From Branchiostoma floridae (taxonomy: Eukaryota; Chordata; Leptocardii; Amphioxiformes; Branchiostomatidae): DNA of 64,000 bases. A program made the translations under genes and the position numbers. Of the stretch, positions 1 to 64,000 are shown one piece after another. Position 1 is the stretch's first letter. Each line of letters begins with the position of its first letter. The DNA is taken from assembly GCF_000003815.2 (NCBI RefSeq), contig NC_049984.1, forward strand, positions 23,406,581 to 23,470,580, given 5' to 3'. The notes beneath the pieces were generated by a model. That model had not been told where the DNA came from, did no database searches, and saw only the letters and a program-made list of their open reading frames with translations.

Positions 1-61
1 CACATACACACACAGACACTAACATACACAGACATGCACATATACAAACACACACACACGC

Positions 62-112
<51 letters not shown>

Positions 113-131
113 TACACAAACACACACATAA
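1..131. repeat. (CA)n microsatellite, interrupted
   Basis: The first 130 bases are an imperfect CA repeat with a pure stretch around 64-110. No gene signal is seen from here to about 590; that stretch is ordinary intergenic sequence. Confidence 0.9.
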
Positions 132-588
132 CACACATTCTAAAGTATGACTAATAGAAGACAACAAAATACACAAAACGTAGAAAAAATCGTTCTTTAT
201 CTCCTGAAATTCGTTGTGTAATCTTTCAAACCCGGCAGTAACGCACCGGTGCCCCAAGTGCAGTGAGATACCACCTTTACAACAACACCAATGAAAAGCC
301 TCCATAGTCATGACTACAGAAAATGGGTCATCACGTGCTATTGGTCCACATTCCAATTAAAGTCGAACCGGCCCATACAGAATGGCTATTTGACCGACTG
401 CTGTGTACACACTTCCCCCGCGCCTTTTCACTCCCTCTGATTCACTTAACGTGTTTTCAGACATAATAAAAGCGTCTGAATGAACCTTTGACTTGCCCAA
501 TATTTGTCGTCCAACCATAGCGGCGTTCTAGGCAACTAATGAAGCCACCTGTTCCCAGTGACAAGTCTTGACGGCGCCGCCAAACGAC

Positions 589-1010
589 AAGACAAACTCA
601 TTCATCAATAGTTTTAATATCAACAGCTTAAACACTCGAATCGAGCCAAACTTTGATCATGTATTCTTCATCACTGGACGTTTCGTTACCGGGGTGATAA
701 GGCTAAGTTACATAAATTTGGCCACAGCAAATAAATTTTATGGATGACATCCTCTGCAGACTGCAAAAATAGTGAAATAGGGCGAAAAACAAACAACAAG
801 ACAAACTCATTCATCAATAGTTTTAATATCAAGAGCTTAAACACTCGAATCGAGCCAAACTTTGATCATGTATTCTTCATCACTGGACGTTTCGTTACCG
901 GGGTGATAAAACTAAGTTTAATAAATTTAGCCACAGCAAGTAAATTTTGTGGATGACACCCTCTGCACACGGTGAAAATAATGAGATAGGCCGAAATAAA
1001 ATGGGTAAAA
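589..1010. repeat. Direct duplication of ~210 bp
   Basis: The block starting at 589 (AAGACAAACTCATTCATC) is repeated nearly unchanged at 799. Both copies run through the same TTTGATCATGTATTCTTC segment and into a GGCCACAGCAA motif that also serves as the left terminus of the element at 709-1460. Confidence 0.8.
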
Positions 1011-1460
1011 AAAACAATATAGCTACACGTTTATAACAGACACCATAAACGTTGTAACAAGAATTAAAGGGACAAAATAAACATAGTATCACAACCAACG
1101 AGGCATTCATTCCTGTATTCAAGTAGTGCACTGTACTGGTGCGTCACTAGTATGGTAGATTGGCATCACCTAAAAAGTTAGTAACTACTTATGGCTTCCA
1201 TAATGCTGGCAAAGTTTACAACTATCCAACAAGTTTCACTTCTGCAACTACAGTCATAGCTACCTCAGTAGTGTCACTCCAACAAGTACAACCATTAGGC
1301 TACAACACAACATACTGAGTATTTGCTCATTTTGGTAATTTGTCGTCATGTTGACCATCTCCAAAGAATAAAACAAATCTTCTTTATTTTCTGAAATTAG
1401 GCGAAAATTAATGCGCGCTTGGTCGACGTCATCCATAAAACGTACTTGCTGTGGCCCATC
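709..1460. mobile_element. Non-autonomous DNA transposon with GGCCACAGCAA inverted ends
   Basis: The left end (GGCCACAGCAAATAAATTT near 719, and again near 929) is matched in inverted orientation by a right end near 1426-1456 (GTCATCCATAAAACGTACTT then GCTGTGGCC). No transposase is encoded. A related, shorter copy lies at 2325-2823, and the internal sequences of the two copies are also similar. The superfamily is not assigned. Confidence 0.65.
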
Positions 1461-1624
1461 GCTAAATGTTCCGAGGCATTTTGATGGAGGACAGACACTT
1501 AATTTTGTGCTTGCCTGCCTGTGTTTAATTTAATTTTAAAGAAAGTTGTAATAAAAGTGTTAAATCGCGATTGATTTGTTGTGAAAAACATTTTCTTTAA
1601 AATCTAAAGCGTAAAAGAATTGGC

Positions 1625-1805
1625 GTCAAATAGCCTACTGGATAGGTTAACGGACATGAAAGTCAGAGGTAACGGGTTTGATTACTGACGTTCCATGCTA
1701 GACGTTGTGTCCCTGAGAAGAACTTTGTACGACTTTTCTCACGCAACCCAGTAAAAATGGGTTCCTAACTTTGGCTGTGGAGGTAGGAGGTTGTGGAAGG
1801 AGAAG
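1625..1805 (+). repeat. tRNA-derived SINE-like element
   Basis: A tRNA-like head with a B-box-like stretch (GGTAACGGGTTTGATTAC) is followed by the typical tail with AACCCAGTAAAAATGGGTTC. Similar elements occur at 3238, 9965, 28395, 30395, 30660 and 53480. Confidence 0.55.
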
Positions 1806-2009
1806 GCTGGGCTCCGCCTTCCAATATTATGCCCTACACACAGTAGTAAACAACCCTATGCGGCCTCAAAAAGGCTATGGGACTACCTTTATACCTACCG
1901 TAATTTGTTATTAGCAAATATATCAATATATCAGTCATTCAAAAGCTATCTGCCACCAAAAATGTACCAAGACCATATATAGCATGATAATAGATACAAA
2001 ATTGGAAAT

Positions 2010-2185
2010 ACCTCTGCAGTACCAAGGTCAGACGCATGGAGCCCGGAATTGACCATGACCTTCGTTTTCCCAGCCCCTATCCACATACCAAATATCATTG
2101 CAATCCATCCAGAGGTTTTAAAGTTATACTGGAAAGAAATATCTGGAAACACAAACACACAGACAGACACACAGACGCACACAAA
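2010..2185 (-). repeat. Interspersed repeat seeded on a GT-rich tract (family R1)
   Basis: This stretch is the reverse complement of a family also present on the plus strand near 48605-48830, 50225-50425 and 54764-54935, with a weaker relative near 52260-52320. Shared pieces include a (GT)n-rich start, TTTCTGGATATTT, and a segment containing TTGATTTTGGGCCCCCTGG. It has no coding potential. Confidence 0.55.
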
Positions 2186-2324
2186 GACATAGCAAAAACG
2201 ATATATACATTCCCAACTTTTTCATGCAATTAATAAGTGACAAATATCTGTAAAAATAAAGAATATGCGAGCATGAACTCCATGTTCAATCAACATAGTC
2301 TGCATTACACAACAGAATGTTCGT

Positions 2325-2823
2325 TGCTGTAAGGCCACGGCAAGTAAATTGTATGGATGACATCCTGTGCAGAGTGCAAAAATAGTGAGATAGCGCGAAA
2401 AAAAACCAAGATGGGTAAATTTTCAAAATAGACACCATAAACGTCGTAAATAGATTTGAAGTGACAACGTGACATCACAACTAAGAAGGCATTAATTCCT
2501 GTATTAAAGAAGTGATCTACTGTAGTAAAAGTGACACTAGTGTGGTACACCGGTATCACTTGCCAAGTTGACTACTACACTCATGGCTTCCATATTGGTG
2601 GCACATTTACAACTATCCATCAAGTTTCACTTCTGCAACTATAGTCATGGCTACCACCACAGTGTCACTTCTATAAATATAATTATTACGCTTCAAAACA
2701 ACATGTTTGCCTATTTTGGTCTATCTGACCATCCCCGACGAGAAAAAAAATCTTGCTTTTTTTCTGAAATCAGGCGAAAATTAATGAGCGCGCTGATGTC
2801 ATTCATAGTTACTTGCTGTGGCC
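2325..2823. mobile_element. Second copy of the GGCCACAGCAA-type DNA transposon
   Basis: The left end GGCCACGGCAAGTAAATTG near 2333 pairs with GTTACTTGCTGTGGCC near 2808-2823. The interior aligns with 1088-1440 of the first copy over most of its length, with substitutions and small indels. Confidence 0.65.
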
Positions 2824-3237
2824 TAATTAAAATACCAACGAGCCAACGATTCCACCAACACTAACTTGTCACACAAACATAACGCCACGCGTTATACACC
2901 AAACATCGGTGTCGTGAGGGACAACACAACAAAAACCTGCGGCAACTATCGTAAACTTCTGATTCCACGGGCACTCTGAAACTTGAACACACGAGCAATG
3001 TACATTTCGCACGTTTACACAACCTCTCACAGGGCTTAGTGGTCGGGGAGAGTGTCACAAAAAAGACTTAATCGCCTTAAAAAAACATGGAACGAACACA
3101 ACAGAGCAACCGGACATGTTTTTTCATGCTCAGTTGTTGTAAGGTAAAAAGCTTACGTTCCACCGTGCGTGTACACATTACTCATACACTGGGACTAGAA
3201 TAAAGCAATGTGAATGAATTCCAGCATATATTTATCT

Positions 3238-3475
3238 GGGATGTCCCTGTAGCTCAACTGGTTGCAGTCAGCTTCTGTTTCCAACTAGTTGGCAACTTGT
3301 AGAGCCATGTTAGTAGTCAGGAAATCTCGGTAGGTGTAGCAACGTCTTTCGACAAGAACACTGGGGCCCCGTATTCGAGGGAGTGTTTCATGCACGTTAA
3401 AAAGGGAAGGGCTAGCAACCCCTCCCCGTAAAAATATGCCCTGCTACAGAAACAGCAAGAAAAACTTGCTGACCT
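3238..3475 (+). repeat. tRNA-derived SINE-like element
   Basis: The start resembles a tRNA A box (TGTAGCTCAACTGGTTGCAG). The body continues to CACGTTAAAAAGGGAAGGGC. A (CA)n tract follows it directly. Confidence 0.5.
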
Positions 3476-3508
3476 ATCATGCTATAGCGCTCCTAGGTAC
3501 TACAAGGG

Positions 3509-3509
<1 letters not shown>

Positions 3510-3593
<84 letters not shown>

Positions 3594-3600
3594 TACACAG
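3510..3600. repeat. (CA)n microsatellite
   Basis: About 38 uninterrupted CA units are followed by a short CATATACATACAC transition. Confidence 0.97.
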
Positions 3601-3914
3601 ATATATCTATCTGTAATACTGCATGTTGACCCACTTTGCTGCATCCCATTTTCCCCACATAAACAGTAAAAGATTAAGAAGACCCAATGAGGTCTGCCTT
3701 TTATTGTTAAGTACCCGGAAACGATACCCCATGGACTACACAACGTTCTTTTCTGTTTGTCAATAAAACAACAAATATTTTCACAAAGGGGTACTCCGAA
3801 AACGGCTAAGTTTCGTTGTAAGTGTATCAAATTAGCTGCTCGTGTATCGCTAATGTGGTATGGAGAATCTCCAGATCGAAAAACTGTAAAGATAGTGAAA
3901 AGATCTTTATGTAA

Positions 3915-4135
3915 CCCTTGTTCACCTATATCCGTGGGGTAACCTAAATTCGTCACTTTTAGAAACAGGGATATCAAGTATACGGACGTGGTTCCAAATG
4001 CGGTATTTTGAGGGTATTGAAGTTTGAAACCACCATACGTCGAGTTGATACCCCAAAATATCGTTTTTTTTTCTAGTTCTACAGACGGACATAGGTTACT
4101 CCGCGAATAAAGGTGACCCAGCGTTACACTTCCTG
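3915..4135. mobile_element. Palindromic MITE, TATCCGTGGGGTAAC family
   Basis: The left arm TTCACCTATATCCGTGGGGT is mirrored by the right arm ending GAATAAAGGTGACCCAGCG. A better preserved relative sits at 43525-43740, and another relative spans about 17075-17225. There is no ORF. Confidence 0.6.
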
Positions 4136-4931
4136 GTGGTCTTTCCGTGTGAAACGCTTGTCTATTTTTAGTTACGAATCTAGCTTTACCGGTAGTGGTA
4201 TTGTCCTTTTGTATCAGACTTTCTAATCTATGTCAGATATACGATACGTCCCTCCTGTCTTCTCTGGCTTAGGCCTAATTTGTTGCCACACAGCAACTAA
4301 TGGAACAGACCACGTCACAAACACGTACATAAGTCCGCAAATGTCCAAAACAAATGACACTACTTTTTTACTACACAATACCTGGTTTTAAAGAGTGATT
4401 TTTTTCTACTTATACTAAATGGATTTGTATGAAAAGGATATAGGAAAGGTAGCTTGTGTTTTTCTTTAAGTTTTAAGTCGCCTTAGGTGATTTCTATGAC
4501 GATTAGAAAATAATGAGTTTTATCTTATAAACCATAATTTTAACCCCTGCCTATTCGCTTAAAGTATGTCAGTTTGGTCTCGCGTTAAATGGCGTTTGAA
4601 TTAAAAAGGAGTAAGTTTCAAAGCTAAGCAACTTCGAACGCATAAAAATTGACCTGCCCAAATTTTTTGATTAACCAACAGTCTTTGTCAAGAATAATTT
4701 TTTTTGTGTTTTAACTTTAATACAGTTCAGAATAACTTTTACCAAGTTCACACAAAGTTAAATTAAGGAATATGTTTGTTGAATCACACACTGGTCGTAG
4801 CACCATTTGTGGAAAATCTGTTATAGTGTTACCAGGTGTCACTGTGATTTTTCCATACACCTTGAAACGACTGTGACATTTGAACAACGACAACAACAGC
4901 GCAAACCAGGTGTGTTCACTCATTGTCTCAC

Positions 4932-5174
4932 CTGGAGGTACTCCCTCGTGGTGTGTTCTGACGCCGACGCCACGTTGACGACCAACACCACCTTGCCGTC
5001 GTACGTCGAGAACGGTATCATCTCTCCGCCTAGCGCTTCGGCGCTGAGTTCGAAAAAGCTTCCCACTACCGAAGCCGGGCAGAGAGGGGTGTTGAGTTCG
5101 ATGGGGTGGGGGGCGGCATGGTGAAGCTTCGAATGGCTTAGCCTACCGTGTCCGTGGTGTGCCGGTCCGTTCAT
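4932..5174 (-). CDS. Glutathione peroxidase-like protein, first coding exon (partial), catalytic Sec/Cys replaced by Ser
   Basis: The exon starts at ATG 5174 and ends at a good donor (CTCCAG then GTGAGA). It encodes 81 residues ending FFELSAEALGGE, KVVLVVNVASASEHTTREYL, Q, which is the conserved N-terminal strand and active-site loop of the glutathione peroxidase family. Aligned without gaps to the family motif NVASLUGTTVRDY, the selenocysteine/cysteine position is serine (codon TCA at 4959-4961, one base from the Sec codon TGA). Known members reduce peroxides using Sec or Cys here, so this product would lack the usual peroxidatic residue unless the base is an assembly error. The N-terminal extension is His/Pro-rich with no clear signal peptide. 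The downstream exons (GFPCNQFG block, Trp/Gln of the catalytic tetrad) were not found down to position 1, so the gene runs off the left edge. GPx identity is confident; subtype is unknown. Confidence 0.8.
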
Positions 5175-8100
5175 AGTAGCTTCCTCTTTCTCTCTCTGTC
5201 TCTCTCTATCTTTGATTCACTGAATCTAGCGAACTGCCAGAACGTAATCTTCTAAAATTGTCTCCAGGTAACTTCTCCACTCGACGTCAAATGGCAGCCC
5301 GACAACTCTTTTTAAAAACTTCCTTTCAGAGTATTTTACCCAATTGTTCGGGGTTGCTCTTTGCGTGCTACTTTACAATTGGGTTACACGCAGGACATAA
5401 TTGCGATCGCCACAAAGGATTAGTATTAGCCATGCAGAATACAACTTGTGTCCGTTGTCCCGTCCCGATCCACCAAAGCCGCAGCCTGATACGCTGTAAA
5501 CTTGATTGAATCAGATGTTTGCTCCAATCAGCGATCGAGTTGTTTACACCACTCGAAATGCCGGCTGCCACTCTTCGTTCTCACTTAGTGATATGGCGAC
5601 TTTCTCCGACGTCTCTTTGACAGGTGTCACAGTTTTAAAAAACGAAGTTTCTCCACCGATTTTGTTGACTCGTCAAGTTTTTCCTGCATGGAGAGACATG
5701 ATAAACAAACTTTGGAATCTTTGCCGACAAACAAACAAAACAATCTAAACATATATTATATGTGTCGCCTAGAGCAATTGTAATTCCGGCCCTGAGAATT
5801 GGTGATTTTGTTGTAGATCTAGTATATCTTTTTGTAATAAACATGTACAAACAAATCACGAGGTTTCAGTCTATACATGGCTTTTTTTTTTACTTTGACA
5901 CCTTTTTTATACTAGTAGTTGTATGTGCCTTATAGCACTTACAATGTCGTATCTAAATATGCATCGCATTCCAATGTGTAATTGGGGCATCTAGTGAGAA
6001 ATTTGCTTTTAATGATGGTTGTTTGCGAGCACAGCACAAGAGCTTTTCAAACAATCTTGTCAGATATTTTTTGTCCCCAATACTATATCACGAAGAAACT
6101 CCAGTTGCTACCTATAACTGCTGTAGCACAAAATCAAGTCGTCTTAGATTTCACTTTCTTGAGGAAATAAGAGTCAAAAGGCATCATTTATGGTGAGTGT
6201 CGAATTTGAAACAAAGAAGGAGCATAAAAATACTTAAAGGTTTCAAACACCTTTTAAACGCCAACATTTACACGTGTAAACACAGTGTATGCATGCATGT
6301 ACATACCAAGATGATGTTTTCTGACGACACTGTTTTACACATTACACCTGTAAAACGCACCATACGAGGACATATACCCAGAGGGTAGAGTGTACAGAAA
6401 AGAGTTATCTGTCTAACCTGTACAATTAACTGTCTGTTAACAGCAGGGGGTAACGGTTGATGGTAGTGTCCTATCGACCTGTTCGCCTTTAAAACTCCCG
6501 AGAACCGTCCCACGGGCGACCGGCCCACCGTATCCAACACACAAGCCTGTCATGCACTAACTGTCGTCTGCAGAATGGTGTCGGGCGAACACACCTATTG
6601 TAGTACAATTGTTGAAAGCTCAGTAACTAGAACACACGATCATTTAGCAAAGATATTACGCGATCAAAACATGTACAGAACAAAATGGATTTGCAAGAAC
6701 GATATCTAAACGGTTTGAACGGTGGCTTTACATCCACATATTATTAGTGTGGAAGTGTGGACTATAGAAGATATAGCTACTCCCCCCTACCTAAGGTGTT
6801 TTGTGGTACAGTCCAACGTGTACACGGCACACATGCACGCTTGCACGCCTGGCTAACGAGCACCACTCTGTAGTTGTTGTCCTTCCGGCTGTGTCAACAT
6901 ACAGCATACCTAGTCACGCTGAAGAACGGCTTGTGGAACGGGCTTTTTTCTCTCTCTCTCTCCCTGTCTCCACGCATCGACCGACGACAGACAAGAGAAC
7001 CTTGTTAACAAACACTGCACTACTGACTCTGAATAGCCTATGAGGATATGTCACTGACAATGTTTGAAAAAACAACCAAGAATTACAAATTTTCCTCATT
7101 GATCATGCAAATTAAGTCCTAATTTGCATAATTTGCATCTCATGATGTACACCTCTGTCTAGGCTACCCGATCATTGAATATCATGGAAATGTATCGTTC
7201 CTTTCTTCAGTTATCCCTCTTTGAATAGTTACTAGTAAACAAAAAGGCCCCTGTAGTTCCAGAGCAAGCTGCTAGGGGGTCGAAACATACGCCACTTCTT
7301 CCGTACGTCAAAAGCTATGCGAACATAACGTTAACTTCTCTTCTTCTTGTGCCTTTTCCATCTGCCACAAAAGTAAACAATAGTAGCTAATTCCTAAATT
7401 TGAAAGGAGTGTAGACACCATTAAGTCAAGGACTATAAGTACGAGAGTTAGGGATTGTAACAGTTATTGTGCTAAAAAAACCTCTTAACGTTTATAAAGA
7501 TTTTAGAGGTCTTTTCAATCTCGGACGGAGATGTGTAGGGTTTAAACAAGGGTTGCTATGAGTGGACACCGAATGGCGTTAAAGTTAAACATAGGGCTGT
7601 GGGTTTGATTTGTTCAGGTCACCAAACATGGCACACAATGGGGACTGTTTGTCAGGGAAACCACAGCGAGAGCAGTAAAACGGATTAGAGCGGTGATATG
7701 GGTGCTTAGGTAAACTTCTTTACGTTCTGTTGTCGCCATATCGCTCAGGCCCTGTTCACACTGTACTCGATCTTTTTCGTGTCAATGAAGCTTCCGATGT
7801 ATTCAAGTCCGCATGAGTCTTTTGGTTTAGGTAAAGTTTGCGGGAAGAAGTCTTTTTAAAAATGATTTGACCCACCGCTGTGCAGCCTGGTCATCTATTA
7901 TATAAACCGAAAAAAAACAGCATTTTTTTCGGCCTAAGGAAAAATCATGTCAATATGCAATACAAACGAACTTGATTATTATGTCTTCTATATAATGTCA
8001 TTGATAATAAACACAAGTGTGAACGGGGGCCTAATGGCCCTTGCTCGTCGTACGATTTTGATGTTGTAGAATTTGTAAGAAGAAGCCTGTAACAGAACTA

Positions 8101-8500
8101 ACCACCGACAAGGATCTAATAAGGCAGCCTTTTCCGTGATAAGACAGTGGAAGTTTGTATGACACATTGCTTTTACAAAGTTTTAGTTTGGGTTCGTAAA
8201 ACAAATATGGCAGGGCCCTATTGGTAAAACAAATATGGCAGGGCCCTATTGTACGGTTATTAACGGTGCACACCCCAGTTCTTAGGACACCGTAACTTTC
8301 AACCACCTGTTACTCAAGAACGAAAAGTCGCGAGTGTCACTTTTTAAAGCCGCAGACAATATTATTCATAAATTTGCATATATTAACGGTGCACACCCCA
8401 GTTCTACCGTGGTAGTGCGCGACAAAAAAAGTGAAATGATTCCCAGGGTCTATGTTAACGTTTGATTTGGCATTTCTCATTATTTACTGCGAAATGACGT
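5175..8500. other. Intergenic stretch without recognised genes
   Basis: This is upstream of the peroxidase exon, and its promoter should lie just beyond 5175. A pyrimidine run (TTTCTCTCTCTGTCTCTCTC) sits at 5188-5210. I see no supported exon, RNA gene or TE with clear ends. A 28-bp tandem duplication (AAAACAAATATGGCAGGGCC) lies at about 8195-8249. The phrase TTAACGGTGCACACCCCAGT occurs twice, near 8258 and 8382. Confidence 0.5.
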
Positions 8501-8930
8501 TAAACGCTAACATGGCTGAAAAGCGCAGGGAATGGTGTGTTTTGCCCGAGCCTCATTCCCATGTATCCTTCTGCCTTGCATGTAAACCGATTCCGTGACC
8601 TAGATTGACCTCTGAGGTGCCGTGTAAGCGAAGTTTGCCGCGCGGTGGTTGATAACAAAAACTGTAGTCCTAGAATTTTCTTTATAATTGGCTCAATTGC
8701 TCGCATGATTGTTCTCTTTCTGACACTGTCAGTCGTGTTTGCCGGAAAAATCTTTTAAATGGGTTTTATCCAATGCGAAAATTCCCAATTTTGTGCATTA
8801 CTTTCTGCATGAAAATAATGTATTTTCCCTCTCATTTGTCTAAATTAGAGAAGTTGAAGGATCAGAAGTCAGTTGGTCTTGTAGCTAAAGGAATATCCTC
8901 TCATCCCATATATAGTTATTTTGCTTCAGG

Positions 8931-9130
8931 ATAATTCCCTGGTAGAGATGGTCGCTAGACTTAAGGGTGAGCCGCCTCCAACTAAAACCCAAAATAAACT
9001 GGAGTGTACCCCTAACAAGAAAGTCAAACTCAATACAGACTTGACACAAGACACTGCAGAATTTTCACTAACAAAATGTTTTCATCAATTCAAAGACATA
9101 CTTCATAGTTGTAACAAGGGTACCAGTTGA
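8931..9130 (+). CDS. Possible terminal exon of an unrecognised plus-strand gene
   Basis: An acceptor-like TTTTGCTTCAG at about 8920-8930 is followed by an open frame of about 66 codons to the stop TGA at 9128-9130. The encoded stretch is charged and non-repetitive (DNSLVEMVARLKGEPPPTKT, ending FHQFKDILHSCNKGTS). A short upstream open stretch (KLKDQKSVGL, about 8852-8881) could be joined by a ~50-base intron. An ATG at 8512 (MAEKRREWC) is a candidate first exon, but simple splices from it gave stops. I do not recognise the product. If real, it is tail-to-tail with HRI. Confidence 0.3.
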
Positions 9131-9782
9131 TACTGCACTGAATTAAAACTGCAAGACTCGGTAACTCTTTCACATGAATTCGTGTCATAAGAATTTTTAC
9201 TGGGAACTAACAGTTTGTAGAAATATGCACAAAAAAAATCAAAACAGAGTTCAATCATGAGGTAGAAGTGGTAGTACATATGTGTCTATGTATTTGATAA
9301 CATTGCTTCATGTTGCTTGAAGTCATGTTGAGAAGTGTAGCTTACAGTTTGCCTTGCACAAAACAAAATCTTAAAATATTACAAATGTATACACATACAT
9401 TTCATACTATTTTGATTGAAGAACCAATCTTATTATGAAGTTTGTACAAAGCAGCTACAATATCAGCAAAAGAACACGCATGCACATGCCGTAAATTGCA
9501 AACAATATCAGAAAACAGATACTAACGTAGCTGAATGTCAAAGTAAATCCAAATGTCAGATGTGAAAGAACCTATGGAAAATCTATAATTGTTCGATACT
9601 TCTCTGTGTATTCAGTCATGTGCATCCTGACCACTTTTTCATAATGAAGGCAACTTTTTTTGGCCAAACTGTTTTTTTGTCCTTCCCATCAGTTTTGGGG
9701 TTCCCAGAGGATGTCATTTGTATAGTCAAATCAACATTCCTAATAGTATATGTTTTTCTCCATGTATGACGTGGATTCATAT

Positions 9783-9905
9783 TTAATGTGTACTTCTGTC
9801 CCTCCTGAGTTGCAACAACATGTCCTCCCTTTCCTTCAGTTGTCTTCTCAGTTCCGCCATTTCCCTGGACTGCTTGTCAACCATGGCTTTCAAATTGGCG
9901 ATAAC
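9783..9905 (-). CDS. EIF2AK1: HRI last coding exon: C-terminal coiled coil
   Basis: The exon encodes 40 residues and a TAA stop at 9785-9783: [20 protein letters not shown] and then a Glu/Arg/Leu-rich heptad stretch ending RRDRSTH. HRI kinases end in a short coiled coil with a similar E-I/M-AEL-K/R-KQL pattern. The acceptor is CCTTTTTCAG. No obvious AATAAA was found on the minus strand in the next 600 bases. Confidence 0.88.
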   Translation of the reverse strand, partial: VIANLKAMVDKQSREMAELRRQLKEREDMLLQLRRDRSTH

Positions 9906-12900
9906 CTGAAAAAGGTAGAATGTCATTGGTTATTGGTTGGGCCGACTTCTCTCTCTTTGCAGCCAGGGGCTGAATACGGGGCTAAATCGCAAGGGCCTGT
10001 ATATACAGTGCCCAGTGACCTCAATATGACTGTCATTGCCCCACTCACACCACGAAGGACCCCTACTCTTTTCGATAAGTGTGTGGGGTTCTTTAACCGA
10101 GGGATGGCCTTAACAGAAAATTTGTACTCATTTTCACCTGAGTGAAGTGCAAGATCGGTGACACAACAACGGACTTGAACCCAAAATCTCTGGGTTATGA
10201 ATCAACCGTCCTACTGATTGCACCACACGACCATTTTGTTATACATTTTGATAATGCTCATTGTTTTGGAAAAAACATATTAAACATATTAAATCCTATT
10301 TCATAATGTAAATGAGTTGAACAAGGATCTTTTGACTGGTGCCACCATTTTGCTATTAGGACGTCTTGCAGTTACCATCTTGTTTTTAACCTGTAGGCCA
10401 ATTGACAGGTCCGATGCTGCAGTACTGTCATGGATTACTAGATGGCTCTTCAGTACTGCCAAGTAGCTAAATACTAGAGGCAAAATATTTCAATTCTGGT
10501 AGCCAGTGTGACAACTTAATTTCAACACCAATACTGTATAATTATACATAACGATAAATAACTAAAAAAACAAAATCTTATATTAGAGTTATCATGCACA
10601 TAAAATGAGATTGAAGTAAAAATGTTGAGAGTTTCTGCAGGAAAGCTGACCTTATCCTTGTCGTGGAAAAGATCACTCTTGAGGATATCTTTGGCACTTG
10701 GTCTGTACTTGGGCTCATCACTGGTCAGTAGCTGCATAAAGTCACACTGGGGACAAAATCAGATGGTTCACTAAGAACATCATAGTACATATTGATAATC
10801 TTAATTCTTGGTTCTTTAAAAAAAAATATAATTCTTATTACTTTTCAAAGAAAAGGAACAAGGAACATACTATTACAAACACATGCATGGCACAAAAATC
10901 AAAAGACACATGTGAGAAACTACAGAACTGATAAGTAAAACAAAGTTACCCTAATGACAAAAGAATTTCTATTTCTTGGTTTTTGCATAGATTAACTTCC
11001 TTTATTTTGATATTGAAACAATCACATGGCGCACAACTGAATCAAACTGGTGAGGTTGAAATTGAAAGTTTAGATTTTCCAGAAAACGCAACATTCAAGC
11101 AAAATATCACTCTTAAGTGTCTTAGTGGTTATACATCTTATGCCCCTGTCAAATATAGCTGGCCATGGCCTCCGACTTTCTCCAGACCATGGTTTAGGAC
11201 TGTCAGTAATGTCTTGTCAAGAAGAGCTTAGGATCCAGACAATTTTCCTTCTACAATGAACCTTCAAATGCTGTACAATCATATGGTCTGTGTTCTTTGT
11301 CATGAGTAATGAAAGAGAATAGCTCTTCAGTGAGCTAAACTGTGATTTTACCTGTCTCGGCCATCTTTCCACAAGGACTTGTGGTAGAACCCTGCCTTCT
11401 CGGAAGTCCTGGATAGACTTGGCACGTTCCATCTCAGTCCCGAAGGGGTGGAACAGCTCAAACAAGATGACTCCCATGCTGTACATGTCAGACTGGAAAG
11501 AAAAAAAAAAGAGATTTATTGTGCGACAATTGTATCAGTGACAATCAGTGAAATCTACGGTAGGTAAAAAGGAGATGGACATCCTTTCATGTTCTCAACC
11601 TCTGCAGAGCGGCGTTTCTCAAGTGGGCATGATACGCAGATAGAATATTTTTGTTTTTGAATATTTTGTAGGTAGCACCCTAAACTCAAACATATTCGTT
11701 TCTAGTATTCCTCTAGTGCGCCCTACTATGATTTTGCTGAGTCACCCCTGCGGTTTGAATGGTCTTACCTTACTGTTATACGTGGTTCCCTTGAGTTGTT
11801 CTGGTGATGCGTATGTACACGTGCCCACCCCCGATGTGTGCGTGGTCTCTCCCGCCATGACGTCGGGCATCTCCAGGGGTGTGAGGGGGGGACTGGACCC
11901 GTGGGTGTCCCGCAGGTCTTCCCTGGCCAGCCCAAAGTCACCGATGCACACATGTTCATCCTCACCCATCAGGAAAATGTTGGGAGGCTAGCGACAGGAT
12001 GTGAAAACGATTCAATATTTTGCACAACCATTGCTTTATTCTCACCAACTTTTCAGTGATCGTCTCTCAGTCTCACCTTCTTCAGGGCAATTCTGACAGG
12101 TTCACATTGTACTGCAGGACAGCTGTTGCTACTCATAGTTCAGATGTGGTCACAAAATGTAAAGTATTTACATATGTACTGACAGATTTATGAAAAATAT
12201 TTCAATGACCGCATCTGAACTGAGAGTAGTGACACTGTCCACACGGTGTAAAATCATAGTTAGGATTACATAAACCTGCAACAAAATCTCTTTAGTGTCA
12301 CTTTAGTGACGAAAGGTTGTGGATTCTACCTGAAACGTCTGACCATTTCCAAAATCATATCCTGTTGCTTGAGTCATTGCTATTTGGTGTATCTTATTAC
12401 CTGGATGTCTAATCTTCATTGATGTACATTTGTATAACAATTACCTTGAGGTCCCGGTGCATGAGTCCCTGTGAGTGGATGTAGTTCACTCCCTGTAGAA
12501 TCTGCTGGAATAGTCTCATGTTGTCATCCTCAGAGACACCACCAAAGGGGTCTGGGAAGGGTTTAGGAATAAACAAAAAAAATACTTCAGGTAAGGCATT
12601 CTTGCAATTGTTACATAATTATCATAAATGAGAACTACGGTCTTTATTGATTATAAGCCAATTTGGTATGACAACTGCATGTAGAAGAAAATACTTAATA
12701 GGTAGTTTACATTGGGGCCCATCAACCCTCTTTTGAATTGAACCATGACTATGGTAGATTCCGTTGCCACCTTTGATTCACTCTTGATGTCATCCCTGAA
12801 TGAAAATGTTATGAAGGTTGGAAAGATTTCGAAAATTCATTGTGTTTCCTTTGATGTTGGTACAAAGCTTAAATGTCTCTGTTGCATTCTACCTAACACA

Positions 12901-15900
12901 GATGAGCATTCATTCAAAACCTACAGTGTGTAAACTATGTTTTAGAACACTACTTTAGTCCATATGGAAGCTGATCATTATTTACTCAAAATAAACTTCT
13001 GAATATTTTTTCCATGTCCATTCAAGACAAAAACTATGTTAAAGAATGATTAACTCGACATACCATGTAATAAGGCAGCCTGCGCATTCCTACTGACCAG
13101 CCAATCCCGGAGTGACCTTTGACACAACTGCATCTGGATATATAGCACCACACCGCTTGTCTGAAAACAAAACACAACATTTTTCAAGTTTGGAAAGTAA
13201 TGACTGTTACCAGCTTCTGTGGGTGGAGCAATTGGTCATGGATATTAGCTATGTTTTCCATTGGGTTTCACATGTGTGTCCTTCAGTCATACATTGGAAT
13301 CACAATAGAAAAGTGTGCCAGTATGTGTCTACTGTATGACTTGGTTTCACATGTGTATCCTTCAGTCATACATTGGAATCACAATAGAAAAGTGTGCCAG
13401 TATGTGTCTACTGTATGACTTGGTTTCACATGTGTATCCTTCAGTCATACATTGGAATCACAATAGAAAAGTGTGCCAGTATGTGTCTACTGTATGACTT
13501 GGTTTCACATGTGTATCCTTCAGTCATACATTGGAATCACAATAGAAAAGTGTGCCAGTATGTGTCTACTGTATGACTTGGTTTCACATGTGTATCCTTC
13601 AGTCATACATTGGAATCACAATAGAAAAGTGTGCCAGTATGTGTCTACTGTATGACTTGGTTTCACATGTGTATCCTTCAGTCATACATTGGAATCACAA
13701 TAGAAAAGTGTGCCAGTATGTGTCTACTGTATGACTGAGCTTTTTGAGAGTTATTTACAGACTGAACATTTTCCAAATTGCAGTTGGGATGTAAGACAGC
13801 CATTATACCTTGAGTACGTTAAAGGTATAATGGGAATTATCGAAAAGAGTAGACATCCAATCCGGTGTTAGTGGATCATACCTCACAATCCGGTAATTAT
13901 GCAGCTTTTACTTTCTTTATAACACTGCAGGCGTATTACGCCTAATGGCAGTTTATCGGTAATACAAATCAAACAAACAAACAAGCAAATACTCACTTCA
14001 GCAACGAGCTCACAGTCAGCCAGCCCCTTCAGTCGTAGCTTACACCTGTCACCGCAGACGTGAGTCTCCGTGTGGCCGTTCCTGGCTCCCTGGTTCCAGC
14101 TGTGTTGTCTCTTTAAACTGCTCAACGGTGTAAAACCACCCCTTACATGTACATCTACAGAATCTTTAGGTGTACTGGTAAACGGAACAACTGCCCCTGG
14201 TAGGCTGTGGCCTAGCCTCACACTACTACTACTAGAGAAATTGGCTGACTCGAAATGTATCTCCTGCTCAAATCCTGTACCTACCCTCACACTGCTCTCA
14301 CTGTAACAAGCTGCCAATTGAAAGTCTCTCCTTGTCACTGGTTGTTCGCAATCTGTCTGAGATTTGCTGGAAGCTTCTAATTCTACAGGTGGTACAACAT
14401 AAGAACGTTGCTCGCCTTCTTTCATCGCACTTTGTGCTGCTCTTCCATTTTTTTCCAATTCAACAGCGTTGAAAGGTTCTGAGCTTTTTTCTTTGTTGTC
14501 GACAAGCTCTCTTTCTGATGCACAGGATTTCTGTTTTACACTCCCCACAAGTTCCAACGTTTGGTCAATCTTTTCTGATTCTTCTTTGCCTCTTTCGGGA
14601 GTCTCCCACTGTATTGTGTCCTCTAGTAGGAAAACTTCCTCAAAGTCATTGTTAGATCCTTTGTTTCTAGATGTCTCCCAAGGTATGGTGTCCTGAAGTT
14701 CTGTTGCTCTTTCACTCAGTCTGTTTTCCTTGGTTCCTTCCTTTCTATCAGATTCCCATGGTATGGTGTCCAGACGTTTGCTGGTTTTCTGACTGTCGTT
14801 CTCTTTCCTAGTTGTTTCCCATGGAATGGTGTCCAAAAGTGTTGAAGCTTTCTCACTGTTGTTGTCATCATCAGTTTCGTCTTTTCTATGAGTTTCCCAT
14901 GGTATGGTGTCTTGAAGTCTGGATGTTTTCTGACTGCTTTTCTTGTCTTCTTTCCTAGACGACTCCCAAGGAATGGTGTCCAAAAGCGTGGAATCTTTCT
15001 CACTCTTGTTGTCAGCTCTTTCTTTGCCAGCAGTATCCCATGGTATGGTGTCTAGCAGTTCAGAGGTTTTCTCACTTCTTTTGTCAGATTCCCTTTCTAC
15101 AGTGTCAACTGGACTTTCTTTGTTTCTCTTGTTGTACAACTGTTGTAAGTCTTCACCATGCCTGTTTATCTCTCCACCAGTAGCCCTGTTTTCTGTATCC
15201 ACAAGACAGGGTACATTGTCTTTCTCTGAGTGAACGCTGCTCAGTCCTGTAAAGCTACCCCTTACACGTACATCTACTGAGTCTTTAGGTGTACTGGTAA
15301 ACGGAACAACTGCCCTTGGTAGGTTGTGGCCAAGCCTCACACTACTACTACTAGAGAAACTGGCCGACTCGAAATGCACCTCCTGCTCAAATCCTGTACC
15401 TAACCTCACACTGTTCTCGCGGTAACAAGCTGCCGTTTGGAAGTCCCTCTTTCTTACTGGTTGATCAAAATCTGGCTGAGATTTACCAGAAGCTCCTCCT
15501 TCTGAAGTTGGCACAACATCAGAATGTTGCATGCTTTCTTTAACTGCGTTTTGTGCTTCTTTTTCAAGAGGGTTTAAGTTCCATTCACCGGGGTTAAAAG
15601 GTTCTGAGCATTTTTCGTTGTTGTTAACATGCTCTTTTTCTGATACATGCCTGACAATATCTTCAGTAGGAGTCTTGCCTTCTGTATCTACAAGACATGG
15701 CTCATCCTCCTTTTCTTTGACCCCAGGTAGACTTTCATCCGAATCTGAAGAACCAAGCTGCCATTTTCCCTTGTCTTGTAAGTAGGACTCCACACTGATG
15801 TCATAGCTACTGCTCTCTTTCGAGAGTGACCGTCTCTTTAGGACGGTGGCTTCAGTGTCACTCGCTGCCGACTCTTGGAATACAATACTGTTGCTGTCTG

Positions 15901-18900
15901 CATACATGTAAGGGGACCTATGTGTGCACATACATGGGAAAGATACGAAAAATATTTAAAGGAGTCCTAAACTATAAAGGGCAATGTTATTTTCCAATGG
16001 ATAACATATCAATGAATACGTCGATGTAGGTTAGACATCCAGGTAAGAAGATATGCCAAAAAGTAGTTACTCAAGCAACTGGATGTGGTTTGGGAAACTT
16101 GGGTAAAGAAAGCAACTGGATATGATTTTGGAAACCGTTTCAAGAACCATATCCAGTTGCTTGAGTAATTACTTTTTGGCGTGTATCAATGAATACAAAG
16201 TCAGCCGATTTTTTGCAAAATTCCACTTTTGGTGAATTACAGGACGTGTGTTTTGTAAAACAATATGATACTGAATACTGTAAATGCATTTAAGTTTGCG
16301 GGGATTTAATTTCGCGGTAGCGGCAGAAAGCACTTTTCGCAGTGGCTTTAAGTTTGCGGTATCACCATAAACTGCAATCTAATACTATAGTAGGAAAATG
16401 TTCGCAGTGGTTTTAAATTCGCGGTGAAGTGGTCACCGCAAAAACCGCGAACATTAATCCACCGCAAACATTTCTGCATTTAACCCCTCGCAGACCCTAC
16501 CCTTGTGTTACTATCTCCGCCACAAATCCTCCTTACCTTAGGTTCTGGATATCTTGAAGATAAGACGTCTCCAGCACAGGTAAGCTGGTACTGGAAGAAC
16601 GGTTACCTGTGCAAGGAAGTACATGTGTCATCAATTGATATGCATGTGCAGGGCTCGAAATACTTTTATATGCATACCTGCACTGGTGCAGGTAATGTTG
16701 AAAATTACCTGCACCAGACAAATTTTCCTCGCACCACTCTTAAGTTTAGGAAGTATGGATCATACTAAAATTGTTGAGGAACCATTCCTATTTTTTCTTT
16801 TATACTTAATAGGTGGTAAGAGTCAATGCAGCTAATAACAATCCACATACACCTACATCATAGGATATTCATGTCTAAAAGCCAGTACATGAACCAGTGC
16901 AGGTTAGGTGCAGGTAGACACCAGCAGAAATACCTGCACAGCTCCAATTTTACCTGCACTACCCTGCATATTCAGGTGGTATTTCGAGCCCTGATGTGAC
17001 AGAGAGATGTTACGAAATGGGAAAAGTAGCAGAATTTTACAGTAATGCTACAAATGTACTTTGCCTTTACCAGTGGGGTAACTTGTATCTGTATGGTATT
17101 TTGCAATATCAATTCGACCCCTGTTTGTTTCAATCTGCAATATTTTCATACATTATATATATTTCGAAAATACTAAAAACAACGGATAAAGTTTACCCCG
17201 CAGATAAAGGTGAACTAACTATTTTGTAGACGTAAGTACAGGTATAAAATAGGTTTGAGTTCTCACTTGTCATGGCTGGATTGCTGTACTCCATCCACGC
17301 TGTGTGGTACCTCACCACGTTGGCATGCTGTAGGCTGGCTAACAGTTTCACTTCACGCACAATCTAGGAAACAGATAATATGCACAGAAGGAAATAAAGA
17401 CAGACTGTCTTAGATGAAACATGAAACAATGACACTGAAGACAATACTTTTATTCTTGTGAAAGGACAGGTATTGAAGAAACAAAAATATGAGAATAATG
17501 ATTGAAGTTACATTTGTTTATGTTATAACGAATAGATTACGTTTAGGGTATTGGGAAGATAACAAAATTACAGTATCTTGAGTTTGACATCAAAACAAGG
17601 TCACTAAGTGTGAATGTGAGTTGAGCACCAGGGACAGGACCAGTGTGAAGTCAGTAGGAGGATAATCAGTGTGAATGTGAGTTCAGCACCAGGGACAGGA
17701 CCAGTGTGAAGTCAGTAGGAGGATAATCAGTGTGAATGTGAGTTCAGCACCAGGGACAGGACCAGTGTGAAGTCAGTAGGAGGATAATCAGTGTGAATGT
17801 GAGTTCAGCACCAGGGACAGGACCAATGTGAAGTCAGTAGGAGGATAATCAGTGTGAATGTGAGTTCAGCACCAGGGACAGGACCAGTGTGATGTCAGTA
17901 GGAGGATAATCAGTGTGAATGTGAGTTCAGCACCAGGGACAGGACCAGTGTGGAGTCAGTAGGAGGATAATCAGTGTGAATGTGAGTTCAGCACCAGGGA
18001 CAGGACCAGTGTGGAGTCAGTAGGAGAATAATCAGTGTGAATGTGAGTTCAGCACCAGGGACAGGACCAGTGTAAAGTCTGTAGGAGGATAATCAGTGTG
18101 AATGTGAGTTCAGCACCAGGGACAGGACCAGTGTGAAGTCAGTAGGAGGATAATCAGTGTGAATGTGAGTTCAGCACCAGGGAGAGGACCAGAGGTAAGT
18201 CAGTAGGAGGATAATCAGTGTGAATGTGAGTTGAGCACCAGGGACAGGACCAGTGTGGAGTCAGTAGGAGGATAATCAGTGTGAATGTGAGTTCAGCACC
18301 AGGGACAGGACCAGTGTGGAGTCAGTAGGAGGATAATCAGTGTGAATGTGAGTTCAGCACCAGGGGCAGGACCAGTGTGAAGTCAGTAGGAGGATAATCA
18401 GTGTGAATGTGAGTTCAGCACCAGGGACAGGACCAGTGTGAAGTCAGTAGGAGGATAATCAGTGTGAATGTGAGTTCAGCACCAGGGACAGGACCAGTGT
18501 GAAGTCAGTAGGAGGATAATCAGTGTGAATGTGAGTCAGNNNNNNNNNNNNNNNNNNNNNNNNNNNNNNNNNNNNNNNNNNNNNNNNNNNNNNNNNNNNN
18601 NNNNNNNNNNNNNNNNNNNNNNNNNNNNNNNNNNNNNNNNNNNNNNNNNNNNNNNNNNNNNNNNNNNNNNNNNNNNNNNNNNNNNNNNNNNNNNNNNNNN
18701 NNNNNNNNNNNNNNNNNNNNNNNNNNNNNNNNNNNNNNNNNNNNNNNNNNNNNNNNNNNNNNNNNNNNNNNNNNNNNNNNNNNNNNNNNNNNNNNNNNNN
18801 NNNNNNNNNNNNNNNNNNNNNNNNNNNNNNNNNNNNNNNNNNNNNNNNNNNNNNNNNNNNNNNNNNNNNNNNNNNNNNNNNNNNNNNNNNNNNNNNNNNN

Positions 18901-21159
18901 NNNNNNNNNNNNNNNNNNNNNNNNNNNNNNNNNNNNNNNNNNNNNNNNNNNNNNNNNNNNNNNNNNNNNNNNNNNNNNNNNNNNNNNNNNNNNNNNNNNN
19001 NNNNNNNNNNNNNNNNNNNNNNNNNNNNNNNNNNNNNNNNNNNNNNNNNNNNNNNNNNNNNNNNNNNNNNNNNNNNNNNNNNNNNNNNNNNNNNNNNNNN
19101 NNNNNNNNNNNNNNNNNNNNNNNNNNNNNNNNNNNNNNNNNNNNNNNNNNNNNNNNNNNNNNNNNNNNNNNNNNNNNNNNNNNNNNNNNNNNNNNNNNNN
19201 NNNNNNNNNNNNNNNNNNNNNNNNNNNNNNNNNNNNNNNNNNNNNNNNNNNNNNNNNNNNNNNNNNNNNNNNNNNNNNNNNNNNNNNNNNNNNNNNNNNN
19301 NNNNNNNNNNNNNNNNNNNNNNNNNNNNNNNNNNNNNNNNNNNNNNNNNNNNNNNNNNNNNNNNNNNNNNNNNNNNNNNNNNNNNNNNNNNNNNNNNNNN
19401 NNNNNNNNNNNNNNNNNNNNNNNNNACGGATTAGCAAGCGAAAGTCGTGAGCCAGCGGTTCTACGGAGGATGATACTCAGGCTACTTTGATTGTACATTG
19501 GTTTTAGTATAGTGGCAAATACACTACCAGGTGATTGGAAATAACAATAGTTATCTTGTATGTTATAACTTATAAGTCTCTCTCACGAGATTACAAAAGC
19601 ATATAGCTGTCCAATAAAAGTCATTATTCTATGACATTGTCTGTCAAATCTGTAAGTTAATTAACTAAAATGTAAACTTAATCAAAGTATTGAACTTTCC
19701 AACTACTGGTAATATCATGTACATATATGGAAAGCAAATACCATTATATGATAATGCCTTATTCCAACTTACCTTCATTTTAGTCAAGTGCTCGCATATT
19801 ACTGTAAATATAATCAAAATCAATGTATCAGTTCACAGGAAATACAGCTCCACCAGAAAAAAAGAAATATGATTAATCTAACATAAACATTATGTAAAAA
19901 GTTCATGTTGATCAACTATGCCAATTCCTTTTTCATCATTTTTGGTTCACTTGTTTGGCAGTATGATTTTATGTTATCTACGTCAATCTGGTTTTGTACA
20001 ATTACTATGTTTATGTTACTTATTAAAGTTAATTTGGTTTTATATAACTTTATGTACATGTATGATTATGTTATTGAAGTTAATTTGGTTTCGTTGAACT
20101 TAATATATGACTTAAGTTCTGGGTTCTCCCCCCAGGGGGCTTTGAAAAATGCCGTCAGGCAATATGCTTTAACCTGGTTAAATAAAGAATAAACAAACAA
20201 ACAAACAACCTTTAAAGAGTTTGTTCCTCTTCTCCTGGTCGGTCTCGTACAGGGAGCAGAGATGCTCCAGCATGGACACCAGGAGCATGCTGGGAGCTGG
20301 GTTGGCGGCCTGTCGTCTCACCACGGCAAAGTTACTGGCACTGGTGTAACTACTGTCCTCCAGGTCTGACTCTGGGGGGTTCAGATCGAACAAACTGTCA
20401 AAACATACATTTACAAGTCCTGCTGCAGTACTGTAGGATTTGATAGGAGGCGCTGGTGCATGTAGCTGCTATCCTCCAGGTCTGGCTCTGTGGGGATCAG
20501 AAACAAACTGTCAAAACATGGATATTAAGTCCTGCTGCAGTACTGTAGGAAGCTGACTGGAGGCGCTGGTGTAACTACTGTCCTCCAGATCCAACTCTGG
20601 AGGGGATCAGAAACAAACTGTCAAAACATACATATACAAGTCCTGCTGCAGTACTGTAGGAAACTGATAGGAGGCGCTGGTGTAGCTGCTGTCCTCCAGG
20701 TCCGACTCTGGAGGGGTTCAGAAACAAACTGTCAAGACATACATATACCAGTCCTGCTGCAGTACTGTAGGAAGCTGACTGGAGGCGCTGGTGTAGCTGC
20801 TGTCCTCCAGGTCCGGCTCTGGAGGGGATCAGAAACAAACTGTCAAAACATACATATACAAGTCCTGCTGCAGTACTGTAGGAAACTGATAGGAGGCGCT
20901 GGTGTAGCTGCTGTCCTCCAGGTCCGACTCTGGGGGGTTCAGAAACAAACTGTCAAAATATAAATATTAAGTCCTGCTGCAGTACTGTAGGAAACTGATA
21001 GGTCCATTCTTAAACTTGACCTTCGTCTTACGGACACCTGCTGTACCCACCTACCAAATATCATGAGGATCCGTCAACAGCTTCTCGACTTATGGTGTTA
21101 ATATCAAACATACCAAGGAGGTTAAAGAAACCTCCTTGAACATACACATATGTCCTCAG

Positions 21160-21199
<40 letters not shown>

Positions 21200-21683
21200 A
21201 CACACACACACACACACACACAAATTATAGAAGTGACACAAACACAAAATGTACATATAACACACACACACACAAACCAATACCTCACTACCTTCAACAT
21301 TTTTTCAGGCGCCAATGGTAATTTTCCATTTATATCCGACGTCCGTCTATGCAGCTGTTTGCAGCTATCTCACTATATAACGTTATCATATCAGTTACAC
21401 AGCGCCCCTCCCCTTTTTTTAATTGATTGTTAACGGTCATCTTTTGTCAAGAAATACACAGAAAAACTACGTAAAACCAAACCATTTCTGTCTTACCGTC
21501 GAAGTCGGCCAGAGAGCGAGCCGAATCAGCATCAAAACTGAAGCCGCTGTGTGTGGAACGTTGCGAAAGTTCCTGAACAAGGTGGCCATGTTGGTCTTGA
21601 CTTTGCGGCGCCGATGTTCGATTCAGCGGCCCGTCAACGTTCTTCCCTCGGTCCCTGACAAACCCTGTGCCCGAGCCGAACAT
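9783..21683 (-). CDS. EIF2AK1: HRI, heme-regulated eIF2alpha kinase (gene span, 9 readable exons)
   Basis: HRI phosphorylates Ser51 of eIF2alpha in the cytosol and lowers translation initiation under heme deficiency or mitochondrial stress. Readable exons from 5' to 3' are 21683-21497 (tentative), 20394-20210, [gap], 17363-17267, 15897-13997, 13160-13064, 12551-12445, 11987-11769, 11492-11352, 10746-10651 and 9905-9783. From 17363 onward all splice phases agree. Visible hallmarks are the alphaC region [44 protein letters not shown], the activation loop [18 protein letters not shown] and [11 protein letters not shown], all close to vertebrate HRI (from family knowledge). The glycine loop and VAIK lysine are not seen and probably fall in 18540-19425. 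A ~630-residue kinase insert is far longer than the roughly 125 residues of mammalian HRI. Confidence 0.93.
9965..10240 (-). repeat. tRNA-derived SINE-like element, reverse orientation
   Basis: Read on the minus strand there is a tRNA-like head near 10236 with a B-box-like GGGTTCAAGTCCGTTG, then a body containing GGTTAAAGAACCCCACACAC. It lies in HRI sequence just upstream of the last exon. A fragment of the same family occurs at about 37455-37545. Confidence 0.55.
10651..11492 (-). CDS. EIF2AK1: HRI exons for kinase C-lobe helices F-I
   Basis: There are two exons. 11492-11352 (47 codons) encodes [20 protein letters not shown] followed by [17 protein letters not shown]; 10746-10651 (32 codons) encodes [20 protein letters not shown] and ILKSDLF. 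The invariant Asp of subdomain IX and the subdomain XI Arg (YRPSA) are present. Both junctions are phase 0, with donors GTAAAA and GTCAGC and acceptors ending CCAG. No extra exon is needed between them. Confidence 0.92.
11769..13160 (-). CDS. EIF2AK1: HRI exons for hinge, catalytic loop and activation loop
   Basis: There are three exons. 13160-13064 encodes [20 protein letters not shown]; 12551-12445 encodes [20 protein letters not shown] through HRDLK; 11987-11769 encodes [20 protein letters not shown] through [15 protein letters not shown]. Catalytic Asp of HRD, the following Lys, Asn, and DFG are intact. The activation loop keeps the Thr pair in [12 protein letters not shown] that is autophosphorylated in this family. 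Junction phases are 1, 0 and 0 and are mutually consistent. This part looks like an active kinase. Confidence 0.95.
13232..13737. repeat. Minisatellite, 79-bp unit, about 6 copies
   Basis: The unit, including TTTCACATGTGTATCCTTCA and ATGTGTCTACTGTATGACT, repeats with almost no divergence. The first copy (about 13264-13340) differs at a few bases. It lies in the HRI intron about 100 bp upstream of the 13160 acceptor. Short open frames across it are repeat artefacts. Confidence 0.95.
13997..15897 (-). CDS. EIF2AK1: HRI giant kinase-insert exon with DTIPWE repeats
   Basis: This single 1901-nt exon (2 nt + 633 codons) is open throughout and in phase with both neighbours when the acceptor GTATGCAG/ACAGC at 15897 is used; it ends LADCELVAE. 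It starts [11 protein letters not shown], similar to the SSSIIFAEP stretch at the start of the mammalian HRI insert. It then contains segment A (about 15619-15236), seven repeats with core L-x-D-T-I-P-W-(E/D)-(T/S) between 15052 and 14603, and segment B (about 14497-14117), a second copy of A. The sequence is Ser/Glu/Lys-rich and probably largely disordered. No known domain is recognised. The insert sits between the N-lobe strands and the hinge, as in other HRI/PERK kinases, but is about five times longer than in mammals. Confidence 0.9.
14603..15052 (-). repeat. Coding tandem repeat: seven DTIPWE motifs
   Basis: Motif cores lie at 15035-15052, 14963-14980, 14894-14911, 14816-14833, 14753-14770, 14675-14692 and 14603-14620, a period of about 60-80 nt (20-26 residues). 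The consensus is (S)EK-(A/T)S-xx-L-x-DTIPWE-(T/S)-xRK. The last copy reads DTIQWE. Linkers vary in length by whole codons, so the frame is kept. Confidence 0.95.
16276..16482. mobile_element. Palindromic MITE, TACTGTAAATGC/CGCGG family
   Basis: The left end is TACTGTAAATGCATTTAAGT with a TTCGCGGTAGCGG arm. The right end is the inverted arm ending AACATTTCTGCATTTA. Other copies are at 37551-37762, 51807-52021 and 62795-62988, with truncated or decayed copies at 48963-49065, 33632-33826 and 52846-53037. Confidence 0.8.
16649..16993. mobile_element. MITE with CAGGGCTCGAAATA inverted ends
   Basis: The termini CAGGGCTCGAAATAC and GGTATTTCGAGCCCTG are perfect inverted repeats. The pentamer ATGTG directly flanks both ends (16644-16648 and 16994-16998). 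The interior is rich in ACCTGCAC/GTGCAGGT motifs. A longer copy is at 45753-46200. The CAGGG end resembles hAT-type termini. Confidence 0.8.
17267..17363 (-). CDS. EIF2AK1: HRI exon for the alphaC helix and beta4/5
   Basis: This 97-nt exon encodes [20 protein letters not shown] and [12 protein letters not shown], then one base. The alphaC Glu (REVKLL) is present. The close match to vertebrate HRI ([21 protein letters not shown]) fixes the identity. The acceptor is TTTCCTAG and the donor GTGAGA. The next upstream exon (glycine loop, ATP lysine) is not in readable sequence. Confidence 0.93.
17600..18539. repeat. Minisatellite, 61-bp unit, about 15 copies, running into the gap
   Basis: The unit GATAATCAGTGTGAATGTGA plus GTTCAGCACCAGGGACAGGA plus ACCAGTGTGAAGTCAGTAGGAG repeats with scattered single-base changes. 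The array stops only because the N gap starts at 18540, so its true length is unknown. 61 is not a multiple of 3 and the array is intronic to HRI. Confidence 0.95.
18540..19425. other. Assembly gap (886 N)
   Basis: The gap lies between a minisatellite and unique sequence inside HRI. Readable flanks lack the HRI exons for the rest of the N-terminal helical domain and the kinase N-lobe, so the gap probably contains them. From 19426 to 20170 the sequence is AT-rich with no supported exon. Confidence 0.99.
20210..20394 (-). CDS. EIF2AK1: HRI N-terminal domain exon
   Basis: The exon encodes [20 protein letters not shown], then [20 protein letters not shown] and [21 protein letters not shown]. The LLVS-LEHL pattern matches the N-terminal heme/stress-sensing region of vertebrate HRI (LLLVSLLEHL). 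The acceptor is GTTTTGACAG at 20395 and the donor GTTGTTTG. It starts with one base completing a codon, so the preceding exon must end in phase 2. The candidate exon at 21497-21683 does not. Confidence 0.85.
20395..21010 (-). repeat. Tandem array of the HRI exon acceptor junction, ~111-bp unit
   Basis: Five extra copies of the intron end plus the first ~60 nt of the exon at 20394 lie upstream of it on the minus strand. Acceptor points (TTTTGACAG/TTTG) are at 20507, 20617, 20728, 20839 and 20949, spaced 110-113 bp. Each copy keeps the AG and the segment for [11 protein letters not shown]. The copy at 20949 also keeps the exon's reading frame; several others carry an extra base before the DLED segment. 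Confidence 0.9.
21168..21277. repeat. (CA)n microsatellite, interrupted
   Basis: CA tracts lie at about 21168-21222 and 21261-21276, within the first readable HRI intron. Confidence 0.95.
21497..21683 (-). CDS. EIF2AK1: Probable HRI first coding exon (tentative)
   Basis: An ATG at 21683 opens a frame [20 protein letters not shown] running to [18 protein letters not shown], ending at a strong donor (GACG/GTAAGA) at 21497. Position next to the shared promoter and sequence composition fit a first exon. The phase at its end (1) does not fit the next identified exon (needs 2), and the second ATG frame (21589, MATLFRNF) ends in phase 0 and also fails. An unrecognised small exon or an assembly indel is needed. 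Confidence 0.5.
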
Positions 21684-22089
21684 ACCTCACGTCCCGGTAA
21701 TGTCACATTGCAGGTAAAAACCCTGGTTTTACTCCAACATATGTTTGGAGCTTACCAGAACATTCTGTTGAACGTGTTTTTTTGCGGGAGTTTGAAATGA
21801 TGAAACTTGGTACACATGCAATAGGTCATAGGTCAAACCTTCAACATTGAACAGAACATAGCTACACATTCTATACATAAAGGTTGTAATACCAACCCAC
21901 ATATTACATGCGTTATGTATATCAATCTTTATATTTTCCTTGAATGAAATGTGTAGAAAATGATTTTTTTACTAGTTTCTTCAACACGTTTTGTAAAAAG
22001 AGAACATTTTTTGACTTAATTGGGTAGAGAGTTAGAAGATATTTTGTTGCACGAATCAGACGCTATTGTTACTACCAGATAGTAAAAGC
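21684..22089. promoter_or_regulatory. Bidirectional promoter interval between HRI and NAE1
   Basis: Only 406 bp separate the two divergent start codons. The half nearest HRI is GC-rich and the rest AT-rich. I see no canonical TATA box at a convincing distance. The call rests on head-to-head geometry. Confidence 0.6.
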
Positions 22090-25000
22090 ATGGCGGCCAC
22101 CGGTGCAGGAAAAACCATGGACAAGGAAAAGAAATACGATCGTCAACTAAGGTGTGTATTTGAGGTCACTTTGGACTTTCTAGTGGTTAGGTATGTAACT
22201 ATTGTCTATAAAGAAAGAGGTGAAATGCCTTTGCGACCACACTACCCACTAGGTTATCTCTGACTGGTGCAAAACTCTAGGCTAGTCAGCAAGTTATTTT
22301 TCTGTGGCATATTATTAACTCTAAATATTTAGATAAATGAATCCCTTCTGTATGAATCTGAACATACTTGTGTCTGTACTTCTATGTATAAGAACTATTA
22401 TGAGCTTAATAACGCGTATATTGCGTTGTCTCGGCGTAAATTATGCTTAGGGTAAACATCTGACTGGCCCAGTATCCAGAGGTAATAGGTTAGAATCCCT
22501 TAGTAAGTTTACTTTAACCCTTAACCCTCTCAACACGTCATAATTTTTTTTCCTGTATACCATATACGACATATAATTTCAGTCTATACAGGTGTCAATT
22601 AGTACTTTTTGTGTATTATTATTACAGCTGTTATGTAAGGAGTAGACTAGGAAAACTATATATTGCTGGAAAGCTCACAGAATGGCCTTTCAAAAACAAG
22701 CAAAATAAATATCATACCATCTATCTGAGGACAGCAATCGTCATGGAAACCACTAAAAAACACATTTGCAACACTCCCAAAAGTTTCACAAAAGAAAACA
22801 TTTGCCTAGGGGCTGACTTTTTTGTGTCATTTATCATAAAACTATGTAGAAATACTCAAACATACATACACAATGCTGGTATGTTAGAATGACCAAAACT
22901 AAAAATCAAAGCATGATTTCAAATAAGTTCAGTGCTGATAAACAAATGTTCACCCCAATAAACAGTTGTGCCCCCCTCCCCACACCTGTAGTTGTACTAT
23001 TGAAAATAAATAAAAATGATGAATATGCCTTGTGCTAAATGGCAAATTATTTTTCTGGATGTTCTCCACATATCAGGGAGTCAAATAAATCCACTTACTA
23101 TGACTTGGGTAGAGAGACAGGTATCAGAGTATCTAAAATATCAATTGGGACCAGTGACCTATCTGACCTGACCTTGTCCACCTCATGCCCCAAGAAAAAC
23201 AACAAGGAAGCATGCATGTAGAGCTCATTAGACACAGGGATATCAGCTCATTTGATCTCAACAAAAACAGCTGGGTGTTTGCCTTGCTGTCCCTCAAGGA
23301 TTTCCCTGTCATCACTCCTGTAAGCCTCCAACAAAATTATCCACCAAACTGTCTCCATTTCTGCTAAATTTACTAAATAAACCTGTAGAAATCTGAAGCC
23401 AAAACACATGCTGGAGGCCTCAGAAACAGGGCTCAAATGCTACATCTCTTCTGGTTGGTCAAAGATACAAGCATCCTGATTGGCAGACTCTGCCAAATTT
23501 CCCATTTCACAGTAGTCAGTTTGAATTTCCTGCCGGAATCTCGCGTCCTATGGGAAAGCCATGATAGTGGCTTCTGGTGTTGAGAGGGTTAAATTGCCAG
23601 CCCTGTAAAATGCCATCAGTGCCAGGGTTGGCTGCTGACCTCAAAAAGAAACTACCGGACAAGGCCGAAGTCCCTACCAATTATATAATAAACAATAATT
23701 AGTAACATTCGGGGTTCGTGCGCAAAGCTGCTACTTCGGGGAATACGCTATCTCGGATATATCCAGGCACGGCACACAGGGCATGTATATGACCCGGATA
23801 TATATGGGCTTGGCACTTTAAAGTTTAACATATTTACGTCCAAATTGTACACATAGGCTGTGGGGAGACCATGGCCAGGCAGCACTTGAGGCATCCCGGG
23901 TGTGTCTGGTGAATGTAACAGCCACTGGCACGGAAACACTCAAGAACCTCATCTTACCAGGTAGGCAGCAATAATGTAACAATAATGTCAATCTTCCAAG
24001 TGTTTATTAAGATATATATCACAATACCTATTGTCCAGGGCAAGTGAAAGAGCTGATTGGGCAAGTGCATGACCTACCCCACTTGTCCGATCGTGCTAGT
24101 ATCACTTTTCCAATTTGAGTGAGATTTTGATATGCTTGTCCCTTTTTACAGTCATGACATCAAGCAATGGTCAACATAGAAAAATAGAGACAATGATAAG
24201 AATTCCATTGCTGGAAGTGAAATTAAATGTAGAAATCATTTTTTTCGTGTTTTTGTTTTTTGTTTTCTTTAATCATATCAAAGATATTTTGCTAATGCTA
24301 CTATAGAAAATTAATCCATGATTAATCATTCATTGTTGATTAATCAATAAACAATGCATAGCTAGAATAAGAGATGATTTTGAAAATTTGTTCATGTTGT
24401 TGTCTCTTGCAGGTATCGGCTGGTTTACCATCATTGATGGTGGTAAAGTGACCGGAGAGGATGTGGGCAACAAGTAGGTCATGTTATAGAAAGTCATATT
24501 AGTAATAAGTATGGATCCTTCCATCTTGGTAGTAGCCTGGGTACCATCCGGGTAGTAGTTCGCTCCTAGTCCTATGTTTGCTTCTGCTACCTGTCTGGTC
24601 TGGAGACCTGCACATTCTTTTGGTGGTGATGTCAATAAGAGAATTAAGGAATGGGTTCATAGAGCACCTGTTTGATGACGACAGGCCCTTTTGCAAACAG
24701 ATAGGGGACATTTTGGGTGTTGTTGGAGCGGGCACTTGAACCCATTCCTTAATTTGCTCATGACTTTTTTTTGTTTAGGGACCAATCAGTGCCCTTGTCC
24801 AGAAAAATTTGGATGATTCCAGACATTAGAGATGTCAAGGCTCTCAGACGGAATAGCAGAGAAGAGACTGTATAGTGTATGATAAAATACTGTACATGTA
24901 GTGTAACATAGTTGAACATGTACTTGTTACAAAGGTTTTGAAATGTAACAAACACCCACATGGTTACATTGAATTGACTCTAATGTATTGAATAATATGA

Positions 25001-26268
25001 CATTTTTAAATGTCTTTACGACTCGGTAAAGCTATTTGATCAGTTGTTATAAGTATGTAGTTGTATCACATTCGGTGATTCAAACAAAGCATTCTATATA
25101 GACCTGTCTAAATTGTTTTATTCTCTTTTCATCAATTTGTACAGCTTCTTCCTTGAGAGAGACAGCATTGGAAAGGTGAGAGGGGAACTATGACTACCTT
25201 TCTCTTAATAGCTATGGTTATACTGCAGTTTAGGGTTAACCTGCAAGATGGCATTGTTACTCAAAATTTTTAAAACTACAGCTTGCACACCTTACCAATT
25301 GCAAGTCGTAGTATGAAAATTCATCTCTGTTGATACATTTACAACATTATCAAAACAGTTAACTATTTTCCAGGCAAGTAAAAATGGACTCACCTACTAT
25401 TGTTTTGTCTTTTGGTCTTGTTCAGCTGATGCTATATTGTTTGTTACGTGTACCTCAAATTTACAATTTAAACATATTACGCATGGCTTGTATGATGACT
25501 ATACTACTAAAGCCTCCAACAAACGGAAAGTTGGAAGGCACATTACACTTTACTATCAAATGAATGTTCCTGCAAGCCTACAAATGAAATTGTTCTTTTC
25601 CAGTCTCGTGCAGAAGTGGCTACAGAGTGTTTGTTGGAGCTGAACTCAGATGTGCGTGGGGATTTCATTGATGAGGTAAGTGATCTCTAAAGGATCTTTG
25701 CTATGTTTTGCTATCTATAAAAGCAAAAGGTAGTCCACTCTTAACTTGAAAGTTCATCTGTGTTGGTAAAAAATTGTTCTGGATCAATATTAAACTTCTA
25801 ACACAAAAGATTTTGACTGAACAGCACCAGTCTTTGTTAAGGAATGAGCAATCCACTGCTTCTGTGACATCACGTTATGCAGATAAAACATGTGACTCGG
25901 TGAGCAGTGGATCATAGGTTGCAGAAAGCCTATGGGGCCCCCCGTCTCTTTTTAGGGATGATCCACTGCTGACTGAGTCACTTGTTTTCTTCTGCATAAT
26001 CTAACAACCATGAATTGGTGGATTGCTCATTGTTTGACAAAGACTAGAGTTGGTCAGTTTAAAATTTGGGTAAGTCCAATTTTTGTGTTAAAAGTTGAAG
26101 TTCAACTGTGATCCAGTAGTCTACTCTAATGATGAAGTTGTGTAAATTTGTTCCTCACACATTTACCCCACTTGTTGTTGTACCCAAGAACCCAGAGCAC
26201 CTGTTGGAAGCCAACCCGGAGTTCTTCCGTTCCTTCAGTTGTGTGATTGCGGCACAGATGCCTGAGAG
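22090..26268 (+). CDS. NAE1: NAE1 exons 1-6 (ThiF/E1 half-domain start)
   Basis: The start is ATG 22090 ([21 protein letters not shown]), with a second ATG ten codons on that could also serve. Exons 2-6 cover the E1-type Rossmann region: [62 protein letters not shown] and [27 protein letters not shown]. All donors are GT. The 31-nt exon at 25145-25175 is unusually small but conserved in sequence ([11 protein letters not shown]). Confidence 0.96.
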
Positions 26269-29200
26269 GTGGGTAACATAATGCTTTATTTCAGAGTTTT
26301 CTCCATGAAATATTTAGACTTATAATTATGTGGGGAGGGGGATGTAGTGAAATATACTGTATTTGCTCATAAGCAAATATCAGCCTTTCTAGTTAGTTAA
26401 TTAGACTTATGTATNNNNNNNNNNNNNNNNNNNNNNNNNNNNNNNNNNNNNNNNNNNNNNNNNNNNNNNNNNNNNNNNNNNNNNNNNNNNNNNNNNNNNN
26501 NNNNNNNNNNNNNNNNNNNNNNNNNNNNNNNNNNNNNNNNNNNNNNNNNNNNNNNNNNNNNNNNNNNNNNNNNNNNNNNNNNNNNNNNNNNNNNNNNNNN
26601 NNNNNNNNNNNNNNNNNNNNNNNNNNNNNNNNNNNNNNNNNNNNNNNNNNNNNNNNNNNNNNNNNNNNNNNNNNNNNNNNNNNNNNNNNNNNNNNNNNNN
26701 NNNNNNNNNNNNNNNNNNNNNNNNNNNNNNNNNNNNNNNNNNNNNNNNNNNNNNNNNNNNNNNNNNNNNNNNNNNNNNNNNNNNNNNNNNNNNNNNNNNN
26801 NNNNNNNNNNNNNNNNNNNNNNNNNNNNNNNNNNNNNNNNNNNNNNNNNNNNNNNNNNNNNNNNNNNNNNNNNNNNNNNNNNNNNNNNNNNNNNNNNNNN
26901 NNNNNNNNNNNNNNNNNNNNNNNNNNNNNNNNNNNNNNNNNNNNNNNNNNNNNNNNNNNNNNNNNNNNNNNNNNNNNNNNNNNNNNNNNNNNNNNNNNNN
27001 NNNNNNNNNNNNNNNNNNNNNNNNNNNNNNNNNNNNNNNNNNNNNNNNNNNNNNNNNNNNNNNNNNNNNNNNNNNNNNNNNNNNNNNNNNNNNNNNNNNN
27101 NNNNNNNNNNNNNNNNNNNNNNNNNNNNNNNNNNNNNNNNNNNNNNNNNNNNNNNNNNNNNNNNNNNNNNNNNNNNNNNNNNNNNNNNNNNNNNNNNNNN
27201 NNNNNNNNNNNNNNNNNNNNNNNNNNNNNNNNNNNNNNNNNNNNNNNNNNNNNNNNNNNNNNNNNNNNNNNNNNNNNNNNNNNNNNNNNNNNNNNNNNNN
27301 NNNNNNNNNNNNNNNNNNNNNNNNNNNNNNNNNNNNNNNNNNNNNNNNNNNNNNNNCGGACCTGCGACTCCAGTATATGGGACAAATCCCTGCCCATAAC
27401 GGCCGCGTCATTTTTAAATCTTGAGGCGCCATCGATTTTCAATTACTAGCACGATTTTGTGCTGAATTCGGCCAGTTTGCATCGGATTTTGACTACCATG
27501 TTTGACTTTACGATGTTATGTTCAAAATAAAGATGGCGGCGGATGCACGTGCTTGTGTTTGCTATTTTCCATTTTAAACACAATGGAAACTATTTATAGT
27601 CTGCATCGGGCATGTTGTGAGTTGATACTCTTCTAACGGACCACCTGACCAAATCAACTGATTTTGCCCGGGTAGTCGTCTTGAGCAGGTTTGACTGTAT
27701 ACGTTCAACATAGCTTTGAAATAGTTACTGCTCAGGTTGTGTGTTACATAGGCATTACTGTTGTTTCAATAGTTCACTCATCCAAGTAATACTATGAGGC
27801 TTTGTCTACTAGTACTCACTGTGACCATCCAGCATGTACGATGTAGTAGCGATAAAAAAACAACATCGTCAGCAAAGCTGGACAAATATAATGACATGTT
27901 AGCCCGATGTAGTTACGTCAGTGTAGTCTGGGTACCATAGGATCTACTACTGGGGTAGTGCAGTTACCATCCTCTGTGGTAAAAAAAATTAATTTTGGTT
28001 GCCATGGCCACACCAATGGTTTGATGCTTCTTGGCTTTGCATGTCCATTTTTTTGTAATTTTCAAAAAAAAAGTCCAGAGAAAAAATAAAACAGGTTTTG
28101 CTATTAGAAACCTTTAAATATTGCCATTCACAGCCACATACACATAAAATGCCTTTTATTCATAATATTAGTAACAAATCAAAGGAAGGAATTCATCGCA
28201 TATATTGTGCCACTTAACTCCTCAAGCTGCTTTTTTTTTATAAGCACAGACTTTTTGATTTTATTTCTACCTGTCGGCCCAATTTTTTTCTGAAAAAAAA
28301 TGGGAAGCAACAAATAAATTTGGTGTGGCCTAACCACAGATTGATCCAGCGGTGTGTATGGAGGATACCGGCTCTGCCAAAAATGTCAAGGCAGTCTTAT
28401 ACTGTAATTATAGCCTTTTTGAAGCCCCAAGGGCAGTGAGTTGTTGTCCACGGCGTCTCTAGGGCCCGCCCCGGCATTGGAAGGCATAACCCATCCCTCT
28501 CTTTCCACTGCTCCCATCTGAAGTCAGTAACCATTTGAGTGGAGTCAGGAAACTCGTGTTATATAGTGCCTTTCCCAAAGAGAGCATGTCAGCTGATTCA
28601 AACTCTAGGTTCTGGACCAAACACCCTAACCATTACACCAACACATCTTGTATAATCTTCATATCCATTTAATTGTATTATGATTTGTAAATTTTGACAG
28701 GGGAAAGGTTTTATAAGCCACACGGCTTTTTCTCCCCCCCCACCTTGCACGTTCTGTTTGTTTTCTTTAATTTGCTGTACGTTATTCATTTTTTAAAGTG
28801 CAAAATAAAATCAATCAATCAACACAATACCACCAGCGAGTCTACCACTTGGTCTCCTATACTAACTTTTTTAGTATTGGAGCCCTGATATGTAGTAAAT
28901 TGGATGGTACCCAGGCTAACATCAGTGAGAGTCGTCATTGTTAAAGATGAGGTGATCTCACTGCATGAAAACTCAAATTTCCGGGAATTTCTGGGCTCTG
29001 ACAAACACGTGAAACTCGACATATCCTGGTCGTGTATCCATCCAGTGTGTCCCATCATTGAAATTCCCATATATTCCTGGACATGACCTGGACACGTCAA
29101 GTTTCACGGGTGTTCCAGGTCCCAGAAATTCCCGGAAATTTGAGTTTTTGTGCAGTGTGTTGTGTGAGTGAAGCTGGGATGGTTCCTTGCCTGCCGTACT

Positions 29201-32200
29201 TAGGGCCCGATCAGCCCACCTGCACATTCCAGCAGCTCCATACGCAGGCTAATGTAGTTGTGCCAGCTGCGCGGGCGCACGCGCACGTAGCGAGCACGGA
29301 ACGGCTGGGCGAAGATGTGCCTCACGGCGGTCACCTTGTCGAAGTTTCCTCCAAATATCTAGGAAGACAACAGAAGAAAAATACTTATCACAGTACTTAT
29401 CTTTCTGTCTTCTATATCTTTCTACATCTATAGCTGACGGTCTAATATGCCATCATTTTTCTGTTAAGTCCTTATCACACATTTAGGACCTTGACTGGTG
29501 GTGAACCCACAGCCCGAACACAGAGAATTTGATATGCATAGTATTACACTTAAAGTGCTACGACATGTCTGCGTGCTCCCAAATCCGTTGGATTCCGTAG
29601 GATTTCGTACAGACTTAGGCGGTACTTACCACTTACGGATCCTAAAAGATTGCCCACATTTTTGTACAAAGACAGCATGCATTTGCATGTACAGCGGGTT
29701 GTTAGCCTCCATAGCAGGCTTTCTGGGGCCTTTTTTTGGCTCATAATACACTTTTGCTGGCCATTTCTTTTTGTTCTGGGTTGCTGATTGCTGGCCTTCT
29801 CTGACTGCTGGCCAGCAACAAACAGTGACAAACAAACAAACAAACAAACAAACAAACCCTGTGCAAAAAGAAATAGCCAGCAAAAGTGTATTATGAGCCA
29901 TGAAAAGGCCCCAGAGAGCCTGCTATGGAGGCTAAAGTTGTGCCCTTAGCTTTACCCTCAAACTGCCAAACCCGGATATATCCGGCACACATACACATGT
30001 CCTGTGTGCCGCACCCGGATATATCCGGGAAAGCATATTCCCCCGAAGTAGCAGCTTTGGGCGAGTGTAGCACATGAACCCCAGAAGTTAGGGACTTCGG
30101 CCTTGTTCAGGGGTTACTTTTTGGTCAGCAGCCAACCCTGGCACTGACAGCATTTTATGGGGCTGAAATTCTGTTTAAGGGTTAAGATACCTGAGGGTTG
30201 CCCTTGTTATCTCTGAGATAGTCCACTGCATTGCAAGAGTTGTTCCTGTACTGTATGTTGTAGGAAGTGACCCACTCTTCTGTCAGGAACCCCTTCCCAG
30301 GCCGACCCTGCGTCACGATACCCCCGATCAGCTTGTCCTTCCCCAGATCAATCTGTAACAAGAGTCAGGAGAAAACCAGTACAAAACATGAAAGTCTTGT
30401 GGCGTCCTGTGTGGTGTAACTTGAACGTTGGGCTCGGAAGCGAGAGGTCTGGACTTCGATACTCGCCTTGCCCCCGACGTTTTGTTCTTGAGAAAGGCAC
30501 TTTAAACAACCTTCCTCACTTCACCCAGGTGTAAAAATGGGTACCTGACTTAGGTTAGGAGGTCAAAGACTACCTTTACCTTGTATCTGTGCTTTGTATG
30601 ACTGTCACCATTAAAAAGATTAAAGGGATAGCTAGACTTTTCCCTTGAATTTTCTTGAAGAACCTTCCTGGACAGAGGACCCCTATTTTACATCCATTCC
30701 ATGCAGCCCCAAATGAGATGCCCTACCCAGGATTAAACCGGGGTCTCTCAGTTACCAACATATTAGAACCATTCAGGAGCTTAACTGTGAGGCTGCTACC
30801 AATTGAGCTACAGGGACATCCCTACATGCATGTGCACGTACCTCTATGTAATGCCCATTGTGGATGGTGTGCGGAGACCAGGCACCATCGGGGTTGTTCA
30901 GGTAGCCATAGAAGGCAAGCCCGGGGCGTTTCCTCGCGTTGTAGATGGAAGAAGCCTTGTACTGGTTGGTGCGGATGATCTGTGCCTCCATTCCGACTGG
31001 TTCAAGTCGCGCACAGTAACCTACCAGGAAAACAACCGTCAGTTCTCAAAGAAAACTTTACCTTTAGTCATCATCACCGAAAAAGTTAAGACTTCGGCTG
31101 ACTCCATCTACTGAGAAGTTTCTGGGATGGGAAGTTTGAGACACATGACTGCAGCAAAGGTGCCAGATTATAACCTGTGTCGCCCCCTGTCTCGGCTAAA
31201 AATCAAATCCGAGTCAGAGCCAGATATATTTGATTGAGGAGTGAAGGAGGCTCAGTACAATCTGTCTCACCGTCTGACAATAAGCTGAGACGGGGGGCGA
31301 CACAGGTTATCTGGCACCTTCGACCAAAGATTTGAGTAACAGGTACAGTAAAGCAGACCTCAGTATGAATACATGCTTCCACAGCATTTAAGCTGCAGAG
31401 AAAAAAATGGCTAGTATGCAGTGTCCTTTTTAGAGTTGGTATTTCTCCCCATCGGTTACACACTTAGCTCTGTCGTGTGTTTTTCAGATAATGACGTTTT
31501 GCATAAATTGGTCAATGATTGGGGGCGCTATGTTTCCAGTATTGTACACTACATGTACCATAAGTTAACTTAAAGGCAGGTCTGCATCTTGTTACAAATT
31601 ACATCCACTTCAATGCTCTGTGAACCAGAATGAATTCTGTACTGACACTGTGGCTTGAACACAGAAGGTTAGGTTGTATCAGGACAGGTTCCAAGAACTG
31701 TTGCCAACAGTGTCGCTGGTCTGGAAAAAACAGTTCTTGTTCTGACAGTAACAGTTATGATCCAAATGTAGTGCGACAGTGCAGATGCTTAAAGTGTAAT
31801 AGTTATGTTGGCTTTGTGCCACATAACGCCTAACAGCCAGATGTGGTCAGCTGGGTAATATACTACATACATGTAGAAGCTACTTAGACTGCAATGGGTA
31901 AATGTCATGTTTATCACTAGATTCTATGACATCAGAACTACAAGTTTGTCCAAAATTACTGTACTTAAGATATCAAATTGTTTCCCTACCAAAGTAAGGT
32001 AATACAAAATTTAGGTGAACTTTTGTTTAAAAAGTCAATCCAAAATGACAGGAGCTTTCTGTGATGATAACACCCCCTGGCAGAATGTACAGAAACTGCA
32101 CTTCAAAAAATACAGACAGACAGACAAACCAACAAGAGTTTGAAGATCTCACCCCCTTTGAGAGTTTACAGTCTTTAATTGATGATGCAAATAGATTTTA

Positions 32201-32533
32201 GATTAACATTACATTTGTCTATTGGTCACTTCCTGCCCTCTATGTTTCAAACATGACTAGCATGACTTGTATAATGGAAAATTTCTAACTTTAAAACGCA
32301 GACAGACTAACTGCAGACAGTACCTCTTCCATTGACTCGATGACCTGGAATGTCTTTCATTTCTGATAAATTACTAGTTCTACCGACTCGATATCCTGTC
32401 ACTCCTGCAAGTCTGACCTTTGCAGTGACACCATCTTCCCCACTTACTTCTTGTAATTCTACAGTCCTTTATTCACATAACTACGAACACACATGCCTCA
32501 CCACAAACATCTACACACACACGTGCACGCACG

Positions 32534-32589
<56 letters not shown>

Positions 32590-35500
32590 TCTCCAATCAA
32601 TGGCAAAACAGTACCTCCACACTCCAGTAGTTCAAACCTCATGGAGATGTGGTTGTTCCACGTGCGAGGGTTGATGCGGATCCACCTGGCCTCCAGGGGT
32701 TCGGGCAGAAGGTTCTTCACAGGTGTGTTCTTGTCAAAATTACCTGGAAACACCTGTGAAAGGCCATACAATTACAGTGAAACCTGCAGTAACAATGTAT
32801 GGTGTAGGATGTGACTTGAAGTGTACTAAGTACAGTTTGTATGAAGACTTACTTTAGGGCCTCCATCAGTACTGTAGTACAGATAGACAGGACTGAGGTT
32901 TTTCTTGTACTGTATGGTGTAGGATGTGACTTGATGTGTACTAATAATAAGTACAGTTTGTATAAAGACTTGCCTTAGGGCCTCCATCAGTACTGTAGTA
33001 CAGATAGACAGGGCTGAGGTTTTTCTTGTACTGTATGGTGTAGGATGTGACTTGAAGTGTACTAAGTACAGTTTGTATAAAGACTTGCCTTAGGGCCTCC
33101 ATCAGTACTGTAGTACAGATAGACAGGGCTGAGGTTTTTCTTGTACTGTATGGTGTAGGATGTGACTTGAAGTGTACTAAGTACAGTTTGTATAAAGACT
33201 TGCCTTAGGGCCTCCATCAGTACTGTAGTACAGATAGACAGGACTGAGGATTTCCTTGTACTGTATGGTGTAGGACGTGACTTGAAGTGTTCTAAGTACA
33301 GTTTGTATAAAGACTTACCTTAGGGCCTCCATCAGTACTGTAGTACAGATAGACAGGGCTGAGGTTTTTCTTGTACTGTATGGTATAGGACGTGACCCAC
33401 TCCCCACCCCTCCTGCCCAAGTCCTGTCTCCCCTGGGTCACAATCCCCAGGATCAGTCGGTCATACAGAAGGTCCACCTGGGGGTGGGGAAACAAGAGCT
33501 TTGGTCATTTTTAATGAAAATGTAATTAACTGCACATTCTAATTGATGTGTGCTACATGTACATTATGTATGCATCAGTTTTGAATCATCTTTTCTATTT
33601 TCATGCCTGAAAATGTTTACTGTAGCTCAATATACCGTAAATGCCTTAATGTTTGCAGTTGAAAATTTAATTTTGCGGTATGGAGAGATGGTTTTATTCA
33701 AGTTTGCTGTAACAGTTATTGTACAATATTTTAAAAGTAAACACTGGTTTTAAAGTTTACGATGAATCAGTCACGGCGAAATGCCGCCAAAATAAAACTG
33801 CAAAAGTTTCGAGAATTACAGTATATTGAGCACACCTTGAACAACTGCTGAGTTTTGTTAGTAAGAGCCGTATACAATGGCAAAAGTTTCAAGAATCACA
33901 GTATGTTGAACAAGCCTCAAGCCTTACAACTGCAAAAGTTTCAAGAATTACAGTATGTTGAACAAACTTCAAATCTTACAACTGCAAAAGTTTCAAGAAT
34001 CACAGTATGTTGAACAAACCTCAATTCTTACAACTGCAAAAGTTTCAAGAATTACAGTATGTTGAACAAACTTCAAATCTTACAACTGCAAAAGTTTCAA
34101 GAATCACAGTATGTTGAACAAACTTCAAATCTTACAACTGCAAAAGTTTCAAGAATTACAGTATGTTGAACAAACTTCAAATCTTACAACTGCAAAAGTT
34201 TCAAGAATCACAGTATGTTGAACAAACCTCAATTCTTACAACTGCAAAAGTTTCAAGAATCACAGTATGTTGAACAAAGTTAACCTCAATTCTTACAAGT
34301 GCAAAAGTTTCAAGAATCACAGTATGTTGAACAAACCTCAATTCTTACAACTGCAAAAGTTTCAAGAATCACAGTATGTTGAACAAACCTCAATTCATAC
34401 AACTGCAAAAGTTTCAAGAATCACAGTATGTCGAACAAACTTCAATTCTTACAACTGCAAAAGTTTCAAGAATCACAGTATGTCGAACAAACCTCAATTC
34501 TTACAACTGCAAAAGTTTCAAGAATCACAGTATGTTGAACAAACCTCAATTCTTACAACTGCAAAAGTTTCAAGAATCACAGTATGTTGAACAAACTTCA
34601 ATTCTTACAACTGCAAAAGTTTCAAGAATCACAGTATGTTGAACAAACCTCAATTCTTACAACTGCAAAAGTTTTAAGAATCACAGTATGTTGAACAAAC
34701 CTCAATTCTTACAACTGCAAAAGTTTCAAGAATCACAGTATGTTGAACGAACCTCAATTACAACTGCAAAAGTTTCAAGAATCAGTCTGAGAGTATGTTC
34801 AACAAGTCTCAATCCTTACAACTGCAAAAGTTTAAAGAATTATTGTATATTGAACAAACCTCAATCATTACAACTGCAAAAGTTTCAAGAATCACAGTAT
34901 GTTGAACAAACCTCGATCCACTGCTGATCGTCATTAGTTAGAGCCTTCCACCCCCCCACTCCATGTTTGGGCATGTTACGCTGCATGTTGAGACGCCCCC
35001 TCCTAGGCCCGAACTCCGGACCAAACTCCGAGCAGGCAAAAAGCTGCTTGTCCTTGACCTTGCCCGACTCCATCCCGACGGGTTTGACCTGGGCACACCC
35101 TGTAGGGTACAGATGATTGGCAGGAGGGTATCTACTAGGTGAAGATTGAGTCACGTCCTAACCTTAGTGTGCATTAACCTCTCTCACCCTAGGGGTTCCT
35201 GGTTGCACCAGATTGGTGCTTTTAGACTTAAGGCCACACCAATTCTATTTCATGTTTCTCAGATTTTTTTCAGAAAAGAATTGGGTTGGTCGAAAAAAAA
35301 AAACTTTTGCAAAAAGTCAGGGTAGGAGAGATCGAGGAGCTTACTCAAGTTACAGTTAATTTAGGGGGTCCCTGGTAGCATCTATAGTCCAAAGTTTGTA
35401 GAAAAATCATAAATGTACCGTCCAAAATAGGCACGTACAGCTACTGGAATTTGAGGCCTATATTTAATTTGAGAAAGGAGAGGCAGTGAAATGTTGTCGA

Positions 35501-38500
35501 CACTGGGTGTGGCCATTAATTTGAAAAGTTTTGCTTGTTTTTCAAATCGGAAAAAATGGGGTCAGGAAATCTGAGAAACAACAGATAAGAATTTGGTGTG
35601 GCCTTAAGTGTGTGCATTAACCTCTCTCACCGTAGGGGTTCCCGGGTGCATCAAATTGGTGCTTTGATAGATTTAAACTCTGATTGGTGTAGCCTTGGAA
35701 AAAGAATATTGTGTTTCAACATTAGGGTTATAAGGAAAATAGGGTTGACAGAGATTCTCTTTTTTTTTAGATTTCAGCCAATATGATCCCAGTTATAAAT
35801 GCGATGTAAAAATGAACTGTTCAAGTGAAATGTTCAAAGCTTTAAAGTTTATTTAGAGTGTGAAATACGCTTAGTCTGTTTTGAATTTCATCCGTCAGAT
35901 GTCAGATCAGAACTTTTATGTCTCTTAGCCTAGCTAATGGATTGACTCAAATGCCAATGTTCAAAAAGTATAATTATATAGTTCAGTTATCAATTATATT
36001 CCCACATTTACATCATTATTTCATACTTCGAGTGGTTAAAAATGGCACAGAAACAAGCCGCGCTAGGATTCCCTAAATATTGTAACCCACAAGAATTAGA
36101 CTTCACTGTGTCCTCGCAACACTGCGGCATCGAATATTTGCTCCTTGAATGTTGGTACGGAATTTTCGTTTGCTTATTTAATGGACTAGAGTTGCTTCAT
36201 CTTATTGACTTTGGTATTTGAAGTTCTACAACCCTGACTCGGACTAATATTGCTTGATAGGTTGCTTTTAAGATTGTGACTAAAAAGGTATTTTCATTGA
36301 TCATACCACATTTGACAGATCATGTGTTTTGTGGAAAACAGGCCATATGCAGGGTTAAATGCTCGGTTAACAGTCTCTGAGGTAAAATTCAGGAATTATG
36401 GGCAAGGGAAGACTTTGCGTAAGCACATTTAAATTTCAGATGCCGCACATACCATGTACTTGTAGTTTAACTGTTAAATGCAAGAGACTAAGTGCCCTTG
36501 CTCCATTATGAAAAGTGACAATAATCTGGAATTCTAAACAAGACAAGATGGGTTAGGGTAACAGGGAAAACTGTATGTTTTATGTTACAGACACCAATAC
36601 TAGAGTTCAGATTGAGTCAATTAACACAGATGACATCGGCACGTGCATCAATTTTTGTCCGGTTTCAACAAAAAAGATTCTATCATACTGTAAATCGTAC
36701 AAAGCAACTGCAAAATGTAGATACAAATACGTAAGTGATGTCGTAAAATGCCCATTTGAAAGTTAATTCCAAAGTCAGAGAAGAGAATGTGATGAAGAAT
36801 GATTAATATTAATATTTAATGTTCAGTATAGCATACTCTGTGTGTACACATGACATTGTATGAGATATTAAGCATATTCTGGGACCTTTCTTGGACTTTT
36901 AACTTCATGTCAGTGTCCCCAACTAGAGCATGTGAAAGCCAGCAAGAAAGCATTTAACACTCAAATAGAAAACAAAAGCACAATGGAGGTAAGGATATGT
37001 TGTAGAAAAAAAGCTGGATACATACTGGATGCAGCACAGCCTGCCCTTGCTCCATGGTCGTGGGTGACGGTCTGTTAAAAATTGGTGAAAACAAGAGTTA
37101 GTGTAAATGTACAGTCACTTAGTCTATGTTTTATTGTACAACATTGTATATACTACTAGTAGCTTCAAGGTATTTTCACAAAATGTGGTGATACAGTTCG
37201 ATACAGGTAAAACTGTATTTCTGGCAAGTAAAGAAAAATTAAAAGCAGAAAATTGACCATAATGAAATAAGAATCTCTTGAATGCCCTTTAACTTAATAA
37301 GTCTTTACTATAATAATTATATAGTAGCTTGTAGACCTTTTGCATTTCATTTTCTTGTGGGAAAACCACTTGAAACCAAAATTTGCAAAATTTTAAGCAT
37401 GATAATTTTTCAAGTAGCTTAGAGTGGTACGTAGTGACTGATACAGCTTCCCTATTGCTCATGTTTTGGCCACCCCTACTTTTCTCAATAAGTGTTGTGG
37501 GTTCTTTTTACATGCTCAGAGGTTTGATGTTCAAGCACAGAAAATAAAGCTACTGTAAATGCAGAAATGTTCGCGGTGGATTAATGTTCGCGGTTTTTGT
37601 GGTGACCACTTCACCACGAATTTAAAACCACCGCGAACATTTTTCTATTATGATATTAGATTGCAGTCTATGGTGTTATCGCAAACTTAAATCCGCCGCA
37701 AAAAGTCCTTTTTCCCGCTACTGCAAAATTAAATCCCCGCGAACTTAAAAACATTTACAATAATTTCTCATACATGACCAGCAGCCGCCGGCTTTATATC
37801 CTTTTCGGAAAGGACGATTGTGACTCTTTTTCGAACAGTATTTTTGTGAGTTTTCGAATCCATATACTGTGCTCTCTAACAGAAGTGGGCTTTACGATTC
37901 GTGTGTGTCTGTGTGTGGTCTTATCCTCATCTAAATATGTCCCTAAACCAGAAGGATTTTATAATTTTTGAGGACTTTGTGGCAGGCATGAACTTTAAGT
38001 CAAAGTACACATCTCTAGTTTGAATGTATACAGTGTAAATCAGATGTCATGAGAGGAATGTTAGTGTTAAGCTGTTAAGGGTGGGTCAAACCCCAGCTGT
38101 AACAAGCAGGGCTCTCTTTAGAACTTCAAGTATTTGTAACAACGTAGGCCCTGTTCACACTCGGCAAAGTCAATGCGAATCCATTTGCAGCAATTGAAAT
38201 AGCTATCAATTTAGTCGCATTCATACTTGCCATTGAAAACACACTCTCGCACGCCATTGAAACCATAAGCTCTTGTTTGAGCATCCAAACTTACAATGTT
38301 ACATGTATTGTAATCTCCAAGCAGATCCTACGGTGCCATAACATTAGTATCAAAAGCTGGCAGAGGAGTGAAGCCGGCCTAGGAGTGTGTATGTGAACGG
38401 AGGCTGTTTGACTCCCTTTGGCCGGCTATACTCCTCTGCCAGCTTTGATACTATCTTAATTGCTACCATAGGATCTGCTTGGTCACATACACACTCCTAG

Positions 38501-41500
38501 GCTGTCTTCACTCCTCTGCCAGCTTTTAATTTGATACTAATGCTACCATAGGATCTACCATAGGATCTGCTTGAAGATTACTTGTATTGGACCCTTCTGG
38601 ATTGAATCAAATTGTATAAATCCTGAATTGGGCTTTTCTCACTCAGAAAAATCTATTCAAATTGATTTTCATTGTTCCCTAGAGCAAACTGACTCGCTTT
38701 GATTTTGCTGAGTGCATGCCCGGAGTTAGGGGTAGGTACAAGTCCATTGTACCGGTACAAAACTGTTTTTTCTCATTGGATCGGTCCAGAAAAAACGGAC
38801 CTGGAAAAATTCGGTGGACCGGATGTTGGACCTATTGGAGCAGATTTACAGTCAATCTTACAGAAGTAGTTAGCCTTGTAGGATTTTAAAATGCCAGTGG
38901 GAGTTGAATACTCCACAAAACAAATTTCTTTGTAGCGAAATGGACCATTTTTTTTAGTATCGTCCATTCACAAGACTTGGTCTTACTTACATACAGAATC
39001 AGGTCCAGGTTCAGGTCCGGACCTGGACCTGATTCTCTGGACCTGAACCCGACCTGGACCTCAATTTTCTGTACAGGTCCCCACCCCTAGTCTGTACTAG
39101 TGCCCTCTTCTACATACGTCCTTATACTGTATACTATAAGGACAACCTGACCATTGACAATTTAATATTAAGTGTTTAATTCACAACTGTATGGAAGCGA
39201 CTTGCATACAAAACAGTCTCCTATTTCAGCTCTAGATATACAAAAATATTATGATCTGGGTCTGCATTGTTGAAGACTGATATACAGTAAATAAGCTTTT
39301 ATTGAACAGTAAGTAAAGCTGTGCTGAATGGGGACAGCCCTATGTTTCGTCAGCCCTTTGGTTCCAATGCCCCATACATGTACAAAAACATGTATATGTT
39401 CAGACACTAGGGATGAGGATCAGGTCCAGGTTCGGACCTAAACCTGGACCTGATGCAGTATGTGAGAACTAAATTGTGAATGGATGATACTCGAAACAAT
39501 GGTCCATTTCACTTCAAAGAAATATGTTTGGTGGAGTATTTGACTGGTTTTTAAAACCCTACAAGGTTAACTGCCTCAGTCTGTACTGTTGACTGTAAAA
39601 CTTGGTAGAAATGATTATAGACTCTAGTCTACTTCGCTCTTGTTATTTTCCTCGACCGGTAAGCCCCGAAATGTGTGAATTATGCCTTATCATATAATCT
39701 GTTCATTTTCCAATAGGTCCAACATCCGGTCTACCAATTTTTTTTTTCTGGACCGGTCCAATAAGAAAAAACGGTTTTAATTTTTGTACCAGTGCACCGT
39801 ACCGGTACACAGCCATTATATCAGACACCCGTATATTCTGACACTGCTGTAGTTGTTACTTGAAGTTAGAGGGTTTCCAAACATTAGGTGTTGGAACACA
39901 GGGATGTAACTTTTTCCTACCATGCTTAGCTTGGCTCCTTCGTAAACTTGAAAGCTCACTTAAAAAGGTGAATTGATGTTGTACATCAAGTAGGTGTAAC
40001 AAGACATCCTACTTGTTCAGAAGTAAAATCTTACTGTTATGTGCTTATAAGAGAAGACTGGTGGACACAACATACAAATTGGAAACATTTCCAGACTGTT
40101 CTCAATGAATCTATTGAAAGTCAGTACAATGTACTAAGCTGGGACCCTTTCACATTTTTGTTGTATTACTAAGGTACTAGGTTTGGGATACTGCAAAATG
40201 TATTTTTTTTAAAAGTTTATTTGTCATACAAAATTCTTTTTACTGGAAAATGTGCTGTAGATGCTCAGGAAATGGATGATGGAAGATGGGTTGGACTTCT
40301 TTCATGCAAGTACAAATGTAGAGGAAGACGAAAAGGTTTGCTATAATTTGTTAGAGCTGTGATTTATCACATAGGATTACTAAGTAAGTCTTGCATCCTG
40401 TGGTTTCACCATTAAGCTGAAAAACGATGGCTCTGTGGGTGGGTCACAGTTTTCTCCATTACTGTGATATACGATATAGTAAAGACTTTAATTTAAGTCA
40501 CAGTTAATTCTTGCATCATGCGGATTCATAATTAAGCTGAAAATAACAAACAAAAATGATGGCTCTGTGGGTCACTGTTTTTTTTCAATTACTGTAATTT
40601 ACGATATACTATAACTATCTCTTGCATCATGCGGATTCACGATTAATCTCAAAATAACAGAAAAAAAAACGATGGCTCTGTGGGTCACTGTTTTTTCCAT
40701 TTAGTAATTGGCATTACTGTGGTTTGCGATCATATAGTATAATAGCTATCTCTTGCATCCTGCGGATTCACGATTAATCTAAAAATAACAGAACAAAAAC
40801 GATGGCTCTGTGGGTCACAGTTTTTCCATTACAGTAAAACTGTGGTTTACGATATGATAGTATAGTCAACTTTTTCATCGTCCGGATTAACGATTAAGCT
40901 AAAAATAACAGAACAAAAAACGATGGCTCTGTGGGTTGCTGTTTTTTCCATTTAATTTAGTAATTGGCATTACTGTGGTTTGCAATCATATAGTAAAGCT
41001 ATCTCTTGCATCAGGCAGATTCACACTTAATCTAAAAATAACAGAACAAAAACGATCGCTCTGTGGGTCAGAGTTTTTTCCATCACGTCTTGATTAAGTT
41101 TTCAGTCCTCATCCCAGCAGAGATCGGTAACAGGTTGGCCTGTATCCAAAGCACTTTTGGTTCCCTTCCATTAGACATCATGCTGGGATCCTGGCAGCCC
41201 TGACAGACTCATCTTTGCACACCTCATGTGCTGAAGGTCAACAATCTTTCCTATCATCATAGTGTCTCAACTTCTCTTTAACCCTTGTTACCTTTAGACT
41301 AGGAGTGGGTACCAGTACAGAAAATCCAGGTTCAGGTCCAGAGGATCAGGTCCAGGTCCGGACCTGAACCTGATTCAGTATGACTCATGACAATGGTCCA
41401 TTTCACTGCAAACAAATCTGTTTGGTGGAGTATTAGACTTACACTGGCGTTTTAAAATCCAAAAACGCTAACTTCACCTGTACGATTACATAAAACTTGG

Positions 41501-44500
41501 TAGAAATGACTATAAAATCTTCTCTAACTTGTTATTTTCTTCCTCCTACAAGCACCAAAATGTGTGAATTCCTGATCAAATCTGTTGATTTTCTTATAGG
41601 TCCAATATCCGGTCCACCTAATTTTTTCCGGTCCGGTTTTTCTGGACCAGTCCAATAAGAAAAACAGGTTTTGTAACGGTACGCTTTACCGATACCCAGC
41701 CCTATTGAAAATTGTCTTCCTTTCCTTTTTGCATTCTTAGTTAGAATGAACGTATTCTCCAACTAGATCCATTTTGCATATCAATTCATAGCTAGGATAT
41801 AAAAAAAAGACTCCAACAAGATTTCTCCAGTGTCACTGATGAAGAATGGCGCATGTTGTTTAAAATGTTTGACCGATTCCAAAATCATATCCAGTAGATT
41901 GTCAAGAGTAACTTCTTTTTGGCGTATCTTATTAATCTTCATCTACGTAACATCTTTCCTACATTGTCATTTTGTAGAATAATGACTGTATTGAGGGTCT
42001 GAATACCGTCATCCGTTAAGCGTTACAGGCTATTTTAATTCACCGTTAATCGTAGCCCAGCTCACTCTCATTCAATGTTGATTGTTTATCATCGTTATCA
42101 TCATCATCAGTCACTGGGTTCTGCATCTATAGTCTGGAAAGTCCTATAGCTGCATTCAGTCTTTCTTCATCTTTTTCCATTGTGCTTTGCATCCTGCAAG
42201 CTTCCTTAGCTCCTGGAGTTTCTTTGCTGTTGTTGGAAAAGCTCAACCCCTGTGCTTTAGGTCTGCTTTCAGCAGGCTGAGCAGGTTGACACAGTGTCTT
42301 CCCTTGCGTGCCTTGAATCTATTCGAACCTAGTATGGCGTATTCAAGGGCTTTTTGTGCAGGTGTGTCTTGTGGCATCCTGAGGATGTGTCCAAACATAG
42401 ACCACCTTGCCTGCTCGGCTTTTTCGGAGAGAGGTATGGTGTTACAGATACGGTACAGGGTGTTGTTGGATACCATGCTTTTTGGCCATTGGAGACCTGT
42501 GATTGCATGCAGATGTTTCCTCGTTATATTGTTCATGAACCATTATTGGACGTTTTAATTCTACATAGCGCGTTATTTGTTCATAATCCTGAATTCATCG
42601 TTAACCGTTGTTGAGGCCAATGTCAGATAACCGTCAGAGATCATACTCGTGAACACTCTGGTTTAAGACGATGTTATTGTCAGTGTCACCATCTCAACAC
42701 CTCATAAATCAGTTACTGTAGCTTTGACGCAAAATTTAATGTTCCGTTGCCACATGTAGGTGATTGAGTCCTGCAGATTTGTGTTGGGAAGTTTCCAAAT
42801 TTACCATTAAGTTGTCATCCTTTCTGAATCTGCTGGCACACCTAAATTTCCTGTTAAGCGTTGCCAGTATCCCCACATGCAGACCCTCATTATTGGGTGG
42901 GATAACTACTTTCTCTATGCAGCCAGGGACTGAATAGCTAGTATATGTATAGGAGCATGCAATAGGCAGGGCTAAATTGCAAAGTTTTGGAGTGGCTGCC
43001 ATTTGACACTGATTATAACTCAGGTGACCTTACTACTAGTACATTATATTGCCTCAGATGCAATTATAAAACAAAATCATACAACTGTTACTCAAGAATG
43101 AGAGAGCTGAACTTTATAGACTGATACTGTACAATAAAATTTAAGAGTCTAGTAATACAAACAAATTCATAATTCTAGTTAACATTTTCTCATCACAAAA
43201 ACAGAGATGTTGAATTCCTTCAAAGCATAAAGATAACCGGTAGTACACTCAAATAAGACATACCTATGTGAAGTTTACAAACTTGCATAGTTTCAACATT
43301 CAAAGAGCCTTTTAATGAGGTATAGTGTTCAAAAACGTGGCCAAGGGACCTTAAAAAGGCTGAAATTCCTAAGCACGTAAATAAGGCACATGTACGTGAA
43401 GTTTACAAAGTTAACTTAGTTGACATAGTTTCGCCATTCATTGAGTCTTTTAATGAGGTATGAAAAAACATTACAAGGGACATTCTGAAACTCCTAATAC
43501 ATGTTGTATGTAAAGAAGGCACCTTTATCCGTGGGGTAACCTATATCCGTCTTTATTAAACCAAGGGGTGTTTAGGGTTATCAAGTGGATGGACAGTGGT
43601 TGAAAGTGCAATACTTTTAAAATACAGCTTGTTTACCCATTTAAAACCACTGTCCGTCACATTGACATCCCTATATACCCAGTTTTTTTAAACAACGGAT
43701 AAAAAGTTACCCCACGGATAAAGGTGAACTAGCGTTATGCGTACCTGTGCATATATTGTGAGGGTCATGCTTTCTTACTTGGGAAATAGCCAAATGTCGG
43801 TGCCTTAGTCGAACTCTTTCGAATGAACGTCTGTGTATCCATAATTTAAGTGTAAGCCAGTGTAGTCCACCCTTGTTATAAGCTTAAGTTCATTTCCGAC
43901 GCTCTCTCCTTGGTCAACAAGTTCAATGTAAACTGCATGGCATTGCATAATTGTGTCTCTATAAATTAATGTAGTCCAAATGTTTCATTTCAAAAGAACA
44001 TTGGAAAGACATGTTAGAAGTTGACTTTTTTTCACTACCATTTTTGGTATAATTGTTAACTTTTTATAGCCAACTGCCTTTCAAGAAATGTCAACGGAAA
44101 TTCACTGAGTGTCTAACTATTTTTAGCTCCAAATTTATTCCAGTCAATTTGACATTATGATAACGTGTTGAATGCAAGTTCATCTGTGACGGTTATTCAA
44201 CATTATGGTACAAATTTAAACTCTATATCCGCACACAAAATAAAGTGCTTCTACCAACAAGCTTTCGTTCAGTCCTCTGATCCTAAGTTGTAATGACCCA
44301 AAGCCTATATGTCACACATCCAGACTGGAAGTGTGTCAACTTGATAAGGATCAGAGGACTGATCGAAATCTTGTTGGTATTTAGCGCTTTACTTTGCGTA
44401 CAGAATATAGAGTTTAAAATTGTAACATAATGATAACTGGTGGTTGAGAGTAAAGAAAAGACAATTTTTTCTACTTACCTGGCCATAGTGGTTCCCACGT

Positions 44501-47500
44501 CCGTGCCCTGGTGCCACCAGTAAGGCTAACAGAAGCACGGCTCCTTCAACCCCCATGTTCACGATTACCACACTCCCTCCCTTGTCGACAAACTCCTGGA
44601 CTGTCAATATGTCCCAGCTGTTACCCCGGCACTAGAGATACAGTCACGTCTCTCCCTCGCACGACATGCCAAGAAATTAGCAACTGTCTACGGGGTGCAT
44701 CGGCTTCATTCGGTCACAAAAGTACACAAATTGTCTGGGCCAAACCACCCACTTTATTCACCAAACGTATCAATGCCCTTGCCATGTATAAGGCCTTGTG
44801 GATAGCCCTTGGAGCGTGGTGTGTTACACCACCACACACATTGTACCTGGCATAATGACGGACACTGTTCTCCCTTTTGTATCTCAAGTTCAACACTTGT
44901 GCCAAAGGTGTCGGGGGCATGAAAGGTGTTAGTTTTACAATGAACATTTGACACCTGATAGGAATACCACTGCAGACAGGTTTCTCTTTGTATTAGCTTC
45001 TATTTAAGATAGCCGGCACCATACCATGAAACCTAATGACATCAATTAGTCCCAGATAGCCACAGTTTTCTTTCAATTAAAGACAAGATTACTCGTTAAC
45101 CGCTTGCTCTAAGTAGTCTAATTAATCTCTCGGTTAACACCTAATGTAAACATAGCCAGGAGGTGTGTACTTAGGGTAAATAAACCGAGTACGCCTGTAT
45201 TCATTCTTGTGGTGTTTAGTAAGTTTGTTAATGGTCCCCCTGTGTAAGTGTGGGACTAAAGAGTAGGTGGGCATTGTACTGGAGCTACTTTAACTTCCGA
45301 CCAGGTATGAAGAGAGAAAGTAACACTACCACCGTTGTTTCCGCCATGAATACGTCATTGTTTCTTAAGAGACCTTTGAGTGGTTGATGAATGACTGTTT
45401 AAAGAAATCAAAAGGTGCTTTATTGTGACTGCTTGTCGGGCCAATTTTGTGGCAATCAAAGACATGCTAATTTTGTTAAGATTACTTCTCTACATCTTAA
45501 GTGAATATAGGGCAATGAGAATGGCCAAATTTAAAATGTAATGACCATAAAATATATACTGTACATTCTTTAACGTTTGGGGGGACTTAAATCTATGATA
45601 GGAAAAGAAATGAGGCGTTTGTATTAAGTTTACTTGAGAAATGTATTATGAACAGAAGCGAACTTTATGAATCACTGTGCAGGAATGAAAATACTTGTCT
45701 CCATCTATAGACTGATAAACATTTAAACTAAAATTAAAGGCTGATATACATTCAGGGCTCGAAATACTTTTTTCTGCATACCTGCACTGGTACAGGTAAC
45801 ATTGAAAATTACCTGCACCAGACAAATTTTACCTGCACCACTCAGAATTTAGGAAGTATGGATCATATTAAAATTGTTGAGGAACCATAGCTATTTTTTC
45901 TTTTATACTTACAGTAATAGGTGGCGGTATCAATCAATGCAGCTAATAACAATCTACATACACCTACAAAATGTACATCATGGGACAATATGTATAAAAC
46001 CCAGTATACATGGACCAGTGCAGGTTAGGTGCAAGTAGACACCAGAAATACCTGCACAGCTCCAATTTTACCTGCACTAACCTGTATATACCCAGTACAT
46101 GGACCAGTGTAGGTTAGGTGCAGGTAGACACCAGAAATACCTGCACAGCTCCAATTTTACCTGCACTAACCTGCATATGCAGGTGGTATTTCGAGCCGTG
46201 ACACTAATATTGATGTTGTTTGTTGTCTCTGTGCATGGACAATTTGCTATCGGTGTGTTTGGATGTCTGACTGTGTTCTGGTGTGATTGTAGTTTAACTT
46301 AATACATTTGATTATGGTGTCAGTTGAGTGGTCGGAAGTGAGTGGCAAGATACAAATGTACTGCAATTAGTTCTGACTTGTAGGAGTGACTGAGGATGTA
46401 GAATATTAAGAGATGGTATTAGTAGCATAGATGTTTGTCAGTCGCTACAGACATTCCAGGTCATAGGGTCAATGGAAGAGTCTACTGACTCATAGGGAGG
46501 TATTGTTTTCGGCCTGTCTATGCGTGGTGGTGTTATATAATTTTTCATATGCTAGCCACGTTCAACTCACAAAATTATAACTGTTATGTCTCTCAGAATT
46601 TTTGTATAGTCTCTTCTCCTCTGTGATGTTGACATTATAGCCGCTGCCACACTGACATAGCAGCAGGATAATGTTATCAATGAGTTCAACTGACCAGTTC
46701 CGTTACAAAAATGTTTGATATACACAGCGTGCATGTTTCCTAGTACTGTTTCCCTTGGCAATCCTTCAACATTAACTTTGACTTTGACCTTTATTGTTGA
46801 CACAGAACCCTGTTGAGCCTGGCGTCCGTGCTGTGGAACTATGGGATACCTCTGCTGGTGTGCCGCTCCTATGGCCTGATTGGTTACATGCGAGTCGTGG
46901 TGAAGGAGCACACAGGTTCGTACTGGGGAGACTATAGCAGGGCTCTAGCCAGCGTCCGTTTTTCCGTCAATTGACGGAAATTTGCTGCGTCTGACGGAAA
47001 AAATTTGAAACCAATCCGTCAACCTTGACGGACAAAAATCCTTGGTGGATGCTACAGGCGGCTTGGGGATGCCGTCCACGGCCGTAAAAGCCACACACTG
47101 TTTGTTTTGCTATTGTTATGATTGTTGATAATGTGTGTCGGTGCCCTTTCGCATACGATAATCTCATTAAAAACCTGTTTTTCAAGATCTCAGTTCAGTC
47201 TCTCTAACTCTGGAATAGTGTTTTCGCGACAATTGGAATTGGCTGACGGAAAAAAATTTCGAGCTGGCTAGAGCCCTAGACTATAGAATTACGATTTTCT
47301 CCAATAATACATGTAATCCAATGGGAGAGTTGAGGAAAGAAATATGCAATTATCTCAAGAATCAAAAGTTGAAGCCATACAAACTTACCCTCAAATGATA
47401 GCCTACTATGCAAGAATTTCTATATGGCTAGTCTTTTGATGAACCCCCCTAATGAGAGCCCTTGGATTGGCCCGTTTGGTTCAAAACAGCTATATGGCGA

Positions 47501-50500
47501 TGATACCACTATTTCAGGGGGGTGCGGAAACCCCCTCAATGGAGAAAGATGATTTTTTTTTTTGCAATTCAACAAGTATATAGACTAGGGTCTTTCCTAC
47601 CGCAGCCACTCCCAAAATGCCCAGATTTCACATAAAATCCCACCAAGAAAGGCTTTTAATGGTTTAAAGTCTTGTTTTTATTTCAGCTATCTCACCGGGG
47701 GCTCTAGGTGCAGGTGCTTATTCTAGACACTGTCTCTCTAACTGGAAAAAGTTCACATACCGGTTAGGCCATGTTCATTTGATTACATGGATGACATTCT
47801 CTGGGAACCCCAAAAGTGCGGAGAGCGTGCGAATAAAGAAAAGTTCGGTCAGGTCAAAAAAATAGTTGCCCTCATTATGAAATCTAGATGGTCAGGAAAG
47901 CTGAACAAGAATTTAATTACCAAACATGAGTATGGTATACCAAACAATAGTTTATTCAGTTTTCTTTTGTCACATCTTCTTCATTGACCATGGAATTGAC
48001 TTTGACCTTCTATGACATAATTGTATGTTTTCGGTTAATTTTTTGTCATTTCTACAGCATATTTTTTTGGTGTGGAAATGGCTGAAATTGATACAATCAT
48101 GCACAGATATCATACAATATCGTCAAACCAAACATGACGTAAAACCACACTTAGTAGAGTAAGGTAATGTAAAATGGGAGTTCCATGATCATAACGTTTT
48201 TCACTGGTCCTAGGATCGGGTTCAAAATTGTTTGATGTAAATGTTAAAGACATAAATTGATTACCTATGGAATTGTCGTCCTTAAAATTTGCTTGCTGAG
48301 GCAGTACTTGGTAATTGTTGTAAGTTCTGGAAACTTGCGACTACTTCAACTTATATGACAAAACATCAAACTGACAGCGAGACCAGGAAATACGGCAGAC
48401 TTTGCCCCCTTACCCAGACTTAGTCTGGTTTGTGACCATTCCAGTCTCACGTGCAGACAAAAAGGCAACAGTTAGCTTGTACGGCAAACCCCTACTGTTG
48501 TCAGTGATGCGGAACTTACATGTAATACTTAATCAAAAAAGACATGGCATGTCCAAGGTAGATAGGAATGAATCATTATGGATAATAGAGGTATTGTTGA
48601 GAGTCTGTCTGACAGTGTGCGTATGAGTGTGTGTGTCTGTCTCAGAGTATCAGTCTTTGTGTTTCTGGATATTTGTGGTTAGTATATCTTAAGCTATAAC
48701 ATAAAGAACCTTTGGATTGATTGTAATATTTGGTATGTTGGTAAGTCTTGGATATGGGAAGTTGAAGGTCATAGTCAATTTTTGGCCCCCCTGTGGCTAT
48801 CCTTGGTACTGCAGCAGAACTTTGTTCTCGACATATGATGTGTACTTGACTAAAGTTCACATTCATTTGATAATTCTTAAATAAGGAAAGAACACAATAC
48901 AGTTAAAAAATGTGACAATTGTGCAAGCTTAGGGTGAGAACGACAACCTGTTAATACACAACAGTAAATGCATAATGATTTAAGTTCGCGGGGATATAAT
49001 TTCGCGATAGCGAAAAAGGACTTTTCGCGGTGGTTTTATAAAAGTTCGTGGTAGCACCATCTACATCTGTAGTTCTGGAACTAAACTGGCAAGTCGTTGG
49101 TTCTTTTGTTCGAAATGACGGATTAAGTTGTTGACGCCGTGTGCATTGATGTCACGTCTTTTGCTTTTTTCCCTGTAAACTTGAGCTTTCTCGCATTGGC
49201 TCAGTATTAAATAGAATACACCTGGGTATTCCATATTGCTCAAGGTATGGCCCAGGTATGTAAGCGTGCCACACAGCACATTTTGACGGCGTCAAAAGTG
49301 CACAGGAAACACGCAATGACGGCAGTCCCAAGGTGCCACATAGGGTACCCACAACGGCTGTTTCTTACGGTCTCAACATTGATAAAAGAAACAAACAGTA
49401 GACTATACTCGGTCACAAAATAGATAAACAGTCATACTTTACGATCTTTTGGTTTCTACGAACGACAGGGCTTAGGAAAATACCGAATTTGCCAAGTTCG
49501 TACGGAACGCCTGCCAGAATGTGCGAGCGCGGATCTTGAAGATCGTTCAACTATCCCGTCCTGAAAATAAATATTACAGCACCAAAACTATCAGCTTATG
49601 GCCTGACTGCGGATATATAGAGTTCACATGGTTACCCCTGACTTCTCCTAGGCACATACATGTACATATATCAGACCCAGACTATCCCGGACATGTCCCG
49701 TGCGTGTATAGTAGAGCTCTCACCGGGGGAGATGGTCTTGAAAGAATTACTCACAGTGTTCAGGATAATTTTTGGATTACAATTTAATTCTGGACTTGTT
49801 AACCCTCATACCCTGAACCTAAAACTGAAAATGGCCAGAAGTCTTATCCCCAATCATGCATTAAAAGTGACATTGAAATGATATTCAGTATCAGTGAATA
49901 TCATCAATACTGATGTATAGATTTCTATACATGTTTATGATAAAGAAAAATAAATGTAGAAGAGACGATCTTATGTATTGACTTTGCACTGATCAAAGGA
50001 AAGGAAAGTGGAAAGTGATCTTGATCCAGTTTTAGCTTACTGAAGAGCTAGGTTGTGACAGAGAGACAGGCGTTATGTACAGTATTTACAGGTTCATTGT
50101 ACCTGGGAAATTTCCCTAACTTAATGACAAGCACGGTGAACCATGGACCATGTTTGTTTGTTTGTTTATTTTATGTAAATTGTAGCAATCGTATAAATGC
50201 AACCTTCATGAAAAATTTGGGATATTCTTTTTGTCTGTGTGTGTCTGTTTATGTTTATGTTTATTTCTATGAATTATATATTCTTGGTTAGCAGTACTAG
50301 AATCTATGGTTGGATTATGATAATATTTGGTTAGTTACAGTATTTGAGAAGATGAAGGCCAAGGTTGATTTTGGGCCCCCTGGTGTGTGACATTGGCACT
50401 GCAGCAAAACTGCCTTTTGGAACATTTGTTTTCAAGATTGTTTGCAATCATCAAATGCACGCTAGAATCCAATTATGGTTTAATTCCTGTGTAATCATGA

Positions 50501-53500
50501 TCACAGGACAGAAGGCTGTTTTATGTTAACAAAATTTGTATATCGTTAAAGCAGGAGGGAAAGATTTGCTGAGTCAGACACTTCCGATGATAAAGTTTGT
50601 GTTTGGATCATGTGACACAGAGCAATTACCACCAGTGACTGTGACAGTCTATTTTTTGTGCATGTAGCTATTCTAAGCCTTTAAAGTGTTATTGACCTAT
50701 TTGGTGTCTTACTTGAAGTTGAAGGTCAAGGTTGACCTCGGTCCTGTAGTGCGTTGATTATGCAAATTTATCTGACTTTTGCTGTAGTGTCAATCATGGA
50801 AGTTCAGATAAAAAAAGTGTCTGTCTTGCCGGATATTTGGGGTTGTGGTAGGGTTGTCTCCATCATTAAATTTTGTTCCTTTCTAGTTTCTTTCTTTGTG
50901 TGTGTGTGTGTGTGTGGGGGGGGGGGGGGGGTAGAAAGGCATTAGCCATGATAAAAGGTTGCGATTTCGAGGTTGCGATTTCGAGGGCCAAAGGCAAAGG
51001 CAAAATTTGACTCAAATTGAACTTGTAGGCCTAATTTTAAATTGTTCATTTTTGCTAATTTTGTAAAAGTCGGTTAATTACACACAGTCACCCCATTTGC
51101 CAGTGCATTTCGTGCAATTATCCGAATGGTGCAACAAAGCGAAGTTATCAAGCTGGACCACACCACTATGGTGGACACACACCACCAAACAGAAGTGTGA
51201 GATTATCCGTTGTGCAATCAACTGGCTTGTACTGTATTATAAGACTTAGTACAAAAATATATTTCAATGTCGTAAAGTTAAGATTTGGGGGGGCAGATTG
51301 TATCATCCATTCCAACAAGCAAATTTCCATACCTGGATGGGTCCTGAAGACAGCCATTAGGTGGAACCGGTATGTCCCAGTGTGTGGTAACTTGGCAGAG
51401 TTCCCACCTAGAGGATTGCGTGATGACCCACTTGCCAACACTTTGACATCCCATTAAATCATTCCACACCGAATCCCTAATAAATTTCTCTAACTGTCAC
51501 TACAGGCTGATGAGTCTGGGTCTGTCCAGCCACTAATATAGATCATTACAGCCAGAATGGCACCAATTTTCTTCATGTCAAGCCTACGTGACCTTTGTGA
51601 GGCTTTGGGCCTACCTGGTGAATTTCTTGGTTTCTGGGTTTGCTTACTTAATTTTTGAGATTAAAAACTATCATTCCAGATACATGTAGATTAAGGTGTA
51701 TCAATCGTAAAATGCCATGTGAGTTCTACGCTGATCGAGTCCTCCCTTCCTGTTAATGTTTGTTGAAGAAAGATATTATTTTACCATGAAAATCTTTATT
51801 TCTGAATACTGTAAATGCAGAAATGATCGTTGTGGTTTAATGTTCGCGGTTTTCGCGGTGGCCACTTCACCGCGAATTTAAAACCACCGTGAACATTTTT
51901 CCATGGCAGTTACAGACTACAGCGCATGGTGTTACCACGAACTTAAAACCACCGCGAAAAGTCCCTTTTCCAGCTACCGCGAAATTAAATCCCCACTAAC
52001 TTAAATGCATAATTTTACAATATTTGTGGCTATTTCTGGAGTGTCTGTGCTTCTGGATGGATTTTGTATGTGAGTTAATAGGTCTCGGTGGAAGACAAGG
52101 CCATTAGGTCAAATTTGGGGCCTTGTTACTACTTGATGTTATAGAATGGTCAGTTTGTGTGGCATCAGGTATGCATACATGATACAATATAAGGTACGAA
52201 GTAGATCCAAAATTCCTGGTGTAATTACCTATCATGATATCTGTTATGTACATTAGAGTTGGGAAAACGAAGGTGAAGGTTGATTTTGGGCCCCCTGGTG
52301 TGTGACTTTGGTACTGATATTTGGTGGCAGATATCTTTTGATGTAAGGAAGAAATTGTGTACATTTGGGCCCTCTAGCAACTTGCTCTAGAACTGCAGGG
52401 GTATTTTTGTAAATCATTTTACAAGGAGGATAACTGAAGAAAAGAATGGTGAATTTCCCCTCTATTTTTAGCAATGACTTTGCATAGCTGATATTGTAAA
52501 AGTCGTTGGAAAAGTTTGAAGGGATCGTAAAGTTTGAAGTTTTATTTGTTGGATGATTCCCATCAATGTTCCACGTAAAAGTCCAACTTTACAAGAAAGG
52601 CAGTCAAACTATTTTTGTCTGAGAACTTTGGCAAGAAGGTTGTTTTTTTCCTGTTCGGGAGGGCGTGCAGCCAACGTTTTAGTGTTGAACTTGCAGTTTT
52701 GATTCCAACGGGCCCCTCGTTAATGTGCACTAATGTGTGCTAATAGGCTTCACGTGGTGACAAGGTGTGTTTATCTGGCAGTTGGGAGTATGGGTAAAGA
52801 GCTTCCAGACCGTTCTCATGATCATCAGCTCATCAATTACAGTTACTGTGAATGTCCAAATTTTCACGGTGGTTGTAGTTTTCATTGTAAACTCTTCAAC
52901 ACGAACTTAAAGCTACTGCAAAAATGCTGGCTCTGTCTTCTGCCTGCCTTGTTTCAATTGAAAAAAATACTGTGAACACTCCATTTACTCCCCACTTCAA
53001 AATTTAATCCTCATGAAATTAAAGGAATTTACTGTACTGGATCCAAAAACTAGTAAAAGCTTAACAATGTTGATTCAGTACATGTACCTTTGACACAGTT
53101 ATTTGACAGGACAAAGTTGAGGAAACTTTTCTCTGGTAAAAGTTGACTGTGAGAACTTTTCATGATTTATTGAATGTCAGAAAATCAACACTGTGACAGC
53201 AGAATCCCCTTTGCCAGGCTGGCACATTTCGTGCAATTAGAGTTATGCAGCAATGCAAAGTTACTAGTAACCAGCTGGACTGCAGCAGTTTTGGATTTGG
53301 GGATTCCGTGCAGTTAACAGAAGTGTGCATTAATCCGTAGGGCTTTTACGGCCCTATGGCCTCAAAACTTAAGGCTGTAAGACTTCTAGATCCTGTACCT
53401 TCACCATTTTTAGACAATGTCTGACAATTCTGATGTTAAGTTGTCTATGTTAGTAAAAAAAATGGCTGTCCCACATCCTTTTGGCTGTAGGGGCAGTGTG

Positions 53501-56500
53501 TAATGTTATCCACTGCATCTAAGCTCATCCCTCTCCTTCATTTTACTTTCTTTTTGTGTAAAGTGTACTTTTCCCAAAGGCACAATATCGTTAGCATGAT
53601 AGAATTCAAACCCAGTACTTCTGGCTTTTTGGCCTGGTGGGTTTAATGCAACACCACCCAGCTACAGTTAGACCATGCTTTATTGTACTGCTGGTAGTGT
53701 TGGACCACCTTCACTTGCTGTTGTACAATGTGTTGTACAGTTAATGACAATGAGACCACCTTCACTGACTGATGTACAATGTATTGTGTTTTCCAGTGAT
53801 CGAGTCCCATCCAGACAATGCACACTCTGACCTGAGACTGGACCGGCCTTTTCCAGCTCTGGCTGCTTATGTGGATGCTGTAGACATGGACTCTCTCAGC
53901 AAGAAGGTGGGTATGAAGAGTATTAGATAAATTTGCAGCTTCACCAAGAAAAAAGGAAGAAGTAGTAGTATACGTAGAACAGTGAAACCAGTGAGCAACC
54001 ACCTGCCGCAGGCAACCACCTGCCGTCAGAGGACACATTGAAACAGTCCCGTCCATTTTTACATATTAGTTAAGAAACCATCCATTTGTCCATATTAGGT
54101 TTCTTGGCGAGGCCAGAAACTTTTTGATCTCCCCGCATGAGCAACTCTTCTCTGCCCTTTCTTAGCATGTAGGCTTGCCAACTGTATTATGCAATACTCA
54201 GCAACAGTCTTGGCAAAAACACTCAGTCTGTCCAAGGACTTTATGTGATATAACGTCCTTGGTCTGTCAATCTGTCCATCTGGCCTATACAGGGAGGAGT
54301 AGTGGGAGGAGTTCCTGATTGGCTGACAGTTGATTAGTGCTACCTTATTGGCTGACAGTTGATTAGTGCTACCTTATTGGCTGACAGTTGATTAGTGCTA
54401 CCTGATTGGCTGACAGTTGATTAGTGCTACCTGATTGGCTGACAGTTGATAAGTGCTACCTGATTGGCTGACAGTTGATTAGTGCTAACTAAGGGTGGGT
54501 ACAGATACAGAAAATTCAGGTACAGGTACAGTCCAGAGGATCAGGCCCAGGTCCAGGCCTTAACCTGGACTAAATTACAATGTATCTGAAATTTTGTCCT
54601 ATTTTCGTCCCCTGGATTTTGAGTGTGTTTAACCTTGACCTCTGACCTTTCACAGGATCACAGCCACACCCCCTTCCCAGTCATCCTGCTAAAGAACTTG
54701 ATCCAGTGGAGGAAAGAGGTAAGAGAGAATGAATATTGCAGCAGTCATATTTACCTCCATGAAAAATGGAGGTATTGTTTTTGATGTCTGTGTGTATGTG
54801 TACATGTGCGCGTGTCCGTCTGTGTACGTGTATGTGTCTCATACGAAAGTCTTGTGATCAAAGCATCATGAGTAGTTCTGTGGTTATTTTTTTAAAAGTA
54901 CAATCGTCAATTTTGGCCCTCGTGGTGTGTTTAAATCTACACTGCGCAGTATCTACAATGTATTGACGCCAGACATGTATATTTTAGCGTACAATGTATC
55001 CACTGTGGGACTTGGAGGGTTACAAGTCTGTGTGGGTAAGGGGTTGAAGTCTGCCATCTCTGATGATTGACTTCTGTTGTGAAATGTAACAACAAGAAAG
55101 TAAAAAAATTGTCTGAAAACAAACTTAAAGGCAACCTAAGCAATATCACATTGTTAAAAGTGGAAATATTCTGAATAAGGCAGTCTGTATAATGTTGGGG
55201 AAGGAAAACCCTGATTCAAAAACCTCCGCTGCCTTGCGGCTATACCCAGTCCTGGGAAAGGCTACGGGAGTTAACCCAGAGAGAAAATCCGGAGTGGAGT
55301 ACGTGAGGCGGTTGGCTGTCAAACTCTGTCATCCTTCCGGCAACTCCTGCAGCCAAACCAACGCCAAGTGTCACGCCTCGCGTTCCCTTGGACCACGTCG
55401 GTGAGGTCGAGAGGGGGGTCCTGTTGTGTTTTTGGGCAGCGCAGGTCCTCCATAAACCTGCCCAGGCTAGCGCTCTGGAGAGGCCACTCCAGTCGCCCCC
55501 ATCACTGGGGGTGAGAAACAAACCGGGAGACAGCAGTTTACGGGTTATAAGTCCTTGCTAAATTGACGTAAAGCGGGACGCCACGGGTTGCCTTCGACAG
55601 TGGGAAGGATCTTCGTAATCCTATTGGTCAGTCACCGCCCGCTTTAAGCCGGGCAGCCCCCGGCCAGTTGGGTACTGACCCGTCACGATCTGCCTGCTTC
55701 ATCGGGTGCTTGGAGCTTAGAGTCTTACTCGACAAGTGGATCGTATGTCGCGCACCAGACAAACAAGAAAGTAAGGAAAAGAGAAGACAAAAGACCCAAC
55801 CCATTCGCATCGGTAGCTGGAATGTTCGTACCATGCGTACCGGCCTGTCAGATGACTTAACGGTCATAGAGGATATCCGTAAGACTGCAGCGATTGATCG
55901 CGAGCTCTACAGACTGAACATAGATATAGTTGCCTTGCAAGAAACACGCCTCCCTGACAGTGGATCCCTTAAGGAGGACTCCTACACCTTCTTCTGGCAA
56001 GGGAAAGGTATGGAAGAAACTAGGGAACACGGAGTCGGCTTTGCCGTCAGGAATACCTTGCTGCACATGATAGAACCACCCACAGGGGGCACAGAAAGGA
56101 TCATTACCCTACGTCTCTTCACGCACGAGGGTCCTGTCAACCTTCTATGTGTTTATGCTCCAACGTTACAGGCTACTTCTGAAGTCAAGGACCAGTTCTA
56201 TGGGCAACTTGACAGTGCCATTAAGAAAATCCCAGTATCAGAGCACATTTTCATCCTAGGTGACTTTAATGCTAGGGTGGGCACGGACCATGAGTCATGG
56301 CAGACTGTGCTAGGACATCATGGGATTGGAAAAATGAACGAAAATGGACAAAGACTCCTTGAGCTATGCTGCTATCACAATCTCTGTGTAACAAATACCT
56401 TCTTCCAGAATAAAGCTATTCACAAAGCATCCTGGCGACACCCCAGGTCGCAACGCTGGCACCAGCTGGACCTTGTCATTACACGACGTACTTCCCTAAA

Positions 56501-59500
56501 CAGTGTGTGCAATACAAGAGCATACCACAGCGCAGACTGTGATACTGACCACTCTCTTATTGCCGCAAGGATAAAGCTAAGACCTAAAAAATTGCACCAC
56601 ACGAAGAAGAAAGGTCAGCCTAAAATTGACGTCAGTAAGACTATGCTACCTGACAGAAACCAGAAATTTCTAGAATGCCTTGAAGGAACTTTGAACAACA
56701 TCCAACCACAGGATGCAGAGCACAGGTGGGAAACACTGAGCAAAACCATATACAGTGCAGCAGCCCAGTCGTATGGAAAGAAGGAGCGAAAGAATACAGA
56801 CTGGTTTGAAGCATACATATCAGAGTTGGAACCTGTCATGGATACAAAACGCAAAGCCCTGGTTTCCTACAAGCAAAATCCCAGCAGTCAAAACTTACAA
56901 GCATTAAAAGCTGCCCGACACGAAGCCCAGCGGGTCTCACGTCGTTGTGCAAACAACTACTGGCTCCTGTTGTCAGAGCGCATCCAGCTTGCTTCAGCAA
57001 CTGGAGACATCAGGAGGATGTACGAGGGCATCAAACAAGCCACGGGCAAACCAATTAAAAAGAGTGCACCCCTCAAAGCAAAGTCAGGAGAGATCATCAC
57101 TGACAAAGACAAACAAATGGCACGTTGGGTAGAACATTACCTGGACATTTACTCAACAGAAAACTCAGTCTCACAAGATGCACTTGACAATATTGAAGAC
57201 TTCTCTGTCCTTGCAGAGCTGGACGCTGAACCTACCATCGAGGAGTTGAGTAAAGCCATTGATTCCATGTCAAATGGGAAAGCGCCTGGTGAAGACAATA
57301 TCCCAGCTGAGATCATAAAGAGTGGGAAATCTGTCTTGCTGGAACCACTACATGAGCTACTACGTCTATGCTGGAAAGAGGGCAAAGTACCTCAGTCAAT
57401 GCGAAACTCCAAGATAGTCACTCTGTATAAGAATAAGGGAGACCGTACGGATTGCAACAGCTATAGAGGCATCTCTCTGCTAAGCATTGTGGGAAAAGTC
57501 TTTGCCAAAGTGGTCCTTACCAGGCTCCAGGTTCTGGCAGACCGGGTCTACCCGGAATCCCAGTGCGGCTTCCGAGCCGAGAGGTCCACAACTGACATGA
57601 TATTCTCCGTACGTCAGCTTCAGGAGAAGTGCCGCGAACAGCAGAGGCCACTATACATCGCCTTTATCGACTTGACGAAGGCGTTCGACCTTGTTAGCAG
57701 AAGAGGTTTATTCCAACTGCTGAGGAAGATTGGTTGTCCCCCACAGCTGCTAGACATCATCATCTCCTTCCATGAGGACATGAAGGGTGTGGTCAGTTTC
57801 GACGGGGAAACCTCTGAGCCCTTTGCAATTCGGTCAGGTGTGAAACAAGGGTGTGTGCTGGCCCCGACCCTGTTCGGGATTTTCTTTTCTCTGCTGTTGA
57901 AGTCTGCCTTCGGTCACTCAACTCAAGGTGTCCACCTACACACCCGCAGTGATGGGAAGCTGTTCAACCTGGCCCGACTGAGAGCCAAGACAAAGGTCCG
58001 CTCAGTACTGATCAGGGACATGTTGTTTGCCGACGATGCAGCACTGGTCACACATGTTGAAGATGAGCTGCAACAGTTGCTCAACCAGTTTGCCCATGCG
58101 TGCAGTGAATTTGCGCTGACCATCAGCATAAAGAAAACAGTAGTCATGGGCCAGGATGTTCCACAGCCACCCGTCGTCACCATAGGCTCGGAAGCGCTTG
58201 AAGTGACAGATCACTTCACGTATCTTGGATCGACGGTTACTAGCAACCTGTCTTTAGACAAGGAAATTGACAGACGGATAGCTAGGGCGGCAGGCGTGAT
58301 GACCAAGCTCGGAACGAGAGTGTGGAACAATAGCCACCTGACGCTTAACACAAAACTTGAAGTATACCGTTCTTGTGTACTCAGTACGCTTCTGTATGGT
58401 AGCGAGACCTGGACTACATATGCCAAACAGGAAAACCGCCTTGAAAGCTTCCATCTTCGTTGCTTAAGGCGCATTCTTGGGATTTCTTGGAGGGACAGAG
58501 TACCCAACACCACTGTTCTGGAACGCTCCTGCTCCCTGAGCATCCATCTTCTCCTCTGTCAGCGACGTCTACGCTGGCTGGGACACGTATCCCGAATGAA
58601 AGATGGACGCATCCCGAAGGACATCCTGTTTGGTGAACTAGCGACAGGAAAACGGCCAGTAGGACGACCGGCACTGCGCTTTAGAGATGTCTGTAAGCGT
58701 GATCTGAAGCTAACTGACATTGACCCAGCTAGCTGGGAACAGATTGCAGCAGACCGCAACAGATGGCGTCACACGGTCAAGGATGGTCTTGCAAAGGGCC
58801 AGGAAAGACGTACAGAGCATCTTGAGTCAAGGAGACGCAAACGCAAAGAGAAACCGCAACAGGGGAACCCCTCTGCCTTCATATGTCCAAACTGTGGCCG
58901 CGACTGCCATGCCAGGATCGGTCTACAGAGCCACAGTAGACGCTGTCAACCACCGTGACCTGATACAGAGCGCTACCATCATCTGGAAAGATGGAAGGAT
59001 GCCTACAATAATGTTGACATCTAATGCACTATTTTAGCACATTTACATCATTATTTCATAAATTGAGCCGTTAAAAACAGCGCAGGGATGAGTTGCACAA
59101 AGATTCCAGATCAAGTCCTTATTTTTGGGGGGTACAATAATAAGGAATATCCTCGTGCGACTTGTCTCTGGGCTGGTTTTTACCGCTCAAAGTATCAAAT
59201 TATGATGCTAATGTGAGAATACATTGCAGTAGATGTCAATATCATGCAGATTGCTTAAGGAAATTGAGTTTTATTTTTTTGTTTCAGCATGAAGGAAATA
59301 TGCCCAAGAACTACAAGGAGAAAGGTGTCTTCAAGGAGATGGTGAGGAAAGGTAGGACAGATGCTTACTGAGGGAAAACATCTACATAATGGATAAATGC
59401 CTAGCAAACATGGGGAGTGACTGGCTGGGATTGTGCTGCTGTATTTTGTTCCCAGGTAGCCTGGGTACTAGGGGTTGTACCGGTACAGAAAATTCAGGTC

Positions 59501-62500
59501 CAGGTCCGGTTCAGGTCCAGAGGATCAGGTCCTGGTCCGGACCTGAACCTGGACCTGATTCAGTATGACTCATATTAATGGTCCATTTCACTGCAAAGAA
59601 ATCTGTTTGGTGGAGTATTACAAGTTACACTGGCGTTTTAAAATCCTACAACGCTAACTGCACCTGTACGATTGGCTGTAAAATTTAGAAATTACTATAA
59701 ACCCTATTCTACTTCACTCTTCTTATTTTCTTCCACCTGCAAGCGCCAAAAACGTGTGAATACCTGATAAAATAATCAGTTAATTTTCTAATCAGTCCAA
59801 CATCCGTTCCACCTAATTTTTTCAGGTCCGTTTTTTCTGGACAGGTCCAATAAGAAAAAAATGTTTCTGTACCAGTATGCTGTACTGATACCCAGCCCTA
59901 CTGGGTGCCATCGGGACAGTAGTTTGCTCCAATGTCTATTATACACTATATACAGTCACTTCTCTGCCATTCCATCTGGGAACCGTGACATCTCTAACGT
60001 CTGGAATCATCCAGATTTTACTGACGGCTACTCACCTGATGATTGAATCATGTGACATCAGTGATCTGAATTCCCCATCCAGTATGACTAGTGCTTTTTA
60101 AGCTGGTATTCCTGAGGATGAACTTCGAGGAATTGTCAGAATTCAAAGACCACTAACTTGTCAATTCCCTCAAATTCATCGGAAAGTTCATCGAAATCCA
60201 TCTACAGGAAAGCCAGATTAAGAAGCACTAGTCATAGTATAGTAGCTCTTAACTATAAAAGACTGGTGAGAACTTTACTTTGGGGTATATTAACCATAGT
60301 ATTATATAGCAGGCTTTTTCCAATAAAGAACAAAAAGAATTTATCCTTTGTTGTGTGCACATACAGGAATGTGGGAGAATGAGGAGGGGCCAGGAGAGCC
60401 GGAGGAGAACTTTGAAGAAGCCATCAGACACACCAACACAGCTCTGGTACCAACTAGGGTAAGAACTGAGGAATGTTTTTCTAATGTCTTTAACATTGTA
60501 GCTAAGATCATACCATCTTCAACAGTTATGATACAGTTTAAAACTTTATCACAGTTACTGTACACATTAAAATAAATAAGTGCTTACTAACAAGCTTTCG
60601 AACAGTCCTCTGATCTTTTTTAAGTTGTAATGACCCAAAGCTTACATGTATGTCACAAATACAGACCGGAAGTGTGATGTCAGCAAAGGGTCAAAGGTAA
60701 TCGGTAGTCTGTATCAGCCTCCGTCTTGGTTGAGGGTTGATGGCCTCTGATATAGAAGGCCTCTTTCACTCCCCTGAGAAAGTAATCCTGTTCGGAATCC
60801 AGTGTCTTCACCTTGTAGAAATCCACAGTATCTTCAACAGTTACGTGTATATTCATTATACTAGAACCCAACATACTTTTTGAGAAAAAATTAGGGTTAA
60901 CCAATGGTGTGCTTGGCTAAAGTATATGAGCTGTGGAGAAGTTCAATTGCAATTACTAGCTAGCGGAAAACCATCATGCATGTTGTATTACTGCTCAACA
61001 GAATGCTATGATTTTTTTTAAATGTGTTTGACTTGGCAAGAGAATCACCAGACCGATATACCAGTCCTATTTGACTTCAAAATCTTTGACAGAAAATATT
61101 ATCAATTAAATGATTCAGATATACGTAACTGTTAATGTTATCTGTATGACTGTGTAATATTGTTATTTTGTGTGACTCATACCCATTTCCTCATGCAAAA
61201 GGTGGGCTTTTCATGAATAAACAAAGTTTGAAATAAGCACACACAGACCAAGGAGGTTTATATATAACCTCTTTGCACGAACACAAACACATCCATCTGT
61301 GATAACCCCCATGTTTTGCTCACAGATTCCCAGTGAGATCCAGACCTTATTTGAGGATGAAGGCTGCAGGAACCTTAATGCAGAGGTATGTGAAAAACTT
61401 CATCTGACTCTTAAAGAAGTTTGTAAAAGAATTGCTTAAAGTATACAGTTTGTGGAAACCATTTTTTCTATTAGTAACCAGACCAAACCCAAAGAGATTG
61501 ACTCTGTGCATGCAATCTTTGTGTTTGGTACATCTATTTGCATGATATTTTTTTGTGTGTGTACTGTCAGTAGAGTGCCAGGAAGTAAGTGGGAAGATGA
61601 CCACAAAGTTTGGACTTGCCAGATTGGCAGGAAGTGCAGTTCATAGATGGTAGAACTAGTCATTAATCGGACATGACAGTCCAGGTCATGGAGTCAATGG
61701 AAGAGGCTACTAATTCATGGGGAGGTGGTGTTTTCGGTAGACTGTTTGATTGAGTTTTTGCAGTTATGTTTTTGTCATGAAACTTACATGTACCTAAAAA
61801 CATTCTCAACTCTTTTTGCAGAGCTCAGACTTTTTTGTGATGACAAAAGCATTGAAAGAGTTTGCAGAAAATGAAGGGAAGGGTAAGACTTGTTTTGTTT
61901 CCTAGAAGTCTTACTTGCTTGTGTCTTCTCCTATTTTGTCAGATTAAACTACAAAATTGTGTGCAGACTGGCTATAATTTGTAATGAATGTTAATTATCT
62001 GCACTAACATTTTACAAGTTGTCAGTTCATATGGTAAAAGTTGACACTCAGTTTGAAAAATTCAATGACTTTTGTACACATTTTCTCTCAGGAGCCCTCC
62101 CAGTTAGAGGGGCCATTCCAGACATGTTTGCAGACTCTGAGCGGTACATCCAACTTCAAAACATGTAAGTTAATGTTTATAAACGTGACCCTTGCATACC
62201 ATACATGGAAATATGTTGTCCCAGTCAAGATTCAACCTGTACCCTGCATGCATTGTATGTTGTCCAATGCATGTAGCCTTGTTAGCTTTGGTCACCTTCC
62301 AACAGTCACTGCTCACTGGAGTATACAATTATGTATAACGCTATAGTTTCTGTTGAGAGTGGACCAAAGCAAACAACTTTGAAGGCAGGAGCAAGAGCTG
62401 TACTTCTGAGAAGTGTTGCTAGGGGGTGCTCCTTACTGGTGTTGCAAATTTCAAGATAAAGCACCAGACTGTGTTTTCTTCAGTTTAGTTTTGTTATTTC

Positions 62501-63981
62501 CGAAATTTTGTACTGATAATAAGTCATGTAGATTTAGCTTCAATGATGAATAAGAGTTGTCGTTCTTGCATATTTTACAGCTACAGGGACCAGGCTAAAC
62601 AGGATGCTTCAGTGGTGGCCTCCAGAGTTACTCAGATCTTGTCTTCCATTGGAAGGGTAAGCTTTTGTACCCAATGTAAGATTAAGATGATGTGTGATAA
62701 GTCAATGCTCCAGTCATTTCTTCACAAAGTATCATTAAGCTGAGTCATTACACAGTACCATTGAGACAAATGGTTTAATTTTGTATATTTTGTATACTGT
62801 AAGGCATTTAAGTTCAAGGGATTTACTTTCGCGGTAGCGGGAAAATGGAGTGTTTGCGGTAACATCATATAGACTGTAGGCAAAAACTATTATGAAAAGA
62901 ATGTTCGCCACTGGTTTTAAGTTTGTGGTGAAGTGGCCACAGTGAAAACTGCGAACATAAAACCATCGCAAACATTTCTGCATTTACAGACTGAATAACA
63001 GACAATGTTTTGGTAACCATCTGTCACCTTCCTCAAGGCAATACTGACTGGGTATTTTACATACACTGCAGATAGGTGTTGCTGCTAACAAACAGTCCCA
63101 ATCATCTGTTAGCAGTGACCACCTTCATTCTAACAATTATCACGATGTATCATTTCAGTGATACTTTCGTATTTTTTGCCTTCCCATACAGCCGTCACAC
63201 TGCATTTCAGAAGAGGCCATAAGGTTATTTTGTGAGTAGACAATCTGTGCTGTTTCGGTTTAGTTTGTAATTTTGTGTGATTTTTTTAATACTCAAATAA
63301 AGAAATGAAATTTAAAGCATATTCATATTTTTTATTTAACCAGACTACATGTATCATTACATCCATCCATGCAGGCCGGAATGCAGCTTTCTTGAGAGTG
63401 GTGAGGACTCGATCATTGGAAGAAGAGTACAACCCAGAGAAGGCCTGTGTGAATGAAATGGGTAAATTTCGTTATATAAATTCAGACTTTTTCCCTTTTT
63501 TCTCATCACACTTTCTTTAGAAACAGAAATAACTATATAATGGAAAATTTACAACTGCTAAATATAACGTTACCACAAACAGACCAAAACCCATACCTCC
63601 CCATACTAGCAGGCTCTTCTACTGATCTCATGACCTACTCTATCATGTCTGAAAAAATGACTAGTTCTACCACTTCTGAGCTTTACTTTCTGTCACTCTC
63701 ACAAAGCTGACCCAAATGTGATTGACACCATTTTCCCGCTCACTTCCAGCCAGTCACACCAAAAGTGAAACCTGACAGTACACAGAGGACAAAAATTTTT
63801 CAAGCTCTGATTTATGTGGCAGGTAGGGATATTGTCCTTTAGGACAGGTGAATGATATATATTAAGTCTATTCCTGTATATTCTCCAGGTGTGCAGTTGG
63901 AGAACCCAGACAGTGAGATCACCCTGTATATCATGCTGAGGGCTGTGGACAAGTTCCAACAGCAATACGGCAGATATCCAG
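22090..63981 (+). CDS. NAE1: NAE1/APPBP1, regulatory subunit of the NEDD8-activating enzyme (gene span, incomplete at 3' end)
   Basis: NAE1 pairs with UBA3 to adenylate NEDD8 and pass it to UBE2M, driving cullin neddylation. Eighteen exons are joined with fully consistent phases: 22090-22151, 23857-23960, 24413-24473, 25145-25175, 25604-25675, 26189-26268, 46806-46915, 53797-53906, 54656-54718, 59288-59351, 60367-60458, 61326-61385, 61822-61882, 62092-62164, 62581-62656, 63192-63231, 63375-63461, 63889-63981. They give 446 residues and one base; the human protein has 534, so the last exons lie to the right. Diagnostic stretches are [60 protein letters not shown] and [15 protein letters not shown]. 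No stop or frameshift is seen. Confidence 0.97.
22521..23592. mobile_element. piggyBac-like non-autonomous element (TTAA-flanked)
   Basis: The left end TTAACCCTCTCAACACG and right end GTGTTGAGAGGGTTAA are perfect inverted repeats beginning with TTAA, the target signature of piggyBac elements. The 1.07-kb interior has no transposase. It lies in NAE1 intron 1. Confidence 0.75.
23589..23835. mobile_element. TTAA-type MITE, GGATATATCC family
   Basis: It begins at the TTAA shared with the preceding element and contains CCAGGGTTGGCTGCTGACC and several GGATATATCC palindromes. A copy in opposite orientation lies at 29950-30187. It ends just before the acceptor of NAE1 exon 2 (23857). Confidence 0.6.
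25815..26085. repeat. Fold-back repeat (~120-bp arms)
   Basis: The left arm containing GGAATGAGCAATCCACTGC and the right arm containing GGTGGATTGCTCATTGTTTG are inverted copies, as are the inner GAGCAGTGGATCAT and ATGATCCACTGCTGAC. It lies in NAE1 intron 5, between exons 5 and 6. Confidence 0.7.
26415..27356. other. Assembly gap (942 N)
   Basis: The gap sits within NAE1 intron 6, about 150 bp after exon 6. Readable sequence from 27357 to 27980 shows no exon. Confidence 0.99.
27985..28335. mobile_element. MITE, GGCCACACCAA family
   Basis: GGCCACACCAATGG near 28006 is mirrored by AATTTGGTGTGGCC near 28317-28331. A related element with matching ends is at 35228-35608. Confidence 0.55.
28395..28660 (-). 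repeat. tRNA-derived SINE-like element, reverse orientation
   Basis: On the minus strand, a tRNA-like head with A-box-like TGGTTAGGGTGTTTGGTCC and B-box-like GAGTTTGAATCAGC is followed by the usual CTTTGGGAAAGGCAC body. Confidence 0.65.
28956..29160. mobile_element. Hairpin MITE, CACTGCA(T/C)(G/A)AAAACTC ends
   Basis: The left end CACTGCATGAAAACTCAAAT plus TTCCGGGAATTTCTGGG is mirrored by CCCAGAAATTCCCGGAAATT plus TGAGTTTTTGTGCAGTG. The arms extend about 80 bp and nearly meet. It lies just downstream of the discoidin gene stop codon. Confidence 0.8.
29200..29358 (-). CDS. Discoidin gene, last exon of domain 2
   Basis: The exon encodes [20 protein letters not shown], then [20 protein letters not shown] and [12 protein letters not shown] with a TAA stop at 29200-29202. 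An internal GCAG/GTGGGC at 29220 sits exactly where the equivalent domain-1 exon has its donor, so it may alternatively be spliced to a further exon, perhaps in the gap at 26415-27356. Confidence 0.8.
   Translation of the reverse strand: MFGGNFDKVTAVRHIFAQPFRARYVRVRPRSWHNYISLRMELLECAGGLIGP
29200..44556 (-). CDS. Secreted protein with two tandem F5/8 type C (discoidin) domains (gene span)
   Basis: Exons from 5' to 3' are 44556-44479, 37071-37026, 35099-34912, 33477-33319, 32753-32615, 31020-30842, 30352-30191 and 29358-29200 (stop TAA), giving 369 residues with consistent phases. Residues 1-20 ([19 protein letters not shown]) are a signal peptide. Domain 1 (about 43-203) starts [20 protein letters not shown] and ends FELLECG; domain 2 (about 206-363) starts [20 protein letters not shown] and ends MELLECAG. 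Each domain is split into three exons at equivalent places (188/159/139 and 179/162/139+), a sign of internal duplication. The family binds phospholipids, glycans or matrix at the cell surface. The whole gene lies in NAE1 intron 6 on the opposite strand. Orthology is not assigned. Confidence 0.88.
29698..29937. mobile_element. Fold-back MITE, TTAGCCTCCATAGCAGGC ends
   Basis: The termini TTAGCCTCCATAGCAGGC and GCCTGCTATGGAGGCTAA are perfect inverted repeats. The arms continue with TAATACACTTTTGCTGGCC and its mirror. A (AAAC)n tract lies in the loop. Confidence 0.8.
29950..30187. mobile_element. TTAA-type MITE abutting a splice donor
   Basis: This is the opposite-orientation relative of 23589-23835, with GGATATATCC palindromes and CAGCCAACCCTGGC. 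Its terminal TTAA (30182-30185) begins five bases inside the intron whose donor is at 30190 (minus strand CAG/GTATC then TTAACCC). Confidence 0.65.
30191..31020 (-). CDS. Discoidin gene, first two exons of domain 2
   Basis: 31020-30842 encodes [20 protein letters not shown] through [13 protein letters not shown]; 30352-30191 encodes [20 protein letters not shown], then [16 protein letters not shown] and DNKGNPQ. The IDLG, GIVTQG and WVTSY-IQY motifs are characteristic of F5/8 type C domains. Donors are GTACGT and GTATCT. Confidence 0.93.
30395..30625 (+). repeat. tRNA-derived SINE-like element
   Basis: A tRNA-like head with GGTCTGGACTTCGATACTC is followed by GAGAAAGGCACTTTAAAC and CACCCAGGTGTAAAAATGGG. 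It is intronic to the discoidin gene. Confidence 0.65.
30660..30815 (-). repeat. tRNA-derived SINE-like element, reverse orientation
   Basis: Read on the minus strand, CCTGTAGCTCAATTGGTAGC resembles an A box and CCCCGGTTTAATCCTGGG a B box. It resembles the head of the element at 3238. Confidence 0.6.
31158..31322. mobile_element. Small palindromic MITE
   Basis: AAGGTGCCAGATTATAACCT plus GTGTCGCCCCCTGTCTC is mirrored by GAGACGGGGGGCGACACAGG plus TTATCTGGCACCTT. It is about 165 bp and has no ORF. Confidence 0.8.
32513..32588. repeat. (CA)n microsatellite
   Basis: CA/CG-CA repeats end about 27 bp before the donor of the discoidin exon at 32615. Confidence 0.95.
32615..33477 (-). CDS. Discoidin gene, second and third exons of domain 1
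   Basis: 33477-33319 encodes [20 protein letters not shown], then [20 protein letters not shown] and YYSTDGGPK; 32753-32615 encodes [20 protein letters not shown], then [20 protein letters not shown] and ELLECG. Both have good splice sites (GTAAGT and GTACTG donors). Confidence 0.94.
32805..33400 (-). repeat. Tandem array of a discoidin exon's 3' end and donor, ~115-bp unit
   Basis: Downstream of the true donor (33319) are four more copies of the last ~80 nt of the exon ([26 protein letters not shown]) with their splice donor, at 33204, 33089, 32974 and 32853. Spacing is 115, 115, 115 and 121 bp. Donors read GTAAGT (33319, 32853) or GCAAGT (the three middle copies). Confidence 0.93.
33632..33826. 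mobile_element. Decayed copy of the TACTGTAAATGC MITE
   Basis: TACCGTAAATGCCTTAATGT starts it and AAAACTGCAAAAGTTTCGAG plus AATTACAGTA ends it. The right end matches the start of the adjacent 52-bp repeat unit. Confidence 0.6.
33826..34911 (-). repeat. Minisatellite, 52-bp unit, ~20 copies, ending at a splice donor
   Basis: The plus-strand unit is ACAACTGCAAAAGTTTCAAG, AATCACAGTATGTTGAACAA, ACCTCAATTCTT. The last copy runs into the discoidin exon at 34912, so the true donor (GAG/GTTTGTTCAACAT) is itself part of the repeat. On the minus strand most units present a GAG/GTTTGT donor-like site and an AACTTTTGCAG acceptor-like site. Confidence 0.93.
34912..35099 (-). CDS. Discoidin gene, first exon of domain 1
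   Basis: The exon encodes [20 protein letters not shown], then [20 protein letters not shown] and [13 protein letters not shown]. The C-A-x-x-x-P-x-GM-E-S-G start and the QQWIE end are typical of an F5/8 type C domain start. Confidence 0.93.
35158..35690. mobile_element. MITE (GGCCACACCAA ends) flanked by a ~75-bp duplication
   Basis: The core 35228-35608 has ends TTAAGGCCACACCAATTCT and AATTTGGTGTGGCCTTAAG. Outside it, TGCATTAACCTCTCTCACC followed by TAGGGGTTCC occurs on both sides (35170 and 35614), so the flank is duplicated or the unit is composite. It lies in the discoidin intron between exons 2 and 3. Confidence 0.65.
35700..37025. other. Discoidin intron sequence without recognised elements
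   Basis: The stretch is AT-rich. No exon, RNA gene or repeat with defined ends was recognised in it. Confidence 0.5.
37026..37071 (-). CDS. Discoidin gene, linker micro-exon
   Basis: This 46-nt exon encodes [15 protein letters not shown] and one base. It joins the signal peptide exon (phase 0) to domain 1 (phase 1) without breaking frame. The acceptor is TTTTTAACAG and the donor GTATGT. Confidence 0.75.
37551..37762. mobile_element. Palindromic MITE, TACTGTAAATGC/CGCGG family
   Basis: TACTGTAAATGCAGAAATGT and GTTCGCGGTGG at the left pair with CCCCGCGAACTTAAAAACA near the right end. Confidence 0.8.
38325..38575. repeat. Fold-back repeat with three arms
   Basis: CAAAAGCTGGCAGAGGAGTG is followed by its inverted copy CTCCTCTGCCAGCTTTGATA and a third arm (CACTCCTCTGCCAGCTTTT). 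The phrase GCTACCATAGGATCTGCTTG recurs next to the arms. Confidence 0.7.
38727..39090. mobile_element. Fold-back MITE, TACCGGTAC/GGTCCAGGTCCGG family
   Basis: It has AGGGGTAGGTAC at one end and CCCCACCCCTAG at the other, with multiple GGACCTGGACCTGA motifs and GTACCGGTAC. Relatives are at 39405-39815, 41299-41704 and 59468-59900, with a fragment at 54490-54575. Confidence 0.75.
39405..39815. mobile_element. Fold-back MITE, TACCGGTAC family, second copy
   Basis: It starts CTAGGGATGAGGATCAGGTC and ends CCGTACCGGTACACAGCC. The interior shares GGTCCATTTCACT and TTTGGTGGAGTATT with the other copies. Confidence 0.7.
40390..41095. repeat. Degenerate tandem repeat, ~115-bp unit, about 6 copies
   Basis: Each unit contains GATGGCTCTGTGGGTCAC, a T-rich stretch with TTCCATT, ACTGTGGTTTACGATAT, and GCATC(C/A)TGCGGATTCACG. 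Copies differ by indels. It is in the discoidin first intron. Confidence 0.85.
41299..41704. mobile_element. Fold-back MITE, TACCGGTAC family, third copy
   Basis: It begins CTAGGAGTGGGTACCAGTAC and ends TTACCGATACCCAGCCCTA; the ends are inverted copies. Confidence 0.75.
42165..42540 (-). pseudogene. 5'-truncated LINE fragment (C-terminal region of a reverse transcriptase ORF)
   Basis: The minus-strand frame reads [20 protein letters not shown], then [20 protein letters not shown] and [20 protein letters not shown]. This follows the post-RT pattern of non-LTR retrotransposons, where R-W-x-x-x-GH-I-L-R-M is typical. No RT core precedes it. It comes from a different lineage than the intact element at 55198. 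Confidence 0.7.
43525..43740. mobile_element. Palindromic MITE, TATCCGTGGGGTAAC family
   Basis: CCTTTATCCGTGGGGTAACC is mirrored by GTTACCCCACGGATAAAGG. This is the best-preserved copy of this family in the window. Confidence 0.8.
44233..44396. mobile_element. Fold-back repeat, CCAACAAGCTTTCG ends
   Basis: ACCAACAAGCTTTCGTTCAG plus TCCTCTGATCC is mirrored by GGATCAGAGGACTGATCGAA plus ATCTTGTTGGT. Half of a related element is at 60588-60685. Confidence 0.7.
44479..44556 (-). CDS. Discoidin gene, signal peptide exon
   Basis: ATG at 44556 starts [26 protein letters not shown], with a clear hydrophobic core and Gly/His-rich end. The donor is GTAAGT. Sequence upstream in the same frame has no earlier ATG before a stop. 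Confidence 0.85.
45753..46200. mobile_element. MITE with CAGGGCTCGAAATA ends, internally duplicated
   Basis: The ends are CAGGGCTCGAAATAC and GTATTTCGAGCCGTG. A ~105-bp right-hand block (ATGGACCAGTG through CCAATTTTACCTGCACTAAC) occurs twice in tandem, making it longer than the copy at 16649. Confidence 0.8.
46806..54718 (+). CDS. NAE1: NAE1 exons 7-9
   Basis: 46806-46915 encodes [20 protein letters not shown] and [16 protein letters not shown]; 53797-53906 encodes [20 protein letters not shown] and [17 protein letters not shown]; 54656-54718 encodes [21 protein letters not shown]. Phases match. Exon 7 joins exon 6 across the 20.5-kb intron that holds the discoidin gene. Confidence 0.96.
46938..47278. 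mobile_element. hAT-like MITE with perfect 8-bp target-site duplication
   Basis: GACTATAG occurs exactly at both flanks (46930-46937 and 47279-47286). The termini are CAGGGCTCTAGCCAGC and GCTGGCTAGAGCCCTA. The eight-base duplication and CAGGG-type ends fit the hAT superfamily. It starts 22 bp after NAE1 exon 7. Confidence 0.88.
50897..50931. repeat. (GT)n followed by a G homopolymer
   Basis: About nine GT units are directly followed by ~17 G. This could fold as a G-quadruplex on the plus strand and is prone to sequencing error. Confidence 0.9.
51807..52021. mobile_element. Palindromic MITE, TACTGTAAATGC/CGCGG family
   Basis: TACTGTAAATGCAGAAATGA and TTCGCGGTTTTCGCGGTGG pair with CTACCGCGAAATTAAATCCC and the terminal AAATGCATAATTTTACAATA. 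Confidence 0.8.
53480..53660 (-). repeat. tRNA-derived SINE-like element, reverse orientation
   Basis: Minus-strand reading gives a head with AGTACTGGGTTTGAATTC and the CCTTTGGGAAAAGTACAC body, like the elements at 28395 and 30395. Confidence 0.6.
54310..54490. repeat. Minisatellite, ~29-bp unit, about 6 copies
   Basis: The unit GATTGGCTGACAGTTGATTA plus GTGCTACCT repeats with one or two differences per copy. It is in NAE1 intron 8. Confidence 0.93.
55198..59007 (+). mobile_element. Full-length APE-type non-LTR retrotransposon (LINE)
   Basis: A ~3.8-kb insertion sits in NAE1 intron 9 in sense orientation. The 9-mer ATAATGTTG lies at 55189-55197 and again at 59008-59016, the likely target-site duplication. 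The order is a ~0.4-kb GC-rich 5' region, one long ORF (endonuclease, reverse transcriptase, terminal zinc-knuckle-like motif), and a short 3' tail ending GGAAGGATGCCTACA. There is no poly(A) tract and no separate ORF1. An intact frame and TSD argue for recent insertion. The clade is not assigned; RTE-, CR1- and I-like groups share these domains. Confidence 0.9.
55668..58958 (+). CDS. LINE ORF: APE endonuclease plus reverse transcriptase
   Basis: The frame is open from about 55572 to the TGA at 58956-58958, roughly 1,100 residues. Endonuclease motifs, in order, are [50 protein letters not shown] and [12 protein letters not shown] motifs are [90 protein letters not shown] with the FADD catalytic pair, and [11 protein letters not shown]. 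The C-terminus has [20 protein letters not shown] and a [21 protein letters not shown] zinc-binding motif. The first in-frame ATG is at 55833, inside the endonuclease motif WNVRTM, so the true start is unclear (non-ATG, or lost). Confidence 0.93.
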   Translation: MGTDPSRSACFIGCLELRVLLDKWIVCRAPDKQESKEKRRQKTQPIRIGSWNVRTMRTGLSDDLTVIEDIRKTAAIDRELYRLNIDIVALQETRLPDSGSLKEDSYTFFWQGKGMEETREHGVGFAVRNTLLHMIEPPTGGTERIITLRLFTHEGPVNLLCVYAPTLQATSEVKDQFYGQLDSAIKKIPVSEHIFILGDFNARVGTDHESWQTVLGHHGIGKMNENGQRLLELCCYHNLCVTNTFFQNKAIHKASWRHPRSQRWHQLDLVITRRTSLNSVCNTRAYHSADCDTDHSLIAARIKLRPKKLHHTKKKGQPKIDVSKTMLPDRNQKFLECLEGTLNNIQPQDAEHRWETLSKTIYSAAAQSYGKKERKNTDWFEAYISELEPVMDTKRKALVSYKQNPSSQNLQALKAARHEAQRVSRRCANNYWLLLSERIQLASATGDIRRMYEGIKQATGKPIKKSAPLKAKSGEIITDKDKQMARWVEHYLDIYSTENSVSQDALDNIEDFSVLAELDAEPTIEELSKAIDSMSNGKAPGEDNIPAEIIKSGKSVLLEPLHELLRLCWKEGKVPQSMRNSKIVTLYKNKGDRTDCNSYRGISLLSIVGKVFAKVVLTRLQVLADRVYPESQCGFRAERSTTDMIFSVRQLQEKCREQQRPLYIAFIDLTKAFDLVSRRGLFQLLRKIGCPPQLLDIIISFHEDMKGVVSFDGETSEPFAIRSGVKQGCVLAPTLFGIFFSLLLKSAFGHSTQGVHLHTRSDGKLFNLARLRAKTKVRSVLIRDMLFADDAALVTHVEDELQQLLNQFAHACSEFALTISIKKTVVMGQDVPQPPVVTIGSEALEVTDHFTYLGSTVTSNLSLDKEIDRRIARAAGVMTKLGTRVWNNSHLTLNTKLEVYRSCVLSTLLYGSETWTTYAKQENRLESFHLRCLRRILGISWRDRVPNTTVLERSCSLSIHLLLCQRRLRWLGHVSRMKDGRIPKDILFGELATGKRPVGRPALRFRDVCKRDLKLTDIDPASWEQIAADRNRWRHTVKDGLAKGQERRTEHLESRRRKRKEKPQQGNPSAFICPNCGRDCHARIGLQSHSRRCQPP
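59288..63981 (+). CDS. NAE1: NAE1 exons 10-18
   Basis: The exons encode [134 protein letters not shown](C); [20 protein letters not shown]; and [31 protein letters not shown]. Exon 16 (63192-63231) ends at TTATTTT/GTGAGT, the choice that restores LFCRNAAFL across the junction. The coding sequence continues past the window. Confidence 0.96.
59468..59900. mobile_element. Fold-back MITE, TACCGGTAC family, fourth copy
   Basis: It begins CTAGGGGTTGTACCGGTACA and ends CTGTACTGATACCCAGCCCT. It is in NAE1 intron 10, 116 bp after exon 10. Confidence 0.75.
62795..62988. mobile_element. Palindromic MITE, TACTGTAAATGC/CGCGG family
   Basis: TACTGTAAGGCATTTAAGTT and TTCGCGGTAGCGGG pair with the right end AACATTTCTGCATTTACA. 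It is in NAE1 intron 15. Confidence 0.75.
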
Positions 63982-64000
63982 GTGAGATATAGGTGGAAAT

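Follow-up and report, generated by a model that had tools for sequence, protein, structure and literature searches.

A tandem array of seven DTIPWE units in the kinase insert of an amphioxus HRI gene

Described HRI inserts and short motif arrays

The closest described counterpart of the gene analyzed here is human HRI (EIF2AK1). Its kinase insert spans residues 241-370, about 130 residues, and deletion of this insert, which is needed for efficiency, slows autophosphorylation, as stated in the available part of PMC9520036. Exchange measurements find the human insert disordered, and 41 autophosphorylation sites are counted in the protein, with a dense patch at insert residues 275-309 (PMC12235045, in excerpt). 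Two Cys-Pro pairs, C411-P412 and C553-P554, have been linked to haem in human HRI in the accessible portion of PMC13181343.

The array described below can also be compared with short motifs in other proteins. MELT units, as found in KNL1/Spc105, turn over by duplication. The likeness lies in the presence of several short-motif copies on one protein, whose number is described in the part of PMC7292645 at hand as balancing signal strength; the motif and the protein are themselves unrelated to the HRI array. The W-acidic peptides of kinesin light chain ligands (SKIP, calsyntenin-1) share with our array a disordered peptide context, a hydrophobic residue at -2, a tryptophan and an acid at +1, going by an excerpt of PMC6214655.

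In the open-licence literature, we found no paper joining HRI and EIF2AK1 with amphioxus, or EIF2AK1 with Branchiostoma; among papers on amphioxus, eIF2alpha and the integrated stress response, none concerns amphioxus HRI as far as titles and the beginnings of abstracts tell. The main text of a paper on eIF2alpha kinase evolution (PMC5851622) names neither Branchiostoma, amphioxus nor cephalochordates.

The amphioxus gene and its insert exon

The window, a stretch of 64,000 nucleotides from Branchiostoma floridae, carries an HRI gene on its minus strand, whose exons were set by hand from GT/AG borders and reading frame (Table 1). Eight exons, from 17267-17363 to 9783-9905, give 926 residues with no stop, and three N-terminal exons give 126 residues. 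Between these two pieces lies an assembly gap (18540-19425), 2.6 kb upstream of the insert exon, which probably holds the missing exons: the first part of the N-lobe and those matching the region of the haem-binding His pair. The N-terminal piece matches the Pfam family PF22949 (HRI2_3H) at 57.6 bits (cut-off 27) over profile positions 3-41 of 80, stopping at position 41 because the modelled sequence goes no further. Pfam identifies the C-terminal piece as a protein kinase, and among the best 60 of 2550 solved-structure scores, EIF2AK1 comes first with 187.2 bits, followed by PERK (139.4), GCN2 (117.8) and PKR (92.8). By sequence comparison, the gene is HRI/EIF2AK1: the identity proposed by the sequence-only reading is upheld by both the HRI2_3H match and the best structure match.

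Table 1. Features of the HRI gene in the window
Feature	Position	Strand	Basis and remarks
N-terminal HRI exons 21497-21683, 20210-20371, 19773-19801	19773-21683	minus	helical domain match
HRI intron 1 minisatellite	20337-21002		111 bp x 6
HRI intron minisatellite	17607-18536		61 bp x 15, up to assembly gap
HRI exon before insert exon	17267-17363	minus	GT/AG and frame
HRI insert exon, 2 nt + 633 codons (1901 nt)	13997-15897	minus	phase 1 in, phase 0 out; GT/AG borders
Flanking block, first copy, 135 codons	15233-15643	minus	upstream of array; protein self-alignment score 443
Tandem array, seven units of 19-residue consensus	14567-15076	minus	core alignment, spacing
Flanking block, second copy, 135 codons	14114-14518	minus	downstream of array; protein self-alignment
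HRI intron minisatellite	13264-13736		79 bp x 6, 99% match
HRI exon after insert exon	13064-13160	minus	frame and structure match
HRI exon with HRDLK	12445-12551	minus	frame and structure match
HRI exon with PPNIFL...DFGLA...ASPEQL	11769-11987	minus	frame and structure match
HRI C-lobe exon	11352-11492	minus	frame and structure match
HRI exon, C-lobe end	10651-10746	minus	GT/AG and frame
HRI last exon, C-terminal tail	9783-9905	minus	GT/AG and frame; heptad-like, coiled coil by eye only

The human protein (PDB 9rhh) and the amphioxus protein have in common the helical domain, a C-lobe closest to EIF2AK1 and a disordered insert (in amphioxus, predicted for the array part) ahead of the IQMQLC strand; the amphioxus protein differs by the length of its insert, its repeat array and a block duplication. 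The human protein has Cys-Pro haem motifs, whereas no Cys-Pro dipeptide occurs in either the 926-residue or the 126-residue modelled part of the amphioxus protein, a point that the sequence-only reading had missed. Aligned with 9rhh, the amphioxus sequence has a gap opposite the CP of DESACPYVM and W-P opposite that of KRCPVQ; these two human CPs were taken as C411-P412 and C553-P554, following the numbering in the excerpted PMC13181343. Such motifs concern haem regulation and not the kinase family: the assignment to HRI was made by sequence, and we make no claim on haem control.

In the 513-Mb B. floridae genome (431 contigs), the C-lobe exon has one match besides itself, of 46% identity over 37 residues and with one TGA, so that no close second HRI is seen in the genome. 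This weak match, on contig C377 (4904-5008), is perhaps another eIF2alpha kinase exon or fragment. Within intron 1, the 111-bp array repeats the acceptor together with the start of exon 2. With up to 8 substitutions allowed, acceptor-like places were located at 20929, 20818, 20707, 20596 and 20371. Our model uses 20371, and the others may be decoy acceptors. The head-to-head neighbor of the gene, on the plus strand at about 22090-26270 (extent by eye), is NAE1/APP-BP1, the NEDD8-activating enzyme E1 regulatory subunit (34-residue match, E 1.1e-12).

In the protein, the insert exon is flanked by YHTAWMEY and LYIQMQLC. It belongs to a minus-strand frame that is open for 690 codons (13886-15955), whereas in 60 composition-matched first-order Markov windows no open stretch exceeded 215 codons. 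Its borders are an acatgtatgcag acceptor and a GAA/gtgagtat donor, and the frame runs on into both neighbor exons: the exon before it ends in phase 1, the insert exon takes 2 nt and ends in phase 0, and the exon after it starts in phase 0. By eye, the pyrimidine tract of the acceptor at 15897 is weak. We take it to be a genuine coding exon of the HRI gene. An open exon in phase with HRI exons on either side had been claimed from the sequence alone, as had an insert some five times the vertebrate length, and both claims hold: the 633 codons compare with the human residues 241-370 given in the available part of PMC9520036.

In a structure prediction, the array part of the insert has a mean pLDDT of 53 and no helix within the array; the model was made from a single sequence, and such models are often poor whether or not a region folds. 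The array region is thus predicted to be disordered. The start of the insert (15848-15897, minus strand) resembles a serine-rich segment known from the inserts of vertebrate HRI, and the human insert comes after the corresponding AWIE stretch. A short ancestral insert may have expanded into the amphioxus one.

A feature absent from the sequence-only reading is that a 135-codon block flanks the array on both sides, in two diverged copies. Compared copy against copy, the blocks have dS 0.335, dN 0.174 and omega 0.52 (Fisher p 0.025), and their differences are spread nearly equally over the three codon positions (23, 23 and 27). Taken alone, the block copies are a weak coding signal, because of this near-even distribution and of the omega value. 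Copies of HFESA are present in each block. A stretch around PCLVDTE is likewise shared, occurring upstream of the first block and again upstream of the array (0 of 1000 shuffles as good). From this we infer that the blocks and the PCLVDTE stretch belong to a single longer segment that was duplicated, with the array interrupting its second copy. Among array units, synonymous distances range from 0.36 to saturation, compared with the 0.335 of the blocks, which hints, on small counts, that the array is the older of the two.

Composition and constraint of the array

The seven cores start, on the minus strand, at 15052, 14980, 14911, 14833, 14770, 14692 and 14620, with core-to-core spacings of 24, 23, 26, 21, 26 and 24 codons (range 21-26). 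This is the coding strand of the array: the plus-strand translation of 14603-15052 is interrupted by stops. Six cores read DTIPW followed by E or D, and one reads DTIQWE; D, T, I and W are identical in all seven units, P is found in six (Q in the last unit) and E in six (D in the first). The residue after the core acid is always T or S, and L occupies position -2 of the core in every unit except unit 5, which has R. Within the insert exon, DTI[P/Q]W is confined to the array. These counts per column bear out the near-invariant L-x-D-T-I-P-W-(E/D)-(T/S) core that had been read in seven tandem units; the linkers, as was also claimed, change by whole codons, all seven units being in frame. As to the extent of the conserved unit, the core stood, and the unit proved wider than had been stated, with a 19-residue consensus. 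The array also has an internal two-unit period of 147 bp, and units 2-3 differ from units 4-5 by a dS of 0.52, the pattern expected after a pair duplication.

Selection was measured between units of this one gene, over all 21 unit pairs, with the six core codons compared to twelve flanking codons. The DTIPWE codons have pS 0.559, pN 0.042 and omega 0.042, versus pS 0.613, pN 0.349 and omega 0.369 in the flanks; without unit 7, the most diverged, omega is 0.035 in the core and 0.258 in the flanks. Among six-codon windows (n = 13), the core is the minimum, with 13 non-synonymous differences against a mean of 65. This minimum was reached in 0 of 400 simulations in each of six settings (omega 0.25, 0.4 and 1.0, each with two tree shapes), and 264 of 100,000 column shuffles were as low as the core. 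Changes from the consensus codon number 9 synonymous and 2 non-synonymous in the core, compared with 25.5 and 44.5 in the flanks (Fisher p 0.008); without unit 7, they number 6 and 1, compared with 22.5 and 30.5 (p 0.045). Counts are small, the seven units are few and their pairs non-independent, and the direction agrees in every form of the test.

Judged by this comparison between units, the core is constrained as protein and is not merely young, in agreement with the earlier claim of a selected core set against variable linkers. Recent duplication or gene conversion was ruled out as the source of the fixed core, because synonymous divergence is alike in core and flanks. A DNA-level element is unlikely, since the core codons differ among units. 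Constraint extends to the codons next to the core (omega between 0.26 and 0.37), which may mean that the motif reaches beyond the core or that something else maintains the repeat. With flank values below 1, the whole unit is under some constraint.

Genome-wide, the insert exon has one match in the assembly. No second gene with the same array was found by protein search, which returned, among the best candidates scored, the query and three matches with E values of 3.4-4.8. A 17-base degenerate pattern for the core has 10 matches in the genome, 6 in the array and 4 elsewhere. The latter show one motif apiece, within open stretches of 59, 32, 169 and 51 codons, and look like chance matches, of which about 6 are expected by our own arithmetic at even base composition; the backward control gave 1. 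Six stretches of viral contigs matched a pattern, and none was confirmed as a viral relative. No Pfam family and no solved chain matched the array. Among known short motifs, PP2A-B56 LxxIxE, TRAF6, calcineurin LxVP, LC8, LIR and clathrin-box appear to differ from the core in spacing. The open-licence literature yielded no paper that brings together tandem repeats, a short linear motif and a kinase insert, and among the matches listed for the letters DTIPW, TIPWE, IPWET and IPWES, none concerns the motif by its title.

Candidate roles of the array

An invariant D-T-I-x-W on charge-rich linkers looks like a repeated docking peptide, and we rate at about even the prospect that the selected array is a multivalent docking array for a putative partner, which is our leading explanation. 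The adaptor or sensor role put forward in the sequence-only reading is likewise a candidate. Several other explanations must be weighed. That the exon is unused or results from an assembly error seems very unlikely: the nearby gap and the weak acceptor would speak for it, but the long open frame, the GT/AG borders with compatible phases, the constraint at the amino-acid level and the single match of the exon in the assembly all argue against it. Neutral expansion deserves more attention. A length-tolerant loop in a slippage-prone gene may have produced an exonic minisatellite devoid of motif function; the minisatellites present in three introns of the gene, the repeated copying seen in the two-unit period and the surrounding duplicated block, and the only mild constraint on the blocks are all consistent with such a history. 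However, the core lacks non-synonymous changes at a normal level of synonymous divergence, and all seven units stay in frame with whole-codon lengths. We therefore regard purely neutral expansion as unlikely: a gene prone to local tandem copying could account for the number of units, though not for their fixed core.

The two remaining alternatives assign a function to the core. The units may bind the kinase itself (its own lobe, the dimer partner or the N-terminal domain), the T/S residues by the tryptophan being autophosphorylated to form a multi-step fuse. The many autophosphorylation sites of human HRI and their dense insert patch (PMC12235045, in part), the slower autophosphorylation after deletion of the human insert (PMC9520036, in part), the invariant core T and the T or S that always follows the acid agree with this possibility; yet W and I are as invariant as T and are required by no phosphoacceptor role, which leaves it doubtful. 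Alternatively, the units may be W-acidic-like peptides for the TPR groove of kinesin light chain, linking HRI to kinesin-1 transport. All seven indeed present a hydrophobic-x-W-acid succession, and five of the seven fit what we take to be the kinesin light chain pattern, [LMTAFSIV][^KRG]W[DE].{3,5}[DE]. The excerpt of PMC6214655 describes W-acidic motifs as short, disordered adaptor peptides, with leucine at -2 in SKIP; the array has isoleucine there. None of the units, however, has an acid on both sides of W as in the EWD example of the same source: position -1 is proline in six units and glutamine in one, and the motif comes in seven copies. The match carries little weight because the pattern is loose and a single founding unit could have yielded all seven matches. 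The W-acidic peptide is thus the nearest known motif, with an incomplete fit, and a role in kinesin binding appears improbable.

Under the docking-array explanation, a unit of 21-26 residues with a tryptophan-centered core would have been multiplied to seven by tandem duplication, after which purifying selection would have held the core while linkers drifted, a pattern seen here between units only. Each core would act as a docking peptide, inserting I-P-W in a groove of a putative partner protein. Seven copies on flexible linkers (fourteen per dimer, if the protein dimerizes like human HRI) would provide avidity, through which a scaffold or regulator may recruit or retain HRI. Copy number would tune binding strength, by analogy only with the KNL1/Spc105 MELT array. 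A partner on the insert could change kinase activity as well as place, because the human insert is needed for efficient autophosphorylation according to the available part of PMC9520036. A bolder proposal is that cephalochordate HRI traded a haem-type input, given the lack of Cys-Pro, for a heptavalent tryptophan docking array made of an undescribed DTIPWE motif with a putative receptor; we consider this rather doubtful.

The reception of non-haem signals by HRI is unsettled, and little is understood of its insert. A naturally occurring HRI insert with a fixed-core repeat represents a ready bait: a synthetic peptide could catch a partner that binds the insert, and could show whether the insert is a general input module.
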